Shown: positions 1 through 64,000 of the stretch, one piece after another | Numbering within the stretch: the stretch's first letter is position 1 | How the letters are laid out: each line of letters starts with the position of its first letter | DNA from: an uncultured Clostridia bacterium | GTDB lineage: Bacteria > Bacillota > Clostridia > Christensenellales > Borkfalkiaceae | DNA: 64,000 nt | NCBI GenBank assembly: GCA_947595585.1 | Contig: CANQET010000001.1 | Span: 124,001-188,000, forward strand | Direction of reading: 5' to 3' | Notes under the pieces: model-generated | Seen by the model: the letters and a program-made list of their open reading frames with translations, nothing else | The model's database searches: none | Told to the model about the DNA's origin: nothing | Made by a program: the position numbers and the translations under genes

Positions 1-506
1 TCGACGGAAGCAAAAACCGCGCAGATTGCTACATCAAACTGCCGCTCGACAGCACTTCGGGCTATTCCCGCTGCGACTTCGTCGTGACCCTCCCCGGGCT
101 CTATCATATCCTGATCGAGCGCGTCGATGCAGGAGGGAACGTCGTAGAGAACAGCACGCTCGAATTCTACAAAGTCTTCTCCTATTCCAAGGAATACGGC
201 GAAGCGACGGTGGAGGGCGTAGAAGTGCAGGATCCCCAAGTATTCCTCTCCACGCTCGCGCTAAGGGGCGGCGGGAACACCGTGAGCATCGAAGAGCCGT
301 GGAACGTGTTCCTCGACTTTGTTACGGATCTCGACCGCACGTTCGATCCCCGCTGGATCCTCTTGATCGTGGCGATGGTGCTCTTCCTGCTCGATATCAT
401 TGTAAGAAAATTCAAATTCAAATGGATCCACGAGATCGTGCGCGAACGCAAAGAGCAAAAGGAAAAGGCGGGCGCGAACGGCCGTGGAGGTAAGCAAGGA
501 GGATGA
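1..506 (+). CDS. C-terminal part of a large membrane protein, possibly VWA/glutamine-amidotransferase-like (5' truncated)
   Basis: The reading frame is open from the window edge (first full codon at 3) and stops at 504-506, so only about 167 C-terminal residues are visible. The visible part is a soluble, beta-rich stretch followed by one membrane segment (RWILLIVAMVLFLLDIIV) and a short basic tail (RKFKFKWIHEIVRERKEQ). A large extracytoplasmic region followed by a terminal membrane anchor and the LLDIIVRKF-type motif is common at the C-terminus of VWA-domain/glutamine-amidotransferase-like membrane proteins. That family call is inference because no diagnostic domain lies in the window. The stop sits a few bases before the next gene's start, suggesting co-transcription with the following lipoprotein. 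Confidence 0.55.
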   Translation, partial: DGSKNRADCYIKLPLDSTSGYSRCDFVVTLPGLYHILIERVDAGGNVVENSTLEFYKVFSYSKEYGEATVEGVEVQDPQVFLSTLALRGGGNTVSIEEPWNVFLDFVTDLDRTFDPRWILLIVAMVLFLLDIIVRKFKFKWIHEIVRERKEQKEKAGANGRGGKQGG

Positions 507-508
507 TC

Positions 509-3500
509 ATGAAAAAATTTAAGATCGTGATCGCCGTACTTCTCTCCTCATTGCTGTTGCTTCTCTCCGTAGGTTGCGGCGGAAAACTCGAGACCCCCGT
601 CGGATTTTATCTCGACGAAAACGATACGCTCGTCTGGAGCGATGTGAAGGATGCAAGGAGCTACAACGTCGAGGTCACAAAGCTCGGGGATACGGGAAAC
701 GAGTGGGTCGATACCTACCCTGTGCACCGCTCCAATTATTCGCTCGCAAGCCTCGAAAAGGGGGAGTATTTCATCCGCATCCAGGCGATCGGCGGCAGGA
801 AGAATTCCCTGCAGTCGGCGTGGTCGGAACCCCAACCCTATCAAAAAGAGGAGAGCTACGGGATCTTGTACCGCCTCATCGACGGCGGCGACGCCTATGA
901 GGCATACCGCATCGGCGGCATCGCGGAGAACGGGGAAGTGAAGATCGGCCCCATCTTCGGATCGGTCTTTGCGGGCAAAGATATGCGCAGGCCCGTCACG
1001 AGTATCGCAGACAGGGCGCTCCGCGGCGGACGTGAGATCACGAGCGTCTATGTGGACGACAGCGTCCGTACCATCGGCAGCGAGGCGTTTGCCAACTGCG
1101 TCAAGCTCACCAAAGTCCGCCTTCCCGAAACGGGCATCGAATCGCTCGGGACCTCGGCCTTCCACAACTGCAGCTCCCTCACCACGATCGAGAACCTCGA
1201 AAAGGCCAAGATCACGACGATCGGCATGCTCACCTTCGGCTATTGTGCCGCGCTGCCCTCGGTAAATCTGCCCGAGAGCATCACGATGATCGACGAATCC
1301 GCCTTCTACCGCTGTGCGGCGATGAAGGAATTCAAACTTCCCCCCGAAGTGCGGGTCATCGGTCCCTCGGCGTTCTCTTCGATGGACGCTCTCACCAAAG
1401 TCGAATTCAACAGTAAGCTGACCCAGATCGGCGCCGCTGCGTTTTCGAGCGATACCGCGCTCACCACAGTGGAATTTGCGCCCCTCGAGGGATCGCTCAC
1501 GATCGGGGGAAACGCGTTTGCGGCGTGCGGCCTCACGTCCGTCACCGTTCCCGACGGGACGACGCGGCTCGACGCAGGCGCCTTCATGAACTGCACCGCC
1601 TTGGAGGAAGTCGATATCCCCGATAGCGTGACGTATATCGGCACCCAGTGCTTCGACGGCTGCAAATTCATGACGACGCAGAACGACCCCAAGGGGCTGT
1701 GCTATGCAGATCGCTGGCTCGTCGGCATCACGGAAGAGATGAAGCCCACGCTCACGGCGCTCTCCACGGGCGATTTCAAGGAGGGGACCTACGGCATCTC
1801 CGTCGCCGCTTTCAACTCCTGCTCCGAGCTCCTCACTGTGGACAGCATCCCCGAGGGGTGCATCTACATCAACGACTACGCCTTCTCGAACTGCCCGCTT
1901 CTCACGAAGTTCATCGCCGCGGCGGACAGCGTGCAGTACCTCGGGAATTTCGCCTTGGCCTCCTGCCCGACCCTCAGCAATGTGCGCTTCGGCGACGGGC
2001 TCAAGGAGATCGGACAGTATGCCTTCTATGGCTGTACGCTGCTCAACAACAATACCAACACCCCCGAATATCTCGTGCCCGAATCGGTCACGCACATCGG
2101 GACGGACGCCTTCCTCGATACGGCGCTCTCTCTGACTTCGGAAGACGGGATCATCTACGCGAACAACTGGGTCGTAGGCCATGCCGACCGCATCCCGCAG
2201 ACGATCACGCTCCGCGAAGATACGCGCGGCATCGCCGACTACGTCTTCTATCCGCGTTCCTCGGGGGAAGATAGCACAGAAGATCCCTGCGAGAAGATCA
2301 CGAGCGTTTCCAACCTCAGCCGCGTTACCTATCTCGGCGTCGGCTCCTTCATGGGCTGCTCCGCGCTCGTCTCCATCACGCTCAACCGCGATATCCGTAC
2401 GATCCCCGTCTATGCCTTTGCCTTCTGCAAGGCGCTCGAGACCTTCAACGATCTCCCGCTGCGCCTCGAAGAAGTGGGGATGGGGGCCTTCATGAGCTGC
2501 AGCAATATTGCGGAGATCGATCTCTCCGGGGCACCCAACCTGAAGTATATCGATGCCTACGCCTTCTACAACTGCGAGGCGGCCACGCGCATCGAACTCG
2601 GGACGACCGTGCAGACGATCGGCGATCGCGCCTTCTTCAACATCGGCCATACGACCGAGCTCACGATCCCCGCGAGCGTGACTTCGATTGGCAATTACGC
2701 CTTTGCCTACGGCGATCTTGTCGGGGACAGCGCTTGGATGCTCGAGACCCAGTACCAATCCCGCCTTCAGAGCGTCTCGCTCGGCGAGAATGTGACGACG
2801 CTCGGCGTCGGCGTCTTCCGCAACAACGTCAACCTCAGAAGCGTCACTATCCCCGAGGGCGTGACCTCGATCGGCGACCAGGCCTTCTACAACTGCAATA
2901 GGCTTTCGGAAGTAAAGATCGCCTCCACCGTCACATCCATCGGCAATTTCGCCTTCTCGCACACCGGGCTTACGAGCCTTTCGCTCCCCGCCTCGGTGAA
3001 GTCGATCGGAAATTTTGCCTTCTCGAGCAGCCGTCTTGAGAGCGTCTATATCCCCGAAACGGTGGAGCGGCTCGGAAGCCACGTGTTCTACAATACGGCG
3101 CCGCAGGGCATCTTCCTCGCCGTGAGCGAGATCCCCGCGGAGTGGGATCTTCTCTGGAATTCCTCGTTTACGCCCGTCTTCCTGCAGAGCGAATATAGCG
3201 CGGAAGGCTATGTGACTTCCGTCCTCTCGGGCGGCACCGAGAACTTCTTCAAGGTCGACGAAACCACGGGTCCTTCCCGTACGGGGTACGAATTCCTCGG
3301 CTGGGCGACTTCTCCCAACGCTACGGCGCCTGCCTTCACCACCGAGGAGCTCTTCTCGCTTCCCGCAGGGACGCGCTACTATGCCGTGTGGGCGGTCGGA
3401 GAAGCCACGCCGCCTGAAGATCCGGAAGAAGATCCGGGCACGGGAAATGCAGGGGGCAACACGGGCACGGGCGACTACGCAGGCCGGTTGGAAGATTTCC

Positions 3501-3589
3501 TCGGAAGCCTCTCAAACGCAGATGTGCTTGCGCCCGAATTGGTGATCACAACGCTCCCCGCTTTGCCGATGGGGCCTGTGCTCTTCTAA
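509..3589 (+). CDS. BspA-type leucine-rich-repeat lipoprotein with C-terminal InlB B-repeat
   Basis: About 1026 residues. The start at 509 is chosen over an in-frame ATG at 503 because AGGAGG at 497-502 directly abuts 503 but is six bases from 509. The N-terminus is a lipoprotein signal (MKKFKIVIAVLL...LSVGC, lipobox Cys about residue 21). Roughly residues 150-900 are tandem LRR_5 (BspA/TpLRR) units with the pattern AFxxCxxLxxVxLPxxVxxIG. A Listeria-Bacteroides repeat follows near residue 925-970 (GYEFLGWA...YYAVWA), then an acidic Gly/Pro/Thr linker. Known BspA-like proteins are surface adhesins or host-matrix binders; here an extracellular membrane-anchored role is inferred. It is followed 68 bp later by another giant lipoprotein with a similar B-repeat, so the two may form a surface-protein pair. 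Confidence 0.9.
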   Translation: MKKFKIVIAVLLSSLLLLLSVGCGGKLETPVGFYLDENDTLVWSDVKDARSYNVEVTKLGDTGNEWVDTYPVHRSNYSLASLEKGEYFIRIQAIGGRKNSLQSAWSEPQPYQKEESYGILYRLIDGGDAYEAYRIGGIAENGEVKIGPIFGSVFAGKDMRRPVTSIADRALRGGREITSVYVDDSVRTIGSEAFANCVKLTKVRLPETGIESLGTSAFHNCSSLTTIENLEKAKITTIGMLTFGYCAALPSVNLPESITMIDESAFYRCAAMKEFKLPPEVRVIGPSAFSSMDALTKVEFNSKLTQIGAAAFSSDTALTTVEFAPLEGSLTIGGNAFAACGLTSVTVPDGTTRLDAGAFMNCTALEEVDIPDSVTYIGTQCFDGCKFMTTQNDPKGLCYADRWLVGITEEMKPTLTALSTGDFKEGTYGISVAAFNSCSELLTVDSIPEGCIYINDYAFSNCPLLTKFIAAADSVQYLGNFALASCPTLSNVRFGDGLKEIGQYAFYGCTLLNNNTNTPEYLVPESVTHIGTDAFLDTALSLTSEDGIIYANNWVVGHADRIPQTITLREDTRGIADYVFYPRSSGEDSTEDPCEKITSVSNLSRVTYLGVGSFMGCSALVSITLNRDIRTIPVYAFAFCKALETFNDLPLRLEEVGMGAFMSCSNIAEIDLSGAPNLKYIDAYAFYNCEAATRIELGTTVQTIGDRAFFNIGHTTELTIPASVTSIGNYAFAYGDLVGDSAWMLETQYQSRLQSVSLGENVTTLGVGVFRNNVNLRSVTIPEGVTSIGDQAFYNCNRLSEVKIASTVTSIGNFAFSHTGLTSLSLPASVKSIGNFAFSSSRLESVYIPETVERLGSHVFYNTAPQGIFLAVSEIPAEWDLLWNSSFTPVFLQSEYSAEGYVTSVLSGGTENFFKVDETTGPSRTGYEFLGWATSPNATAPAFTTEELFSLPAGTRYYAVWAVGEATPPEDPEEDPGTGNAGGNTGTGDYAGRLEDFLGSLSNADVLAPELVITTLPALPMGPVLF

Positions 3590-3657
3590 AAAACGCTGTT
3601 TCGCCGCGGCAGTGCGTTTGCCCCGCCGCGTGAATGAAATCTCAAGGAGTAACGAAC

Positions 3658-6600
3658 ATGAAAAAGCTCAAGACAACTCTGTTGATGCTTGCGATGGCGG
3701 TCATGTGCGCCGTCGGCGTTCTCTTCGCCGCATGCGGTGCGAAGAACGTCCGCCTCACCTTCGATACGCACGGTGCAGGCCCCGTTGCAGAGCAGACGCT
3801 GAAGGTGGGGGAGGAATACACCCTGCCCGAGCCGCCCGCCTACGAAGGATTCAGCTTCGAGGGCTGGTATCTCGATGCCTCTTACACGGGTTCGCCCGTG
3901 ACGAGCGGCGTCGCCGACAAGGATACGACCTTCCACGCCAAGTGGGAGCAGATGTATCTCGTCTCCCTCGACCTCGACGGAGGCACCATCGGCGGAAGTT
4001 CCGTCGCGCCCAAGCTCTACCTCAAGAAGGGCGCCAACATCTCGAGCGCCCTGCAGGCCTATGTGCCCGAGAAGGCGGGGTATGAATTCGGCGATTGGTT
4101 TGCGGGAGACAGCGAGCTCTCCAAGTCCGCGACGATGACGGAGAGCGGCATTTCGCTCACGGCACACTACAAAGTCGGCTACACCGTGCAAGTGTATCTT
4201 CAGAACCTCGAGGACGACGGCTATACGCAGGGCGAGGACATCAAGGGCTTTGCCTATGCTACGGCAAACTTCACGCCTGCCGTCTCCATGAAGGGCTTTG
4301 AACGGGTACAAAACAGCAATTCGCTCGAGACGCTCGACCTCAACGATTCCGATCCCTCGGCCAACGTCTTCCGCTTCTATTTCGATCGCCGCGAGCTTGC
4401 GGTCGTGCTCGATCCCAACTATCCCGACGGCAGCAGCACTGCGGCCGATCGGCAGGAGGTCACCTTCCGCTACGGCAACAAGGTAGAACTTCCGAACGAT
4501 TCCTTCCGCTTTGCGGGCTACATGCTCCGCGGCTGGGCGAAGACGCAGGGCGGGGAAGTGGAGTATGCCTCCCACGCCATCGAATCCATGCTCTACGGCG
4601 CCGAAGCAGGGGAGCCCGATCTCTTCGAGTTCTCCGAAGACACCATGCTCTTCGCCGTCTGGACCAAGGGCTACACCGATATGTTCGGCGGCAGCGATTG
4701 CCTCTACATCTTCGATGAGACCTCGGGCAAGATCTATCTCGACCGCAGCGGAAAGTACTTCGAGGGTACATACACGCCTTCGTCGAAATCTTTCTTCTTT
4801 GTCGATAAAAAGGATAGGACCATCTCCTCGGGTAAGATCAATAGCGACGGCACGTTCGTCTACTACAACGAGGCGATGGCGAGCTTATCTTTCCTGCGCT
4901 ACCGTTTCCCCGACGGCGTCGTGCAGGGCGAGACGCTCACTTTGGATGCCTACAACGGCCTCACGTACAACAACGGACTTGGCCGCAGCAAGGGGACCTA
5001 TACCTATGAAGACGGGCTCTACGTCGTGACCTTCGAAGACGGCATACTTTCGGGGCAGAAGCTGAGTATCCGTCTCGCGCAGACGACCTCGGGCACCAAC
5101 GTCTTCCTCATCCTCAACGAGGCCGACCTCGACTACGGGCAGATGCTCATGACCTTCGTGCGGGACGGGCAGGTCCTCTCCTACACTTCGGTCTATGCGC
5201 TCTCCCTCGACGGTTTCGGCACCGCGACGCTCAATCAGGGCACCTCGAATGCTTCGCTCTCCTACTATTGGGAAGACGACGTGCTCTACCTGATTTCGGG
5301 TTCGAGCCTCTACGGCACCTTCAAGATCATCGAGCTACAGGACGGCTACGGCTACGTCTACTACAATGCCGAGGAAGAGGGCACCTACACCGCAGACGAC
5401 GGTTCGACGCTCTCCCTCGACGGGCTCTACAGCGCGACCTATACAAAGGGCGCCACGGCGCTTAAGGGCTACTATGCCTCGGCTTCTTCCAGGTTCGGCG
5501 CCGACTATGCGATCGTCACCTTCACGGCTTCCGACGGCACGGCGTATACCTTCCTCATCTCCGCCAAAGAGGTCACGATCCCTTCCGAAGATGAGGGCAG
5601 CGCCCCCGAGACGACGATCGAGCGCACGTTTGCGCTCCGCGCCAACGGCTATGCCGAATATCTCTATTGCGCATTGAGCAACGGTTCGCAGGTGGCGTAT
5701 TACGCCCCGATGCTCGTCCTCAACGAGACCGAAGAAGGCAAGGCGACGCTCTATGCCTACAACGCGGCCCGTGAATACGTCAAAGTCGCCGTGGGGACGT
5801 ATATGAACGACAACGGCGTGTATGCCTTCACCGTCACCGAGAGTTTCGAAGTGGATGAATCTGGCGCCGAGCTCCGCACCGAGCCCTACGACGTAACAAA
5901 GATCCAGGCGTGCATCTTCCGCATCGGCTCATTCACTTCGAACAGTGGCACGTTCGAAGTCAGCTATTGGCTCTCGGTCACCCTCGAGGGCGAAGATCCC
6001 ACCGAGCTCGACGTAAAGTATACGGCGGCAAACGGGGATACGCTCTCGCTCGTTGCGGGCTTTGCGATCTACAAGACGACGCGCGAAGGGCAGGAAGTCG
6101 CCATCGCCGGCAGCTACAGCCAGACCGGTACCCGCATCCGGATGACGGTATCGAGCAGCAGCCTGTACTTCGAGATCAATGAAGAAGATCACTCCTTCCT
6201 CATGCTCTCGGGGCTGCTCGGTTCGGCAAGCGAACTCTACAACGGGCAAGCCGTGGAAGACGGCGCCACGCTCACCTTCGACGGCAAGGGCAATGCGACG
6301 TACACCAAGGGCGAAGAGGAGCCCATCAAGGGGAAGGTCACGGCCTTGGAGGAGACGACCGTCTTCGGTACGAGCATCTACTCCTTCACGGCAAACGGGC
6401 TGAGCTTCCGCTTCCTGCTCGTTTCGCAATCCTCGCGGACCTATTTCGCACGGGAGAACACCGAACTTACGAAGGAGTATGTCTCCGAAGAACTCGGCAA
6501 GCTCGAGCTCGACGGCTTCGGCTTCCGTGCCCGCTATACCAACGTCTACAACATCGCGTTCGACGGCAACTATGCCTTCGATCCCGAAGAAAACGCCGTC

Positions 6601-8640
6601 CTGCTCACCCTCAGCGTGAACGGCTCTGCGCTCAATGCGTATTTCGATCTCAAGGATTCGTCCTTCACGATGCGCGGCAGTGAATACGGCCTCTACTTCG
6701 ATTACAACAACCAATACATGAACGGCGTCGTCTATGAACTCGACGGCTACGGAAAGCTCACCGTCTCCCGTATCCCGAGGGACGACGAGGAAGGCAGCGA
6801 GCTCATCGTCATCGCCAACAACGGCACCTACACCGCGGAGAACGACGGCTATCGCCTCAAGTACGAAGACGAGACGGGCGCAAAGCACGAAGTCTTCGGC
6901 CACCTCGGTTCCTATCAGATCTCTCAGACTTCGGCGCTCCGTATCTTCATCGTCGAGCTCGATGAAGTCGTCCGCGTCCTCGTCAACGAGAACGATTGGA
7001 CGGTCCTCACCCTCGATGGCTTCGGCAATGCGGTCTACATCGATAACCTCGGCATGAGCAACCGCGGGCAGTATGTGCTCATCACCGATTCGCTGTTTTA
7101 CTTTGTTACGAACGACGGCTCGGTGGCGAACATCTACCGCTACGACTTCGAAAAGGGTTCGGCGACGCCCGTCAGCATGCACGCACAGGGCTACTACACG
7201 AGCGATCTCGAATCCATGCTGTTCACACAGTACGGCTTCATGATCAAAGACGGCACCGAGCGCTACTACTATGATGTGGAAGACGACGAAGTGACGATCT
7301 ACCGTCAGGCGCCCACGGCCGATCCTTCCGAAGTCAATGAATACGGCTTCATCGTGATCCCCTTCGGCAAGTTCGATGCGACCAAGGAGTACGACGAAAA
7401 GACTTATTACCTCTCCGACGGCTATTCGGTCAACTTCAACCGCACGGACGGCAAGGATGCGGAGTACCCGCTCACCGCGCGCAAGTCCGATGGGACGACG
7501 TTCTACTACCTCATCGAAGGACTCTCCTTCACGCCTTCGGGCAGCACGTTCTCGACGAACGCCGTCGTCATCCTCCGTTCTGTGGATGCGCTCGATGCGA
7601 CCGAGAAGAGCGATCCCGTCACGAAGCAGGGCACCATTGTCCGCACGCGCAACGAAGACGGCAGCTACACGACGTATGTCGATTTTACGGGCTTCCGTAT
7701 CGAAGTCGGGCTCACCTACCACGGCAGCGACAACAACATCTTCGAAGTCTCCTCGCTTGCCGCAGTCACCTCGGCGCTCTCGATGACTTATCTGCAGTAT
7801 TCGTACCTATTCGATTTATTCGGGCTCTCGCCGAGTTCTTTCGGAACGCTCGAGATCGTCACGCCGATCGATGTGAGCGGCGAGGCGCAGGATCCTTATA
7901 TCACGGTGAACTTCGGCGCCCGCGGCGATATCCCCGATACGCTGAATGCACCGCTCAAGATCGAGAAGTGCCCCTTCGTATACGAGAACTCGCTCTTCAG
8001 CCTGACGGTCAAGGGTACGGATAATTACGATTATAGGTTCCACTTCACGCTGACTGCGACGTCGTACGGCAACGGTTTCACGCTCATCGCGGCGACCCGC
8101 GTCGAGACGTTCGAAAACGGCGGTTACAAAGTGGAAGCAGAGCGCGTCGTCGCAACGGAGTCGTCGAATATCGGCGTCGGCAGCTTCTTCTCCATCTCGA
8201 TCTATGAAGGCGAGGAGGAGATCGAACTCGCCGGGTATCTCAGCGTCGACGGTACCTACTACCTCATCCACTACACCCGCGATGAAGACGGCACGATCAC
8301 TGCGACCAAATACTTCCTCGTCACCTTCACCGAGAAGGCGCCCGAAGAAGTCGAAGGCGCGACGACGCTTCCGCCCTTCACGGGGGCTACGATCACCTGC
8401 AAAGAGGCCAAGACGTATTATACCGAAGACGGCTCGATGTATGTCGACGTGTTCGAAGAGGACAACACGATCATCCTGCTTTGCCCGGATGCCGTAAGCG
8501 GCAGCAGCTATCGCGTAGAGAGCTCTTATGATCCCGCAACGCAGACCTATACCTTGACGCTCGGCTCGACGCGGACGTATAAGGTCAAGATCGAGAATGG
8601 GAAGGCAGTCATCGAACTTGTTCCCGATCCTCAGGGCTAA
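3658..8640 (+). CDS. Giant repetitive surface lipoprotein with InlB B-repeats
   Basis: A 1660-residue predicted lipoprotein. The start at 3658 follows AAGGAG at 3644-3649 by eight bases; an upstream in-frame ATG at 3634 lacks a site. Signal peptide and lipobox end at LFAAC. Residues about 35-190 carry Listeria-Bacteroides (B-)repeats (FEGWYLD..., YEFGDWFAG...), with another near FAGYMLRGWAKT. The rest is built of divergent units marked by LxLDGFGxAxY followed by a beta-hairpin-like GTYxxxxDxYxL segment; I count at least six markers (LSLDGFGTA, LTFDGKGNA, LELDGFGFR, YELDGYGKL, LTLDGFGNA and one degenerate). No catalytic motif is visible. Known B-repeats occur in adhesins and large secreted Firmicutes proteins; the long repeat region matches no named domain I can identify. 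Tyr-, Asp- and Thr-rich composition fits an extracellular beta-sheet protein. Confidence 0.85.
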   Translation: MKKLKTTLLMLAMAVMCAVGVLFAACGAKNVRLTFDTHGAGPVAEQTLKVGEEYTLPEPPAYEGFSFEGWYLDASYTGSPVTSGVADKDTTFHAKWEQMYLVSLDLDGGTIGGSSVAPKLYLKKGANISSALQAYVPEKAGYEFGDWFAGDSELSKSATMTESGISLTAHYKVGYTVQVYLQNLEDDGYTQGEDIKGFAYATANFTPAVSMKGFERVQNSNSLETLDLNDSDPSANVFRFYFDRRELAVVLDPNYPDGSSTAADRQEVTFRYGNKVELPNDSFRFAGYMLRGWAKTQGGEVEYASHAIESMLYGAEAGEPDLFEFSEDTMLFAVWTKGYTDMFGGSDCLYIFDETSGKIYLDRSGKYFEGTYTPSSKSFFFVDKKDRTISSGKINSDGTFVYYNEAMASLSFLRYRFPDGVVQGETLTLDAYNGLTYNNGLGRSKGTYTYEDGLYVVTFEDGILSGQKLSIRLAQTTSGTNVFLILNEADLDYGQMLMTFVRDGQVLSYTSVYALSLDGFGTATLNQGTSNASLSYYWEDDVLYLISGSSLYGTFKIIELQDGYGYVYYNAEEEGTYTADDGSTLSLDGLYSATYTKGATALKGYYASASSRFGADYAIVTFTASDGTAYTFLISAKEVTIPSEDEGSAPETTIERTFALRANGYAEYLYCALSNGSQVAYYAPMLVLNETEEGKATLYAYNAAREYVKVAVGTYMNDNGVYAFTVTESFEVDESGAELRTEPYDVTKIQACIFRIGSFTSNSGTFEVSYWLSVTLEGEDPTELDVKYTAANGDTLSLVAGFAIYKTTREGQEVAIAGSYSQTGTRIRMTVSSSSLYFEINEEDHSFLMLSGLLGSASELYNGQAVEDGATLTFDGKGNATYTKGEEEPIKGKVTALEETTVFGTSIYSFTANGLSFRFLLVSQSSRTYFARENTELTKEYVSEELGKLELDGFGFRARYTNVYNIAFDGNYAFDPEENAVLLTLSVNGSALNAYFDLKDSSFTMRGSEYGLYFDYNNQYMNGVVYELDGYGKLTVSRIPRDDEEGSELIVIANNGTYTAENDGYRLKYEDETGAKHEVFGHLGSYQISQTSALRIFIVELDEVVRVLVNENDWTVLTLDGFGNAVYIDNLGMSNRGQYVLITDSLFYFVTNDGSVANIYRYDFEKGSATPVSMHAQGYYTSDLESMLFTQYGFMIKDGTERYYYDVEDDEVTIYRQAPTADPSEVNEYGFIVIPFGKFDATKEYDEKTYYLSDGYSVNFNRTDGKDAEYPLTARKSDGTTFYYLIEGLSFTPSGSTFSTNAVVILRSVDALDATEKSDPVTKQGTIVRTRNEDGSYTTYVDFTGFRIEVGLTYHGSDNNIFEVSSLAAVTSALSMTYLQYSYLFDLFGLSPSSFGTLEIVTPIDVSGEAQDPYITVNFGARGDIPDTLNAPLKIEKCPFVYENSLFSLTVKGTDNYDYRFHFTLTATSYGNGFTLIAATRVETFENGGYKVEAERVVATESSNIGVGSFFSISIYEGEEEIELAGYLSVDGTYYLIHYTRDEDGTITATKYFLVTFTEKAPEEVEGATTLPPFTGATITCKEAKTYYTEDGSMYVDVFEEDNTIILLCPDAVSGSSYRVESSYDPATQTYTLTLGSTRTYKVKIENGKAVIELVPDPQG

Positions 8641-8651
8641 AGCGCAAATAA

Positions 8652-10094
<1,443 letters not shown>

Positions 10095-10697
10095 GGAGAG
10101 GCTCCGTCGTATTCTGCCCACCCCCCTACCCCCCTCCGCGGGAGGGGGTGGCGCGTAAAATGCGTCCCGTCGGGGGTATGTGATCTGTTCTCCAATGGAG
10201 GGGATGACGCTCGGGAGAAGCCGCGGAGGGGTGATGTGCGGAATAAACGATATAGGTACCCTGCCTACGTCATTTCGCCCCGACCGCAGCTTCTATTTAT
10301 TCTACTAAGGTCGGCACGAGCCATAGGCGAAGTTACGTAGTGAGAAATCTCAAGGTCGAGATTCCTCGGCTACGCCTCGGAATGACGTGTTAATTAGCCC
10401 TACCGATTACCCCGACAACGGGTACCGTCAAACTGCGGAGAAGCAAGCAGAACGAGGAGCGCGCGGCTTCCCGACGGGAGACGCCGACGGGTTACGTCAA
10501 ACTGCAAAGTTGCAAGTAAGACAAGGAATGCGAGGCTTTTCGCAGGGAGTGTACTCGAACGTACGTGACCACCCCGCGCGCATTTCTAATTCTCTAAGCG
10601 CGGCACGAGCCCCCGAGGGCGAAGTAGTAAAACGCAGCATGACGAAGTATTACGCAGCAAATTTGCAGTTCGCCCTTACGAAGTCCAAACAGGCAAG
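10095..10697. repeat. Repeat-filled intergenic region (families C, B, A, nested)
   Basis: No gene is visible. From left to right: a C-rich/G-rich hairpin repeat (about 10115-10205, CCCCCTCCGCGGGAGGGGG type); a family B element (10268-10387) bounded by ACGTCATTTCG and CGGAATGACGT; a truncated family A end (AACTGCGGAGAAGC at 10431-10444); and a family A element in inverted orientation from AACTGCAAAGTTGC (10500-10513) to GCAAATTTGCAGTT (10657-10670). The last element is interrupted near 10568-10628 by a segment of another repeat (TTTCTAATTCTCTAAGCGCG type), so the families insert into one another. Confidence 0.75.
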
Positions 10698-10726
10698 AAA
10701 AAACCGCACTTGGGGTGCGGTTTTTT
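10698..10726. terminator. Bidirectional intrinsic terminator
   Basis: A perfect 12 bp inverted repeat, AAAAAACCGCAC and GTGCGGTTTTTT, with loop TTGGG. It reads as a strong rho-independent terminator on both strands. It ends one base before the stop codon of the minus-strand peptidase gene and also insulates the gdhA side. Confidence 0.88.
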
Positions 10727-10727
10727 G

Positions 10728-11990
10728 TTATAGACTTTCAATCGCTCGTTTGTAGATCTTTAGCAGCAGTTCCACGCGTTCGATCGTGATATATTCGTTG
10801 GGGCGGTGGATGACGGGTTCATCACCGGGCATCTCGGGCCCGAATCCCGCGCCGCACTTCAGCGCCCGCGCATAGGTGCCCCCGCCGATCGCGATGGGTT
10901 CCGCCCGCGTCCCGGTGCATTCTTCGAAGACGGCGAGCAGCGTCGTGATGAGCGGCCCCTCCTTGGGCGTGATGAGGGGATCCTGCCGATGCAGCACTTC
11001 ATATTTCACTTGGAAGCGGTCGAGAAGGGCGCATACCGCGGGAAATTCCATCGTCGCGGGGTAGCGGATATCGCACACGATCTGCAGTTCGCTCTTGCGG
11101 AAGCGGATGATATCGGGGGAGAGGGTGAGGCTGCCCGTCGCATCCTTCACGCGCTTCAAACCGTAGATATCATCGAAGAGACAATCGACCACGCGGCGGA
11201 CATCGGGGTCCTTTTCGGCGAAGTACGAGAGCATGGGCAGGATGGCGTTTTCCCCTTCCTCGGGCGTCGAGCCGTGGGCGCTCTTGCCGCGGGAGACGAG
11301 CTTCTTGCCAACGACCTGCATCCCATGGGCGGCCGCACGCCGCGAAGAGATCGAGCGGGGCATCGCCTCGCAGCGGTCGCATACCATGTTGGCCGTATCC
11401 CCGCCCGAAAGGGAGAGGAAGGGAGGGCGGGTGATGGGGAAGTGCAAGCGCACATGCAGAATGCCCTTCTCCGCCCAGATCACGGGGAAATCGGCATCGG
11501 GGGAGAAGCCGACTTCGGGCAGGTGGGCGACTTTTTTGTAGTGCTCGATGCACGCCCAGCCGCTCTCCTCGTTGCACCCCACGATGAGCTTGATCTTCTT
11601 ACGGGGGCAGAAGCCCTCGTCCTTCAAGGCCTTCATGGCATAGAGACAGCAGATCGCAGGGCCCTTGTCGTCTACGGCGCCCCTGCCCCAGATCTTTCCG
11701 TCTTCCACGATGCCGCCGAAGGGATCCTTTTCCCAGCCGCCGCCCGCGGGAACGACGTCGAGATGACACAGGATGGCGAATTCCTCGCCCGTGCCGAATT
11801 CCACATCACCCGCGTAGCCGTCGTAATTATGGGTCACGAAGCCCATGCTCTCCGCGAGGGAGAGGAAGTGCGCAAGGCAATCGTATGCGCCCTGTCCGAA
11901 GGGGGCGGTCGGCGTCCCCTCGTGCAGGGACGAATCGAAGCGAATGCTCTCCGAGATGCTCCGCACCGCACTTTCCAAATATTTTTTCAT
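10728..11990 (-). CDS. pepV: M20 family dipeptidase, PepV-like
   Basis: A cytoplasmic zinc aminopeptidase/dipeptidase of the M20 family, 420 residues. Metal and catalytic signatures are visible: CHLDVVPAGGGWEKDPFGG (metal His and catalytic Asp), WGRGAVDDKGP (bridging Asp), GCNEESGWACIEHY (catalytic Glu pair) and a late GGGTYARAL segment followed by PGDEP. The order and length match PepV/Xaa-His dipeptidases rather than shorter DapE or ArgE enzymes. The start at 11990 (MKKYLESAV) is chosen because GGGAG lies just upstream and an extension to 12143 is not family-like. It is divergent from radC and convergent with the gdhA region across a shared terminator. Confidence 0.88.
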   Translation of the reverse strand: MKKYLESAVRSISESIRFDSSLHEGTPTAPFGQGAYDCLAHFLSLAESMGFVTHNYDGYAGDVEFGTGEEFAILCHLDVVPAGGGWEKDPFGGIVEDGKIWGRGAVDDKGPAICCLYAMKALKDEGFCPRKKIKLIVGCNEESGWACIEHYKKVAHLPEVGFSPDADFPVIWAEKGILHVRLHFPITRPPFLSLSGGDTANMVCDRCEAMPRSISSRRAAAHGMQVVGKKLVSRGKSAHGSTPEEGENAILPMLSYFAEKDPDVRRVVDCLFDDIYGLKRVKDATGSLTLSPDIIRFRKSELQIVCDIRYPATMEFPAVCALLDRFQVKYEVLHRQDPLITPKEGPLITTLLAVFEECTGTRAEPIAIGGGTYARALKCGAGFGPEMPGDEPVIHRPNEYITIERVELLLKIYKRAIESL

Positions 11991-12131
11991 CGTTTCTCCC
12001 GAAAGCCCCCTTCTCGGGCAAGACGTGCCCCGAGGCTTTCTTAAAAGTATAGCAAAAAGCAAGCGGTCTGTCAAGAGAATATTTCTCTTCTTGCCGCATG
12101 GAAAAATATTATCGAAATGTGCTTCTTTTTC

Positions 12132-12160
12132 GTGCAAAATCATGGAAAATGTGCTACAAT
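12132..12160 (+). promoter_or_regulatory. Probable sigma-A promoter for radC
   Basis: Extended -10 TGCTACAAT (TACAAT at 12155-12160) lies 18 bases before the radC start. The -35 region GTGCAA is weak, so recognition would depend on the extended -10. Confidence 0.55.
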
Positions 12161-12178
12161 ACAGGAAAGAGGGGAAAA

Positions 12179-12907
12179 ATGCACGAAGGACACAGACAAC
12201 GCATGATAGAACGTTTACGGTCGGATCCGAACGGGCTAAAGGATCATGAGATCTTAGAGGTCCTCTTGTTTTATACGATCCCGCGGAGGAATACCAACCC
12301 GATCGCGCATGCGCTCATCGAGGGCTTCGGAAGCCTCGACGCCGTGATGCGGGGCACCTACGATCAATTTCTCGCGATCGAAGGCATCGGTCCTTTCACG
12401 GCGAACTTTCTCGTGGGGCTCACCCGCCTCTATTCCCGTCTTATGGGCCTGGACGTGTATATCGAAGAAGCCGAGCCCGAGCCCGAAGTCTTCAATGCAA
12501 GGGAATTTTCCAAACACCTGCCCGAACGCTTCCATGAGGAGGAGACCGAGTGCATCGAATTTTATTGCATCGATGAGTGCGGGCGGGTCGCCTTTACCAA
12601 GCGCATCCAATCCAATGAGGAGGACCGCGCCGTCGTGGCGGCCGAGCTCATCGGCGACTTCGTTGCGATGCAGCACCCCCACGGCCTCATTGCCGCACAT
12701 AACCATCCCGGCGCCTCCTCTTTGCCTTCCTCATCCGACGACCTCTTCACCGTCCGCCTGTGCCTCCTCTGCGAATTGCACGGCGTGCGCTTCTACGACC
12801 ACTTCATCGTGGGGAAGGACGGCCTCTTCAGCTATTATTCGAGCGGCAAGCTCGAGGATATGCGGCATACATACAACATCGACGCCATACTCGGAGAAGA
12901 AAAGTAA
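12179..12907 (+). CDS. radC: RadC family JAB/MPN domain protein
   Basis: A 242-residue protein of the RadC/UPF0758 family. The N-terminal half has helix-hairpin-helix character (LLFYTIPRRNTNPIAHALI, IEGIGPFTANFLVGL). The C-terminal half carries the JAMM metalloprotease-like motif HPHGLIAAHNHPG followed by SxxD (SSSDD). The historical assignment to DNA repair is disputed for this family, and the substrate is unknown. The start at 12179 (MHEGHRQRM) has an AG-rich site (GAGGGG) upstream and lies just after the promoter; an upstream ATG at 12098 would place codons inside the promoter. The stop TAA shares its last base with the ATG of the histidine kinase, so radC and the two-component genes probably form one transcript. 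Confidence 0.88.
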   Translation: MHEGHRQRMIERLRSDPNGLKDHEILEVLLFYTIPRRNTNPIAHALIEGFGSLDAVMRGTYDQFLAIEGIGPFTANFLVGLTRLYSRLMGLDVYIEEAEPEPEVFNAREFSKHLPERFHEEETECIEFYCIDECGRVAFTKRIQSNEEDRAVVAAELIGDFVAMQHPHGLIAAHNHPGASSLPSSSDDLFTVRLCLLCELHGVRFYDHFIVGKDGLFSYYSSGKLEDMRHTYNIDAILGEEK

Positions 12908-14139
12908 TGCGGTTCGACATTCGCTCGCTGCCCACAAAGCTCATCAGGAAATACAGCAGGATCATCATCTTCGTCCTGCTCATCGTCGTTGAGATCTTTC
13001 TTGCGGCAAACAACTGGAAGGATCTCCAGTTCGAGCACATTCCCTCGTGGTATATCCTGCTTCCCTTCATGGTCTTTTTTACGGGGGAAAACGCGATAAA
13101 GCTCTGGGCCGTGAAGTCGCCCCGCGGCAAGATCGCCTTCTATGTGTTCGACGTCATCAGCCTGCTCGTCATGACGCTGTTCTCCGACGGCGCACTCATC
13201 TCCACGCTGTATATCATCATCCTCTCGGAATTCTATCTCGGGCAGGAGAAGCTCGGGGGAAGCATCGCGATGGGGGCCTCGTGCATCGTCGTCCTGCTCA
13301 TCACGTTCGCCGTCTCGAACGCCTTGAAGAACATCGACTTCAACGTCATTTCGCTCGTCTCGAGCATGTTCAACGACCTCATCCTCATCCTGTTGCACTT
13401 CCTCATCTTCAACTTTACGATCCAGATCTACCGCAAGAACCAGGAGATGGATAAGACGCTCACCGAGCTCCACGAGGCCAACCAAAAACTGCAGGAGGCC
13501 AACCGCGAACTGCAGGAGATCACGATGCTCGAGGAGCGCCAGCGCATCGCAAAGGATATCCACGATACGGCGGGGCACTCCATCACGACCGTCATCATGC
13601 AGACGGAGGCGGCCAAGCTCGTGATCGATTCCGACCCCGAGGACGCCAAGCGCAAGATCGCCGCGGCCAATCTTCAGGCCAAGCACGCCCTCGATGAACT
13701 CCGGGAGAGCGTGCACCTGCTCTCGGGTTCGCAGGCCCAGCCCACCTTCAAAGATCAGCTCATGGAGATCGTCCACGATTCCACCGACGGGACGGGCGTC
13801 GTCATCCGCGCCGACGTCGAAGAGATCACCCTGTGCGACGCCAAGCGCCGTTTCCTCGTGAACAGTTTGAAGGAGGGAATCTCCAACGGCCTGCGCCACG
13901 GCAACGCCACCGCGTTCTACTTCGAATGCAAAGAAGCGGGGGGACGTGTGGAGTTTTTGCTCTCGGATAACGGCGCGGGGCTCGAGCTTTCCGCGCTCAA
14001 GGAGGGCTTCGGGCTCTTCGGGATGCACAAGCGCGCCGAATCGCTCGGCGGACAAGTTTGGTTCGACACAGAGCCCGGGGAGGGCTTCGAGATCCATATC
14101 ACATTGCCTTCGGACGGCATAAAAGGAGAACAAGAATGA
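12907..14139 (+). CDS. Sensor histidine kinase, HisKA_3 type (DesK/LiaS-like)
   Basis: A 410-residue membrane sensor. Several hydrophobic segments fill about residues 18-180 (IIIFVLLIVVEIFLA, ISLLVMTLF, LILILLHFLIF). A coiled-coil linker (ELHEANQKLQEANRELQEI) follows, then the HisKA_3 phosphoacceptor box DIHDTAGHSITTV with His at about residue 219. The HATPase_c domain shows NGLRHGNA, DNGAGL and GFGLFGM. The architecture matches NarL-type kinases that sense membrane or cell-envelope state; the actual signal cannot be inferred. TAATG overlap with radC and ATGA overlap with the response regulator indicate translational coupling. Confidence 0.93.
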   Translation: MRFDIRSLPTKLIRKYSRIIIFVLLIVVEIFLAANNWKDLQFEHIPSWYILLPFMVFFTGENAIKLWAVKSPRGKIAFYVFDVISLLVMTLFSDGALISTLYIIILSEFYLGQEKLGGSIAMGASCIVVLLITFAVSNALKNIDFNVISLVSSMFNDLILILLHFLIFNFTIQIYRKNQEMDKTLTELHEANQKLQEANRELQEITMLEERQRIAKDIHDTAGHSITTVIMQTEAAKLVIDSDPEDAKRKIAAANLQAKHALDELRESVHLLSGSQAQPTFKDQLMEIVHDSTDGTGVVIRADVEEITLCDAKRRFLVNSLKEGISNGLRHGNATAFYFECKEAGGRVEFLLSDNGAGLELSALKEGFGLFGMHKRAESLGGQVWFDTEPGEGFEIHITLPSDGIKGEQE

Positions 14140-14780
14140 TCAAGGTACTCATCGTAGACGACCAGGCGATCCTCGCCGACGGCATCAAGAGCGTGCTCTC
14201 GTCCTGCCCCGATTTCGAGGTCGTCGGCATCGCGTACGACGGCTTCACCGCCCTCGATGCGGTCGATCGCTATGCGCCCGACGTCGTGCTCATGGACATC
14301 CGCATGCCCAATATGAACGGCGTCATCGCCACGCAGGAGATCAAGCGCAAGCGCCCCGAGACCAAGGTGCTCATCCTCACGACCTTCGACGACAGCGACT
14401 ATATCCTCAACGCCATCAATTACGGCGCGAGCGGGTATCTCTTGAAGGACGTCTCGGCCTCTGCCCTCATCGACGCCGTGAAGAACGCCAACGCGGGGGA
14501 TACCATTCTCCCCGCAAAGATCGCGCGGCGCATCGCGGACGCGGCCAAGATGGTGAGTTCGGACCGCGAGATCAAGTTCAAAAAGCGGTTCGGGCTCTCC
14601 GACCGCGAGGTGGAGATCGCGCTCATGATCTACGATGGGTTCACGAATAAGCAGATCGCCGCCGCGCTCAAGCTCTCCGACGGGACGTCCCGCAACTATA
14701 TCTCCGCGATCTACGAGAAGGTGGGTGCCTCCTCGCGTGCCGAGGCCGTCGGCAAGATGAAAGAGGCCCTCACCTCTTGA
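14136..14780 (+). CDS. NarL/LuxR-family response regulator
   Basis: A 214-residue regulator paired with the upstream kinase. The receiver domain shows the acidic pair IVDDQ, phosphoacceptor Asp54 in VVLMDIRMPN, Thr in LTTF and Lys in YLLKDVS. The C-terminal LuxR-type helix-turn-helix spans LSDREVEIALMIYDG...NKQIAAALKLSDGTSRNYISAIYEKV. AAAGGAG upstream and ATGA overlap with the kinase stop fix the start. Target genes are not evident: the gene is followed by a gap of 855 bases filled with repeats, and no regulated transporter is adjacent. Confidence 0.94.
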   Translation: MIKVLIVDDQAILADGIKSVLSSCPDFEVVGIAYDGFTALDAVDRYAPDVVLMDIRMPNMNGVIATQEIKRKRPETKVLILTTFDDSDYILNAINYGASGYLLKDVSASALIDAVKNANAGDTILPAKIARRIADAAKMVSSDREIKFKKRFGLSDREVEIALMIYDGFTNKQIAAALKLSDGTSRNYISAIYEKVGASSRAEAVGKMKEALTS

Positions 14781-15489
14781 TTTTTCCAAAACACGGGGGA
14801 CTGTAGTAGTTTTTCGGGGGCGCAAGGCCTACCCCCTTCGCGGCGCTTTGCGGTGAGTGAGCGCATTGGAAGGCGCGAACGGTGACCGAACGCGCGCATT
14901 TCTAATTCTCCAAGCGCGACACGAGCGCGTAGCGCGAAGTAACGCGGGGCTCTACCCGCGTGAGACGGCTCACGCGCGCAAGGCCTACCCCCTTCGGGGG
15001 GAGGCTCCGCGTAGCGGTGGTGGGGGGCAAGGGAGACGGACGAGGCCAATCATACGCGACCTCCCCTCCATTGGAGGGGGGTAGGGGGGTGGGCGGATGA
15101 CGACGGAGCGTATCAGTACGTCATTCCGCCCCGTGCGAGGCTTCTATTGTTTATCGAAGCACGGCACGAGCGCGTAGCGCGAAGTAGGCGTGAGCCGAGG
15201 AATCTCGTTCTTTGAGATTTCTCACTACGTTCGAAATGACGTACGCGCGTATCACATGCGACCCTTGGCTCCCCTCGTAGGGGAGCTGTGGCGTATTCAG
15301 AGCGCCCTTGGCTCCCCTTGTAGGGGAGTTGTGGCGTATTCAGAGCGCCCTTGGCTCCCCTTGTAGGGGAGCTGGCACGGCGTAGCCGTGACTGAGGGGT
15401 TTTGGAACCCCTTCCCCTGCTGACGCAGGTACTTCCCCTGAAAGGGACAGCAAGGGGACGGACTTCGCATTTCCTTCATACAAAGAGCA
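14781..15489. repeat. Repeat-filled intergenic region (families D, C, B, E)
   Basis: No gene is visible in this stretch. It holds a family D element (about 14815-15040, AAGGCCTACCCCCTTCGGGG and GGCTCCGCGTAGCGGTGG), a family C hairpin repeat (about 15055-15100), a family B element (15119-15243, from ACGTCATTCCG to CGAAATGACGT), and a family E block (15255-15480). In family E the hairpin unit CTTGGCTCCCCTTGTAGGGG occurs three times in tandem, followed by TACTTCCCCTGAAAGGG. All are short hairpin strings without coding features. Confidence 0.75.
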
Positions 15490-15517
15490 ACGGCGCGACC
15501 GGGTTTGGTCGCGCCGT
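15490..15517. terminator. Hairpin downstream of pyk
   Basis: Perfect 11 bp inverted repeat ACGGCGCGACC and GGTCGCGCCGT with a 6-base loop. On the minus strand it is followed by TGCTCTTTG, so it may be a moderate terminator for pyk, 120 bases past its stop. Confidence 0.45.
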
Positions 15518-15635
15518 ATTCCATAAAAATGCTACATGGGGTATGGATTTTGTGGTTCAACTGCCATATCGTATCGGCTTCAAATTCCATGCCGCAGGCA
15601 TAAGATCGCATACATGCCCCGCCGTTTTCGGAGAG

Positions 15636-17048
15636 CTATATCGTTTCGAGGTTGATGAGGGAGGAATTTCCGCTCTTGCCGTTGGGCGTTCCGCCCGTGA
15701 TGACGATGACGTCGCCCTTCTTCACGAGTCCGCTCTCCATGGCGGCGCGCTTGGCGAAATGGAAGAGGACGTCCACCGAGAAATACTCTTCGGAGAGCAC
15801 GGGCAGCACCCCCCACGAGAGGGCGAGTTTGCGGTAGCTCTTTTCGTCCGTCGTCATGCCGATGATATCGATGTTGGGGCGGAAGCGGGAGACCATCTTC
15901 GCCGTGCCCCCCGTGCGCGTGCAGACGACGATCGCCTTGGCCTTCACGTCGTGTGCGAGCAGGCAGGCCGAATGAGAGAGGGCGTCCGAAAGGCCGCGGA
16001 TGAGGTAGTCTTTATCTTCGACGTATTGGATATACTCCGTCTTTTGCTCTGCCTGCACCGCGATCCTTGCCATCGCCTTTACGGCGAGCACGGGGTATTC
16101 GCCCGCCGCCGTCTCCCCCGAGAGCATGATGGCGCTCGAGCCGTCGTATACGGCATTTGCGACGTCGGAGATCTCCGCACGGGTGGGGCGGGGCTGGTGG
16201 ATCATGCTCTCGAGCATCTCCGTCGCCGTGATGCACCGCTTGCCCGCGATACGGCAGGCCGTGATGATGGTCTTCTGGATATCGGGCAGCTCTTCGTAGG
16301 GAATTTCCACCCCCATGTCGCCGCGGCCGATCATAATGCCGTCGGAGACCTGCAGGATCTCCTGCAGATTGTTGACGCCGGCGCGGTTCTCGATCTTCGC
16401 GATGAGGTCGATATCCGCCCCGCCGTGCTCACGGAGGAAGTTCCGCACGTCGATGATATCCTGCGCCTTGGAGACGAAGGAGCAGGCGACGAAATCCACG
16501 CCCTGTTCGATGCCGAAGAGCAGATCTTTCTTATCTTGCTCGGAGAGGTAGACGAGATCGAGCTGCTTCTCGGGGAAGAACATGGATTTGCGGTTGGAGA
16601 GCTCGCCGCCGATGAGGACTTTGCAGTGCACCTCGGGCTTCTTCACCTCGACGACTTCGAACACCATGAGCCCGTTGTTGAGCAGAATTTTGTCGCCCGG
16701 GAGCATCGCTTCGCAGATGTTCTTATAGGAGACGGCCACGCGGGTCTCGTCGCCCTCGACTTCCTCGGCCGTGAAGGCGAAGTTGTCGCCGTCGTTTAAG
16801 AAGATCTTCCCGTCTTTGAAGGTACGGATGCGGAACTCGGGCCCCTTCGTATCGAGCAGGATGGGGAGCGGGATGTTCTTCTCCGCGCGTACCTTTTTGA
16901 TGACGGCGATCTTTTGTGCGTGTTCGGCATGCGTGCCGTGCGAGAAGTTGATCCGCGCGACATTCATGCCCGCATCCGCCATAGCGGCGATGATCTCTTC
17001 GGTCTCCGATGCGGGACCGAGTGTACAGACGATCTTGGTCTTTTTCAT
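15636..17048 (-). CDS. pyk: Pyruvate kinase (short form)
   Basis: Last glycolytic step: phosphoenolpyruvate plus ADP to pyruvate plus ATP. The 470-residue length corresponds to the form without the C-terminal PEP-utiliser domain found in Bacillus. Visible motifs: RINFSHGTHAEH, LLDTKGPEFRIRTF, the catalytic lysine region DLIAKIENRAGVNN, GRGDMGVEIPYEELP, CITATEMLESM and AIMLSGETAAGEYP. The start follows GGGGGG/AAATC and its own promoter. It is transcribed divergently from rnpB with closely packed promoters. Glycolytic relatives gpmI, pgk and tpiA lie elsewhere in the window. Confidence 0.96.
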   Translation of the reverse strand: MKKTKIVCTLGPASETEEIIAAMADAGMNVARINFSHGTHAEHAQKIAVIKKVRAEKNIPLPILLDTKGPEFRIRTFKDGKIFLNDGDNFAFTAEEVEGDETRVAVSYKNICEAMLPGDKILLNNGLMVFEVVEVKKPEVHCKVLIGGELSNRKSMFFPEKQLDLVYLSEQDKKDLLFGIEQGVDFVACSFVSKAQDIIDVRNFLREHGGADIDLIAKIENRAGVNNLQEILQVSDGIMIGRGDMGVEIPYEELPDIQKTIITACRIAGKRCITATEMLESMIHQPRPTRAEISDVANAVYDGSSAIMLSGETAAGEYPVLAVKAMARIAVQAEQKTEYIQYVEDKDYLIRGLSDALSHSACLLAHDVKAKAIVVCTRTGGTAKMVSRFRPNIDIIGMTTDEKSYRKLALSWGVLPVLSEEYFSVDVLFHFAKRAAMESGLVKKGDVIVITGGTPNGKSGNSSLINLETI

Positions 17049-17081
17049 GATTTCCCCCCGAAAAAAACGATGTTTGCAAAT

Positions 17082-17109
17082 ATTTTACCATAATTCCCGA
17101 AAAATTCAA
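17082..17109 (-). promoter_or_regulatory. Promoter of pyk
   Basis: On the minus strand TTGAAT (17104-17109), a 16-base spacer, and extended -10 TGGTAAAAT (TAAAAT at 17082-17087), 33 bases from the start codon. Confidence 0.7.
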
Positions 17110-17127
17110 GTACTTTTCGGAAATTTG

Positions 17128-17136
17128 TGGTATAAT
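17128..17136 (+). promoter_or_regulatory. Promoter of rnpB (extended -10)
   Basis: TGGTATAAT at 17128-17136 with a consensus TATAAT box places the transcript start near 17143, matching the expected 5' end of RNase P RNA. No good -35 is visible at 17-base spacing. The box lies only 19 bases from the pyk -35 on the other strand. Confidence 0.7.
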
Positions 17137-17142
17137 AGATGC

Positions 17143-17529
17143 GATCCGAGCGGACTACGCGGTCGCGGCGCAATTTTTGCGATGAGGAAAGTCCGGGCAT
17201 CACAGGGCAGGACGCCTGATAACGTCAGGTGAGGGTGACCTCAAGACCAGTGCAACAGAAATAGACCGCCCGCCGAATCCCCGTCTTCGGGGTGCCCACA
17301 GGGGAGACCCTGCGGCGGCGGGTAAGGGTGGAAAGGCGAGGTAAGAGCTCACCGACGGGACGGTAACGCCCCGTGCCATGTAAACTCCGTCCGATGCAAG
17401 TTTGGGGCTTCTTCCAAAGGGCTGCCCGTCCGAAGAAGTCCGTGAATAACGCTGGAGCCTGCCGGTGACGGCAGGCGTAGATAAATGACCGCGCTCGACA
17501 GAACCCGGCTTATCGGTCCGCCTCGGATC
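17143..17529 (+). ncRNA. rnpB: RNase P RNA, class A
   Basis: Catalytic RNA that matures tRNA 5' ends. The conserved core is present: GAGGAAAGTCCGGGC near the 5' end, GAGGGTGACC and AGTGCAACAGAAATA, GGTAAGAGCTCACC, and the 3' part ACAGAACCCGGCTTA. The helix P1 ends pair: GATCCGAG at 17143-17150 with CTCGGATC at 17522-17529, giving about 387 nt. A TATAAT promoter immediately precedes it and a strong terminator immediately follows. Confidence 0.96.
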
Positions 17530-17530
17530 A

Positions 17531-17563
17531 CGCCCGCCTTGTCTCAAGGCGGGCGCGTTTTTT
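17531..17563 (+). terminator. rnpB terminator
   Basis: Perfect 10 bp stem CGCCCGCCTT, loop GTCTC, AAGGCGGGCG, then CGTTTTTT. It also abuts the stop codon of the convergent minus-strand gene (17565). Confidence 0.92.
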
Positions 17564-17564
17564 C

Positions 17565-18437
17565 TCAAGGCTCCTTTTCGTACGCATCGATCAGCGGCAC
17601 GATGACTTTCCGCGCCGCGGGGGAGAGATTTGCAAATACCGCATAGCACTCCCGCTCGATCGGCGGTTTCTTCTCGTCGGCTTCGAGGCGGACGTAATCG
17701 ATCTCCCCGTCGCAAAAGGTGGTATCGGCGATGTCGAGAAGGAGCTCCATCAGGCCGTCTTTCCGCCGCGAAGAGCGCCGCCGCAGATAGTCGGCGACGA
17801 TCTTTTCGAGGATACCCTCGAGCCGGGGGCGGTCGCATCTATAGATCGCGGCACAGGTGCAGGCGATGCGCGTAACTTCGTCGAACCGTGCGATCGGCCG
17901 CTTCGTGCGGCGATAGACTTCGTCGAGGTGGGCGAAGATGTATGCCTCCATGCGGTCGAGCTCCGAGGGCGTGTAACGATCTTTATGGATCTTCTTGCGG
18001 TAGGCCGCATAGAGACGTCGGGTCGCTTGCGGCTCTTCCCCGACCCTGTAGCGCTTTTCGAAGGCAGGAAAGGGCATGGGCGCAAGAAGATGCACCGTCT
18101 CGTAGCAATAATTGAATTCGATAAATTCCACGACCGCCCACTGCGCACCGGCCAAGCGGAGGGCGATATCCTCGGCGAGCGTGTAGGGGCCCAAGGGGTG
18201 GGAATCGCGGGCGAAGATGACTTCGTCGTTGGGATCCTTGCAGCCGCATTCTTCCCTGCAGAAGCGCGCAAACCGCGCAAAGAGGGGGGCCGTGGGACCG
18301 TCGAAATCAAACTGCTCGGAGGTGAAGGCATCGAGCGTTTCGGAAAACGTGTGCCTTGCCGCTTCGTCGATGGCGCAAACTACGCCCGCCTCTCCCTCCG
18401 TGGGTTCCTTCACGGCAAGAAAAATTCGTTGTTTCAT
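17565..18437 (-). CDS. Conserved-looking hypothetical cytoplasmic protein
   Basis: A 290-residue protein I do not recognise. It is soluble, rich in charged and aromatic residues, with no signal peptide or membrane segment. There is a Cys-containing patch (REECGCKDPNDEVIFA, ACTCAAIYRCDRP), but spacing does not match a standard zinc motif. The C-terminal half is alpha-helical (LEGILEKIVADYLRRRSS). The start at 18437 (MKQRIFLAV) has GGAG eight bases upstream; the longer frame to 18467 lacks a site. It converges on rnpB. A hairpin-rich leader of about 110 bases separates it from a probable promoter near 18552-18557. Confidence 0.65.
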   Translation of the reverse strand: MKQRIFLAVKEPTEGEAGVVCAIDEAARHTFSETLDAFTSEQFDFDGPTAPLFARFARFCREECGCKDPNDEVIFARDSHPLGPYTLAEDIALRLAGAQWAVVEFIEFNYCYETVHLLAPMPFPAFEKRYRVGEEPQATRRLYAAYRKKIHKDRYTPSELDRMEAYIFAHLDEVYRRTKRPIARFDEVTRIACTCAAIYRCDRPRLEGILEKIVADYLRRRSSRRKDGLMELLLDIADTTFCDGEIDYVRLEADEKKPPIERECYAVFANLSPAARKVIVPLIDAYEKEP

Positions 18438-18551
18438 ACAAATGCTCCTAAAGCGCTCGTAAGTCAAAGGCGGCCGAGCGCAGTATTTACCGCCGTATAA
18501 CAGGTATACTTGCTGCGAGAAGTAGGGTGGCTACTCCTCGCGCTTGCGTAT

Positions 18552-18560
18552 ATTATACCA
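18552..18560 (-). promoter_or_regulatory. Probable extended -10 promoter of the 17565-18437 gene
   Basis: On the minus strand TGGTATAAT (TATAAT at 18552-18557). It is 115 bases upstream of the start; the leader contains an 11 bp hairpin (GCGAGGAGTAG with CTACTTCTCGC at about 18511-18542). Confidence 0.5.
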
Positions 18561-19070
18561 CATTCTTGCTCGCCGCGTCAGGTTTCTTTGGACTTCGTAT
18601 AGGCGAACTGCAAATTTGCTGCGTAATACTGCGTCATGCTACGTTTTTCTTGGTCACGTACGTTCGAGTACGCTCCCTGCGAAAAGCCTCGCTATTGCTT
18701 GTCTTACTTGCAACTTTGCAGTTTAACGGTACCCGTTGTCGCTTATCCGCAGTTTAACGGTTACCGACCACGTCATTCCGAGGTGTAGCCGAGGAATCTC
18801 GACCTCGAGATTTCTCACTACGTAACTTCGCCTATGGCTCGTGCCGACCTTAGTAGAACAAATAGAAGCTGCGGTCGGGGCGAAATGACGTATGTACCCC
18901 ATCCATTGGAGAACAGACCGCCACCCCCTCCATCGGAGGGGGGTAGGGGGGTGGGCAGGAAACGACGGGGCCAATCCCGAGCGCCCCCTTGGCTCCCCTC
19001 GTAGGGGAGCTGTCACGGCGTAAGACGTGACAGAAGGGTTTTGAAACCCCTTCCCCCGCTACGCGGGTAC
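18561..19070. repeat. Repeat-filled intergenic region (families A, B, C, E)
   Basis: Holds a complete family A element (AACTGCAAATTTGC at 18606-18619 to GCAACTTTGCAGTT at 18710-18723), a family B element (about 18770-18893), a family C hairpin repeat (about 18900-18955), and the start of a family E block (18985-19070, GGCTCCCCTCGTAGGGGAG). No gene is visible. Confidence 0.75.
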
Positions 19071-19358
19071 TTCCCCTGAGAGGGGCAGCAAGGGGACGGA
19101 CTGACGCAGGTACTTCCCCTGAAAGGGGCAGCAAGAGGACGGACTGACGCAGGTACTTCCCCTGAGAGGGGCAGCAAGGGGACGGACTGACGCGGGTACT
19201 TCCCCTGAAAGGGGCAGCAAGAGGACGGACTGACGCGGGTACTTCCCCTGAAAGGGGCAGCAAGAGGACGGACTGACGCAGGTACTTCCCCTGAGAGGGG
19301 CAGCAAGGGGACGGACTGACGCGGGTACTTCCCCTAAGAGGGGAAGCGAGGGTCCACA
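19071..19358. repeat. 43-bp tandem repeat, seven copies
   Basis: Units beginning TTCCCCTGAGAGGGGCAGCA start at 19071, 19114, 19157, 19200, 19243, 19286 and 19329. Spacing is exactly 43 bp, and the units differ only by a few substitutions (GAGAG/GAAAG/AAGAG, CAGG/CGGG). Each contains the hairpin CCCCTGAGAGGGG. The array is a local expansion of the family E repeat and ends about 55 bp before the activase promoter. Confidence 0.92.
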
Positions 19359-19413
19359 CTGCGCCGCGCTCATTTCATTCCAAGAAAAAATTTGCAAAAA
19401 ACACATACCGCGC

Positions 19414-19444
19414 CTTGTCATTTTTTTGCGGGTATGCTATAATA
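19414..19444 (+). promoter_or_regulatory. Promoter of the activase gene
   Basis: TTGTCA (19414-19419), 19-base spacer, extended -10 TGCTATAAT (TATAAT 19439-19444). The predicted transcript start is near 19451. Confidence 0.7.
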
Positions 19445-19472
19445 AAACAAATTCTACCATATGGAAGGCGAT

Positions 19473-22409
19473 ATGCAAAAGCTGCTTGGGATCGACGTCG
19501 GTTCGACGACCGTCAAGTTCTGTCTTACCGACGGCGAAGAGATCCTATACACCTCCTACGTGCGGCATTTCTCGCGTGTAAAGGAGTGCGTGCTCGGCGA
19601 ACTGGAGAAGATCCGTCCGCTCGCTTCTTCGTGTCGTGTCGCGATCACGGGCTCGGCGGGACTTGGGATCGCCCAGCGCGGCAAGCTGCCCTTCGTACAG
19701 GAAGTACAGGCCGCCTACACCGCCATCCGCAAGTTCTATCCCGATGCCGATGCCGCCATCGAGCTCGGCGGCGAGGACGCCAAGATCATCTTCCTTACGG
19801 GCGGCGTGGAGCAGCGCATGAACGGAAGCTGTGCCGGGGGGACGGGGGCGTTTATCGACCAAATGGCGACGCTTCTCGACCTCTCCGTCGATGAGATGGA
19901 CGCGCTCTCCCTCACTGCCGAGCGCATTTATCCGATCGCCTCCCGCTGCGGGGTATTCGCGAAGTCGGATATCCAGCCTCTTCTCAATCAAGGGGCGAAG
20001 AAGTCGGACATCGCCGCATCTATCTTTCATGCCGTCGTCGATCAGACGGTCTCGGGCCTCGCGCAGGGTAGGCGGATCAAGGGCAAGGTGCTTTTTTTAG
20101 GGGGGCCCCTATACTTTTTGCGCGGACTGCGGAAGGCCTTCTCCGAAGTTTTGGGGCTCGACGAGGCGCATGCGATCTTCCCCGAGACCGCCCCTTGCTT
20201 CATGGCGATCGGCGCCGCGCTGCATGCCGCAGGCGAGCGGGAGCTCACGATCGAGGAGCTCGTATCTTCTCTCGACCGCATCGCGGAGGGCGGGGAGATC
20301 GCTGTCGGCAAGCCGCTCTTTTCCTCCCGTGAGGAATACGACGCCTTCATCGACCGCCACCGCCGCAGCGACCTTGCCTTCGAAAACATCTATTCCTACG
20401 AGGGGGACGCCTATCTCGGCATCGACGCGGGGTCGACGACGACCAAGCTCATGCTCATCACCCCCGAAAATAAGATCCTCTACTCGCACTACCAGACCAA
20501 CAACGGTCAGCCCCTCGAGATCGTGACGGCGCGTCTTCGCGAGCTCTATGCGCTCACGGGCGGGCGGGTCGTCATCCGCGGCGCCTGTGTGACGGGGTAC
20601 GGCGAAGAGATGATGCGTGCCGCCCTCAAGCTCGATTTCGGCGTCGTCGAGACGATGGCCCACTTCAAGGCCGCGCTCTATTTCCAGCCCGACGTGGATT
20701 TCATCATCGATATCGGCGGACAGGACATCAAGTGCTTCAAAGTGAAGGGCGGCGCCATCGACAGCATCATGCTCAACGAGGCCTGTTCCTCGGGCTGCGG
20801 TTCCTTCATCCAGACCTTTGCCAAGGCGATGGGGATGGAGATCGAGCCCTTCTCCCGCCTCGGACTGTTCGCGAAGCACCCCGTGGAGCTCGGATCCCGC
20901 TGTACCGTCTTCATGAACAGCTCCGTAAAACAGGCGCAGAAGGAGGGGGCGAGCATCGAGGATATCTCGGCCGGGCTCTCTTCTTCGATCGTGAAGAACG
21001 CCATCTACAAAGTCATCCGCGCCCGTACGCCCGAAGAGCTCGGGCAGCACATCGTCGTACAAGGGGGGACCTTCCTCAACGACGCCGTGCTGCGCTGTTT
21101 CGAACTCGAGACGGGCAAAGAAGTCGTCCGCCCTGCGATCGCGGGGCTCATGGGGGCGTTTGGAGCGGCGCTCTACGCCAAGGAAAACACCCTGCCTTCC
21201 ACCCTCATTTCGAGCATGGTGACGGAGGCGGAACTCAAGAATTTCACCTACAGCTCCCGCGCTGTCACCTGCAAGGGCTGCACTTCGCACTGCGGCGTGA
21301 ACATCCTCACCTTCGGCGACGGGCGGAGGTTCATCTCGGGCAACAAATGCGAACGGGGGGCGGGGATCAAGCGCGCGAGCGATCCCCTCGACCTCTACAC
21401 CTTCAAATACGAAAAGCTCCTCGCCCTTCCCGAAGCGCCCAAGGGGGAGACGCGGGGCAAGGTGGGGCTTCCGCTACAGCTCGTGATGTATGAACAGCTC
21501 CCGCTTTGGGTGACCTTCTTCGAGGAGCTTGGCTTCCGCGTCGTCCTCTCCGAACGGAGCTCCCGTGCGCTCTACTTCCGCGGACAGCATACCGTCGCGA
21601 GCGACACCGCCTGCTATCCCGCCAAGCTCATGCACGGGCACATCGAGAGTTTGCTCGATCAAGGCGTGGACTTCATCTTCTACCCCTGCGAGAGCTACAA
21701 CTTCGATGAACACAGCGGCATCAACCACTATAATTGTCCCGTCGTCGCCTACTATCCCGAACTCCTGAAGGCGAACAACGAACGCCTGCACGGCGGCAAT
21801 CTCATCATGCCCTATATCGACCCCAACAGCGAAAAGACGACGGTCCGTGCCCTCGCGCATGCCCTTGCCGCCTACAAGCTCTCCGCACGGCACATCCGCA
21901 GGGCCTATCGGGCGGGGCTTGCCCGCATGGAAGCCTTCCATAAAGAGATCGTGGAGCGGGGCAGGGAGATCCTCGCCACCGCGGAGAAGGAAGAAAAGGA
22001 GGTCATCGTCCTCGCGGGGCGCCCCTATCATGCCGACCCCGAGATCAACCACGGCATCAATAAACTACTGACGTCCCTCGGCATTGCCGTACTTTCCGAG
22101 GACGCCGTCTTCGAGGCGGGGGAGCCCGTGAAGGTGAACGTCCTCAACCAGTGGACGTACCACGCCCGCCTGTACCGTGCCGCCGAATTCTGCACGCGGA
22201 GAAGCTGCAATCTCGTGCAGCTCGTCTCCTTCGGCTGCGGGATCGACGCCATCACGACCGATGAAGTACGCGGTATCCTCGAGAGCCGCGGAAAGCTCTA
22301 TACGCAGATCAAGATCGATGAGATCGCGGGGCTGGGCGTCGTGAAGATCCGCCTTCGTTCGCTTCTCGCCGCGATCGAGGAACAAAAGCGGAAAAAGGAG
22401 GGGAAATGA
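19473..22409 (+). CDS. 2-hydroxyacyl-CoA dehydratase activase, double BcrAD/BadFG ATPase plus DUF2229
   Basis: About 978 residues in three parts: a first ATPase module (GIDVGSTTVKF; NGSCAGGTGAFIDQM; ASRCGVFAKSD), a second module (GIDAGSTTTKLML; NEACSSGCGSFIQTF; GSRCTVFMNSS) and a DUF2229-like C-terminal region (CKGCTSHCGV, SDTACYPAK, YPCESYNFDEH). Known single-module relatives such as HgdC use paired cysteines to bridge a [4Fe-4S] cluster and pump electrons into dehydratases with ATP; both modules here keep those cysteines. The substrate is unknown. ATG 19473 follows GGAAGG closely; ATG 19461 is an alternative only 10 bases from the predicted transcript start. It ends in ATGA overlap with the dehydratase-like gene. 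Confidence 0.88.
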   Translation: MQKLLGIDVGSTTVKFCLTDGEEILYTSYVRHFSRVKECVLGELEKIRPLASSCRVAITGSAGLGIAQRGKLPFVQEVQAAYTAIRKFYPDADAAIELGGEDAKIIFLTGGVEQRMNGSCAGGTGAFIDQMATLLDLSVDEMDALSLTAERIYPIASRCGVFAKSDIQPLLNQGAKKSDIAASIFHAVVDQTVSGLAQGRRIKGKVLFLGGPLYFLRGLRKAFSEVLGLDEAHAIFPETAPCFMAIGAALHAAGERELTIEELVSSLDRIAEGGEIAVGKPLFSSREEYDAFIDRHRRSDLAFENIYSYEGDAYLGIDAGSTTTKLMLITPENKILYSHYQTNNGQPLEIVTARLRELYALTGGRVVIRGACVTGYGEEMMRAALKLDFGVVETMAHFKAALYFQPDVDFIIDIGGQDIKCFKVKGGAIDSIMLNEACSSGCGSFIQTFAKAMGMEIEPFSRLGLFAKHPVELGSRCTVFMNSSVKQAQKEGASIEDISAGLSSSIVKNAIYKVIRARTPEELGQHIVVQGGTFLNDAVLRCFELETGKEVVRPAIAGLMGAFGAALYAKENTLPSTLISSMVTEAELKNFTYSSRAVTCKGCTSHCGVNILTFGDGRRFISGNKCERGAGIKRASDPLDLYTFKYEKLLALPEAPKGETRGKVGLPLQLVMYEQLPLWVTFFEELGFRVVLSERSSRALYFRGQHTVASDTACYPAKLMHGHIESLLDQGVDFIFYPCESYNFDEHSGINHYNCPVVAYYPELLKANNERLHGGNLIMPYIDPNSEKTTVRALAHALAAYKLSARHIRRAYRAGLARMEAFHKEIVERGREILATAEKEEKEVIVLAGRPYHADPEINHGINKLLTSLGIAVLSEDAVFEAGEPVKVNVLNQWTYHARLYRAAEFCTRRSCNLVQLVSFGCGIDAITTDEVRGILESRGKLYTQIKIDEIAGLGVVKIRLRSLLAAIEEQKRKKEGK

Positions 22410-23662
22410 AGCATATCGAAACACCCGAAGAGACAGCCGATCACCCCGTCTTCACCGAGCAAATGAAGGGGACCTATACCATTCTTGCGCCCGATATGCT
22501 CCCTTGGCACTTCGATCTCTTGGCGCATGTCTTGCGGCAGGAGGGGTACAACGTCGAGATCCTCAAAAACGGGGGAAGGCAGGTCATCGACGAGGGGCTC
22601 AAACACGTCCATAACGATACCTGCTTCCCCGCGCTGTGCGTCATCGGGCAATATCTCGACGCCCTCAAGAGCGGGAAGTACGACGTAAACAAGACGGCCG
22701 TGCTCATCACGCAGACGGGCGGCGGCTGCCGTGCGAGCAACTATCTTTCCCTCATCCGCAAGGCGCTCAAGGCCGAATTTCCGCAGGTGCCCGTGCTCTC
22801 CCTCAACTTTTCGGGGCTCGAGAAGGACAGCGGACTGCATCTTACGGTGGGGCTCATCCGCCGCATGGGGTACGCCATCTTCTACGGCGACCTCATCATG
22901 AGCTGTTATAACCAGATCCAGCCCTACGAAACACAGGCGGGGGACTGCGATGAGGTGCGTAGGCGCTGCCTCGAGGCCGTGATGCACGCCTTCGACGAGA
23001 AGAGCTTCGCAAAGCTCGGGCGGCATGCGGACTTCATCCTGAAGAGCTTCGCGGCCGTTTCCACCGAGAAAAAGGAACGCGTGAAGGTGGGGATCGTCGG
23101 CGAGATCTATGTAAAATATTCTCCCCTCGGCAACTCCCACCTCGAGGATCTTCTGCGCGCGGAGGGGTGCGAACCCGTCGTTCCCGCCCTCATGGACTTC
23201 ATCCTCTATTGCGTCGTCAATAACCTCAACGACGTCAAGTTTTACGGCAAACGGACCCGCATGACGCCCGCTTTCCGCTTCGGCTACCGTTGGCTGCTCG
23301 GGAAGGCAAAGCGTATCCGCAAACTGACAGAAAAGTATGCCGTCTTTGCGCCGCAGCACGACTTCGAACACCTGCGCAGATGTGCGGATCTCGTCATCAA
23401 TCAGGGCGTAAAAATGGGGGAGGGGTGGCTCATTCCCGCGGAGATGGCTGCGCTCGTGGAGACGGGCACGGAGAATATCGTCTGCGCCCAGCCCTTCGGC
23501 TGCCTGCCCAATCATATCGCGGGGAAAGGGGCGGTGCGCGTTATCAAAGAACTCTATCCGCGTGCGAACATCGTGCCTGTGGATTACGACCCCTCTGCGA
23601 CCCGCGTCAATCAGGAAAATAGAATAAAGCTGATGCTCTCCACGGCCCGTACCATGCTTTGA
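22406..23662 (+). CDS. 2-hydroxyglutaryl-CoA dehydratase-like protein
   Basis: A 418-residue protein of the 2-hydroxyacyl-CoA dehydratase D-component family, translationally coupled (ATGA) to the activase. Cysteines suitable for an iron-sulfur site are seen in NDTCFPALCVIG, TGGGCRASNY and CAQPFGCLPNH. In many anaerobes this domain is fused to the double activase as one protein of about 1400 residues, whose physiological reaction is not established. Here the same order is split over two overlapping genes. No CoA-transferase or acyl-CoA dehydrogenase neighbours are present, so an amino-acid fermentation role should not be assumed. Confidence 0.82.
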   Translation: MKHIETPEETADHPVFTEQMKGTYTILAPDMLPWHFDLLAHVLRQEGYNVEILKNGGRQVIDEGLKHVHNDTCFPALCVIGQYLDALKSGKYDVNKTAVLITQTGGGCRASNYLSLIRKALKAEFPQVPVLSLNFSGLEKDSGLHLTVGLIRRMGYAIFYGDLIMSCYNQIQPYETQAGDCDEVRRRCLEAVMHAFDEKSFAKLGRHADFILKSFAAVSTEKKERVKVGIVGEIYVKYSPLGNSHLEDLLRAEGCEPVVPALMDFILYCVVNNLNDVKFYGKRTRMTPAFRFGYRWLLGKAKRIRKLTEKYAVFAPQHDFEHLRRCADLVINQGVKMGEGWLIPAEMAALVETGTENIVCAQPFGCLPNHIAGKGAVRVIKELYPRANIVPVDYDPSATRVNQENRIKLMLSTARTML

Positions 23663-24189
23663 TGGACTTCGTACTTGCGAACTGCAAATTTGCTGCGTAA
23701 TACTGCGTCATGCTGCGTTTTTCTTGGTCGTGTACGTTCAAGTACACTCCCTGCGAAAAGCCTCGCATTCCTTGTCTTACTTGCAACTTTGCAGTTTGAC
23801 GGTTACCGTTTTCGCTTATCCTAAGCGACCTCATCCCGAACGAAGCGTAGCGAAGTGAGCGGATCTTGAGATTTCTCACTACGTTTGAAATGACGTAGCC
23901 CCCTCCATTGGAGAACAGATCACACACCCCCTCCATTGGAGGGGGGTAGGGGGGTGGGCAGGAGAACGACGGGGCCAATCAGTACGTCATTCCGACGACC
24001 GTGGGAAGAGGAATCTCGTTCTTGAGATTTCTCACTACGTTACTTCGCCGAACGGCTCGTGCCGACCTTAGTAGAACAAATAGAAGCTTCGGTCGGGGCG
24101 AAATGACGTAGCCCCCCTCCCACGGAGGGGGTATTGCTTCCGATTCTCCATTCTTCATTCTTCATTCTTCATTCTTCATTCGTATTCCT
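23663..24189. repeat. Repeat-filled intergenic region (families A, B, C)
   Basis: Contains a family A element (AACTGCAAATTTGC at 23680-23693 to GCAACTTTGCAGTT at 23783-23796), a short family B element (about 23826-23895), family C hairpins (about 23900-23960), a second family B element (about 23985-24110), and a run of CATTCTTCATT repeats (about 24147-24180) just before the stop of the DUF4363 gene. No gene is visible. Confidence 0.72.
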
Positions 24190-24567
24190 CTAAAAGATAT
24201 TCTCAATTGCGGGGCGATAGGTGCCGGGGATGCAGGCCGTGAGATGTAACACGATCTCGAGCTTCGCAAGGGCACGCGAAAAGTCCTTCTCTCCGATGAG
24301 ACGGACGCTCTCGGCCATGTATTCATCGATACGGGCGATGTCGTTATGCGGGATCCAGACGTGCAGCCGTGCCTTGCGCGTCTCCCAAGCCGTCTGCACG
24401 GCCTTGGCGTCTTCTACGCTCGCCGAGCTTTGTTCCGCCTTTTCGAAGAGGCTCTGCGCTTCTTCCGCAAAGCCCGCAAATTCCCCCTTCACGAACTGCC
24501 ATTCAAACAGTCCGAGGCCGAAAAGCAGCGCCGTCGCAAGGAGGATCGCCGTAAGAGATTTCACCAT
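24190..24567 (-). CDS. DUF4363 family membrane-anchored protein
   Basis: A 125-residue protein with an N-terminal membrane anchor (SLTAILLATALLFGLGLFEW) and a helical extracytoplasmic domain containing TAWETRKARLHVWIPHNDIARIDEYMAE and a terminal CIPGTYRPAIENIF. This pattern and the location immediately downstream of a DUF421 protein are characteristic of DUF4363. The function is unknown; the pair is frequent in spore-forming and related Clostridia. GGGGG five bases before the ATG supports the start. Only 21 bases separate it from the upstream DUF421 stop, so the two form one operon. Confidence 0.8.
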   Translation of the reverse strand: MVKSLTAILLATALLFGLGLFEWQFVKGEFAGFAEEAQSLFEKAEQSSASVEDAKAVQTAWETRKARLHVWIPHNDIARIDEYMAESVRLIGEKDFSRALAKLEIVLHLTACIPGTYRPAIENIF

Positions 24568-24588
24568 ATGTACCCCCTTATTACGTTT

Positions 24589-25278
24589 TTACCACGTTAC
24601 GCCGTCGGGGTAGGAGACGCGGAGGACCCGAAATTTTTCGCCCTTCAGCTGCAGATAGAGCTTGCCCGTGCCGTCGGCGGTGAGCACGAGCACCTCTTTG
24701 ATCTTTTTTACGCCCTCTCCCTGCAAGATCTCCCGGAAATAGGCCTCGCCGAGCCCCGTGAAGGCGAGGTTTTTTCGGTCGAAATTTCCGCTCTCGACGA
24801 TGACGAGGGGGAGGGACGTCTGCAATTCTTCGTAGTTTTCCTTGGGTAGCGCCGAGAACTGCCCGTTGGCCTCGTAGAGGGCGTAGTCCACGCTGTCGAG
24901 GGAGAAGAAGCCTGCAGTGCGGAGGCTCTCGATGAGGTCGGAGATATCGAGGCTGTTGCGCTTGAGTTGGTATTCATCGATGCCGTTTTTGTTGATGACG
25001 ACGCTCGGCTTCCCGCTGATGAGCGATTTCATGGGCTTGAGCTTGAGGTCGAGCAGCGTCATGATCTCGTGGAGGACAAAGATCGTGACGACGGAGACGA
25101 CGCCGTAGAGCAGGGGGATGGAGGCATCCGCCATGGGAATGCAGGCGAGTTCGGCGATGAGCAGGGTGATGACGAGCTCGAAGGGCTGCATCTCCCCGAT
25201 CTGCCGCTTGCCCATGAGCCGCATGATGAGAAGCAGCGTGAAGAAGAGGATCGCCGTACGCAAAATGACGAGGACCAT
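24589..25278 (-). CDS. DUF421 (YetF-like) membrane protein
   Basis: A 229-residue protein of the DUF421/YetF family. Three N-terminal membrane segments (LVILRTAILFFTLLLIMRL; FELVITLLIAELACIPMA; LLYGVVSVVTIFVLHEIM) flank the signature RLMGKRQIGEMQPFELV. The cytoplasmic part has KPSVVINKNGID and ISDLIESLRTAGFFSLDSVDYALYEANGQFS. The start at 25278 (MVLVILRT) matches family N-termini although no Shine-Dalgarno sequence is visible; the longer frame to 25380 runs into the divergent promoter and riboswitch region. Known YetF proteins are linked to sporulation or envelope biology, without a defined activity. Confidence 0.85.
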   Translation of the reverse strand: MVLVILRTAILFFTLLLIMRLMGKRQIGEMQPFELVITLLIAELACIPMADASIPLLYGVVSVVTIFVLHEIMTLLDLKLKPMKSLISGKPSVVINKNGIDEYQLKRNSLDISDLIESLRTAGFFSLDSVDYALYEANGQFSALPKENYEELQTSLPLVIVESGNFDRKNLAFTGLGEAYFREILQGEGVKKIKEVLVLTADGTGKLYLQLKGEKFRVLRVSYPDGVTW

Positions 25279-25332
25279 ACGTGAAAATTGTGTGTGAAAG
25301 TGCGGGAAAATATGTACAGACCCCCTAAACAC

Positions 25333-25361
25333 TTGCACAAAATCCCCCGAAATGGTATGAT
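25333..25361 (+). promoter_or_regulatory. Promoter of the folT riboswitch transcript
   Basis: TTGCAC (25333-25338), 17-base spacer, TATGAT (25356-25361). Predicted transcription starts near 25368, exactly where the riboswitch aptamer begins. Confidence 0.75.
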
Positions 25362-25367
25362 GTGCAC

Positions 25368-25534
25368 GAAGAGTAGCCAAGGCGCGTTAAGTGTTGCGAA
25401 ACGGGACGTTGTTCGCAAACGAAAGGGCGGGGGCGGCAGAAAGCCCTCTGCGCTCTGCGGTGCCGCGGCGCGTCCGCTCGCAGCTTTGCCGCATGTTGCG
25501 GCGCCCGACGGACCTCCTCAAAGGAGGTTTTTTT
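25368..25534 (+). promoter_or_regulatory. Tetrahydrofolate (THF) riboswitch with expression platform
   Basis: The conserved THF aptamer elements occur in order: GAGTAG (25371-25376), GCGTTAAGTG (25384-25393), a perfect stem TTGCGAA/TTCGCAA (25393-25399 with 25411-25417) enclosing GGGACGTTG, AACGAAAG, then GCGGTG (25457-25462) and GTCCGCTC (25472-25479). This follows the layout of the known folT riboswitch class. The platform has a stem GCCGCA/TGCGGC and then ACCTCC (25512-25517) pairing GGAGGT (25523-25528). That second stem hides the folT ribosome-binding site and is followed by seven Ts, so control could be by translation, by termination, or both. Confidence 0.87.
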
Positions 25535-26287
25535 ATGAACGTTTTCCGGATACTTTTATGGGGCGCGATCGCGCTCGGCGCCCTCGTCGTCCTCTTCGAA
25601 TGCGGGATGATCTTCCGCCTCGCAAGAAGGGCAAAGGCGTCGCAAAAATCGCAAAAACCGTACCCCATGTGGAAAAAAGTGCTCTTTTCGGAGTACCTTC
25701 TGGGGTGTTCGCCCGCCGTACGCATCGCCAATATCTCCGTGATGTGCGCCCTGTGCATCGTCTCGAATATGTTGGAATTCCGCTTTGCGGATATCCAATT
25801 CTCGCTCACCATCTTCACTTCCATACTCACGGGCATGCTGCTCGGGCCCGTCTATGGCTTTTTCGCGGCATATCTTGGAGACCTTGTGGGCTATCTCGTC
25901 AACAGTTGGGGCTTATTATATATGCCGTGGGTGGGGCTCTCGTGTGCGCTCATGGCGGCCATCGCGGGGCTTGCGCTTCGCATCCCCCTCAAATTCCGCG
26001 GCGGGGACGTAGTGCGGCTTCTCATCATCTCGGTGCTCGTGCTCGCCGTATGCTCGGTGGGGGTGAATACGACGGGCTTCTATCTTTACTACACCCATGT
26101 GGGTTTTTCCGCGAAGGCGATGGGGCTCATCGAGGAACATTTCGGGGGGCTTACTTACCTTACCTACGCTCTCGTCCGCCTCGTCTTCATGGGGCAGCTG
26201 TGGAACAATCTCCTGAATTTTGCCCTGCTCTTTTTGGTCTTCCCCGCCCTTCGCGGCATCCATAAGCTCGCGACCCGCCTCAAATAG
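25535..26287 (+). CDS. folT: Folate ECF transporter S component
   Basis: A 250-residue integral membrane protein that would bind folate and pass it to the shared ECF energising module, which is not in this window. About six membrane segments follow residue 65, including LTIFTSILTGMLLGPVYGFFAAYLGDLVGYLV, typical of S components. An extra N-terminal helix (FRILLWGAIALGALVVLFECGMIF) plus basic linker makes it longer than usual FolT. ATG 25535 is set by AGGAGG inside the riboswitch hairpin seven or so bases upstream. The THF riboswitch directly in its leader is the main evidence for folate specificity. Confidence 0.85.
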   Translation: MNVFRILLWGAIALGALVVLFECGMIFRLARRAKASQKSQKPYPMWKKVLFSEYLLGCSPAVRIANISVMCALCIVSNMLEFRFADIQFSLTIFTSILTGMLLGPVYGFFAAYLGDLVGYLVNSWGLLYMPWVGLSCALMAAIAGLALRIPLKFRGGDVVRLLIISVLVLAVCSVGVNTTGFYLYYTHVGFSAKAMGLIEEHFGGLTYLTYALVRLVFMGQLWNNLLNFALLFLVFPALRGIHKLATRLK

Positions 26288-26339
26288 TGCGAAAAAGAGG
26301 AACTTCTCGGAAAAATCTTCGCCTTTTGCCCGCATCGGG

Positions 26340-26369
26340 TTGACTTTCCCGCGCGCGAAGTGATATAAT
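26340..26369 (+). promoter_or_regulatory. Promoter of the lgt-plsY gene run
   Basis: TTGACT (26340-26345), 18-base spacer, extended -10 TGATATAAT (TATAAT 26364-26369); 34 bases upstream of lgt. No terminator is visible before plsY ends at 33791, so it may drive all nine genes. Confidence 0.78.
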
Positions 26370-26403
26370 AGCGTTACTTCGTAAATACGATAGGGAGGCG
26401 GCT

Positions 26404-27357
26404 ATGTCTCAATTACTTGCAAGCGGCAATCCTTGGTTCGGCACATACGGCGGGGGGATCTACGTCTTCACCGTCCCCATTCAATACTATGCCATCGTGA
26501 TCGTTGCGGGCATGGTCATCGCCGCCGTGCTCTCCGCGCTCCTCATGAAGCGGCGCAACATGGACCCCAACTTCATCTTCACGCTCTTCATCTTCTGCAT
26601 CCCGACGGCGATCATCGGCGCGCGGCTCTTCTCCTGTCTCACCGATCCCGCGCTCGGGATCAAAGCGCTCTTCGACTTTCCGTGGGCGGGGCTCTCCATC
26701 ACGGGCGGCGTCATCGGCGGTGTGACGGCGGGGCTCATCGTCTGCCTCGTCTGCAAGGTGGATTTCTTCCGTGCGGCCGACTGCGTCGTCGTCAACATCC
26801 TCATCGCGCAGGCCATCGGGCGGTGGGGGAACTATTTCAACGGCGAAGTCTACGGGCAAGTCGTAACGAATCCCGCCCTGCAGTGGTTCCCGTTCGCCGT
26901 CTTCGAAGGCGGGCAGTGGCACTACGCCTTCTTCTTCTATGAGAGCGTCATCAATACGATCGGCTGGGCCATCCTTTTCACGATCTCGTGGTTCAAAAAA
27001 TCCAAGCCCAACGGCGTGTTGATGTTCTCGTATTTCGTGTGGTACGGCACCGTGCGCTCCATCATGGAACCCTTCCGCGATCCCGAATTCATTTTGCAAG
27101 GCGGGGGCGTGATGTGGAGCGAACTCTTCGCCATTCTTCTCGCGGGGATGGGGATCATCGGCATCCTCGTCCTCATGATCCTGAACTTCAAAAAAGAGCG
27201 GGCGTTCATCGGCAGCAAGACGGGGGACGCATGCGGCATCACGAACTTCCTCTCCTCGGAGAAGGGAGCGGAGCCCAAGCCCTCCAAGATAAACATGATC
27301 CCGCCGTCGCCCGCGAAAGCGGCGGAAGCGCCGCCCAAAGATGCGCAAAAACCATGA
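26404..27357 (+). CDS. lgt: Prolipoprotein diacylglyceryl transferase
   Basis: Transfers diacylglycerol from phosphatidylglycerol to the lipobox cysteine of prolipoproteins at the membrane. 317 residues with about seven membrane segments; the diagnostic signature is QAIGRWGNYFNGEVYG, followed by the periplasmic Tyr/Glu-containing FFFYESVINTIGW. A hydrophilic C-terminal tail of about 50 residues rich in Pro/Ala/Lys (AEPKPSKINMIPPSPAKAAE) is an addition to the usual enzyme. GGGAGG at 26393-26398 fixes the start. It is paired in this gene run with lspA, the next enzyme on the same pathway; the many lipoproteins in the window are its expected substrates. Confidence 0.95.
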   Translation: MSQLLASGNPWFGTYGGGIYVFTVPIQYYAIVIVAGMVIAAVLSALLMKRRNMDPNFIFTLFIFCIPTAIIGARLFSCLTDPALGIKALFDFPWAGLSITGGVIGGVTAGLIVCLVCKVDFFRAADCVVVNILIAQAIGRWGNYFNGEVYGQVVTNPALQWFPFAVFEGGQWHYAFFFYESVINTIGWAILFTISWFKKSKPNGVLMFSYFVWYGTVRSIMEPFRDPEFILQGGGVMWSELFAILLAGMGIIGILVLMILNFKKERAFIGSKTGDACGITNFLSSEKGAEPKPSKINMIPPSPAKAAEAPPKDAQKP

Positions 27358-27371
27358 ATGAGGTACGAAAA

Positions 27372-28799
27372 ATGAGAAATCTTACACTGCTTACCGATCT
27401 CTATGAACTCACGATGGGGCAGGGATATTTCAACGAAGGGCGGCACGAAGAGATCGCCGTATTCGACGTCTTCTTCCGCCCCAATGCGCTCATCACCTAC
27501 TCTGTGGCCGCGGGCATGGCGCAGGTCGCCGATTATCTCGAACAGCTGCAATTTTCCGAGGACGACCTCGCCTATCTTCGCTCCCTCGGCTGTTTTTCGG
27601 AGGACTTCCTCGCCTATCTCGCCCATCTCCGCTTTACGGGGGACGTCGTCTCCGTGCGGGAGGGGGAGCTCGTCTTCCCCTATGAACCCATCCTCTCGGT
27701 GCGTGCCCCGATGGTCCAGGCCCAGCTCGTGGAGACGGCCATCCTCACCTTCGTCAACCACCAGACGCTCATCGCCTCCAAGGCGGCCAAGATCGTCGAT
27801 GCGGCGGGCGGCGGCGTGATGGAATTCGGCCTCCGCAGGGCACAGGGCGCGGATGCGGGCATCTACGGCGCACGGGCGGCGATGATCGGCGGCTGCGTGG
27901 GGACGTCCAACGTCTACGCGGGTAAGCTCTTCCATGTGCCCGTCTCGGGGACGATGGCGCACAGCTGGGTCATGAATTTCCCGACCGAGCTCGAGGCCTT
28001 CCGTGCCTACGCGCGGAGCTTCCCCGAGAACTGCCTGCTGCTCGTCGATACCTACGATACCTTGAAGAGCGGCGTCCCGCATGCGATCGAAGTCTTCCGT
28101 GAGCTCCGTGCGGCGGGGTATGAACCCAAGGGCATCCGCCTCGATTCGGGCGACCTCGCCTATCTCTCCAAGAAGGCGAGAGAGATGCTCGATGCGGCGG
28201 GCTTCGAACATACCGTCATCTGCGCTTCGGGCGATCTCGACGAATATTCCATTGCCTCGCTCAAGGAGCAGGGGGCAAAGATCGATAGCTGGGGGGTGGG
28301 TACCAAGCTCATCACGAGCGCCGATCTTCCCGCGCTCGGCGGGGTCTATAAGCTCGCCGCCGTCTTCGAGAACGGCCGTGAGATCCCCAAGATCAAACTC
28401 TCGGATACGACGGAGAAGATCACCAACCCCGGGGTGAAGGACGTCTACCGCCTCTACGACAAGAAGACGGGCAAGGCCATCGCCGATTACATCACGCGGG
28501 GCGGGGAGACCGTCGATACTTCCAAGCCTTTGGAGCTCTTCCATCCCGTGGAGACGTGGAAGCGCATGAAGATCGAAAACTTCTCGGTCCGCAACCTCCG
28601 TACCCCGCTCATCGTGGGGGGGAAGCGCGCCGCGGCGGAGCCTCCGCTCTCGGAACATGCGGCCTATTTCCGCAGCGAAAAGGCGAAGTTCTGGGAGGAA
28701 TACACCCGCCGCGATATGCCGCATATCTATAAAGTCGACCTCTCACCCGCGCTCTATGCGTTAAAGTCCGAGATGGTCCGCGCGGGGAAGGAGGACTGA
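27372..28799 (+). CDS. pncB: Nicotinate phosphoribosyltransferase
   Basis: NAD salvage: nicotinate plus PRPP to nicotinate mononucleotide. 475 residues beginning MRNLTLLTDLYELTMGQGYF, the standard N-terminus of the long Firmicutes form. Active-site stretches: VMEFGLRRAQGADAGIYGARAA, GTMAHSWVMNF, LLLVDTYDTLKSG, GIRLDSGDLAYL, WGVGTKLITS. ATG 27372 is preferred, with GAGG eight bases upstream; ATG 27354 overlaps the lgt stop but lacks a site and gives a non-family extension. The stop overlaps the next start by one base (TGATG). Confidence 0.93.
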   Translation: MRNLTLLTDLYELTMGQGYFNEGRHEEIAVFDVFFRPNALITYSVAAGMAQVADYLEQLQFSEDDLAYLRSLGCFSEDFLAYLAHLRFTGDVVSVREGELVFPYEPILSVRAPMVQAQLVETAILTFVNHQTLIASKAAKIVDAAGGGVMEFGLRRAQGADAGIYGARAAMIGGCVGTSNVYAGKLFHVPVSGTMAHSWVMNFPTELEAFRAYARSFPENCLLLVDTYDTLKSGVPHAIEVFRELRAAGYEPKGIRLDSGDLAYLSKKAREMLDAAGFEHTVICASGDLDEYSIASLKEQGAKIDSWGVGTKLITSADLPALGGVYKLAAVFENGREIPKIKLSDTTEKITNPGVKDVYRLYDKKTGKAIADYITRGGETVDTSKPLELFHPVETWKRMKIENFSVRNLRTPLIVGGKRAAAEPPLSEHAAYFRSEKAKFWEEYTRRDMPHIYKVDLSPALYALKSEMVRAGKED

Positions 28800-29374
28800 T
28801 GCTCGGGCTGTGTCGCGAAAAACAGGTCAAGAAAGTCATCGAACGGCTCAAAGCCGAATATGAGGCCGCCTTCCGCGAACAGGAGGCGGCGATTGCCAAG
28901 CTCAAGGAAGAGAACCGCGTCCTGAAGGCGCATAGCCTCGAACTCGAGGCAGAGCGGGAGAACGTCGCATCCGCCCTCATCCGTGCGGAACAGGAGGGGG
29001 GACGCATCCGCGCGGAGGCACAGCGCGAACGGGAGAACGGCGCCCGCGAGGCAGAACTTCTCGACGCCAAGTGCCGTGCGCTCTCCCGGGCCCTGCTCGC
29101 AAAATATCCCATGGAGGCCGATGTACGCGCGTTTGCCGCATTCGTCGGCGAAGCGGCGCCCGAAGCGGCGCCCGAAGAAGCGGCGCTCGAAGAAGTGGCG
29201 TCCGAAGAAGTGGTGCCCGAAGAAGTGGCGTCCGAAGAAGTGGTGCCCGAAGAAGTACATGTGCCCGAAGAGGAGAACACGGGCTTCGATCTCGATGAAG
29301 TCATTTCGCCCAAGGAGCCCCTCGATCTCGAGAAGCTCTGCCGCGACCTCGGGCTCATGGAGGAGGAAGGATGA
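28799..29374 (+). CDS. Coiled-coil protein with Glu-rich repeat tail (function unknown)
   Basis: 191 residues. About residues 5-100 are a continuous charged coiled coil (VKKVIERLKAEYEAAFREQEAAIAKLKEE...) resembling DivIVA- or GpsB-like cell-division proteins, but I see no clear DivIVA N-terminal membrane-binding motif. Residues about 120-157 are an acidic repeat of EEVASEEVVP-type blocks encoded by near-identical 15 bp units (29155-29265). A short conserved-looking tail (FDLDEVISPKEPLDLEKLCRDLGLM) ends the protein. It is coupled to pncB and lspA by overlapping stop/start codons, so it is expressed with the lipoprotein and ribosome-modification genes. Confidence 0.7.
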   Translation: MLGLCREKQVKKVIERLKAEYEAAFREQEAAIAKLKEENRVLKAHSLELEAERENVASALIRAEQEGGRIRAEAQRERENGAREAELLDAKCRALSRALLAKYPMEADVRAFAAFVGEAAPEAAPEEAALEEVASEEVVPEEVASEEVVPEEVHVPEEENTGFDLDEVISPKEPLDLEKLCRDLGLMEEEG

Positions 29375-29946
29375 AGAACTACAAACTCGCAAAGCGCATC
29401 GTTCTCGTCGCCCTCATCGTGCTCCTCGCGGTCTTCGTCGACCAGCTCACAAAGCTGCTCGCATTCACCTATCTTCCGACGGGGAACGATTATTTCACCC
29501 TCATCCCCGGCTGGTTAGGCTTCAGCCATGTGGAAAACGACGCGATCGCCTTCGGGTTCGGAAGCGGCAACCGCCCCTTCATGATCGCCGTGACGATCGT
29601 CTCCGTGCTCCTCGAGATCGCGATCCCCATCCTCATCTTCACGGTCTTCAAGAACAATTCTCCCGCACAGATCGCCCTTGCCTTCGTGGAGGGGGGCGCG
29701 CTCGGGAATTTTATCGACCGCCTCGTCGTAAGAGATGCGGCGGGGGTCGCCGTCGTGCGGGATTTTGTCGACCTCACGCGGTTTGGGTTTGCGAACTGCA
29801 ACATCGCAGATTTCTGCATTACGGGCGGGGTGGTGGCGCTCATCTTCATCCTGCTCTTCATCGGCCCTACGGCGGTCTGCCCGATTAAGAAGTCGTGGCG
29901 GGAACAGGCCAAGCGCGAGGAAGAGGAAAAGCATGGAGCGGCGTAG
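29371..29946 (+). CDS. lspA: Signal peptidase II (lipoprotein signal peptidase)
   Basis: Membrane aspartyl protease that removes prolipoprotein signal peptides after Lgt. 191 residues with four membrane segments. Motifs are present in order: VDQLTKLLA, FSHVENDAIAFG (usual N-xGxAFG position), EGGALGNFIDRLV with the first catalytic Asp, and VRDFVDLTRFG...NCNIADFCITGG with the second catalytic Asp. The loop between FVD and NIAD is a few residues longer than in common homologues. GGAGGAAGG precedes the ATG, which overlaps the upstream stop (ATGA). Basic/acidic tail after the last helix is cytoplasmic. Confidence 0.93.
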   Translation: MKNYKLAKRIVLVALIVLLAVFVDQLTKLLAFTYLPTGNDYFTLIPGWLGFSHVENDAIAFGFGSGNRPFMIAVTIVSVLLEIAIPILIFTVFKNNSPAQIALAFVEGGALGNFIDRLVVRDAAGVAVVRDFVDLTRFGFANCNIADFCITGGVVALIFILLFIGPTAVCPIKKSWREQAKREEEEKHGAA

Positions 29947-30841
29947 CTTTACGGCGGAGACGGCATGCCGCGCAGACGTGTTCCTCGCCGAGCACACCAG
30001 GCTCACCCGCTCGGCGATCAAGAAGCTCGCAGACGAGGGAAATCTCACGATCGCGGGGCGCCCCGCGAAGGCGGGAGATCGCCTGAAAGTGGGAGATGGG
30101 GTCGAAATTTTGCTTCCCGACCCCGTTCCCATCGCCGCACAGCCCGAGGATATCCCCATCGAGATCCTCTATGAGGACGACGACATCGCCGTCGTCAACA
30201 AGCCGCAGGGAATGACGGTCCACGCAGGTGCGGGCAACCGCACGGGGACCCTCGTCAACGCCCTCTTGTACCGTCTCGACCGCCTCAGCGGCATCAACGG
30301 GGAAGTGCGGCCGGGCATCGTGCACAGGCTGGATAAGGATACCTCGGGGCTGCTCGTCGTCGCCAAAAACGACAACGCGCATCTCATGCTCTCCCGCCAG
30401 ATCGCCGAAAAGACGGCCAAGCGGGAATACGTCGCCCTCCTCGAGGGGGTCGTGCATGAAGACGGGGGGACGATCGTCACCCAAATCGGAAGAGACCCGC
30501 GCGACAGGCTCCGCCAAGCCGTGCTTCCCGCGGGAGAGGGCCGCAGGGCGGAGACGGATTTCGAGGTCTTGGAGCGCTTCAAACGCAACACCCTCATGCG
30601 GTTTTCACTCAAGACGGGCCGCACGCACCAGATCCGCGTCCACGCAAAATACATGGGGCACCCCGTCGTCGGGGACCCACTCTATGGATACAAGGCACAG
30701 CGCTTTGCCCTGAACGGGCAGCTCCTGCATGCCTTCCGCCTCACCCTCATCCACCCCAAAACGGGGGAGGTGATGACGTTTGAGGCACCCCTGCCCGAGT
30801 ATTTTCAACGCATCCTCGGGATCGTACGGAGGGAAACATGA
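29933..30841 (+). CDS. rluD: Ribosomal large subunit pseudouridine synthase, RluD family
   Basis: 302 residues. An N-terminal S4 RNA-binding domain (ADVFLAEHTRLTRSAIKKLADEG..TIAGRPAKAGDRLKVGD) is followed by the catalytic domain with the family signature GIVHRLDKDTSGLLVVAKN (catalytic Asp) and TGRTHQIRVHAKYMGHPVVGDPLYG. RluD-type enzymes isomerise uridines of 23S helix 69; Firmicutes have several similar paralogues, so the exact target is uncertain. The start ATG at 29933 lies 14 bases inside lspA, with GAAGAGGAAAAGC as a purine-rich site. The stop overlaps pyrR (ATGA). Confidence 0.9.
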   Translation: MERRSFTAETACRADVFLAEHTRLTRSAIKKLADEGNLTIAGRPAKAGDRLKVGDGVEILLPDPVPIAAQPEDIPIEILYEDDDIAVVNKPQGMTVHAGAGNRTGTLVNALLYRLDRLSGINGEVRPGIVHRLDKDTSGLLVVAKNDNAHLMLSRQIAEKTAKREYVALLEGVVHEDGGTIVTQIGRDPRDRLRQAVLPAGEGRRAETDFEVLERFKRNTLMRFSLKTGRTHQIRVHAKYMGHPVVGDPLYGYKAQRFALNGQLLHAFRLTLIHPKTGEVMTFEAPLPEYFQRILGIVRRET

Positions 30842-31359
30842 TCATCTGCACCGCCGAAGAGATCGCCCGTGCCACGAGAAGGCTCGCCCTGCAGGCCGTC
30901 GAACGCAACAAGGGCACGGAGGGGCTTGTCCTCATCGGGATCCGTACGCGGGGGGCCGTGCTCGCAAAGCGCATGCAGGCCGAGATCCTTCGCGCAGAGG
31001 GCGTGGAAGTGCCGCTCGGCATCCTCGATATCGCCCTGCACCGCGACGACTTGCTCTCGGGCGGGTGCGATGCCGTATTCCGCGGCAGTGAGATCGCCTT
31101 CGACCTCGAAGGGAAGCACATCGCCCTCATCGACGACGTCCTCTACACGGGCAGGACGGTGCGCGCCGCCCTCAGTGCGCTCGCATCGCTCGGGCGGGCG
31201 AGCTCCATCCGCTTCTACTGCCTCATCGACCGCGGCCACAGAGAGCTCCCCTTCGCCGCAGAGGGGGTGGGGAAAAACGTCCCCACGGCACAGTCCGAAC
31301 GCATCCGCGTCTGCATGCAGGAAACCGACGGCGAAGATGCCGTCTATCTCGAAAAATAA
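30838..31359 (+). CDS. pyrR: PyrR: pyrimidine operon regulator / uracil phosphoribosyltransferase
   Basis: 173 residues. The PRPP-binding signature ALIDDVLYTGRTVRAALSAL and the PyrR-specific LIDRGHRELPFAAEGVGKNVPT are clear. Known PyrR binds UMP and attenuates pyr operons by binding leader RNA; many also have uracil phosphoribosyltransferase activity. No pyr biosynthetic genes and no PyrR-binding leader are seen nearby, so here it is only co-transcribed with rluD (ATGA overlap), a common arrangement in Firmicutes (lspA-rluD-pyrR). Confidence 0.94.
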   Translation: MIICTAEEIARATRRLALQAVERNKGTEGLVLIGIRTRGAVLAKRMQAEILRAEGVEVPLGILDIALHRDDLLSGGCDAVFRGSEIAFDLEGKHIALIDDVLYTGRTVRAALSALASLGRASSIRFYCLIDRGHRELPFAAEGVGKNVPTAQSERIRVCMQETDGEDAVYLEK

Positions 31360-31372
31360 AGGGAGGTCACCC

Positions 31373-31732
31373 ATGAAAAAGAAAAAGAAGCAACAGGAAG
31401 AAGCGACATCTTCGGCCGAGGAACCCGCATCCGAGAAGAAGGGAAAGAAGGAAAAACAGAAGAAGCCCGCGCGGTTCATCGATTTCGTCGCCTTCTTCGG
31501 GCTCATGATCTCGGCGCTCCTGCTCGTGGTCGGGCCGATCCTTCGGAAGTGGAACCCGCAGCTTGCCAACGGCCTCGGGCTCATCGCCCAATACAGCATG
31601 CTGCTCGCGATCGCCCTGCCCGCCTACGCCTTCGTGCGCAACAAGGGCCTCGGGTGGAAAGTCTTCTACCTCGTGTGCCTTCTCATCTATTTTACGGGCA
31701 CCATCCTCGGACTTACCATAAACGCAGAATAA
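31373..31732 (+). CDS. Small membrane protein with Lys-rich N-terminus (unknown)
   Basis: 119 residues. Residues 1-35 are extremely basic (MKKKKKQQEEATSSAEEPAS... then KKGKKEKQKK). Three hydrophobic segments follow (FIDFVAFFGLMISALLLVVG; GLGLIAQYSMLLAIALPAYAFV; VFYLVCLLIYFTGTILGLTI). I do not recognise the family. GGGAGGT at 31361-31367 supports the start. It sits between pyrR and der with short gaps (13 and 11 bases), so it belongs to the same operon; a helical-hairpin membrane role is all that can be inferred. Confidence 0.75.
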   Translation: MKKKKKQQEEATSSAEEPASEKKGKKEKQKKPARFIDFVAFFGLMISALLLVVGPILRKWNPQLANGLGLIAQYSMLLAIALPAYAFVRNKGLGWKVFYLVCLLIYFTGTILGLTINAE

Positions 31733-31743
31733 AAGGACAAGTT

Positions 31744-33054
31744 ATGTTACCTACGATCGCCATTGTCGGACGCCCCAACGTGGGGAAGAGCACCTTCTTC
31801 AACAAGGTCGCGGGGCGCCGCATCTCCATCACAGATAATCGCCCCGGCGTCACGCGGGACCGCGTCACCGTGCAGGCCGAATGGCGGGGCAAGCCGTTCA
31901 CGCTCGTGGATACGGGCGGCATCGAACTCAAGAGCGAGGATACCATGTGGAAGCACATCGCCCTGCAGGCTTCGCTCGCCGTCGATACCGCCGACGTCAT
32001 CCTGTTCTTCACCGACGCCCGCGAGGGGCTGACTTCCTCGGATTCGGACGTCGCCGATTTCCTCCGCCGCAGCAAAAAGCCCGTCGTGCTCGTCGTCAAT
32101 AAGGTCGATGACTACGCCCCCGAGAAGCTCGCCGAATTCTGGGCGATCGGGCTGGGGGAGCCGCACGCCGTCTCTGCGGAGCATTCCCGCGGGATCGGCG
32201 ATGTGCTCGATGCCGCCGTCGCACAGTTTCCGAAAGGGGACGTCTTCGAAGAAAACAGCCTCAAGATCGCCGTCGTGGGAAAACCAAACGCGGGCAAGAG
32301 CTCGATCGTAAACAGGCTCCTCGGCAGTGAGCGCACGATCGTCACCCCCATCGCAGGGACGACGCGCGACGCCATCGATACCCGCTTCACCCGCGGAGAA
32401 AAGGCGTATACCATCATCGATACGGCGGGCATCCGCAGGAAGCGCTCTGTGGAGGACGACGTGGAGTATTACTCCGTGCTGCGTGCCTTCGACGCCGTAA
32501 ATCGTGCCGATGTGTGTCTGCTCGTCGTCGACAGCAGCGAGGGCCTCACCGAACAGGACGTGCGCATCATCGGCTACGTCCATGAACAAGGCAAGCCCTC
32601 CGTCGTCGTCATGAATAAGTGGGACCTCATCGAGAAGGATACGAATACCATCCAGAGCTTCGAGAAGAAACTCAAAGAGGACCTCAAGTTCATGGATTAT
32701 TATAAATCCGTCTATATCTCCGCAAAAACGGGACAGAGGATGGATAAACTTTTGAGCCTCGCCGAAGAGGTCTACGCCCACGCGGGCTTCCGCGCACCCA
32801 CGGGCACCCTCAACGACCTCATCATCGACGCCATGCGCATCTCCGAACCGCCGAGCTACCTCGGAAGACGCATGAAGCTGTATTACGTCTCCCAGCCCTC
32901 CGTCCATCCGCCGACGTTCGTGTTTATGGTCAACGACGAGAAGCTCATGCACTTTTCCTACGAACGGTATCTCGAGAACGTGATCCGCGGCGCCTACGAT
33001 TTCTCGGGTACGCCCATCCGCATCATCGCGCGGGCGAAGAAGGAGGGAGAATGA
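31744..33054 (+). CDS. der: Ribosome biogenesis GTPase Der (EngA)
   Basis: 436 residues with the unique tandem GTPase pair and a C-terminal KH-like domain. First GTPase: GRPNVGKSTFF (P-loop), PGVTRDR, DTGGI, NKVD. Second: GKPNAGKSSIVN, AGTTRDAID, DTAGIRRK, NKWDL, SAKTGQ. Der acts in late 50S subunit assembly. AAAGGAC upstream is a modest ribosome site; the start is where homologues begin. The stop overlaps the plsY start (ATGA). Confidence 0.97.
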   Translation: MLPTIAIVGRPNVGKSTFFNKVAGRRISITDNRPGVTRDRVTVQAEWRGKPFTLVDTGGIELKSEDTMWKHIALQASLAVDTADVILFFTDAREGLTSSDSDVADFLRRSKKPVVLVVNKVDDYAPEKLAEFWAIGLGEPHAVSAEHSRGIGDVLDAAVAQFPKGDVFEENSLKIAVVGKPNAGKSSIVNRLLGSERTIVTPIAGTTRDAIDTRFTRGEKAYTIIDTAGIRRKRSVEDDVEYYSVLRAFDAVNRADVCLLVVDSSEGLTEQDVRIIGYVHEQGKPSVVVMNKWDLIEKDTNTIQSFEKKLKEDLKFMDYYKSVYISAKTGQRMDKLLSLAEEVYAHAGFRAPTGTLNDLIIDAMRISEPPSYLGRRMKLYYVSQPSVHPPTFVFMVNDEKLMHFSYERYLENVIRGAYDFSGTPIRIIARAKKEGE

Positions 33055-33791
33055 AGGAGATCGCCTTTTCCGATCTGTGGTATTGGCTGCTGCTCATGGC
33101 GGTCGTGTGCTACTTTATCGGATGTTTCAACTTCGCCGTCATCATCGCAAAAGTCAAACATAAAGACGTGCATAAGATCGGCAGCGGCAACCCCGGGACG
33201 ATGAACATCAGCCGCGAATTCGGGCTCAAGATCGGCTTTCTGAACTTCTTGCTCGACGCCTGCAAGGGGGGGATCCCCGCCGTTGTCAGCTACTTCATCT
33301 TCCGCGGCTGCGTCTTTGCGGGATCGCAGGTCGTCATCTCGGACTTTACGCGCTACTTCTGCGGCGTGTTCGTCATCATCGGCCACATCTGGCCCGTCAC
33401 GATGAAATTTCAGGGCGGCAAGGGCATCGCCTCGACGCTCGGGCTCTTCTGGTTTTGCATGGGCTGCGAGAATCCGTGGTTTATCCTGCTCTCCGCCGCG
33501 GTGCTGCTCTTCGGCGTCGTGGGCTTCATCGCCCTCACCGAATACGGCTCCATGGGGTCGCTCGTCGGCGTGACGGGCTTTACGCTGTGGCAGGGGATCG
33601 TGTTCTATCTGCGCTATATCGATACGCTGAAGAACGGCTGGGTCATCGCATGCTTTATGATGCTCCTCTGTCTCAATTTCCTCACTTGGTTCGCCCATAG
33701 AAAGAACCTCGTGCGGCTCTTCTCGGGCGAAGAGCACCGTACCTCCGTCCGCAAACTCTCCCACGGCAAACGCGGCATGAAAGAAATGTAA
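33051..33791 (+). CDS. plsY: Glycerol-3-phosphate acyltransferase PlsY
   Basis: Uses acyl-phosphate to acylate glycerol-3-phosphate, first step of phospholipid synthesis, in the membrane. 246 residues, about 30-50 longer than common PlsY. The three conserved cytoplasmic motifs are present: IGSGNPGTMNISR, FLLDACKGGIPA, and GHIWPVTMKFQGGKGIAS. Extra length is mainly a C-terminal basic tail (HRKNLVRLFSGEEHRTSVRKLSHGKRG). The der-plsY overlap is typical of Firmicutes. A strong terminator follows 11 bases after the stop. Confidence 0.93.
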   Translation: MKEIAFSDLWYWLLLMAVVCYFIGCFNFAVIIAKVKHKDVHKIGSGNPGTMNISREFGLKIGFLNFLLDACKGGIPAVVSYFIFRGCVFAGSQVVISDFTRYFCGVFVIIGHIWPVTMKFQGGKGIASTLGLFWFCMGCENPWFILLSAAVLLFGVVGFIALTEYGSMGSLVGVTGFTLWQGIVFYLRYIDTLKNGWVIACFMMLLCLNFLTWFAHRKNLVRLFSGEEHRTSVRKLSHGKRGMKEM

Positions 33792-33802
33792 AGTGTATCC
33801 AA

Positions 33803-33842
33803 AAACCCCGCGCTCGGCATGCTTGCCGAGCGCGGGGTTTTG
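33803..33842. terminator. Bidirectional terminator between plsY and gpmI
   Basis: Perfect 18 bp inverted repeat (AAAACCCCGCGCTCGGCA and its complement) with loop TGCT. It is flanked by A- and T-rich ends on both strands and serves the convergent plsY and gpmI genes. Confidence 0.93.
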
Positions 33843-33868
33843 ATGTTTTTTTGACCCCATATATCGAT

Positions 33869-35425
33869 TTAGTGCTTCTCGATGAGGCTTTTGCCCGTCA
33901 TTTCGGCGGGGATGGGGAGGCCCATCACCTCGAGGAGCGTGGGGGCGAGATCGGCGAGGATGCCGTCCTTTCTGAGGGTCACGCCCTTGTACTTTTCGGA
34001 GATCAGCACGACGGGCACGGGGTTTGTCGTATGCGCCGTGAAGGGGGATCCGTCCTCCGCGAGCATCTTATCGGCGTTGCCGTGGTCGGCGGTGAGGAGG
34101 GCGCTTCCGCCCATCGCGAGGATCTTGTCGACGACCTGTTTCACACACCCGTCTACCGTATGCACGGCCTTCACGGCGGCGGGGATGACGCCCGTATGCC
34201 CCACCATGTCGCAGTTGGCGAAGTTAAGGATCATGACGTCGTATTCCCCCGTCGAGAGCTCCGAAAGCACCCGCTCCGTGACTTCGGGGGCACTCATTTC
34301 GGGTTGAAGGTCGTAGGTCGCGACTTTGGGGGAATTGATGAGCACGCGCACCTCGTTTTCATTGGGCTGCTCGACGCCGCCGTTGAAGAAGAAGGTGACG
34401 TGTGCATATTTTTCGGTCTCTGCGATGCGGAGCTGCTTTTTCCCGCATTTTGCGAGATATTCGCCGAGCGTGTTTTCCATGCTCTGCTTGGGGAAGGCGA
34501 TCATGAGGTTCTCGAAGGCGGCGTCGTACACCGTAAAACAGACGTACACGGGGTGCAGAAATCCCGTTTTCCGCACGAACGCGGTGCCCTTGGGAACGAC
34601 GAATTCCTCCTGCGTGAAGGCACGGGTGATCTCCCGCGCACGGTCGGGGCGGAAGTTGAAGAAGATGATGCTGTCGCCCTCCTCCACGAGCGCCACGGGC
34701 TTTCCGTCTTTGCAGATGTTGGTAGGCAGCACGAATTCATCGGTGACGCCGCGCGCATATGATTTTTCGAGCGCCGCAACGGGGTCTTCCTCGTGGAGCC
34801 CCGTCCCGAGCGTGAGCATATCGTAGGACTTTTCCTCGCGATCCCAGTTGTTGTCGCGGTCCATCGAATAGTACCGCCCCGAGAGAGAAGCGAGGGTACC
34901 GTAGTCGATCTTTTGCATGAAAGCGAGGAGCTCCTTCACGTATTCCACGCCCGAAGTGGGGGAGACGTCTCTGCCGTCCATGAAGCCGTGCACGTAGCAT
35001 TCGGGCACGCCGCGCTTTTTGGCCATCTCGAGCAGGGCATAGAGATGGGTGATGTGAGAATGCACGCCGCCGTCGGAAAGAAGCCCCCACAGGTGCAGCT
35101 TTTTATGATGTTCGCGTGCGCTGTCCATCGCTTGGATGAGAGCGGGGTTTTCGAAGAAGTCGCCGTCTTCAATGGCCTTCGTGATCTTGGTGAGGTCCTG
35201 ATAGACGATGCGCCCTGCGCCGATGTTGAGATGCCCGACCTCGGAGTTGCCCATCTGCCCCGCGGGAAGCCCGACGGAGAGGCCGCTTGCGCCGAGCGTG
35301 GCGGAGGGGTATTCCGCGCGGAGTGCGTTGACGTTTTTGCTGCCGTCCATGTAGATGGCGTTGCCCTCGTGCTCGGGGGACAAACCGTAGCCGTCCATGA
35401 TGATGATCGCATAAGGTGTTTTCAT
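33869..35425 (-). CDS. gpmI: 2,3-bisphosphoglycerate-independent phosphoglycerate mutase
   Basis: Glycolysis: 3-phosphoglycerate to 2-phosphoglycerate, manganese-dependent. 518 residues. Metal and catalytic signatures: IIMDGYGLS, the phosphoserine loop GQMGNSEVGHLNIGAGR, HLWGLLSDGGVHSH, HGFMDGRDVSP, GRYYSMDRDNNWDR, FFNFRPDRAREITRAF, ILNFANCDMVGHTG and LLTADHGNAD. The start at 35425 (MKTPYAIIIMDG) has AAGGAG seven bases upstream; the upstream ATG at 35452 lacks a site. It is monocistronic with its own consensus promoter and a shared terminator. Confidence 0.97.
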   Translation of the reverse strand: MKTPYAIIIMDGYGLSPEHEGNAIYMDGSKNVNALRAEYPSATLGASGLSVGLPAGQMGNSEVGHLNIGAGRIVYQDLTKITKAIEDGDFFENPALIQAMDSAREHHKKLHLWGLLSDGGVHSHITHLYALLEMAKKRGVPECYVHGFMDGRDVSPTSGVEYVKELLAFMQKIDYGTLASLSGRYYSMDRDNNWDREEKSYDMLTLGTGLHEEDPVAALEKSYARGVTDEFVLPTNICKDGKPVALVEEGDSIIFFNFRPDRAREITRAFTQEEFVVPKGTAFVRKTGFLHPVYVCFTVYDAAFENLMIAFPKQSMENTLGEYLAKCGKKQLRIAETEKYAHVTFFFNGGVEQPNENEVRVLINSPKVATYDLQPEMSAPEVTERVLSELSTGEYDVMILNFANCDMVGHTGVIPAAVKAVHTVDGCVKQVVDKILAMGGSALLTADHGNADKMLAEDGSPFTAHTTNPVPVVLISEKYKGVTLRKDGILADLAPTLLEVMGLPIPAEMTGKSLIEKH

Positions 35426-35457
35426 GATAAGCTCCTTGCCGTTGATTTCCACGGACT

Positions 35458-35486
35458 ATTATACACCCCCGCCGAAATTTTTTCAA
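35458..35486 (-). promoter_or_regulatory. Promoter of gpmI
   Basis: On the minus strand TTGAAA (35481-35486), 17-base spacer, TATAAT (35458-35463), 33 bases before the start codon. Nearly consensus. Confidence 0.82.
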
Positions 35487-35680
35487 GCATTGCGACCAAC
35501 TTTTGCCGTTTTCTTGCAAATTTTCCGCCCGACATGGGCTGATCCCGAGCGACCTCATCCCGACCGAGGCGTAGCCGAGGGAGCGGATCTTAAGATTCAT
35601 TCGCCCTTATTATTTGTTTTACTTATACCCACCCATAGAAATTCGTATAGGAAGAGACGAAGAAAAGCATTCCGCATGGC

Positions 35681-35709
35681 TTGACGTCTCTTCACTTTTT
35701 TGATATAAT
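35681..35709 (+). promoter_or_regulatory. Promoter of the AT-rich secreted-protein gene
   Basis: TTGACG (35681-35686), 17-base spacer, extended -10 TGATATAAT (TATAAT 35704-35709). It is followed by GGAGGTG at 35728-35734. Confidence 0.85.
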
Positions 35710-35738
35710 GATATCAAGAATATATTTGGAGGTGTATC

Positions 35739-36998
35739 ATGACCAAAAAACGTATTTTTACGTGGCTCGCGGCGCTCGTGCTCTTTGTAAGTGCAATGAT
35801 TTCTTTCGTTGCTCTTCCGAAGAAGAATGTCGCCTCGGCAGCAGAAGCGCAGGTGCCCAAGGATTTGTATTATTTCAGGGTGATTGATCACGGTGATCCG
35901 CAGGAGGAAGAGGATCGCATAGCGTCGCTTTGTCAAACGTTCCAAAAGTCGAAATTGATCAACAATTATTTTGTGAAAGTTGTGTATTGTGATGAAGTTT
36001 TTCAATTGATTGAAGGCGGTACCATATTTGATAAATTTATCGATTTCAACACCGCATACGGGGACGCTTTTATTTACGATACCGAAGGCGAAGAGTTGAT
36101 GGGCGGCCATGCAGAATTTCTCGGGTATGTTTTTTTGCCTGTAAAGGCAAGGAAGTTCCGTACCATGTTCATTAGTGAAGTAGATGAAATGTTTTTTTAT
36201 GTAAAAGGTGGTTTTTTGGATAATTATGTAGATATTCATATCAACAAGGATACGTATACACAGTTTCTTATCAATGTTTTTGCTAAGATTTATGACTCCT
36301 TTGATATGGGCTTCGATTGGCATAATCTCACGTTTATTTTGAGTTGGAATTTATATCAATCTGGTTTTATCGAAACGAGATTATTTTCGCTGCTTGAGAC
36401 TGCCTTTTCGAGTACACTATTCGAACGTCAGCTCAGCGTTCAGGATTATTGTGCTGAAAACAATATTAAAATATTGGTATATTGTGCTGATGCAACTTTT
36501 ATGGACGGTTTTACCCTTGAGTATATTCATGTTGAACATATCTATGATGATAAGTTATCAGATTACTTTGAAGGTCAAAGCCTGGTTGCAATCGGTGCAA
36601 ATTGGGCTACTTGCGAATATTATAATTCAGCAAATGCATTTGATGACGAATGGATCGATATGGCAAATACAATCTATGATGTTTTCGCGATAGAAGATTA
36701 TCATGGTAATATGAATACGATAATCTTCCAATATGAGCATTATCCAAAAGAATACTATTTGCCGGCATATGCGACATATGGCCCTTATGATATTACTTAT
36801 ATCATCGAAGATTTTGTGAGCTGTAGAGAGCCGAAACAGCATCTTATGCAATATGATAATTGGCCAGGGGATTGCGAGATTACGCATAAAACGCTGACAT
36901 TCGGTTCTGATGGTTGGATGAATGTTTTCGATATTACGGGTGAATATACCGAAAATAGTTTTTTAGGGACAATAGTTGCGGCATGGGTCGAGAATTAA
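35739..36998 (+). CDS. Secreted protein of unknown function, AT-rich
   Basis: 419 residues, not recognised. The signal peptide (KKRIFTWLAALVLFVSAMISFVAL) ends in a likely SPase I site (ASAAEAQ). The mature part is acidic and very rich in Tyr, Phe, Asp and Ile, with few Lys/Arg and no lipobox, repeat or membrane anchor. The mix suggests a beta-rich extracellular protein. Base composition from about 35900 on is clearly more AT-rich than the neighbours (codons such as TTT, ATT, AAT, GAT), suggesting recent acquisition. A strong promoter and a good ribosome site indicate expression. The following BspA gene starts 21 bases after the stop, so they could be co-transcribed. Confidence 0.75.
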   Translation: MTKKRIFTWLAALVLFVSAMISFVALPKKNVASAAEAQVPKDLYYFRVIDHGDPQEEEDRIASLCQTFQKSKLINNYFVKVVYCDEVFQLIEGGTIFDKFIDFNTAYGDAFIYDTEGEELMGGHAEFLGYVFLPVKARKFRTMFISEVDEMFFYVKGGFLDNYVDIHINKDTYTQFLINVFAKIYDSFDMGFDWHNLTFILSWNLYQSGFIETRLFSLLETAFSSTLFERQLSVQDYCAENNIKILVYCADATFMDGFTLEYIHVEHIYDDKLSDYFEGQSLVAIGANWATCEYYNSANAFDDEWIDMANTIYDVFAIEDYHGNMNTIIFQYEHYPKEYYLPAYATYGPYDITYIIEDFVSCREPKQHLMQYDNWPGDCEITHKTLTFGSDGWMNVFDITGEYTENSFLGTIVAAWVEN

Positions 36999-37019
36999 GT
37001 TGATATAGGTGGTAAAAAG

Positions 37020-38159
37020 ATGAGAAGCCGATTTGTTCCATTCGTTTCGGTTCTACTTCTCTGCTCTATGCTCTTCGGCTGCGGGACGGATGCCGTACAA
37101 GAGATGCCGCTTCCCGAGGGGCTCGTCTACCGCCGTATCAACAACACGGAATATGAGATCTATACAGATGACGAGGACGTATTTCGTGCACTTGAGGTAG
37201 AGAAAATCGTATTTCCCTCGTATCATAACGGGCTTCCCGTCACGCATATCGAAGCCTATTTGGGGCCAAGGGTCAATGAAGTCGTGCTCTCATCGCAGTT
37301 GACGGATTTGGAGGGCTGTAAACTGTATCATACTGCGATCGATTATTTGGAGATCCCTGCGGGCTGTACTGTGATCCCCGAGTATTTATGCAATGGATGC
37401 AGGTATCTTACGGAGGTAAAGCTACCCGATAGGCCCGTGACGATCGACAGCGAAGCTTTTCGGGATTGCAACAGCCTCAAAAAAATCAATTTAGGAAAAG
37501 TCACACAAATAGGGAGTAGTGCTTTTTCCAAAACTGCGCTCAGACAGGTCGTCATTCCGACATCCATGGAATCGATAGGGCAGTATGCCTTTCAGGATAG
37601 TGTACTAACAGCGATCATGCCGAAAACCGTGAGATCGATCGACGGCATAGCCTTCAGCTGTGCCGATATTTACACAGATACCGCGGGAAGTCATTTGGGA
37701 TGGCAAGACGACGTCAGCAATGGAAATATTAAATCATTTTTGTCCGCATATCCTTCTCCCGGATCTTGTTTCTGGTTCGGTGACGGCAGTCATGTTTTCC
37801 GCGAGTGTACTTTCCGATACGACGGGGATACGCCATACGTCTATTCCATGCCCAATCAGCTACTGAGCCATGTCGACGGCGAATTTACAAACGAAGAGGG
37901 GAAAGCCGAAGATGAATTTGTGCCCGTACGGGCCTTTTCGGTGCCTTTCCGTGAAGGGTATACATTCAAAGGCTGGAGCCTCGAAGAGGGAAGCAGTGAA
38001 GTGGAATTCGGCGTGACGATGTTCGACCCCACGCTCGTCCCCGAACTGCAGAGCTATAGGTGTATGTGGGAGCCCTATCTGTGTTCCTTGAGCACCGTTG
38101 GCGATTGGCTGCGCTTCACCCCCAACCAAACCCTCTACGCCGTTTGGGAAAAAGAATAA
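37020..38159 (+). CDS. BspA-type LRR lipoprotein, paralogue 1
   Basis: 379 residues. Lipoprotein signal with lipobox SMLFGC; then about five LRR_5 units (AFRDCNSLKKINLGKVTQIGSSAF pattern) over roughly residues 60-220; then a C-terminal domain with a B-repeat-like FKGWSLEEGSS...TLYAVWEKE ending. AGGTGG upstream sets the start. Its N-terminal 45 and C-terminal 130 residues are almost identical to those of the next gene while the LRR centre differs strongly. A surface binding role is inferred from BspA relatives. Confidence 0.88.
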   Translation: MRSRFVPFVSVLLLCSMLFGCGTDAVQEMPLPEGLVYRRINNTEYEIYTDDEDVFRALEVEKIVFPSYHNGLPVTHIEAYLGPRVNEVVLSSQLTDLEGCKLYHTAIDYLEIPAGCTVIPEYLCNGCRYLTEVKLPDRPVTIDSEAFRDCNSLKKINLGKVTQIGSSAFSKTALRQVVIPTSMESIGQYAFQDSVLTAIMPKTVRSIDGIAFSCADIYTDTAGSHLGWQDDVSNGNIKSFLSAYPSPGSCFWFGDGSHVFRECTFRYDGDTPYVYSMPNQLLSHVDGEFTNEEGKAEDEFVPVRAFSVPFREGYTFKGWSLEEGSSEVEFGVTMFDPTLVPELQSYRCMWEPYLCSLSTVGDWLRFTPNQTLYAVWEKE

Positions 38160-38289
38160 GAGATGAAATGACGTAAGGCGGGGTACCTATATCGTTTATT
38201 CCGCATGCCCCCCGCCACGACCAATCCCGAACGACACCCCCTCCATTGGAGCAGGCACCGTAGCCAAGAGTGTAACACCAATATATCAA
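38160..38289. repeat. Short repeat fragments between the BspA paralogues
   Basis: Contains a fragment beginning ATGACGTAAGGCGGGG with TACCTATATCGTTTATTCCG, whose complement is seen near 10225-10262, followed by a family C piece (CCCCCTCCATTGGAG). Confidence 0.6.
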
Positions 38290-38307
38290 ATGCACGGAGA
38301 AAACTGT

Positions 38308-39453
38308 ATGAAAAAGCATTCTGCAATTCTGCTATCCGTCACGCTACTTCTCTGCTCCATGCTCTTCGGCTGCGGAACGGATGCCATACAAGAGATGCCG
38401 CTTCCCGAGGGGCTCGTCTACCGCCGTATCAACAATAACACGGAATATGAGATCTTTGCGGACGACTCGTTGGGCTATATGAAACTCGACGTCGAGAGGA
38501 TCGTCTTCCCGTCCTACCATAACGGTCTTCCCGTCACACGCCTTGATGCAAGGTTTAATAATAAGGTCAAAGAGATCGTTCTTCCGAAAGAATTAAAAGA
38601 TTTGGAGAGATGCTACTTATCTATGACCCGAATCACTCGTTTGGAAGTCCCTGCAGCGTGTACGATGCTTCCTGAATCGCTATGTTTTTACTGCCAAAAT
38701 CTGGAGGAAGTGCAGCTCTTGGGAGCGCCGACGCGGATCATGCGGAGAGCTTTTATCGACTGTCCTAATCTGCAAAAAATCAATTTGGACGGCGTCACGC
38801 AGATAGGGGAGAGCGCATTTGAAAATACTTCGCTCAGACACGTCGCGATCCCCGCTTCGGTAGTTTGGATCGCTTCAGACGCATTCTTGCATAGTGCGCT
38901 GACGGCGATCGTACCGAAGACGGTGACCATCATTGGCCAAAGTGCTTTTGCGTTTGCCGATATCTATACGGATGCCGTGGGAAAGCAAGCAGGTTGGGCG
39001 AAGGATCCCGACGAATGGTTGTATCTTGATCACAATTTTATAAAGAGCGACGCATGGTTTGGCACCGGAAGTCATGTTTTCCGCGGATGCACGTTCCGAT
39101 ACGACGGGGATACGCCATACGTCTATTCCATGCCCAATCGGCTGCTCAACTATTTCGACGGCGAATTTACAAACGAAGAGGGGAAAGCCGAAGAGGAATT
39201 TGTGCCTGCACGGGCCTTTTCGGTGCCTTTCCGTGCGGGGTACACATTCAAAGGCTGGAGCCTCGAAGAGGGAAGCAGTGAAGTGGAATTCGGCGTGACG
39301 ATGTTCGACCCTACGACGGTTCCCGAACTGCAGGAGGCGGCAGGGCGGAACAAATTCATGCAAGAGCCCTACCTGTGTTCCTTGAGCACCGTTGGCGATT
39401 GGCTGCGCTTCACTCCCGATCAAACCCTCTACGCCGTTTGGGAAAAAGAATAA
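38308..39453 (+). CDS. BspA-type LRR lipoprotein, paralogue 2
   Basis: 381 residues. Start at 38308 (MKKHSAILLSV) with GGAG eight bases upstream; ATG 38290 overlaps that site. Same layout as paralogue 1: lipobox SMLFGC, the shared segment GTDAIQEMPLPEGLVYRR, four to five divergent LRR_5 units, then the shared C-terminal domain with FKGWSLEEGSSEVEFGV. Relative to paralogue 1 it has a short insertion (EAAGRNKFMQ) before EPYLCSLS. It is followed by its own terminator. Confidence 0.88.
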   Translation: MKKHSAILLSVTLLLCSMLFGCGTDAIQEMPLPEGLVYRRINNNTEYEIFADDSLGYMKLDVERIVFPSYHNGLPVTRLDARFNNKVKEIVLPKELKDLERCYLSMTRITRLEVPAACTMLPESLCFYCQNLEEVQLLGAPTRIMRRAFIDCPNLQKINLDGVTQIGESAFENTSLRHVAIPASVVWIASDAFLHSALTAIVPKTVTIIGQSAFAFADIYTDAVGKQAGWAKDPDEWLYLDHNFIKSDAWFGTGSHVFRGCTFRYDGDTPYVYSMPNRLLNYFDGEFTNEEGKAEEEFVPARAFSVPFRAGYTFKGWSLEEGSSEVEFGVTMFDPTTVPELQEAAGRNKFMQEPYLCSLSTVGDWLRFTPDQTLYAVWEKE

Positions 39454-39477
39454 GAGGCGAATGGTCTATTTCGCCTG

Positions 39478-39506
39478 CCGCCTTCTCCACCGGAGAGGGC
39501 GGTTTT
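39478..39506 (+). terminator. Terminator after BspA paralogue 2
   Basis: Stem of 11 pairs (CCGCCTTCTCC with GGAGAGGGCGG, one G-U) with loop ACC, followed by TTTTCTGTTCTT. Confidence 0.75.
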
Positions 39507-40100
39507 CTGTTCTTCCATGAGGGGCAGGCAAATACGACGGGGCCGCTCCCGAGCGCAAGGCCTACCCCCATCGGGGGGAGGCTCCGCGTAGCGGTGGTGG
39601 GGGGCAAGGAAACCAACGAGGCGGCTCAGTACGTCATTCCGACGACCGTAGGGAGGAGGAATCTCGTTCAAATTACGTCATGTTGAGCGTAGGCGTAGCC
39701 AAAGTCGAAACATCGCCGCAGTCTTAATTCTTATATGAGTACCAATATAAGGCTAAGGCTAAGGCGATTCTTCGGCACGTGCCCGCCCGCTTAAGGCGCG
39801 TTCGGGCACGGCTCAGAATGACGTATTTGGAAGCCTTTGCCCCCCATCCGTCACGGCGATGCCGTGCCACCCTCCCCCCGATGGGGGTAGGGCTTTCGGA
39901 CTGCGTATTTGCCTATTTTCCGCCCCACCCCCTTGATCCCCCTCCCACGGAGGGGGTGTCGAACTGCGTATCTGCTCCCACGGAGGGGGTATCGAACTGC
40001 GTACCTGCTCCCACGGAGGGGGCGATGGTTTGTTCTCCGATCATGCCTCTTCTCCGAAAACGGAAGGGGACGTGGTACTTTTTTTCATGGCGGGCAGGGC
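39507..40100. repeat. Repeat-filled intergenic region (families D, B, C)
   Basis: A family D element (about 39545-39610), family B fragments (about 39630-39675 and 39675-39830, with GCCGTGCC-like inverted words), then family C units (about 39845-40030). In the last, CTCCCACGGAGGGGGTATCG recurs in tandem with short spacers (GAACTGCGTATCTGC). No gene is visible. Confidence 0.68.
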
Positions 40101-40108
40101 CTATGCTG

Positions 40109-40354
40109 CTATAAATTCAGATTTTCTTCGGAAAAGAGCGGGCTATCCAAAAATTCACTGATCGACATATCAAACCCGCGCGCGATGAGGATCGTCGTGG
40201 AAAGCAGGTTATCTTTCACCGTTTCGTGTATGATATTTTTCAGCGTGGAATGGTTTACGCCGCTGTTCATCGCAAGGCGGTAGCGCGTCATTCCCTTTTG
40301 CCGCAAAAGCTCCGTGATCCGAAGCGCCAGTGCATGATTGACGTTGTTGTTCAT
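40109..40354 (-). CDS. Small XRE-family transcriptional regulator
   Basis: 81 residues, essentially only a helix-turn-helix domain: ALRITELLRQKGMTRYRLAMNSGVNHSTLKNIIHETVKDNLLSTT, then ARGFDMSISEFLDSPLF. ATG 40354 is chosen because GGGGG is seven bases upstream; ATG 40360 is only one base from it, and longer readings run through the divergent promoter. It is transcribed away from the lipoprotein gene at 40479. The 22 bp palindrome between the two promoters is the likely operator, implying control of itself and the lipoprotein (inference). Confidence 0.85.
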   Translation of the reverse strand: MNNNVNHALALRITELLRQKGMTRYRLAMNSGVNHSTLKNIIHETVKDNLLSTTILIARGFDMSISEFLDSPLFSEENLNL

Positions 40355-40411
40355 AGTCATACCCCCGTAATGGTTTTGTACAACTATAAAATACAAGAAT
40401 TTTTTTGTTTT

Positions 40412-40433
40412 ATATGGTTGCGCATAACCATAT
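40412..40433. promoter_or_regulatory. Palindromic operator candidate
   Basis: ATATGGTT, 6-base centre GCGCAT, AACCATAT: perfect 8 bp arms. It overlaps the -35 of the plus-strand promoter and abuts a TATAAA on the minus strand, so a bound regulator would block both divergent genes. Confidence 0.65.
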
Positions 40434-40446
40434 TTTGTGTTATAAT
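40418..40446 (+). promoter_or_regulatory. Promoter of the 40479 lipoprotein gene
   Basis: TTGCGC (40418-40423), 17-base spacer, extended -10 TGTTATAAT (TATAAT 40441-40446). Confidence 0.75.
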
Positions 40447-40478
40447 AGGGGCACGATATCACTTTGAAAGGAGAAACC

Positions 40479-42113
40479 ATGAAAAAATTTTTTGCAGTAC
40501 TCGGTTCGATCGTGCTCGGGAGCTCTCTTGCGCTTTCCCTCGCAGCATGCGGGGGGACGCCTTCGGAGGGCGGAAATGGGGGAAACGGCGGCAATGGCGG
40601 AAACGGAAGCCAACCTGCTGCGGTCCCCACGGCGGCGCAGGTCGTCTCGGCGATCCAAACCTCTGCGGAGGCCGAAGCGCAGAACTATGATTTCACGTTG
40701 GAGCTTGCGGGGAACGTATCGATCGGCGCCGTGCAAACGCCCGATGCGCATGCGAAGTATGTCTGCAATTACCGTTACGATACCAAGACGGAAGAACTTG
40801 CCTTCAAACGCGTGACGAGCGGCATTCTTCTCTATGATGCCACCGAGTACATCTATTCCTCGGGCGATACCCGCGTCACCGTCAAAATGAACGAGAAGAA
40901 CGAGGTGAAGAAAGTGGCGGCCGAGGCGATGGACAGCGAGCTGCAGCTCATCAACCTGCCCTTCATGACGCTCGTAAGTTCGCTTTCCCCCAAGGAAATT
41001 CAGGGCATTTCGCGTATCGAGGGGGAGACGTATCGGGCAAACCTCGTGCTCTCTTCCGATAATGCGGCGCTCAATAAGATCTACGACCTCTTGGGCGGCA
41101 TGGATACGAGCGTCAACCTCAAGGGCGTCACGTTTACCAATCCCGCCAAGGGACTTGCGTTTACCTTTACCATGGAGAGCGGGGCGTTTACGGGGTACAC
41201 GTTGGCGGCGGAAGTCAGCATTCCCGTCAAGGGAGCCGCGGCGAATCTCGCGCTTACCTATGAGCAGCACGCAAACGAAACGCAGATCCGCATTCCCGAT
41301 ACGGCGGGGATCATCACCGGCAGCGCCCAAATCGAAAGTGAACTTGCCCCGATCTATGCGGCGCTTACGGCCGTGAAGGATGCTCCCGCCTATTCGCTGG
41401 ACCTCGAGGCGGTCAACGAGATGGATCCCGCTTGGAATGTGATCGCGACCAAGGATAGTTATAAGGCCCGTCTCTACAAAAATACCGATGCCGAGCAGGG
41501 CGTCTCCTTCAACCATTCCTATGAATATCATTCCCATCACGAGGAACAGGGCAGGGAGACCTACAAGTATACGATCGGCAATACCACGGAAGACGGGGAG
41601 ACCTATCTTCTCTCGCGGAAGGGTTCCAACACCGTCACAAAGCTCGAAAATGTCACGGCGGATACGCAATACGAGCTCTTCACGCAGCACTTCTTCCGCA
41701 CGGCCTCCGAGATCGATTGCCTGAAGAAGAACGTATCGGGCACGAAGACGACGTATGAGATCTATCTGAAAGACGGCGTCGTCGCACAGCTCTCCAAGGA
41801 TATCGTGGCGCTTTTGAACGGCAACGAAGCAGATGGCGTCGTCGACGTCGAGAATTATTTTAACGACAGCGCATATACCGTAAAAGACGCCGTGCTCGTC
41901 GTCACCATGGAAGGGGAAGAGCTCGTCTCCATGGAGCTCGAGACCAAAATGAAATACAATCCGACGGCGGGAGAGTATACCGAGAACAACGTGACCCTCG
42001 ATAATACGTTGAAGCTGACGGTGAACGGGGAACTCGAGACGGCGCAAAAATACAAAGCGCCGAAGAAACCCGAAGGCGTATTGGGGATCGGCGGCCTGAG
42101 CTATATTCTGTAA
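40479..42113 (+). CDS. Lipoprotein of unknown function
   Basis: 544 residues. Signal peptide with lipobox LSLAAC, then a Gly/Asn linker (GGNGGNGGNGGNGS). The mature domain alternates beta-rich segments (YDFTLELAGNVSIGA, YVCNYRYDTKTEELAFKRV) and includes HSYEYHSHHEEQGRETYKY. It recalls LppX/LolA-like or Gram-positive YcdC-type lipoprotein folds only in general character; I do not recognise a family. AAAGGAG upstream of ATG 40479 fixes the start. Divergent from the small XRE regulator, whose likely operator overlaps this gene's promoter. Confidence 0.8.
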   Translation: MKKFFAVLGSIVLGSSLALSLAACGGTPSEGGNGGNGGNGGNGSQPAAVPTAAQVVSAIQTSAEAEAQNYDFTLELAGNVSIGAVQTPDAHAKYVCNYRYDTKTEELAFKRVTSGILLYDATEYIYSSGDTRVTVKMNEKNEVKKVAAEAMDSELQLINLPFMTLVSSLSPKEIQGISRIEGETYRANLVLSSDNAALNKIYDLLGGMDTSVNLKGVTFTNPAKGLAFTFTMESGAFTGYTLAAEVSIPVKGAAANLALTYEQHANETQIRIPDTAGIITGSAQIESELAPIYAALTAVKDAPAYSLDLEAVNEMDPAWNVIATKDSYKARLYKNTDAEQGVSFNHSYEYHSHHEEQGRETYKYTIGNTTEDGETYLLSRKGSNTVTKLENVTADTQYELFTQHFFRTASEIDCLKKNVSGTKTTYEIYLKDGVVAQLSKDIVALLNGNEADGVVDVENYFNDSAYTVKDAVLVVTMEGEELVSMELETKMKYNPTAGEYTENNVTLDNTLKLTVNGELETAQKYKAPKKPEGVLGIGGLSYIL

Positions 42114-42550
42114 TTTTGCAATTTCGACGATTCTAAAATTTCGACGAACGGAGTACGGCGGGGCAAATCTTTCGCCCCACCCCCTCCTTTGGAGAACCGA
42201 ATACATACCCCCGACGGGGCCTCTTCAAAGCGATACCCCCTCCATCGGAGGGGGGTAGGGGGGTGGGCTTCTAATTATGTCATTCTGAGCGTAGTCGCCC
42301 CGCGCGCATTTCTAATTCTCTAAGCGCGGCACGAGCGCGTAGCGCGAAGTAAGAATCGCCACAGTCTTAATCTTACTTGAGATTTCTCCTCCCTACGGTC
42401 GTCGAAATGACGTTCAGGCCCCTTGGCTCCCCTCGTAGGGGAGCTGGCGCGGCGTAAGACGCGGCTGAGGGGTTTTTGGAAACCCCTTCTCCTGCTCACG
42501 CAGGTACTTCCCCTAAAAGGGGAAGCAAGGTGTCGGACTTCGTAGTGCCC
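42114..42550. repeat. Repeat-filled intergenic region (families C, D/B, E)
   Basis: Family C hairpins (about 42175-42270), a composite of TTTCTAATTCTCTAAGCGCG and family B ends (42276-42415, ending CGAAATGACGT), and a family E block (42420-42545, GGCTCCCCTCGTAGGGGAG, GGGTTTTTGGAAACCCC). No gene is visible. Confidence 0.7.
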
Positions 42551-42735
42551 TTCGTCGTTCTCCATTCCATTGTCTTCGTCGTGCTCCGTTCCGTTGTCTT
42601 CGTCGTTCTTCATTCCTGTGCCTTCGTCGTGCTTCGTTCCGTTGTCTTCGTTGTCCTCCATTCCTGTGCCTTCCATTCCCTGTGCCTTCGTCGTGCTTCA
42701 TTCCTTGCCGTCGCCGTGCTCCGTTCCGTTGCTAT
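42551..42735. repeat. 24-bp minisatellite
   Basis: Tandem units of TTCGTCGTGCTCCGTTCC followed by GTTGTC start at 42551, 42575, 42599, 42623 and 42647, a 16 bp partial at 42671, another at 42687, and a degenerate last unit. All units except the partial are 24 bp. No promoter or ribosome site supports translation of either strand. Confidence 0.85.
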
Positions 42736-42783
42736 CTCGTGCCTTTTTTCGAGGACGGGAGGCGGGAATTGCGTGCGGAGGGC

Positions 42784-42812
42784 TTGACTTTTGGGGCAAA
42801 GTGGGGTACAAT
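42784..42812 (+). promoter_or_regulatory. Promoter of the 42833 membrane-protein gene
   Basis: TTGACT (42784-42789), 17-base spacer, TACAAT (42807-42812), with AGGAGG shortly before the ATG. Confidence 0.8.
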
Positions 42813-42832
42813 CATCGGCAGGAGGAATATTT

Positions 42833-43621
42833 ATGCCTGTTTCGGTTGCCGAAGCCATCGTTCCCACGCGGAATCTGAATCTTCTCTACATCATTTTAGA
42901 CTGTATCTTTTTGGTCGTCTTTTGCGGGCTGCTGCTCTGGAAGAAGCGCTATGCGACCGTCCTCTTCGCCCTCTTCGGCGGCATCCTCTATACGATCGTC
43001 GACTTCGGCGGCTTCTACCTCCTGAGCCACACGCGCACGGTGTTTATCAACGGCGAATTGCAGGGTACGGGCGGTACCTTCCTCGTTCTTTTGTGGATGT
43101 CGATGAGCTACGGGTTTACCAATTTCGCCTTCATCTGGACGCTTGTCGCCCGCGATACATACGCGAAATACTGGGTTTTTCTCATCGTCATGTGGTGGAT
43201 GATCTGCCCCTCGATCAGTGAACTCGGCGGGGCGGCGACGATCACGACTTCCCGCACGACGGGGGCCTACCACGGTTGGATGGGGGTCGCGCTCGTCGTG
43301 GGCTATCTCGGCCTCATCATCCTGCTGCTACGCAAAGACCCCAAGGCGGCGTTCGTGAGCGTCTTGCGGCTGTGTCTCATCGGGATCGCCGTACAATTCG
43401 GCTGGGAGTTCTCGCTCCTCGTGAACGGCATCCGTCCGATGAACGGGGCGAGCATCCGTACGCTCATCGTCAATTCCTGCCTCGAGACCAACCTCGGCAT
43501 GCCGTATATCTATGGGATCTGGTATCTATGGAACAAACATTTCCGCGAAGATCTGACCCGTCGTCCGCGGGACGAAAAAGGGGAAGCGAGCTCCCCGCAG
43601 ACAGCCGAAAATGCAACATGA
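42833..43621 (+). CDS. Polytopic membrane protein of unknown function
   Basis: 262 residues with about seven membrane segments (LLYIILDCIFLVVFCGLLLW, VLFALFGGILYTIVDFGGFY, YWVFLIVMWWMICP, VALVVGYLGLIILLL, LCLIGIAVQFGWEFSLLV and others). Trp and Gly pairs such as FGWEFSLLVNGIRPMN and NSCLETNLGMPYIYGIWYLWN look like family-conserved positions, but I cannot name the family. A charged C-terminal tail follows (HFREDLTRRPRDEKGE). The stop codon lies inside the left direct repeat of the adjacent island, and the last residues (TAENAT) are encoded by duplicated DNA. Confidence 0.8.
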   Translation: MPVSVAEAIVPTRNLNLLYIILDCIFLVVFCGLLLWKKRYATVLFALFGGILYTIVDFGGFYLLSHTRTVFINGELQGTGGTFLVLLWMSMSYGFTNFAFIWTLVARDTYAKYWVFLIVMWWMICPSISELGGAATITTSRTTGAYHGWMGVALVVGYLGLIILLLRKDPKAAFVSVLRLCLIGIAVQFGWEFSLLVNGIRPMNGASIRTLIVNSCLETNLGMPYIYGIWYLWNKHFREDLTRRPRDEKGEASSPQTAENAT

Positions 43622-43664
43622 GTGCGAAAAATCGGCCCTTCCGTGAAAGGAAGGGCCGATTTTT
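43607..43664. repeat. Left direct repeat of the R-M-like island
   Basis: Bases 43607-43643 are identical to 46419-46455 (37 bp). The similarity continues over the terminator hairpin with three substitutions in the loop, about 58 bp in all. The left copy includes the last codons and stop of the host membrane-protein gene plus its terminator. Confidence 0.92.
43627..43664 (+). terminator. Terminator of the 42833 gene
   Basis: Perfect 16 bp stem AAAAATCGGCCCTTCC and its complement, loop GTGAAA, ending in T6 then CG. Confidence 0.92.
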
Positions 43665-43744
43665 TCGTTTTCGGAATACACAATTTTGAAGCATGCAAGC
43701 GCGGATTCATAAGCAAAGAAGGACGCATGCGCTTTCGCCGATGA

Positions 43745-43957
43745 TCAAAAAAAGTTGGGAGGCTCGAGCCCCAAAAGTTCATATAGCGTTACTTTATATA
43801 ATTTTGATAATTCGATCAGTTTTTCGTATTCAGGGCGGGAAATATCATTTTCCCAATCGCTGATATTGGACTGGCAGATCTTAAGCCTTTCCGCGACTTC
43901 CTTTTGTGAGAATCCGCAATCCTTGCGGATCTTTTTGAAGTTTTCTCCAAAGTTCAT
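43745..43957 (-). CDS. XRE-family regulator, controller-protein-like
   Basis: 70 residues, a single helix-turn-helix domain: NFGENFKKIRKDCGFSQKEVAERLKICQSNISDWENDISRPEYEKLIELSKLYKVTLYELLGL. Size and position, divergent from a DNA methyltransferase gene, match the C (controller) proteins of restriction-modification systems. No good ribosome site precedes the ATG, suggesting weak or near-leaderless translation, also common for C proteins. AT-rich like the rest of the island. A half-site of the adjacent palindromic operator lies in its own promoter spacer, suggesting autoregulation. Confidence 0.83.
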   Translation of the reverse strand: MNFGENFKKIRKDCGFSQKEVAERLKICQSNISDWENDISRPEYEKLIELSKLYKVTLYELLGLEPPNFF

Positions 43958-43966
43958 ACTTTTATT

Positions 43967-43996
43967 TTAATAAATATGTGCATTACCCATTGACAA
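43967..43996 (-). promoter_or_regulatory. Promoter of the XRE gene with operator half-site
   Basis: On the minus strand TTGTCA (43991-43996), 18-base spacer, TATTAA (43967-43972). The spacer contains ATATGTGCA (43974-43982, plus-strand reading), one arm of the operator found in the opposing promoter. Confidence 0.6.
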
Positions 43997-44018
43997 ATAT
44001 GTGCAATGCACATATAAT
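43990..44018 (+). promoter_or_regulatory. Consensus promoter of the methyltransferase gene
   Basis: TTGACA (43990-43995), 17-base spacer, TATAAT (44013-44018): a perfect consensus pair. Its -35 overlaps the -35 of the divergent XRE promoter. Confidence 0.9.
43997..44015. promoter_or_regulatory. 19-bp palindromic operator
   Basis: ATATGTGCA, central A, TGCACATAT: perfect 9 bp arms filling the spacer of the methyltransferase promoter. A second ATATGTGCA half-site is at 43974-43982. Likely the binding site of the adjacent XRE protein (inference). Confidence 0.78.
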
Positions 44019-44048
44019 TATATTTACAAAACATATGGAGAAGTGGTC

Positions 44049-46337
44049 ATGGATAAATATGAGCATGAACGAGATGGGCAATATGATTTTTACAGGGTGT
44101 TTTTGCCGCGCGTTGATTCGACGCGAAGCGTGGAGGAACTTCTCGGTGACAACAATGACGGCGTTCTGAATGGAAACTTGATTGAATTTAAGTTGCATGT
44201 TTCAGATTTGGGGGCCGTTCTGTTTCAATGTATCAAATACCTTTCTGCGCTCCGCATCAAGGGAAAATCCGTTCCTGCAAATATTTTAATTGTCGATGTG
44301 AATGCTTCAACTATATGGTTGTACCGTTCTGCGCACTATCTTATAGAGATCGAGAAACCTTATTGTGGCGGTGCATCGAAGAACAATGCCGGATTTATTG
44401 GCGGGAATGCTGAGGAGATCGTGCATTACGATGATCCGCTTGGGGCAGAGCGTGTCGTTTCTCTTTTAAGAGAGAGCAATTTCACGAAGATCCATATCGA
44501 CGAAAACTGCATAGTAGGGTGGGCTGAGCGGTTTTATCGTGAAGTTCCTACGGCGCGCAAGGAAGATTTTCTCGGCGACGACACAGGCAAACATATAACG
44601 ATAGGGGAAATCAGAAAACCTACCCGATTTGCAAGATATATTTATCCGTATACCACGCAAACAAACGTCAAATTCCACTATTTGATGGATAAACTGAACG
44701 ATACCCTGCAAAAGAAAAATCTCGGTGCATTCTACACGCCCGACCTTTATGCGGAAAAATCTCTCGAATTGGTGCGTGCTGCCATTGCACGCGTTCCCAC
44801 GGGAAACGATTATATTATTTTGGACAGGTGCGCGGGGACGGGCAATCTCGAAGTGCGGCTAACGGACGAAGAACTTTCGCACACCGTTGTTTCGACAATA
44901 GAATACTACGAATATAAAGTTTTGCAAGAGTTGCTCGGTTCAAAAGTGCGGCATATTATTCCGCCCGTGGAGACGGCGGAGACTTTCCGTGCGGGGCTGG
45001 TGGCGGGGTCGGACGCATTGAGCAAAGAATTTGTCGAAAATCCCGTCATCAAGCAATATCTTGATGACCCCGAGTGTACGATCATTCTCTTTGAAAATCC
45101 GCCCTTTGCGGAGACGACGAGCCTCGAACACCAAAAGAGAGGGGCGGGCGCCCTCTCCTCGGCGTGGAAACGGAGTTATGTGTGCGAGGAGATGAGGAAG
45201 GAAGTGAAGGGGACTGCCTGCAACGATTTGGGGAATGCATTCATTTGGTCGGGCTTCAAATACTATCTGCGGCAACCGACGGACAGCTATATCGTCTATT
45301 CTCCCGTGAAATATTGGAAGGCGCAGCACTTGATCGATCGGGAATTTTTGGGCGGATTCGCCTTCAACCGCCGTCATTTTCACACGAATCTTGATGCCTG
45401 TATTATGTGCGCTTGGTGGGGAAACGAGGCCAAACAAAACGAGGAAATTGTTTTGAAAGGTTACGACATTTTGCCGAACGGCATATTGGCGGAAGCGGTT
45501 GTTTTGCCCGTCAAGAAGGTACACGAACTATTCAGCACCAAATATTATGACAAAACATCTTTCGCGCACGCCGAAGAAAACGGGATCCTGACGGGCTTAA
45601 ACGGGCTTGAAGCGGACGGTAGCGTTAAAAGACGCATTAAACCCTTATTCAGCAATGAAATGATCGGCTATTTGGTTGCCGACAGCGTTGGTTTCGATAA
45701 TCCCGATGCGAAGTCGAGCCTTCTTGTTGCGGGCCGCTATAACGGCAACGGTTTTTTCCTGCGCAAGGATAACTATCTCGAAAAGCTGCCGATGTTCTGC
45801 GCGTCGAGATACATTACCTATAATCGGGCGTGGACGGAGCGCGGGCGTATCATGAAGTCGGCGGACGGTGCGGAGAAATTTTTTGCCGACGTCGCGAGCG
45901 GAACACTTTCGCAGTTTTTACTGAAATGCCTGCTCTTCACCTGCATGGAAATGCAGAACCACATGCGCACGTTCACGGGGAGCGACGGCCGCTTTTATCG
46001 GAACGAGCTCTGTCTCGATACAACGAACGGCGAGACGATCGCCTCCCGCGATCTCAAAAATCTTGCCCTAAACGAGCACGAAAAAGTCATTTTGCGGCAA
46101 TGGGGACGGGTTTTTTCATGGGCAAAAAAGACGGAGAAGTACGATTCGTCTCTCACTTACGGCGCGTATCAGATTTATGCGGAACTTGACACCTTTTATA
46201 AAGACGAAAGGACGGGCGACATTGTGTATGACAATGTGGAGTTACATACCGCCCTTGCGGGATTGAAAGCGCTTGTCAAAGAATATTACAATGCCGAAAT
46301 CGTGCCCGTGCTCTTCGAATATGAATTTTTGAAATAG
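44049..46337 (+). CDS. N6-adenine DNA methyltransferase with possible N-terminal nuclease domain (type IIG-like)
   Basis: 762 residues. ATG 44049 follows GGAG by eight bases. Methyltransferase motifs: X at residues 226-231 (GAFYTP), I at 259-267 (DRCAGTGNL), IV at 350-353 (NPPF, typical of N6-adenine enzymes). The N-terminal region has Asp37, then Glu46-Phe-Lys48 (NDGVLNGNLIEFKLHV) and a following Gln helix (LGAVLFQCIKYLSAL), a layout like PD-(D/E)xK nucleases fused to type IIG methyltransferases. The C-terminal 300 residues probably hold target recognition. Base composition is far more AT-rich than the flanking glycolytic genes. No separate endonuclease gene is present, so this is a single-polypeptide R-M enzyme or an orphan methyltransferase. 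Confidence 0.87.
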   Translation: MDKYEHERDGQYDFYRVFLPRVDSTRSVEELLGDNNDGVLNGNLIEFKLHVSDLGAVLFQCIKYLSALRIKGKSVPANILIVDVNASTIWLYRSAHYLIEIEKPYCGGASKNNAGFIGGNAEEIVHYDDPLGAERVVSLLRESNFTKIHIDENCIVGWAERFYREVPTARKEDFLGDDTGKHITIGEIRKPTRFARYIYPYTTQTNVKFHYLMDKLNDTLQKKNLGAFYTPDLYAEKSLELVRAAIARVPTGNDYIILDRCAGTGNLEVRLTDEELSHTVVSTIEYYEYKVLQELLGSKVRHIIPPVETAETFRAGLVAGSDALSKEFVENPVIKQYLDDPECTIILFENPPFAETTSLEHQKRGAGALSSAWKRSYVCEEMRKEVKGTACNDLGNAFIWSGFKYYLRQPTDSYIVYSPVKYWKAQHLIDREFLGGFAFNRRHFHTNLDACIMCAWWGNEAKQNEEIVLKGYDILPNGILAEAVVLPVKKVHELFSTKYYDKTSFAHAEENGILTGLNGLEADGSVKRRIKPLFSNEMIGYLVADSVGFDNPDAKSSLLVAGRYNGNGFFLRKDNYLEKLPMFCASRYITYNRAWTERGRIMKSADGAEKFFADVASGTLSQFLLKCLLFTCMEMQNHMRTFTGSDGRFYRNELCLDTTNGETIASRDLKNLALNEHEKVILRQWGRVFSWAKKTEKYDSSLTYGAYQIYAELDTFYKDERTGDIVYDNVELHTALAGLKALVKEYYNAEIVPVLFEYEFLK

Positions 46338-46418
46338 AGATATGGCAAAGAGCAAATGCGATCGACGGGTCAACTTTAAGCGCGCTTTTGCGCTCTCTGC
46401 AATCAACAAATCATCCCT

Positions 46419-46476
46419 GAAAATGCAACATGAGTGCGAAAAATCGGCCCTTCCGCGATGGGAAGGGCCGATTTTT
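46419..46476. repeat. Right direct repeat of the R-M-like island
   Basis: Second copy of the repeat at 43607-43664, identical over 46419-46455. It carries the last 15 or so bases of the host membrane-protein gene as a relic, without the rest of the gene. Confidence 0.92.
46439..46476 (-). terminator. Terminator of tpiA
   Basis: The 16 bp stem AAAAATCGGCCCTTCC with its complement, loop GCGATG. It is 11 bases past the tpiA stop and near-identical to the hairpin on the other side of the island. Confidence 0.9.
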
Positions 46477-46486
46477 CGGGTGGAAA

Positions 46487-47236
46487 TTACTTATCGAAAT
46501 TGACGATCGCAGCGAAGTCTTGCGGCTTCAGGGAAGCGCCGCCGATGAGGCCGCCGTCGATCTCGGGCTGGGCCATGAGGCCCTTGCAGTTCTTTGCGTT
46601 CATCGAACCGCCGTATTGGATGCGCATCCTGCCCGTGTTCTTGCCCGCGTAGACTTTCTTCATCCGCTTTCTGATGTAGCCGATGGCCTCGTTGGCCTGT
46701 TCGTCGGTCGCGGTCTTGCCCGTCCCGATCGCCCAGATGGGCTCGTAGGCGATGACGACCTTCGAGAGGTCTTCGATGCCTTGGAAATCGATGGCGATCT
46801 GCTTGGAGAGCACTTCCTCGGTCCTGCCGTTCTCGCGCTCCTCGAGGCTCTCGCCGATGCAGACGATGGGGGTAAGCCCTGCCGCAAGCGCAGCGAGGGT
46901 ACGCTTGTTGACGGTCTCATCGGTCTCGCCGAAGTACTGCCGCCGTTCGCTGTGGCCGATGATGACGTATTGTACGCCGTATTCCTTGAGCATGGCTGCC
47001 GAAATTTCGCCCGTGTAGGCGCCTTTTTCGGCGAAGTGCACGTTCTGGGCGCCGAGGCGGATCTTGGAGCCGTGGATGGCCTTCTTGACGGCGGGGATAT
47101 CGATCGCGGGGACGCAGACGACGACGTCGCACTTGGCGTCTTTCACGAGGGGCTTGAGCTCTTTGATGAGCTCGACCGCCTCGGAAGCGGTGTTGTTCAT
47201 CTTCCAGTTTCCTGCGATAATGGGTCTTCTTGCCAT
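46487..47236 (-). CDS. tpiA: Triosephosphate isomerase
   Basis: Interconverts dihydroxyacetone phosphate and glyceraldehyde-3-phosphate. 249 residues, standard length. Catalytic residues are visible: Asn/Lys in AGNWKMN, His in [13 protein letters not shown], Glu in [16 protein letters not shown]; the phosphate loop is YGGSMNAKN and [16 protein letters not shown] upstream of ATG 47236. Downstream of pgk by 35 bases on the same strand and most likely co-transcribed. Confidence 0.97.
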
Positions 47237-47271
47237 AATTTTTCCTCCTTAAGATGCTGTTTCAAGTGTGC

Positions 47272-48582
47272 TTATGCGTTCTTCTCGTTGAGGCAGGCGA
47301 TGCCCGGGAGCACCTTGCCTTCGAAGAGCTCGAGGGAAGCGCCGCCGCCCGTCGAGATGTGGGTGATCTTATCGGCATAGCCGAGCTGCGCGCATGCGGC
47401 CGCGGAATCGCCGCCGCCGACGATGGTCGTAGCGCCCTTGGCTTCGGCAAGCGCCGCCGCCACCGCATTGGTCCCTGCGGCGAGGGTGGGGTTCTCGAAG
47501 ACGCCCATGGGGCCGTTCCAGATGACCGTCTTGGCCGCCTTCACCTTTTCCGCATAGAGGGCACGGGTCTTTTCGCCGATATCGAGCCCCATCATATCCT
47601 TCGGGATGTTGTGGGAGTCCACCGTCTCGATCTCGACGGGGGCATCGATGGGATCGGGGAAGGCCTTGGTCACCACGGTATCGACGGGCAGAAGAAGTTC
47701 CTTGCCTGCCGCCTTGGCCTTTTCGAGCATCTCCTTGCAGTAGCCGAGCTTCTCGTCGTCCACGAGGGAGGTGCCGATCTCGTAGCCCTGTGCCTTCAGG
47801 AAGGTGTATGCCATCCCGCCGCCGATGATGAGGGTATCGCACTTTTCGAGCAAGTTGGAGATGACGCCGAGCTTATCCGCAACTTTGGCGCCGCCGAGGA
47901 TGGCGACGAAGGGGTGCACGGGATGCTCGAGGCTATCCGCCATCACGGTGAGTTCCTTTTCGATGAGGAAGCCGCAGACCGCCGTCTTCACGAGACCGTA
48001 TTCGACGATCGCCGCCGTCGAAGCATGGGATCTGTGGGCGGTACCGAAGGCGTCGTTGACGTAGATATCGCAGTAGGCTGCCAGCTTTTTGCAGAATTCG
48101 AGGTCTTTCTTCTCCTCTTCCCAGTGGAAGCGAAGGTTCTCGAGCAGGACGGCTTCCCCCGCCTTGAGTGCGGCGACTTTCGCCTGCGCATCGGGGCCGA
48201 TGACATCCTTCGCGAAGGTGACTTTTCCGCCGAGGAGCTCGTTGAGACGGGCGGCGACGGGGGCGAGGGTGAGCTTCTTCGGCTCATCCTTTTTGGCCTT
48301 CTCGATGATGGCTTCCGCCGTGGTCTCGCCCTTCTCCACCTTGGCCTTATCCTTCTTATTGAGCTTCACCTCGTCCGAGAAAATGGAGTGGGGCTTGCCC
48401 ATGTGGGAGCAGAGGACGACTTTGGCGCCGTGCTCGAGCAGGTATCGGATGGTAGGAAGCGCCCCGACGATACGGTTTTCATCGGTGATCTTGCCGTCCT
48501 TCATGGGGACGTTGAAATCGCAGCGCACGAGGACGCGCTTGCCTTGCCAGTCTTTGACGTCTTTCACGGTCATTTTGTTCAT
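47272..48582 (-). CDS. pgk: Phosphoglycerate kinase
   Basis: Glycolytic ATP-forming step from 1,3-bisphosphoglycerate. 436 residues, about 40 longer than the common enzyme. The extra length lies after SHMGKP, where a Lys/Glu-rich segment ([20 protein letters not shown]...KKDEPKK) precedes the usual [15 protein letters not shown]. Signatures: [60 protein letters not shown] and [14 protein letters not shown] eight bases before ATG 48582 supports the start. Consensus promoter upstream. Confidence 0.97.
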
Positions 48583-48613
48583 AAAAGGTTCTCCTTACCT
48601 TTGATTTGATACA

Positions 48614-48642
48614 ATAATACCTCTTTTCCCGACCTTTGTCAA
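48614..48642 (-). promoter_or_regulatory. Promoter of pgk-tpiA
   Basis: On the minus strand TTGACA (48637-48642), 17-base spacer, TATTAT (48614-48619), 31 bases before the pgk start. Confidence 0.85.
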
Positions 48643-48649
48643 GAACTTT

Positions 48650-49200
48650 TTCAGACTTCGTATCGGCGAACTGCGGATAAGCTACGCAATACATTGTCAT
48701 GCTACGTTTTTCTTGGTCGCGTACGTTCGAGTACGCTCCCTGCGAAAAGCCTCGCATTCCTTGTCTTGCTTGCTTCTCCGCAGTTTAACGGTACCCGTAT
48801 TCGGGATAATCGGCAAGGCCGCTCCCAGCGACCTCATACCGAGGGCGTAGCCCGAGTGTATCTTTAAGATCCGCTCACTCCGCTACGCTTCGTTCGGGAT
48901 GAGGATTCGGACTGCGTAGGGGCACATCAGTACGTCATTCCGAGGCGTAGCCGAGGAATCTCGACTTTGAGATTTCTCACTACGTTCGAAATGACGTAAT
49001 ACCCCCCCCCTCCCACGGAGGGGGTAGTGCTCGGAATGGACCGCGGAGGGGGTAGTGCTCGGAATGGGCCGCGAAGGGGGGGCTGCTCCATGCCTCATGT
49101 CTCATTGTCTCATTCTCCATTCCCCATTCTTCATTCTTCATTTTCCATTCCCTTTGGGCGAAAAATTCACAAATTCGGGCAAGAAGGCGGGGAAAAAGGG
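48650..49200. repeat. Repeat-filled intergenic region (families A, B, C)
   Basis: A family A element with variant ends (AACTGCGGATAAGC at 48669-48682, GCTTCTCCGCAGTT at 48772-48785), family B fragments (about 48825-48900 and 48929-48998), family C words repeated with GGGGGTAGTGCTCGGAATGG (about 49003-49085), and CATTCTTCATT runs (49100-49150). No gene is visible. Confidence 0.72.
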
Positions 49201-49231
49201 GAAATTTTTCGGGAAAGTGGCTTTATTTCGT

Positions 49232-49260
49232 TTGACAAATCTCTTTCCATTTGCTAAAAT
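49232..49260 (+). promoter_or_regulatory. Promoter of the str operon (rpsL)
   Basis: TTGACA (49232-49237), 17-base spacer, extended -10 TGCTAAAAT (TAAAAT 49255-49260). The leader of about 108 bases contains small hairpins such as GGATC/GATCC. Confidence 0.85.
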
Positions 49261-49374
49261 TATCAATAGCCGCAAAAGAGGCAGATTTTTTTGTGCGCCC
49301 TTTTTCGGATGAAATCGATTCTTCGGATCGGCAGAGATCCACGAGAATATTCCGGATTCTATAAGGAGGTAACT

Positions 49375-49746
49375 ATGCCCACAATCAACCAGCTCATCAA
49401 GAAAGGCAGGGAGCGCGAGGTCTTCAAGTCCAAGAGCCCCATCCTCGAAGGCTGTCCGCAGAAGCGCGGCGTGTGCTTGCAGGTGACGACAACGACGCCC
49501 AAGAAGCCCAACTCCGCCCTTCGTAAGATCGCGAGAGTCAGATTGACCAACAAGCAGGAAGGTACCGTGTACATCCCCGGCGAAGGCCACAATCTGCAGG
49601 AGCACAGCTCCGTGCTCATCCGCGGCGGAAGAGTCAAGGATCTGCCCGGCGTGCGGTATCACATCATCCGCGGCGCCCTCGATACGGCAGGCGTTGCCAA
49701 GCGCAAGCAGGCACGCAGCAAGTACGGCGCAAAACTGCCCAAGTAA
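49375..49746 (+). CDS. rpsL: 30S ribosomal protein S12
   Basis: 123 residues, decoding-centre protein. Hallmarks: [60 protein letters not shown]. The residues that change in streptomycin resistance are wild type (Lys43, Lys88). AAGGAGG upstream fixes the start at 49375; an open frame from 49291 is leader sequence. First gene of an rpsL-rpsG-fusA-tuf cluster. Confidence 0.98.
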
Positions 49747-50022
49747 GCGGTTTTTCCGCATACGTCTGCGGCGTTTTGCCGTGTACGTACCCCAACTTTC
49801 CTATCTGAATTTCGGAATATTCAAGGCCCGATGAAGGTAGGCAGTATTCCCCGAGAGGGGGAGAAGGTTCGCTACCGCAGAGCGGCAAGCGATAGCTTAA
49901 AAGAAGGGTCAAGCCCTGTACCCACGGCACGCATGAGCGGCGTGCAAAAGCCCTTCGGGGCGGGCTCACGCCACCTGAACAAGGCGAGGTGGGCGTGAAA
50001 ATCGAACAAGGAGGATATCATC
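49747..50022 (+). ncRNA. Structured rpsL-rpsG intercistronic RNA (candidate)
   Basis: 276 bases between rpsL and rpsG without an ORF and without dispersed repeats. At least six hairpins are visible: CCGCA/TGCGG (49756-49771), CCCC-GAGA-GGGG (49849-49860), TCGCT enclosing CCGC-AGA-GCGG and AGCGA (49869-49892), GCACGC/GCGTGC (49927-49945), GCCC-TTCG-GGGC (49950-49961), and TCACGCCACCT with AGGTGGGCGTGA (49966-49998). GNRA and UUCG tetraloops argue for a folded RNA. A possible regulator of rpsG translation or a novel element; no known family recognised. Confidence 0.55.
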
Positions 50023-50493
50023 ATGCCGAGAAGAGGGAGTATTCCCAAGAGAGACGTGCTTCCCGATCCGCTTTACGGGAGCAAAGTCGTCACCAAGCTC
50101 ATCAACCAAATTATGCTCGACGGCGAGAAGAGCGTTGCGCAGAAGATCGTCTACGATGCGTTCCAGCAGATGGGCGAGAAGCTCAACATGGAGCCCATGG
50201 AGATCTTCACCCGTGCGCTTGCAAACATCACCCCCACGGTGGAGGTGAAGGCAAGGCGTGTCGGCGGTGCCAACTATCAGGTGCCCGTCGAGATCCGGCC
50301 CGAGCGCCGTCAGACCCTCGCGATCCGCTGGCTCGTCGCCAACACGAGAAAGCGTTCCGAGCGCGAGATGTCGAAGAAGCTCGCAGCCGAGCTTATTGAC
50401 GCTTACAATAACACCGGTGCGTCCGTCAAGAAAAAGGAAGATACGCACAGAATGGCGGAAGCGAACAAGGCGTTCGCGCATTTCCGCTTCTAA
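50023..50493 (+). CDS. rpsG: 30S ribosomal protein S7
   Basis: 156 residues, 16S-binding assembly initiator and, in known cases, translational repressor of the str operon. Signature: [28 protein letters not shown] and [30 protein letters not shown] 8 bases upstream. The preceding intercistronic RNA is much longer and more structured than usual for this junction. fusA starts 12 bases after the stop. Confidence 0.98.
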
Positions 50494-50505
50494 GAGGCAG
50501 AAAGA

Positions 50506-52584
50506 ATGGCAAGACAATACGACTTATTGCACACCCGCAACTTCGGCATCATGGCACACATCGATGCGGGCAAGACGACGACGACCGAGCGCATCCTGTT
50601 CTATACGGGCAAGACGCACAAGATCGGCGAGGTGCACGAGGGCGCGGCGACAATGGACTGGATGGTACAGGAGCAGGAGCGCGGCATTACGATCACTTCG
50701 GCCGCGACGACTTGCTTCTGGAAGGGCCATCGCTTCAACATCATCGATACCCCCGGGCACGTCGACTTCACGGTAGAGGTCGAGCGCTCTTTGCGCGTCT
50801 TGGACGGCGCCGTGGCGACGTTCTGTGCAAAAGGCGGCGTAGAGCCCCAGTCCGAGACGGTCTGGCGGCAGGCGGATACCTACAAGGTGCCCCGCATCGC
50901 CTACGTCAATAAGATGGATATCAACGGCGCCGACTTCTTCCGCGTGGAGCGGATGATCCGCGAGCGGCTGTGCGCCAACCCCGTGCCCGTGGAACTTCCC
51001 ATCGGCAAGGAGGGGAGCTTCCGCGGCATCGTGGACCTCATCAAGATGGAGGCGGAGATCTATTACGACGATCTCGGCAAGGACTTCCGCAAGGAACCCA
51101 TCCCCGAGGACATGCTTTCCCTCGCCGAAGAATACCGCGCAAAGATGCTCGAGGAGGCGGCTTCCGCGTCCGATGAGCTCATGGAGAAGTTCTTCGCCGA
51201 GGGCGACCTCTCCGAGGAAGACATCATCGCGGGACTTCGCGCGCGCTGCCTCCGTATGGAAGCGGTGCCCATGCTCTGCGGCTCTTCCTATAAGAACAAG
51301 GGCGTGCAGTTCCTTTTGGACGCCGTTATAAACTTCCTTCCGAGCCCCGTAGACGTCGACCACGTCCGCGGCACCAACCCCAAGACGGGGGAAGAAGAGG
51401 AGCGCAAGACTTCGGACAGCGAACCCTTCGCGGGGCTTGCATTCAAGATCGCGACCGATCCCTTCGTGGGGTCCCTCGCCTATTTCCGCTGCTATTCGGG
51501 CAAACTTGAGGCGGGGTCCTATGTGTATAATTCGACCAAAGACAAGAAGGAACGCGTAGGGCGCCTCGTGCAGATGCACGCCAACGAACGCAAGGATATC
51601 GAAGAGATCTACTCGGGCGATATCTGCGCCATCGTCGGCCTCAAGAACACGACGACGGGCGATACGCTCTGCGACGAAAAGCACCCCATCATCCTCGAGA
51701 AGATGGAGTTCCCCGATCCCGTCATCCAGCTCTCTTTGGAGCCCAAGACCAAGGCGGGGCAGGAGAAGATGTCGCTCGCGCTCGCAAAGCTCGCCGAAGA
51801 GGATCCCACCTTCAGGACGTATACCGACAACGAAACCGGCCAGACCATTATCGCGGGCATGGGAGAGTTGCATCTCGATATCATCGTAGACCGCCTTCTC
51901 CGCGAGTTCCATGTGGAAGCCAACGTCGGCGCTCCGCAGGTCGCCTATCGCGAGACTTTCCGGAATGCCGTCGAGGCCGAAGGGCTGTATAAGCGGCAAT
52001 CGGGCGGCAAGGGCCAATACGGCCACTGCAAGATCCGCCTCATCCCGCAGGAGCCCGGCACGGGGTACGTCTTCGAAGACCACACCGTGGGCGGTTCCAT
52101 TCCCAAGGAGTTCATTCCCGCCGTCGATAAGGGCATCCGCGAGGCCGCGAAGAACGGCTTCCTCGCGGGCTACGAAGTCGTGGACTTCAAGGTGGAAGTA
52201 TACGACGGAAGCTATCACGAGGTCGACTCTTCGGAAATGGCCTTCAAGATCGCGGGGTCAATGGCCTTCAAAAACGGTATGGAAAAGGCAAAGCCCGTAT
52301 TGCTCGAACCCATCATGAAGGTGCAGATCATCACGCCCGAAGATTACTTCGGCGACCTCATGGGGAACGTCTCTTCCCGCCGCGGCAGCATCACGAGCAC
52401 CGACGATCGGGGCGGCGCCAAGATCATCGACGCCGAGATCCCGCTCTCCGAGATGTTCGGCTATGCGACGGAGCTCCGTTCCCGTACGCAGGGCAGAGGG
52501 CAGTTCACGATGCAGTTCGATCACTACTATGAAGTGCCCCGCTCGATCTCCGAGAAGATCGTCACAAACCGCACGAAAAACTGA
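50506..52584 (+). CDS. fusA: Elongation factor G
   Basis: 692 residues, ribosomal translocase GTPase. G-motifs: [48 protein letters not shown]; later domains end with [27 protein letters not shown], typical of translational (not tetracycline-resistance) EF-G. The ribosome site is weak (GAGGCAGAAAGA), consistent with coupling to rpsG 12 bases upstream. A separate promoter lies between fusA and tuf. Confidence 0.98.
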
Positions 52585-52653
52585 ACATAGCGGGAAAACT
52601 TCCGCGATTTGCGGAGAAATCGGAAAATTTTGCAAAAAACTCCCGTAAAGTCA

Positions 52654-52682
52654 TTGCAAAATTTTTCCGTTTCGGTTATAAT
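52654..52682 (+). promoter_or_regulatory. Promoter of tuf
   Basis: TTGCAA (52654-52659), 17-base spacer, TATAAT (52677-52682) in the 207-base gap after fusA; allows tuf expression independent of the str promoter. Confidence 0.8.
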
Positions 52683-52791
52683 AAAGTTCGGCAAGCGATC
52701 CAGCTTGATATCATTGATTGATAGATAGCTGCGCTTCTGCCCCGCGTGGGCGGAAAAAGTTATCAAAAATATATCTTTGGAGGAAACATCA

Positions 52792-54012
<1,221 letters not shown>

Positions 54013-54025
54013 TCGAAATCAGCCC

Positions 54026-54059
54026 AAAAAAGGCGCGGTAAAGCTATCGCGCCTTTTTT
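54026..54059 (+). terminator. tuf terminator
   Basis: Perfect 12 bp stem AAAAAAGGCGCG and CGCGCCTTTTTT with a 10-base loop, ending in T6. Confidence 0.93.
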
Positions 54060-54179
54060 CCGTGCGGCGAAAAATTCCGCAGCCGCCGCCCCAATCGCAG
54101 CATGAAAAAGGCGCAAAAATGGGGTACGCCGCATCATCATAAAACCACTATTTTCGGCTTTTTCCTTGGATTTTTCCGC

Positions 54180-54222
54180 AAAAACACGTGTTTTTACATT
54201 ATTTCGATAAAAATCGAAATAA
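54180..54222. promoter_or_regulatory. Two adjacent perfect palindromes upstream of the YihY-like gene
   Basis: AAAAACAC-GTGTTTTT (54180-54195) and TTATTTCGAT-AAAA-ATCGAAATAA (54199-54222), three bases apart. They could be operator sites or hairpins; no convincing -35/-10 pair is visible around them. Confidence 0.5.
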
Positions 54223-54306
54223 CTACTGCATCGGACATAAGCGGGGGTGGGTGCGGTTTTGCAAACATCCCTTTTGTTTTCTTGGGACTTTGCGCACACT
54301 CATGGT

Positions 54307-55107
54307 ATGGGAAAACGCATTCGGGCCGCGGCGGAAAAATTGCAGCGCGGATACCGCGTCCTCGCCGAACACAGGTACACAACGATCGCGGGCACGCTCG
54401 TCTTCTTCCTGATCACCTCCGTCGTGCCCTTCCTCTTTTGGCTGACCCTCCTCCTCGGCAAGACGCGGATCATCGATGAAGTGCTCGGCCTCGGCCTCTT
54501 CGGTTGGGCACAGGACCTTCTTCGGTACATCGAAGCGAACGCAGAGGGGGCGCGAAGCGGCGCGGGGCTCTTCTTTCTTGCGACGACGCTCTGGTCGAGT
54601 TCGGGATTTTTCTACCATCTGCGCCGCAGCGGAGAGATCATCTACGGCGCCGTCCGCCCCCAGCACGGGCTCAAAGTGCGGCTCTCGGCGCTGCTCTTCA
54701 CCATCGCGGTGCTGCTCTTCCTCGCCGCCGCCTTCACGGTGCTCTTTGCCGTGCTCGTCTTCGGAAGAGGGCTTCCCGCTCCCTTTGCGGACCTCTGCAG
54801 CTACGCCATGCTGGCCGCCCTCGGCTTCTTCGCGGCGTGGATCCTCAATGCCTACATCAGCCCCTACCGCGTCTCCCCCGCCGATACGGCCCCCGGGAGT
54901 TTTCTCACCGCCGCGCTTTGGCTCGTCGCCTCCCTCGTCTTTTCGGCGTATCTGCGCTTTTCCGACCCCGCAAAGCTCTATGGTGCGCTCGCGCTCATCG
55001 TCGCCCTGCTGCTCTTTTGCTATTGGCTCATGGTCTGTTTTACGGCGGGAGCGATCTTCAACTTCAGAAGGCTGAAGGGCAAGAAGCGGCCGCGGAGGAA
55101 GCTGTAG
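54307..55107 (+). CDS. YihY/BrkB family membrane protein
   Basis: 266 residues, six membrane segments: TIAGTLVFFLITSVVPFLFWLTLLLG, GLFFLATTLWSSSGFFYHLRRSGEIIYG, LLFTIAVLLFLAAAFTVLFAVLVF, YAMLAALGFFAAWILNAYIS, LTAALWLVASLVFSAYL and LALIVALLLFCYWLMVCFTAGAIFNF. Pattern and length match the YihY family, once wrongly called ribonuclease BN; its function is unsettled. The start is uncertain: ATG 54307 fits the family but lacks a ribosome site; GTG 54247 is an alternative behind a G-rich stretch. Confidence 0.82.
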   Translation: MGKRIRAAAEKLQRGYRVLAEHRYTTIAGTLVFFLITSVVPFLFWLTLLLGKTRIIDEVLGLGLFGWAQDLLRYIEANAEGARSGAGLFFLATTLWSSSGFFYHLRRSGEIIYGAVRPQHGLKVRLSALLFTIAVLLFLAAAFTVLFAVLVFGRGLPAPFADLCSYAMLAALGFFAAWILNAYISPYRVSPADTAPGSFLTAALWLVASLVFSAYLRFSDPAKLYGALALIVALLLFCYWLMVCFTAGAIFNFRRLKGKKRPRRKL

Positions 55108-55183
55108 CGGGACCTTATTCGGAGACATGCGGCCCGATTCGGCAAAATCTGCGCCCGCAGACCAAATTCTTGGGGCAAATATA

Positions 55184-55212
55184 TTTACATTTTACGGTTT
55201 TTCGTGTACAAT
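55184..55212 (+). promoter_or_regulatory. Promoter of the RNase J gene
   Basis: TTTACA (55184-55189), 17-base spacer, TACAAT (55207-55212). The leader of about 95 bases contains a perfect 8 bp hairpin GCCCCGCA/TGCGGGGC (55260-55280) before the ribosome site. Confidence 0.75.
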
Positions 55213-55312
55213 AAATACGGACACGGGTCGCGTGTCTGCGGAACTTCCCACCATGTAGCGCCCCGCAGAGTGTGCGGGGCCGAGACCGCATTGCAGTATG
55301 AAGGAGTAAGAT

Positions 55313-57286
55313 TTGAAAAAGAAACCTACGAACGGACGGGCGGACGCCATCGAACTCGCCATTTTGAACGGGCTTGAGGCGTTCGAGCGCAAGAAGGCCG
55401 ATCTCGGGTCGATGACGACCCCCGAGGCCATGCAGGAGGCGGGCTATACCCCCCGCCGCAAGTCCCGTGCCAAGGGCAAGGGGACGCGCATCACCCGCCC
55501 TGCGCCTTCCACACAGGCGCAACCCGAACAAAAGCAACAAAAGACGCAAAAACAGCAAAGAGAGAAGCCGTCTGCCGCCCCCAAGACGGGGCTCGATAAG
55601 CGTACCCCCGAGCGCCGCACCGAAAAGAAGAAGCCCGTCCGCGTGCTCTTCTTCGGCGGTGTGGGGGAGATCGGCAAGAATATGACGGCGATCGAATACG
55701 GCAACGATATCATCGTCATCGATGCGGGGATCATCTTCCCGACCGAAGAGATGCCGGGCATCGACCTCGTCTTCCCCGATATCACCTACCTCGTCAACAA
55801 CAAGAAAAAGATAAAGGGCGTATTTTTGACGCACGGCCACGAGGACCACATCGGCGGCGTACCCTACCTCATGAAGGAGCTCGATCCCTCGACGCCCGTC
55901 TATGGCACCCGCCTCACGCTCGCCCTCGCGGACAACAAGCTCCGCGAGCACCGCATGCAGAATGTCAACCTCATCACGGTCGCGCCCAAGGATCGCATCC
56001 GTGCGGGGGTGTTCTACGTCAACATCGTCAACGTCAACCACTCCATCGCGGGGGCAACCGCGCTCGCCGTCGAAACGCCCTACGGCGTCATCTTCCACAG
56101 CGGGGACTTCAAGATCGACCTCACGCCCGTCGCAGGCAGCCCCATCGACCTTTCCGAGATCGCGGAATACGGCAAGAAGGGCGTGCTTCTCTATCTCGGC
56201 GAATCGACGAACATCGAGCGCCCCGGCTTTACCATGAGCGAACGCGTCGTGGGGACCACCCTCGAGCATCTCTTCTCGGAACACGCCAACCGCCGCATCA
56301 TCATCGCGACGTTCGCCTCCAACGTACACCGCCTGCAGCAGATCATCGATATCGCAGTGAAGTTCCGCCGCAAGGTCGCCCTCTCGGGGCGGAGCATGCT
56401 CTCCGTCGTCGAAGCCGCGGCCAAGATCGGGGAGATCACCATCCCCGAGGGCGTGCTCGTCGACGTAGAGAAGGCCAAGAACTTCTTCGACCGCGAGCTC
56501 GTCATCGTCTCTACGGGATCGCAGGGGGAACCGATGTCTGCCCTCACCCGCATGGCGGCGGGCGAATTCAACAAGGTGACGATCGGGGAGAACGATACGA
56601 TCATCATCTCCGCAAGCCCCATCCCGGGCAACGAGCGCATGATCTACCGCGTCATTGATAACCTCTGCCGCAGGGGAGCGCAGGTCGTCTACGAGAGCCT
56701 CGAGAAGATCCACGTCTCGGGGCATGCCTGCCAGGAGGAGCATAAGATCATGCACTCTCTCCTCCGCCCCAAGTTCTTCATCCCCGTCCACGGCGAATAC
56801 CACCACCTCATGCGCCATGCACAGCTTGCGCAGGACCTCGGTATGAAGCCCTATGAGACGCTCATCCCCGAGATCGGCACCTGCGTCGAGCTCACGGCGG
56901 ATACCATGCGGCGGGGGGAGGACTTCCCCGCGGGCGCCCGTCTCATCGACGGCAGTGGCTTCGAGGACCTCGGGAAGAGCGAAGTCATGAAGGACCGCCT
57001 CAGGATGTCTGCGGAGGGGCTCTTCATCGTCTCCGCTACGATCTCCAAGGGCATGCCGCTCTATGCGCCCGTCATCGAGAGCCGCGGCTTCGTCTTCGCC
57101 GATGAAAAGGAGGAGCGGGCGACCCTCTCGGATCTCTCCGAGGCGGCGGAGCGGGCGATCGCGGGCGTACCCCATTCGGCGGCGGAGGGGGACTATGAGA
57201 ACGCCGTCCGCCGTGCCGTCAAAAATTACCTCTTCAAAAAGACAAAACAATCTCCCATGATCGTAGCGATCATCCGCATCCTATAG
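55313..57286 (+). CDS. rnj: Ribonuclease J
   Basis: 5'-3' exo- and endoribonuclease of mRNA decay and rRNA maturation, metallo-beta-lactamase/beta-CASP fold. Starts with TTG at 55313, AAGGAG six bases upstream. 657 residues, about 100 more than usual: residues 1-110 are a basic, low-complexity extension (RRKSRAKGKGTRITRP, QAQPEQKQQKTQKQQREK). The catalytic core follows: FGGVGEIGKNMTAIEY, metal motif THGHEDHIGGVPYL, HSGDFKID, STGSQGEPMSAL, SASPIPGNE and HVSGHACQEEHKIMHSLLRPKFFIPVHGEYHHL. The extension may bind RNA or the degradosome. A stem-loop leader suggests possible autoregulation. Confidence 0.94.
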   Translation: MKKKPTNGRADAIELAILNGLEAFERKKADLGSMTTPEAMQEAGYTPRRKSRAKGKGTRITRPAPSTQAQPEQKQQKTQKQQREKPSAAPKTGLDKRTPERRTEKKKPVRVLFFGGVGEIGKNMTAIEYGNDIIVIDAGIIFPTEEMPGIDLVFPDITYLVNNKKKIKGVFLTHGHEDHIGGVPYLMKELDPSTPVYGTRLTLALADNKLREHRMQNVNLITVAPKDRIRAGVFYVNIVNVNHSIAGATALAVETPYGVIFHSGDFKIDLTPVAGSPIDLSEIAEYGKKGVLLYLGESTNIERPGFTMSERVVGTTLEHLFSEHANRRIIIATFASNVHRLQQIIDIAVKFRRKVALSGRSMLSVVEAAAKIGEITIPEGVLVDVEKAKNFFDRELVIVSTGSQGEPMSALTRMAAGEFNKVTIGENDTIIISASPIPGNERMIYRVIDNLCRRGAQVVYESLEKIHVSGHACQEEHKIMHSLLRPKFFIPVHGEYHHLMRHAQLAQDLGMKPYETLIPEIGTCVELTADTMRRGEDFPAGARLIDGSGFEDLGKSEVMKDRLRMSAEGLFIVSATISKGMPLYAPVIESRGFVFADEKEERATLSDLSEAAERAIAGVPHSAAEGDYENAVRRAVKNYLFKKTKQSPMIVAIIRIL

Positions 57287-57307
57287 ATCCGAAAGGAGGG
57301 GGGACGT

Positions 57308-57928
57308 ATGAAGAAAAACTGCATCGTGCCCTGCATCTTATTGGGGCTGTGCGCACTGCTCTTTGCGGCGGCGGGCGTCGTCTGTTTCGTCTATGGGCAA
57401 TACGCCCCGGGCGGGATCGCCGTCGCCTTTCTGCTTGTATGCCTTTGGGCGTTTGCGGGGTACGTCTTCCGCGAGATCGTGCGGGAGCGCTTCGTCGGGC
57501 GGTATCGCGTCCGCGACTACGCGGGGGCCAAGGCCGTCCTCGATCGGGCCGCGCGCAACCATCTTCTCTACCCCTTCATGCGCATCGCGCTCAACCAGAT
57601 GTATCTGCGCGTCTCCCTCTGTCTCGACGATATCCCCGCCGCAGTGCATTATGCCGACCTTCTGCGCAGAGTGGGCGGCGACGGCTGGAAGTATAAGACG
57701 GCTTACTTCATGATCCTCTTCCATCTCGATTGGGAAGATCTCTCGGCCGCACGCGTGGAATACGAGAGCTTCCGCACGGCCTGTGCGGGCGCCGCCGTCT
57801 ATCGGGAACAGCTCGAGATCCTCTCCGCCGTTTTCGCCCATATCGACGGGCAGGGCGGGGAGCTTCCCGCGGGCGTGAAGCAGGCCGATTATCCCATTCT
57901 GCACCGCATCGTGCGCAGGTACTGCTGA
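57308..57928 (+). CDS. Membrane-anchored hypothetical protein
   Basis: 206 residues. Two N-terminal membrane helices (PCILLGLCALLFAAAGVVCFVYG; GIAVAFLLVCLWAFAGYVF) are followed by a cytoplasmic helical domain with TPR-like periodicity (YAGAKAVLDRAARNHLLYPFMRIALNQMYLRVSLCLDDIPAAVHYADLLRR). I do not recognise the family. GAAAGGAGG precedes the ATG. The stop shares one base with the start of the methyltransferase gene (TGATG), so they are translated together. Confidence 0.72.
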   Translation: MKKNCIVPCILLGLCALLFAAAGVVCFVYGQYAPGGIAVAFLLVCLWAFAGYVFREIVRERFVGRYRVRDYAGAKAVLDRAARNHLLYPFMRIALNQMYLRVSLCLDDIPAAVHYADLLRRVGGDGWKYKTAYFMILFHLDWEDLSAARVEYESFRTACAGAAVYREQLEILSAVFAHIDGQGGELPAGVKQADYPILHRIVRRYC

Positions 57929-58488
57929 TGGACGCACGGCTTGCCGCGTATCGGGCGGCGGCACGGGAGGGGAGGGACCCCACTTGCTGTGAGGAGACGC
58001 TCTCCCTTCTCATCGAGACGGCACGGCGCATCGGAGCGCGGGAGATCCTCGAGATCGGCGCGGGGGAGGGGCTTACGTCGATCGCCCTCTTCCTCGAGAC
58101 GGGGGCGAAGATCACGGCCATCGAAAGAAATGCGGAGCGCATCGCGACGGCCCGCAGCAGGATCGCGGAATTCAAAGCAGACGTCGATCTTCTCGCGGGG
58201 GATGCGGCGGAGCTTCTCGGAACGCTATACGGCCCCTTCGATCTCATCTTTCTCGATGCCGCTAAGGTGCAATACAGGCGGTTCTATCCCGAAGTGAAGC
58301 GGCTGCTCGCATCGGGCGGCGTGCTCTTTTCCGACGACGTGCTGCTCTTTCGGGAGGGCGTCCCCAAAAAGCGGAAGATGCTCGCACAGCACCTTGAAGA
58401 GTACCTCGACCTGCTCCGCGGCGACCCCGATCTTACGACGGCGCTCTATCCTTTCGGCGACGGACTTGCCGTAAGTTTTAAGAAATAA
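57928..58488 (+). CDS. trmR: SAM-dependent O-methyltransferase, TrmR (YrrM)-like
   Basis: 186 residues, class I methyltransferase of the COMT-like small family: motif I LEIGAGEGLTSIALF, acidic AIERN, GDAAELL, and the metal/catechol-type FDLIFLDAAKVQYRRFYPEVKRLLASGGVLFSDDVL. In Bacillus the related YrrM/TrmR methylates 5-hydroxyuridine at tRNA position 34 and lies beside the U32 proteins that make 5-hydroxyuridine. The next gene here is a U32 protein, which supports the same role. Specific function is inferred from context. Confidence 0.8.
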   Translation: MDARLAAYRAAAREGRDPTCCEETLSLLIETARRIGAREILEIGAGEGLTSIALFLETGAKITAIERNAERIATARSRIAEFKADVDLLAGDAAELLGTLYGPFDLIFLDAAKVQYRRFYPEVKRLLASGGVLFSDDVLLFREGVPKKRKMLAQHLEEYLDLLRGDPDLTTALYPFGDGLAVSFKK

Positions 58489-58540
58489 ACGACTACATCC
58501 CCCCGTGTTTTCGCGTGGGGACGTCTTTTTGGAGGCACCC

Positions 58541-59725
58541 ATGAAGACCGAGCTCCTCGCGCCTGCGGGAAATCTCGAAAAGCTCAAACTCGCCCTCTAT
58601 TTCGGGGCGGATGCCGTCTACCTCGGCTGCAAGCAGTTTTCCCTGCGCGCCTCCGCGGGCAATTTCGGGGAAGAGGACCTCGCGGAGGGCATCGCCTACG
58701 CCCATGCGCGGGGCAAGAAGGTCTACGTCTGCACGAACATTTTCGCCCAAAATGCAGACATGGGGGCGCTTTCTGCGCTATTTCCCCGTCTCGAAGCCCT
58801 CGGAGCGGACGGCGTTTTGATCTCGGATCTCGGGGTACTGCGCGTCGCAAGGCGGACTTGCCCGCATCTTCCCGTCCATATCTCCACGCAGGCGAACACG
58901 ATGAACGCGGAGGCCGTCGCCTTGTGGCGGGAACTCGGGGCGTCGCGTGTGGTCCTCGCGCGTGAACTGTCGCTTCGTGAGATCGCCGAGATCCATGCCG
59001 CCGTGCCCGAGATCGAGCTCGAGGCCTTCGTCCACGGGGCGATGTGCATCTCCTATAGCGGCAGATGCTACCTTTCGGACTACCTCCACAGCCGCTCTTC
59101 CAACCGCGGCGCCTGCGCCCAGCCCTGCCGCGAGCGCTATCTGCTCACGACGGAGGGGGGAGAATTGCTCTCCGCCGAGGAAGACGGGCGGGGGACGTAC
59201 CTTCTAAACAGCCGAGATCTCAATCTCTCCGAGCACCTCGAGGAGCTCATGGCTGCGGGGGTATGCTCCTTCAAGATCGAGGGCAGGATGAAGAGCGAGA
59301 GCTATCTTGCGACCGTCGTCGGCGCCTACCGCCGCCGTCTCGACGGAGCGCCGCAGGAGATCGTCGCCTCCGAGCTCGATACGATCGCCCACCGCACCTA
59401 CACGACGGCATACGCCCTCGGGGAAAACGGGCAGACGATTTCGCCCGACGGCTCCCAAGAGGCGGGGAGCTGTGATTTCGTGGGCATCGTGCGGGGCTAC
59501 GAGGAGGGCAGCGTCTGCGTCGAGATGCGCAGCCGCTTCTATACGGGGGACGTGCTCGAGATCTTATCGCCCGCGCTTCCCTTGGGGAGCAAGGTGTGCG
59601 TCGGGGAGATGACCGCCCCCGACGGAAGCCCGTGCCGCGATGCAAAGCTCGTGCAGGGGCGCTACCGCTTTTCTTGCCCCACCGCGCTGCATGCGGGGGA
59701 CATCCTTCGCCGCAGGAGGGGATAA
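58541..59725 (+). CDS. trhP: U32 family protein, TrhP-like tRNA hydroxylation protein
   Basis: 394 residues. Peptidase U32 family signatures: ELLAPAGNLEKLKLALYFGADAVYLG, YVCTNIF, VHISTQANTMN, EAFVHGAMCISYSGRCYLS, NRGACAQPCRE, LNSRDLNL and FKIEGRMKSESY. Conserved cysteines (CISYSGRC, CAQPC, a later Cys) could hold an iron-sulfur cluster. Relatives TrhP/YrrN-YrrO form 5-hydroxyuridine at tRNA position 34 using prephenate; the older label collagenase is unlikely. ATG 58541 has GGAGG five bases upstream. Located 52 bases after the trmR-like gene. Confidence 0.85.
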   Translation: MKTELLAPAGNLEKLKLALYFGADAVYLGCKQFSLRASAGNFGEEDLAEGIAYAHARGKKVYVCTNIFAQNADMGALSALFPRLEALGADGVLISDLGVLRVARRTCPHLPVHISTQANTMNAEAVALWRELGASRVVLARELSLREIAEIHAAVPEIELEAFVHGAMCISYSGRCYLSDYLHSRSSNRGACAQPCRERYLLTTEGGELLSAEEDGRGTYLLNSRDLNLSEHLEELMAAGVCSFKIEGRMKSESYLATVVGAYRRRLDGAPQEIVASELDTIAHRTYTTAYALGENGQTISPDGSQEAGSCDFVGIVRGYEEGSVCVEMRSRFYTGDVLEILSPALPLGSKVCVGEMTAPDGSPCRDAKLVQGRYRFSCPTALHAGDILRRRRG

Positions 59726-59753
59726 CGACAAAATAACGCGCATACAATGGAGT

Positions 59754-60419
59754 ATGCGCAAGACCGTACAGGGGGGAACGGTGTTTGCCGTCTCCCTCAT
59801 TTTATTTATGCTGGTGCTCTGCTTTTTCATCGGGCTCTTCGGGACGCAGGGCGAGAAAAAAGTCGCGCTGCATCTCGAATATCACTTCCTCGTGCGCTCC
59901 TGCGAGGAGACGACTTCTGCCGCGGTGGCGGGGGAGAGCTATCTTGCGGGCGGGGCGGGGTACCTCTACGGCAGCGAGGAAGTCGTGCTCTCGTGCTATT
60001 TCCGAAAGACGGACGCCGAAGCGGTGCAAAGCGCCCTCTCGGATCGGGGCGTGGAGACGCACATCGTCTCGCGGAGCTCCCCCGAATTCCGCATAGCGGC
60101 AGAGGGGAAGCGCATCGAGGCCAATGCAAGAACGCTCGATACCTGTGCCCATCTCTTGTATGATGCGGCCAACGGGCTCGAGCGCATGGAGACGGGGCAG
60201 GAGGAGGCCCGTGCCGCCGTTTCGGGCGCCGCCGACGCCCTTGCGGGACTTCGTGCGGGAAATGCGGGGGAGATGTTTTCGCTCTGGAACGTCGCTCTCT
60301 CCCGTGCGGAGCGGCGGGCGCGGGAGGTCGCCTCGGGCATTCTCTTTGCGAAGGATGTGCGCTATCTGCAGGTCATGCTGTGTTTTGCCGTCGTCGATTG
60401 CAGGGATTACTTCGCATAG
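59754..60419 (+). CDS. Single-pass membrane protein with SPOR-like region (unknown)
   Basis: 221 residues. One N-terminal membrane helix (VFAVSLILFMLVLCFFIGLF) anchors an extracytoplasmic domain. Residues about 40-115 show a pattern reminiscent of SPOR domains (AGGAGYLYGSEEVVLSCYFRKTDAEAVQSALSDRGVETHIVS), followed by a helical region ending KDVRYLQVMLCFAVVDCRDYFA. The start is weakly supported (GGAG one base from ATG 59754), but no better start exists in frame. It follows the U32 gene by 28 bases and may be co-transcribed. Confidence 0.65.
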   Translation: MRKTVQGGTVFAVSLILFMLVLCFFIGLFGTQGEKKVALHLEYHFLVRSCEETTSAAVAGESYLAGGAGYLYGSEEVVLSCYFRKTDAEAVQSALSDRGVETHIVSRSSPEFRIAAEGKRIEANARTLDTCAHLLYDAANGLERMETGQEEARAAVSGAADALAGLRAGNAGEMFSLWNVALSRAERRAREVASGILFAKDVRYLQVMLCFAVVDCRDYFA

Positions 60420-60422
60420 CGC

Positions 60423-60451
60423 TTGCTTTTTTGTGGTAGAAATGCTATAAT
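60423..60451 (+). promoter_or_regulatory. Promoter of the lipid kinase gene
   Basis: TTGCTT (60423-60428), 17-base spacer, extended -10 TGCTATAAT (TATAAT 60446-60451). The start codon at 60458 coincides with the expected transcription start. Confidence 0.8.
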
Positions 60452-60457
60452 GGGGTC

Positions 60458-61363
60458 ATGAAATGCCTCTTTCTCTACAATCCGAAGAGCGGCAAGGGCA
60501 AAATCGGAAAACACATCGGATACATCCGCAAACGGTTGGAGAAGAAATACGATACCGTGGATATCGTGCCCACGGCAAGCGCCGAAGATCTCACCGAGCG
60601 GGTCCGCGCGGGGGCAGAGGAGTACGACGCCATCGTCTTTTCGGGCGGAGACGGCACCTTCAACAACGTCTTGCAGGGCGTGGGGGAGAAGGACGTTCGG
60701 CTCGGATATCTCCCCACGGGTACGGCGAACGACGTCGCCCACTCCCTCGGCATCCCCCGCAGCCTCCGCGGGGCGCTCAAGGTCATTCTGAAGGGCCATG
60801 AGGACAGCGTGGATTGTATGCGCGTCAACGGCGAACGGTATGTGATGTACGTCGCCGCGGCGGGAACGCTCACCCACGTCACCTATGAGACCCCCCAGGA
60901 TCATAAGCGCGCACTCGGATGGTTCGCCTACTTCTTTCAGGGGATCCGAAAGAATCTCAAGCTCGAAGTCTTCCCGATGGAGGGGACCTGTGGCGAAAAA
61001 ACCTTCTCGGAGGACGGCGTTCTCATCTTCATCATGAACGGCCGCTCGATCGCGGGATTCCCCATCAACAAAGAGGCGAGCATGCAAGACGGCATTCTCG
61101 AAGTCGCCATCATCCGCCAGGCAAAACGCCCCAACCTTCTGCAGCGCATCGGCGCCTATTTCTCCCTCGCGACGCTCATGGTCTTCGGCGTACGCATCAA
61201 GAAGAAGGATATCCGCTTTTTGCACGGGGATCGCGTGCAGATCTCGACGAAGGAGCACATCGTGTGGGATTTCGACGGCGAGGAGGGCATCAAGGGGAAT
61301 ATCACGGTGGAGGTCCTTCCCCGCCGCGTGCACCTCTTCGTCCCCGCCAAAAAGAAGCTGTGA
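60458..61363 (+). CDS. Diacylglycerol/lipid kinase (DagK/YegS family)
   Basis: 301 residues. Signatures: FLYNPKSGKGKIGKH, IVFSGGDGTFNNVLQG, YLPTGTANDVAHSLGIP, and a C-terminal VQISTKEHIVWDFDGEEG. In Firmicutes this family phosphorylates diacylglycerol back to phosphatidic acid, essential where lipoteichoic acid synthesis releases diacylglycerol; some members have other lipid substrates. The mRNA is probably leaderless: the -10 box ends six bases before ATG 60458, leaving no room for a ribosome site. Followed by a strong terminator. Confidence 0.9.
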   Translation: MKCLFLYNPKSGKGKIGKHIGYIRKRLEKKYDTVDIVPTASAEDLTERVRAGAEEYDAIVFSGGDGTFNNVLQGVGEKDVRLGYLPTGTANDVAHSLGIPRSLRGALKVILKGHEDSVDCMRVNGERYVMYVAAAGTLTHVTYETPQDHKRALGWFAYFFQGIRKNLKLEVFPMEGTCGEKTFSEDGVLIFIMNGRSIAGFPINKEASMQDGILEVAIIRQAKRPNLLQRIGAYFSLATLMVFGVRIKKKDIRFLHGDRVQISTKEHIVWDFDGEEGIKGNITVEVLPRRVHLFVPAKKKL

Positions 61364-61452
61364 GGAAGAAGTTGAAATGAGGAGACGAAGGTAGTTTCAG
61401 CGGGAATGGAAAGCCGCATAAAAGTAATGTTTGCTTGAATGAAAAAACGATC

Positions 61453-61489
61453 GCAAAAGGACGCAGATTCTTTCTGCGTCCTTTTGCTT
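61453..61489 (+). terminator. Terminator after the lipid kinase gene
   Basis: Perfect 15 bp stem GCAAAAGGACGCAGA and TCTGCGTCCTTTTGC, loop TTCTT, then TTATCTTTCC. Confidence 0.82.
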
Positions 61490-61504
61490 ATCTTTCCGAG
61501 GGGG

Positions 61505-61679
61505 TACGTCATTCCGAATTGCAATTCAATACGTCATCCCATTCTGCAATTCAATACGTCATCCCGAACGGCAATTCAGTACGTCATTCCGAATTGCAAT
61601 TCAGTACGTCATCCCGAATTGCAATTCAGTACGTCATCCCGAACGGCAATTCAGTACGTCATCCCGAACGTAGTGAGGG
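61505..61679. repeat. 25-bp tandem repeat, seven copies
   Basis: Units TACGTCATTCCGAATTGCAA plus TTCAG begin at 61505, 61530, 61555, 61580, 61605, 61630 and 61655. Several contain the palindrome GAATTGCAATTC; others read GAACGGCAATTC. The unit is the left end of the family B element. Confidence 0.92.
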
Positions 61680-61702
61680 ATCTCGCCCTTGAGATTTCTC
61701 AC

Positions 61703-61850
61703 CCCCGCCGGGGGTTCGAAATGACGTAATGATAGGCCCCGCCGGGGGTTCGAAATGACGTAATGATAGGCCCCGCCGGGGGTTCGAAATGACGTAACGA
61801 TAGGACCCGCCGGGGGTTCGAAATGACGTAACGATAGGCCCCGCCGGGTC
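61703..61850. repeat. 34-bp tandem repeat, four or more copies
   Basis: Units CCCCGCCGGGGGTTCGAAAT plus GACGTAATGATAGG begin at 61703, 61737, 61771 and 61805, with a partial at 61839. The unit contains the right end of the family B element (CGAAATGACGTA) and a hairpin CCCCGCCGGGG. Confidence 0.9.
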
Positions 61851-62031
61851 GCGCGTGATGCACCCCGTCGGGCACCTACCCTCTCCGCGGTTGGAGAACA
61901 GAGTACCTACCCCCCTCCGTGGTTGGAGAACAGAGTACCTACCCCCTCCGCGGGAGGGGGACCAAGGGGGTGGGCCTTGCTCGGTTGCCACCTGTTGTGA
62001 GGGGAGGTGGTTAGCATCGGTGGGCGAGGGA
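61851..62031. repeat. Family C hairpin repeats before the beta-helix lipoprotein stop
   Basis: Three related units of CTACCCCCTCCGCGG and GGTTGGAGAACAGAGTACC spread over about 61875-61980. No gene and no clear terminator for the minus-strand gene are visible. Confidence 0.62.
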
Positions 62032-63897
62032 TTACCAACGGCCGGGGCGCGAGCCGCCGGGGGTGCCGGGGCCGCCGGGAGGGGTGCCGCCGGGAGTGCC
62101 GATGCCGCCCGAAGAGCCGACCGAGGTGATGATCCCGCCGATCGTAAATTCACACAGGCTGCTGTCCCCGCCGTAGATCTTATAGGTGCTGCCGAGGGCG
62201 AGTTCGGGGCAGGAGAGGATGACCGATTGGCATGCTTTTGGCGTTTGGAAGGAGAAGATCGTCTTCCCGTCCGCATCGGTGAGGGAGAGGTTCGTTCCCG
62301 CCGCGATCGACTGGCTGCGCGCGAAGGAGATCACGTATTGCGAAGAATTCGTGCTCGGCGTCTCCACCATGCCCAAGGGGCCGACGGCGAAGAGATAGCC
62401 GCCGTTTACCACCGTGCCGCGGTCGGAATCGATCGCACAGTCCATGTTGCTCGTGGGGCCTGCCACATACGTGACGCCGCCCGAGATGAGGATCGTCCCG
62501 TTAGAATCGATCCCGTCGCCGCCCGAATCCACATAGATCTCGCCGCCGCTGATGATGATATGCTCGGTGACTTTATTGTCGTCGCTTGCGGCGTTGATGC
62601 CGTCGTCCGTGGCCTTGAGGTCGATCTTGCCGCCCGAGATCTCGACGTACCCGCCTTCGATGCCTTCGTAGCTTTTTTCGATCGTGATCTCGCCGCCCGA
62701 GATCTTGGTGAGGACGTCGCTCGTGAGGGCGTCGTCGTAGGTAGAGATCGTGAAGCTCCCGCCCGCCACATGGAGATTGCCGCTGTTGGCGTGGATCGCA
62801 TCGTCCGTGCTGTCGATCGAAAAGGTTCCGCGCTCGATGATGATGGAATAATCGCCTTCGGTGACTGCGATCTCCTGCTCGGAGCCGTTCGGATCGGGGT
62901 ATTCGATCTCCCCGACTTTGATCCCCTTGCAACCCTGCGCGAGGGCATAGAGCGCGCTGCCGCGGTAATCGGAAGCTACCTTCTGATAGTCGTTTCCGCT
63001 CCTCATGTAGCGAAAATCATCCGAAGTGAGGCCGTAGTCGGCCCTGTTTTGCGTCGTATCCGCGACGAACACGCCTTCGGTATGGATCTCGTAATTGCCG
63101 CCGCAGATGTATACGACGGTATCGGCCTGAATGCCGTCGCCCATGGTCGTAGCGACATAGTCGACGTTTTTGAGATAGACGAAGCCCTCCTCGGTGGTGA
63201 AGGCAGTCGTCTCGTCGTCGCACTCGGCGCTTATGCCGTCCTTCCCCGCGGAGAGGACGCGTATGCTGCAATCCGCGGCCGAAACGGAGAGGGCAGAGAT
63301 CGCATGGTTTGCGGCCGTGAGCGTGAGCGCGCAATCGACGACGGTCAGTGCCTTGGAGACCTTCACGGCATTTTTTCCGCCGCTTACGACGGACAGGGCG
63401 CCGTCTCCGTTGAAAGCAAGGCTGCCCTTGATGTGGACGGCGTTCTCCCCGTCGGCCGCGGATGCGATCGAATTTTCGCCGATGAGGGTGACGACGACCT
63501 CGGCCTTCTTATATTTTGCGCCGTCGAGCGCGATGCCCGAAGAAGAAATTTCGGCGCCGTCGAAGATGAGGTGCAGCTTGAGGCTGTCCGCCCCGATGCG
63601 GATGCCGCCGTAGCTCCCGTGGAAGCGGTAGGTCCCGCTCTCCGAGATCTCATAGACGTCTTCCGTTTGGGGGACTTCTATGGCCCCCGCCGAAGAGGTG
63701 TTGCCCGAGAGATCGGAGAAGTTTTCATCGGTGAAGTCGTCTTTCACGTCTTCGGTCACGTCGTCGGCGCTGTCTGCGATCTCACCCGTGCCGCCGCCCC
63801 CGAGGAAATCCCCGGGGTTGATGAACTCCTTCCCGCAGCCCGCAAGCGCAAAAAGGCCGAGGGAGAGCGCCCCGAAGAGGACAAAGAACCGTTTCAT
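62032..63897 (-). CDS. Cthe_2159-like (DUF4353) beta-helix carbohydrate-binding lipoprotein
   Basis: 621 residues. Lipobox LFALAGC, acidic linker, then a long right-handed beta-helix pattern with repeated GDGI, DDAI and SGGxI turns (ISGGEITIEKSYEGIEGGYVEISGGKIDLKATDDGINAASDDN; ISGGEIYVDSGGDGIDSNG). This matches the Cthe_2159 family, whose founding member binds acid sugars such as polygalacturonate and has calcium sites. It ends in a Gly/Pro-rich tail (GGTPPGGPGTPGGSRPG) suggestive of a wall spacer. AAGGAGG precedes ATG 63897. Likely a surface polysaccharide-binding or scaffold protein; enzymatic activity is not supported. Confidence 0.9.
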   Translation of the reverse strand: MKRFFVLFGALSLGLFALAGCGKEFINPGDFLGGGGTGEIADSADDVTEDVKDDFTDENFSDLSGNTSSAGAIEVPQTEDVYEISESGTYRFHGSYGGIRIGADSLKLHLIFDGAEISSSGIALDGAKYKKAEVVVTLIGENSIASAADGENAVHIKGSLAFNGDGALSVVSGGKNAVKVSKALTVVDCALTLTAANHAISALSVSAADCSIRVLSAGKDGISAECDDETTAFTTEEGFVYLKNVDYVATTMGDGIQADTVVYICGGNYEIHTEGVFVADTTQNRADYGLTSDDFRYMRSGNDYQKVASDYRGSALYALAQGCKGIKVGEIEYPDPNGSEQEIAVTEGDYSIIIERGTFSIDSTDDAIHANSGNLHVAGGSFTISTYDDALTSDVLTKISGGEITIEKSYEGIEGGYVEISGGKIDLKATDDGINAASDDNKVTEHIIISGGEIYVDSGGDGIDSNGTILISGGVTYVAGPTSNMDCAIDSDRGTVVNGGYLFAVGPLGMVETPSTNSSQYVISFARSQSIAAGTNLSLTDADGKTIFSFQTPKACQSVILSCPELALGSTYKIYGGDSSLCEFTIGGIITSVGSSGGIGTPGGTPPGGPGTPGGSRPGRW

Positions 63898-63934
63898 ATT
63901 TACCTCCTTATCCTAAGCCGAAGGGCTGTAGCGC

Positions 63935-63966
63935 ATAAGCGGTTCGGCATTTGCCAAACCGCTTAT
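63935..63966. other. Strong hairpin upstream of the beta-helix lipoprotein gene
   Basis: ATAAGCGGTT (63935-63944) pairs AACCGCTTAT (63957-63966), with an inner GGC/GCC. Could be a terminator of a gene beyond the window or a leader structure; neither strand has a clean T-run. Confidence 0.5.
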
Positions 63967-64000
63967 CTTCTCTGTTCTTTGGCGACGAAAATGCTGTTTT

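Follow-up and report, generated by a model that had tools for sequence, protein, structure and literature searches.

A restriction–modification-like unit bounded by two copies of a gene end and terminator beside tpiA in an uncultured Clostridia bacterium

How can a compact restriction–modification (R-M)-like unit enter a chromosome when it brings no apparent means of moving itself? R-M genes often spread among bacteria without a visible vehicle, and the question arises in a 64,000-nucleotide stretch of DNA from an uncultured Clostridia bacterium of the gut, the whole of which was analyzed here as the window. Two genes—an XRE-family regulator and a putative single-chain R-M-like enzyme—lie there between a gene for a 262-aa membrane protein (42833..43621, + strand; an ORF with no Pfam family) and, convergent to it, tpiA for triosephosphate isomerase (46487..47236, − strand; Pfam TIM, 6.6e-99), the right neighbor of the ancestral site.

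The unit is bounded by a direct repeat (43607–43664 and 46419–46476; spacing 2812 bp) whose copies are identical at 55 of 58 positions. On recounting, the initial 37 bp contain no mismatch, in agreement with the 37 identical and roughly 58 similar base pairs reported in the initial annotation. A one-T slip in a T-run extends the repeat to 43668 and 46478, where the hairpin arms have their outer end. All three mismatches fall inside the 6-nt hairpin loop, an outcome expected by chance with a probability of 20/30856 = 0.0006 (any 3 of 58 bp, in a test picked post hoc). The left copy (43607..43668; ungapped for 58 bp to 43664) comprises the last four codons and stop codon of the membrane-protein gene followed by a bidirectional terminator hairpin, and is the natural 3′ end of that gene, as had been proposed. 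The right copy (46419..46478), between the enzyme gene and tpiA, carries a 12-nt coding relic, a stop codon, and a terminator ahead of the tpiA end, matching its earlier description as a remnant of the membrane-gene end. Both copies are predicted to fold stably as RNA in either direction (left, −33.3 kcal/mol, z −6.9 on the + strand and −29.9, z −8.0 on the − strand; right, −34.8 kcal/mol, z −5.9 and −32.7, z −9.1, respectively), and each parts a convergent gene pair: membrane gene and XRE gene on the left, enzyme gene and tpiA on the right. A search of the whole genome (1,694,251 bases) with an 81-bp repeat query gave no long matches other than these two copies and the reverse matches that arise from their palindromes; the next-best match was 25 bp. 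The flank-repeat score of the window was 50.5, against a best chance score of 18 among 1000 mismatched upstream/downstream flank pairs. Inspection by eye led us to reject an attC-like nature for this sequence, which has no GTTRRRY-type end.

Relatives preserve the site in its uninterrupted form. Orthologues of the membrane-protein gene (87–94% identical over matched spans, and 88–91% in another search) adjoin tpiA in G076, G053, and G029, three species of the window's genus and the sole other genomes seen with this gene pair. All three carry an empty site consisting of the membrane gene, a single hairpin, and tpiA, with no island; the hairpin is one perfect stem each in G076 and G029 and, by eye, an imperfect stem in G053. 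The search of relatives suggested in the initial annotation thus bears out its ancestral order of membrane gene, one terminator, and tpiA. Relatives with both repeat copies and no island, an arrangement that would speak against insertion, are absent among these three genomes, the only ones able to show two terminators; a further genome with the membrane gene (G356) has no tpiA in its 3.7-kb locus. Terminator sequences vary among the species, and the empty sites are not conserved in sequence. Since the species' terminators differ while the two copies in the window are so alike, the copying is likely to have taken place in this lineage.

The inserted unit itself (43669..46418) spans 2750 bp at 46.7% GC, whereas its flanks stand at 55.9% (left) and 58.2% (right); only 3% of 2750-bp windows across the 64 kb have a GC content as low. 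Its description as much more AT-rich than its surroundings applies to the XRE end (39.4% GC), the enzyme gene being moderately AT-rich (48.2%). The unit is without terminal inverted repeats (score 7, equalled by 448 of 1000 random pairs). Profile scans of its two genes found no integrase or transposase family, as had been noted from the reading frames, and no integrase gene—which would contradict the proposed mode of entry—was found at the island's ends. At the level of sequence comparison, we regard insertion with target duplication as confirmed, and for the window the claim of a clear example that uses a terminator hairpin as its target holds on the strength of the empty sites and the repeat.

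The enzyme gene (44049..46337, + strand) encodes 762 aa with an N-terminal nuclease-like motif (D37...E46-x-K48...Q60), N6-adenine methyltransferase motifs (DRCAGTG at 259 and ENPPF at 349), and then a C-terminal specificity-like region. D37, E46, K48, and Q60, together with D259-R-C-x-G-T-G and E349-N-P-P, are invariant across 46 homologues; we take these motifs, from general knowledge, to be those of a nuclease and an N6-adenine methyltransferase. By motif reading, nuclease and amino-methyltransferase elements thus reside in one chain, a type IIG feature, and the order of nuclease-like motif, methyltransferase motifs, and C-terminal region is that of type IIG R-M enzymes. The window enzyme departs from those enzymes in matching no Pfam or NCBIfam family and in its weak IIG profile matches (PADLOC IIG model, E 0.013 for the window enzyme and 9e-5 in 1 of 46 homologues). 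Pfam N6_Mtase was matched by 1 of the 46 homologues, PADLOC type II methyltransferase models by at most 3 of 46, and solved structures gave no significant match to the enzyme. The enzyme presumably works as a type IIG system, both methylating and cleaving DNA.

Divergent from the enzyme gene, the XRE-family regulator (43745..43957, − strand) encodes 70 aa (Pfam HTH_3, 1.2e-13). The intervening control region (43974..44018) holds a TTGACA-17-TATAAT promoter of the enzyme gene, a 12/12 match, and the palindrome ATATGTGCAATGCACATAT, which overlies the promoter spacer and reaches into the −10 box, with a second, imperfect half upstream. The XRE protein presumably represses the enzyme promoter via the palindrome. 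Close XRE homologues stand beside the enzyme gene in L052 (64%), L056, and L058/L040, and a comparable promoter/palindrome layout was recognized by eye upstream of the same enzyme genes. Among the matches listed, an XRE-like gene lies divergent and directly upstream in 7 of 81 loci and in a form near the window's in 4 of 81, with 5 of the 81 having less than 400 bp of upstream sequence. R-M control (C) protein circuits likewise have a small XRE-type gene adjoining the enzyme and palindromes over the promoter; the window gene differs in being divergent from the enzyme gene and in the weak likeness of its product to the control-protein model (E 0.0024).

We then asked how this family behaves elsewhere. 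Enzyme homologues, 42–82% identical, occur in several phyla (80 loci among the matches listed, of 130 relatives; 81 with the window), and a tree was drawn for 47 of the 81 loci. The family appears sparse, since the window's copy is the sole one at E ≤ 1e-80 in 398 genomes of the phylum; no homologues were found in IMG/VR or phages, and the genes flanking L040 had no match in any other fetched locus. Flank repeats were scanned in 71 loci, after removal of short-flank loci by rule and of six truncated matches by hand (L106, L107, L108, L111, L116, and L120); the scans are partly non-independent (by contig, coordinates, and titles, L072 is the same region as L041 and L058 the same as L040, and L093 and L103 are near-identical). 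Among the matches listed, a long repeat lies near the gene in 6 of 71 loci, the window included, and the other 65, including the near relatives L052 and L058/L040, have no long flanking repeat, short duplications being indistinguishable from chance. Duplication is therefore not a constant product of the unit's movement.

In L117 (Elusimicrobiota), the homologue lies downstream of gmk and is flanked by an 88-bp duplicate of the first part of a flavoprotein (PF02441) gene, with 87 of 88 positions identical; by gene order, the target gene is probably coaBC. The L117 genome has no further copy of the repeat longer than 41 bp, and the repeat is an apparent target duplication, read from a 6.3-kb metagenomic contig whose end lies close to the right copy; no empty counterpart of this locus was found, its genus group comprising a single genome. 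In L121, a 31-bp repeat lies at the 3′ end of a tRNA-Arg gene. The tree places L117 and L121 as sisters (95/97), and their inserts and that of the window share no common ends. Of the other three loci with long repeats, L065 has repeats that by eye resemble Treponema integron attC sites; the 80-bp repeat of L088 is a dispersed repeat, since it has eight matching places in its genome (both flanking copies counted); and the diverged repeat of L123, about 190 bp with a poly-G tract, is at most a candidate target duplication. Far repeats in L102, L061, and L122, at a distance of about 1.5–2 kb on one or both sides of the gene, look like gene segments present more than once or like larger elements, and they were not counted as target duplications. 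A dispersed motif resembling an uptake signal was also observed in passing. The use of a terminator does not carry over to the family: with a coaBC-like gene interior and a tRNA end as the other targets, and 65 of 71 loci without a long repeat, terminators are not its general or preferred target.

We consider it probable that a compact R-M-like unit, carrying neither transposase nor integrase, was inserted between membrane gene and tpiA, which face each other, with duplication of a target of about 60 bp. As to the molecular steps, we infer that the incoming fragment was joined to the target at two strand breaks separated by about 60 nt, so that the sequence between the breaks became duplicated; the process may have involved a staggered break with fill-in, or copying at a fork that had stalled or been cut at the palindrome. 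The duplication would have been retained because it leaves both of the new convergent pairs (membrane gene/XRE, enzyme/tpiA) with a bidirectional terminator of their own, and changes after insertion would amount to three substitutions, each within the hairpin loop, and the gain or loss of a single T in the tail. Far more speculative, and rather doubtful at present, is the broader proposal that this single-chain gene family is a transposase-free mobile element that enters unrelated phyla and sites via breaks it helps make, leaves variable target duplications (31, 58–61, and 88 bp), and keeps insertions whose neighbors still work (a terminator, a tRNA end, a re-started coaBC-like gene).

The repeats might instead be attL and attR of a stripped-down integrative element that a site-specific tyrosine recombinase encoded elsewhere mobilized in trans, with the gene end and terminator as attB. 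Integrases typically insert at 3′ gene ends and restore the end, the position of L121 with its 31-bp repeat fits this pattern, and the genome has four PF00589 (tyrosine recombinase) matches. None of the four lies inside the window, and the unit's two genes include no integrase. The relatives' empty sites lack the sequence conservation expected of an attB, and the homologues' targets differ from one another. In 19–20-kb stretches around the four PF00589 integrases (one of them 0.5 kb from a contig end), no exact non-simple direct repeats of at least 16 bp were found, nor did the window repeat share any word longer than 13 bases with these stretches. As far as tyrosine recombinases are concerned, the locus thus lacks the mark of an integrase-borne island or stripped derivative (IME/CIME), namely an integrase in the unit or genome with matching att repeats, and we judge this origin unlikely.

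We likewise think it quite unlikely that the unit arrived by Campbell-type entry, in which a circle (a plasmid, or one excised from another strain) carrying the unit and one terminator copy recombined homologously with the site. One crossover would yield the same end product, direct repeats permit circle formation, and homologues occur on 4 plasmid records; those homologues are all from Limosilactobacillus and only 41–42% identical, a shared stretch of about 60 bp is short for RecA to recombine efficiently, and the scheme merely shifts the question to a first capture elsewhere. Coincidence—two alike terminators evolved independently around an old insertion, as terminators within one genome can be—is refuted by the gene-end relic and the empty sites and is exceedingly improbable, the right copy holding last codons and a stop with about 20 bp identical outside the hairpin, the genome just two long copies, and the relatives a single hairpin at the site.

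The preferred reading, insertion of the unit with duplication of its target, has a counterpart in Helicobacter pylori, for whose R-M genes insertion with long target duplication (ILTD) has been described (Nobusato et al. 2000, Gene 259:99; Furuta et al. 2010, NAR 38:2428; cited in PMC3874152, PMC3031569, PMC1643837). As these citing articles summarize it, ILTD was put forward on the basis of two H. pylori genomes, their passages on it name no mechanism, and the direct repeats are, in a review among them, "in the order of 100 bp," compared with 58–61 bp in the window. Set against these summaries, the window shares several features: an R-M-like unit without transposase, integrase (two genes scanned), or terminal inverted repeats; a long direct repeat of a unique target sequence at both ends; and an empty allele in relatives, where the target is present once and uninterrupted (3 of 3 genomes). 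By the same summaries, it differs in lying in another phylum, in being compared between species rather than strains, in having a gene end plus bidirectional terminator as its target, and in that both new convergent gene pairs own a terminator. Because an apparent second case (L117) involves a homologous gene in a distant phylum, the process can be tested with one cassette family. The locus, whose inserted genes are R-M-like by motifs and weak profile matches, would be a clean further case of ILTD-type insertion, offering a before/after pair in another phylum in which the duplicated target has an evident use.

The island, an inserted unit of 2750 bp (43669..46418), is flanked by a direct repeat (43607-43664 and 46419-46476) that is identical at 55 of 58 positions, the initial 37 bp without mismatch. 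The repeat extends to 43668 and 46478, the outer ends of the hairpin arms, if the left tail is allowed one extra T. The left copy comprises the last four codons, stop codon, and terminator of the membrane-protein gene (42833-43621, plus strand); the right copy comprises the same gene-end relic and terminator, 8 bp from the end of tpiA (46487-47236, minus strand). These measurements bear out the initial annotation, which had described two flanking copies, 37 bp identical and about 58 bp similar, the left a natural gene end and the right a relic with a terminator before tpiA. Genome-wide, long matches to the repeat occur at these two places only in the whole 1.69-Mb sequence. Just 5′ of the membrane gene lie six imperfect ~24-bp repeat copies (42549-42727), crossed by several open frames.

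All three mismatches between the copies fall inside the six-base hairpin loop (GTGAAA vs. GCGATG); the chance of this is 20/30856 if mismatches are placed anywhere in 58 bp, a value calculated post hoc with the pattern already seen. RNA folding gave strong structures on both strands for both hairpin copies. The membrane gene and tpiA point toward each other, and the island genes away from each other—XRE leftward, enzyme rightward—so each repeat copy separates a new convergent pair. Selection for two working bidirectional terminators would explain the unchanged stems, and the insertion was presumably recent, because the right-copy relic is identical though without a coding role.

To locate the empty site, we searched for the membrane gene in 103 genus genomes at a strict limit (19 matches) and 101 at the ordinary limit (53 matches), and for tpiA in 101 (85 matches). 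The two genes adjoin in three genomes besides the window's own (G076, G053, and G029), a count from draft contigs in which some neighbors may be missed; elsewhere, genomes carrying both have them on separate contigs or, in G001, ~61 kb apart. All three adjacent pairs are separated by a single hairpin and no further gene, the stem being perfect in G076 and G029 (one each) and imperfect in G053. The gene end of G076, the closest of the three, is TGAGTGCAAAAA, present once and resembling the window's TGAGTGCGAAAAA. Terminators vary between species, whereas the window's two copies are nearly alike. Hence the ancestral order was membrane gene, terminator, tpiA, and the island arrived with a copy of its target. 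Such an order, with one shared terminator, had been proposed initially along with a search of relatives for the empty site; that search, now run, returned one hairpin and no island in every genome with adjacent genes.

The GC content of the island is 46.7%, against 55.9% and 58.2% on its two sides. The earlier description of it as much more AT-rich than its surroundings holds as to direction; "much" fits the XRE end but not the enzyme gene. The XRE-type protein (43745..43957, minus strand) matches Pfam HTH_3 (E = 1.2e-13). The 762-aa enzyme (44049..46337, plus strand) had no match in Pfam and NCBIfam scans and no significant match among solved structures; the PADLOC model for type IIG matched it weakly (E = 0.013). 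Across 46 homologues, Pfam N6_Mtase matched one, the IIG model one, and a type II methyltransferase model at most three. Residues invariant over these homologues include D37, E46, K48, Q60, and the motifs D-R-C-x-G-T-G and E-N-P-P, a set we take to represent a PD-(D/E)XK nuclease plus an adenine methyltransferase. Between the two genes lies a promoter matching consensus at 12/12 positions (TTGACA-17-TATAAT), its spacer covered by a palindrome; by eye, the homologous loci L052, L056, and L040/L058 (one region) share this arrangement. The XRE protein likely represses the enzyme promoter. A divergent XRE-like gene lies directly upstream in 7 of 81 loci.

Matches to the unit occurred in 13 of 301 genomes of the family (six long, the window's included) and, across 398 genomes of the phylum, in the own genome only (E ≤ 1e-80). 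GTDB contigs held 130 relatives; the 80 listed are 42–82% identical and come from Bacillota, Bacteroidota, Spirochaetota, Actinomycetota, Pseudomonadota, and other phyla. Four plasmid records carry a relative; IMG/VR and phage records yielded none. Phyla mix at some well-supported forks of a 47-locus tree, as where an Anaerotignum isolate joins an Actinomycetaceae bin (99/91). Yet phylum labels in that tree cluster more tightly than they do after shuffling (10 changes; minimum 6, shuffled mean 18.9), which argues that transfer between phyla is occasional; bins may contain stray contigs.

The flanks of 71 loci, counting the window's, were screened for gapped repeats over 900 bp on the upstream side and 600 bp on the downstream side. 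Six loci, the window among them, had long direct repeats (scores 29 to 121.5; maximum 18 in 1000 mismatched flank pairs). At L117, on a 6.3-kb contig of an Elusimicrobiota bin, 88 bp of a flavoprotein gene start stand on both sides (87/88 identical), and the right copy is continuous with the rest of the gene, which has acquired a new start codon. This gene, downstream of gmk and with PF02441 across the 103 aa present, is presumably coaBC; that genome held no further repeat copies above 41 bp. At L121 (Bacilli bin), sister to L117 in the tree (95/97), the 31-bp repeat corresponds to a tRNA-Arg 3′ end. By eye, the L065 homologue (Treponema bin) lies between attC-like repeats (4850-4925 and 7350-7425), and the genes upstream of it look methyltransferase- and nuclease-like, an arrangement that would fit defence genes carried as integron cassettes. 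L123 (Limosilactobacillus portuensis) has a long diverged repeat of ~190 bp (4785-4980 and 7687-7880) that contains a short open frame, its two copies differing in the length of a poly-G tract; this is possibly a phase-variable leader. The L088 repeat, dispersed in its genome, was rejected as a target duplication. The remaining 65 loci, including close kin L052 and L058, had no flanking repeat above chance. Long duplications thus recur in this gene family, yet in a minority of loci, and the vehicles look mixed. At L043, three ~161-bp tandem copies (620-1001) ~500 bp upstream of the homologue resemble, by eye, repeated tRNA-Ser segments.

Neither terminal inverted repeats nor shared ends were found among the inserts of the window, L117, and L121, and the genome's four tyrosine recombinases have no matching repeats nearby. 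No integrase or transposase was found among the unit's genes, in agreement with the initial annotation. Given these features, capture of a fragment at a staggered or two-step break would be the most likely route. One end of the palindrome coincides with one end of the duplication, and in this single case the palindrome may have been the fragile point.

A dispersed motif of ~25 bp, W5-N4-ACATGGGG-N3-W5 (broader form W5-N4-ACATG(G/A)G(G/T)-N3-W5), has a variant in the 5′ half of the duplicated target (43608-43632 and 46420-46444). An order-3 Markov model predicts 10.6 occurrences of ACATGGGG in 447,052 bases of the own genome; 47 were counted (rank 22 of 9925 words), with A/T blocks on both sides in 22/47 vs. 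19/1548 for permuted words. Among genus relatives, blocks accompany 6/8 copies in 80 kb of G024 and 0/4, 0/3, and 0/1 in G029, G059, and G048 (76-80 kb each); G076, G053, and G077, for which less sequence was sampled, did not show the motif. The 82%-identical cassette L052 has a copy ~80 bp beyond its XRE gene (2842-2876), and some copies lie, by eye, in terminator loops. The layout recalls Pasteurellaceae uptake sequences; that DNA uptake is linked to cassette arrival would be a guess. Elsewhere in the window, adjacent genes (37020-38159 and 38290-39453), an apparent tandem duplication, encode two similar proteins, presumably lipoprotein-like with leucine-rich (BspA-like) repeats.

Comparison of closely related genomes has suggested R-M insertion with long, variable target duplications (PMC3031569), a pattern tied to H. 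pylori 26695 and J99 (PMC1643837). With its R-M-like unit, the window would be a further instance of this known pattern.
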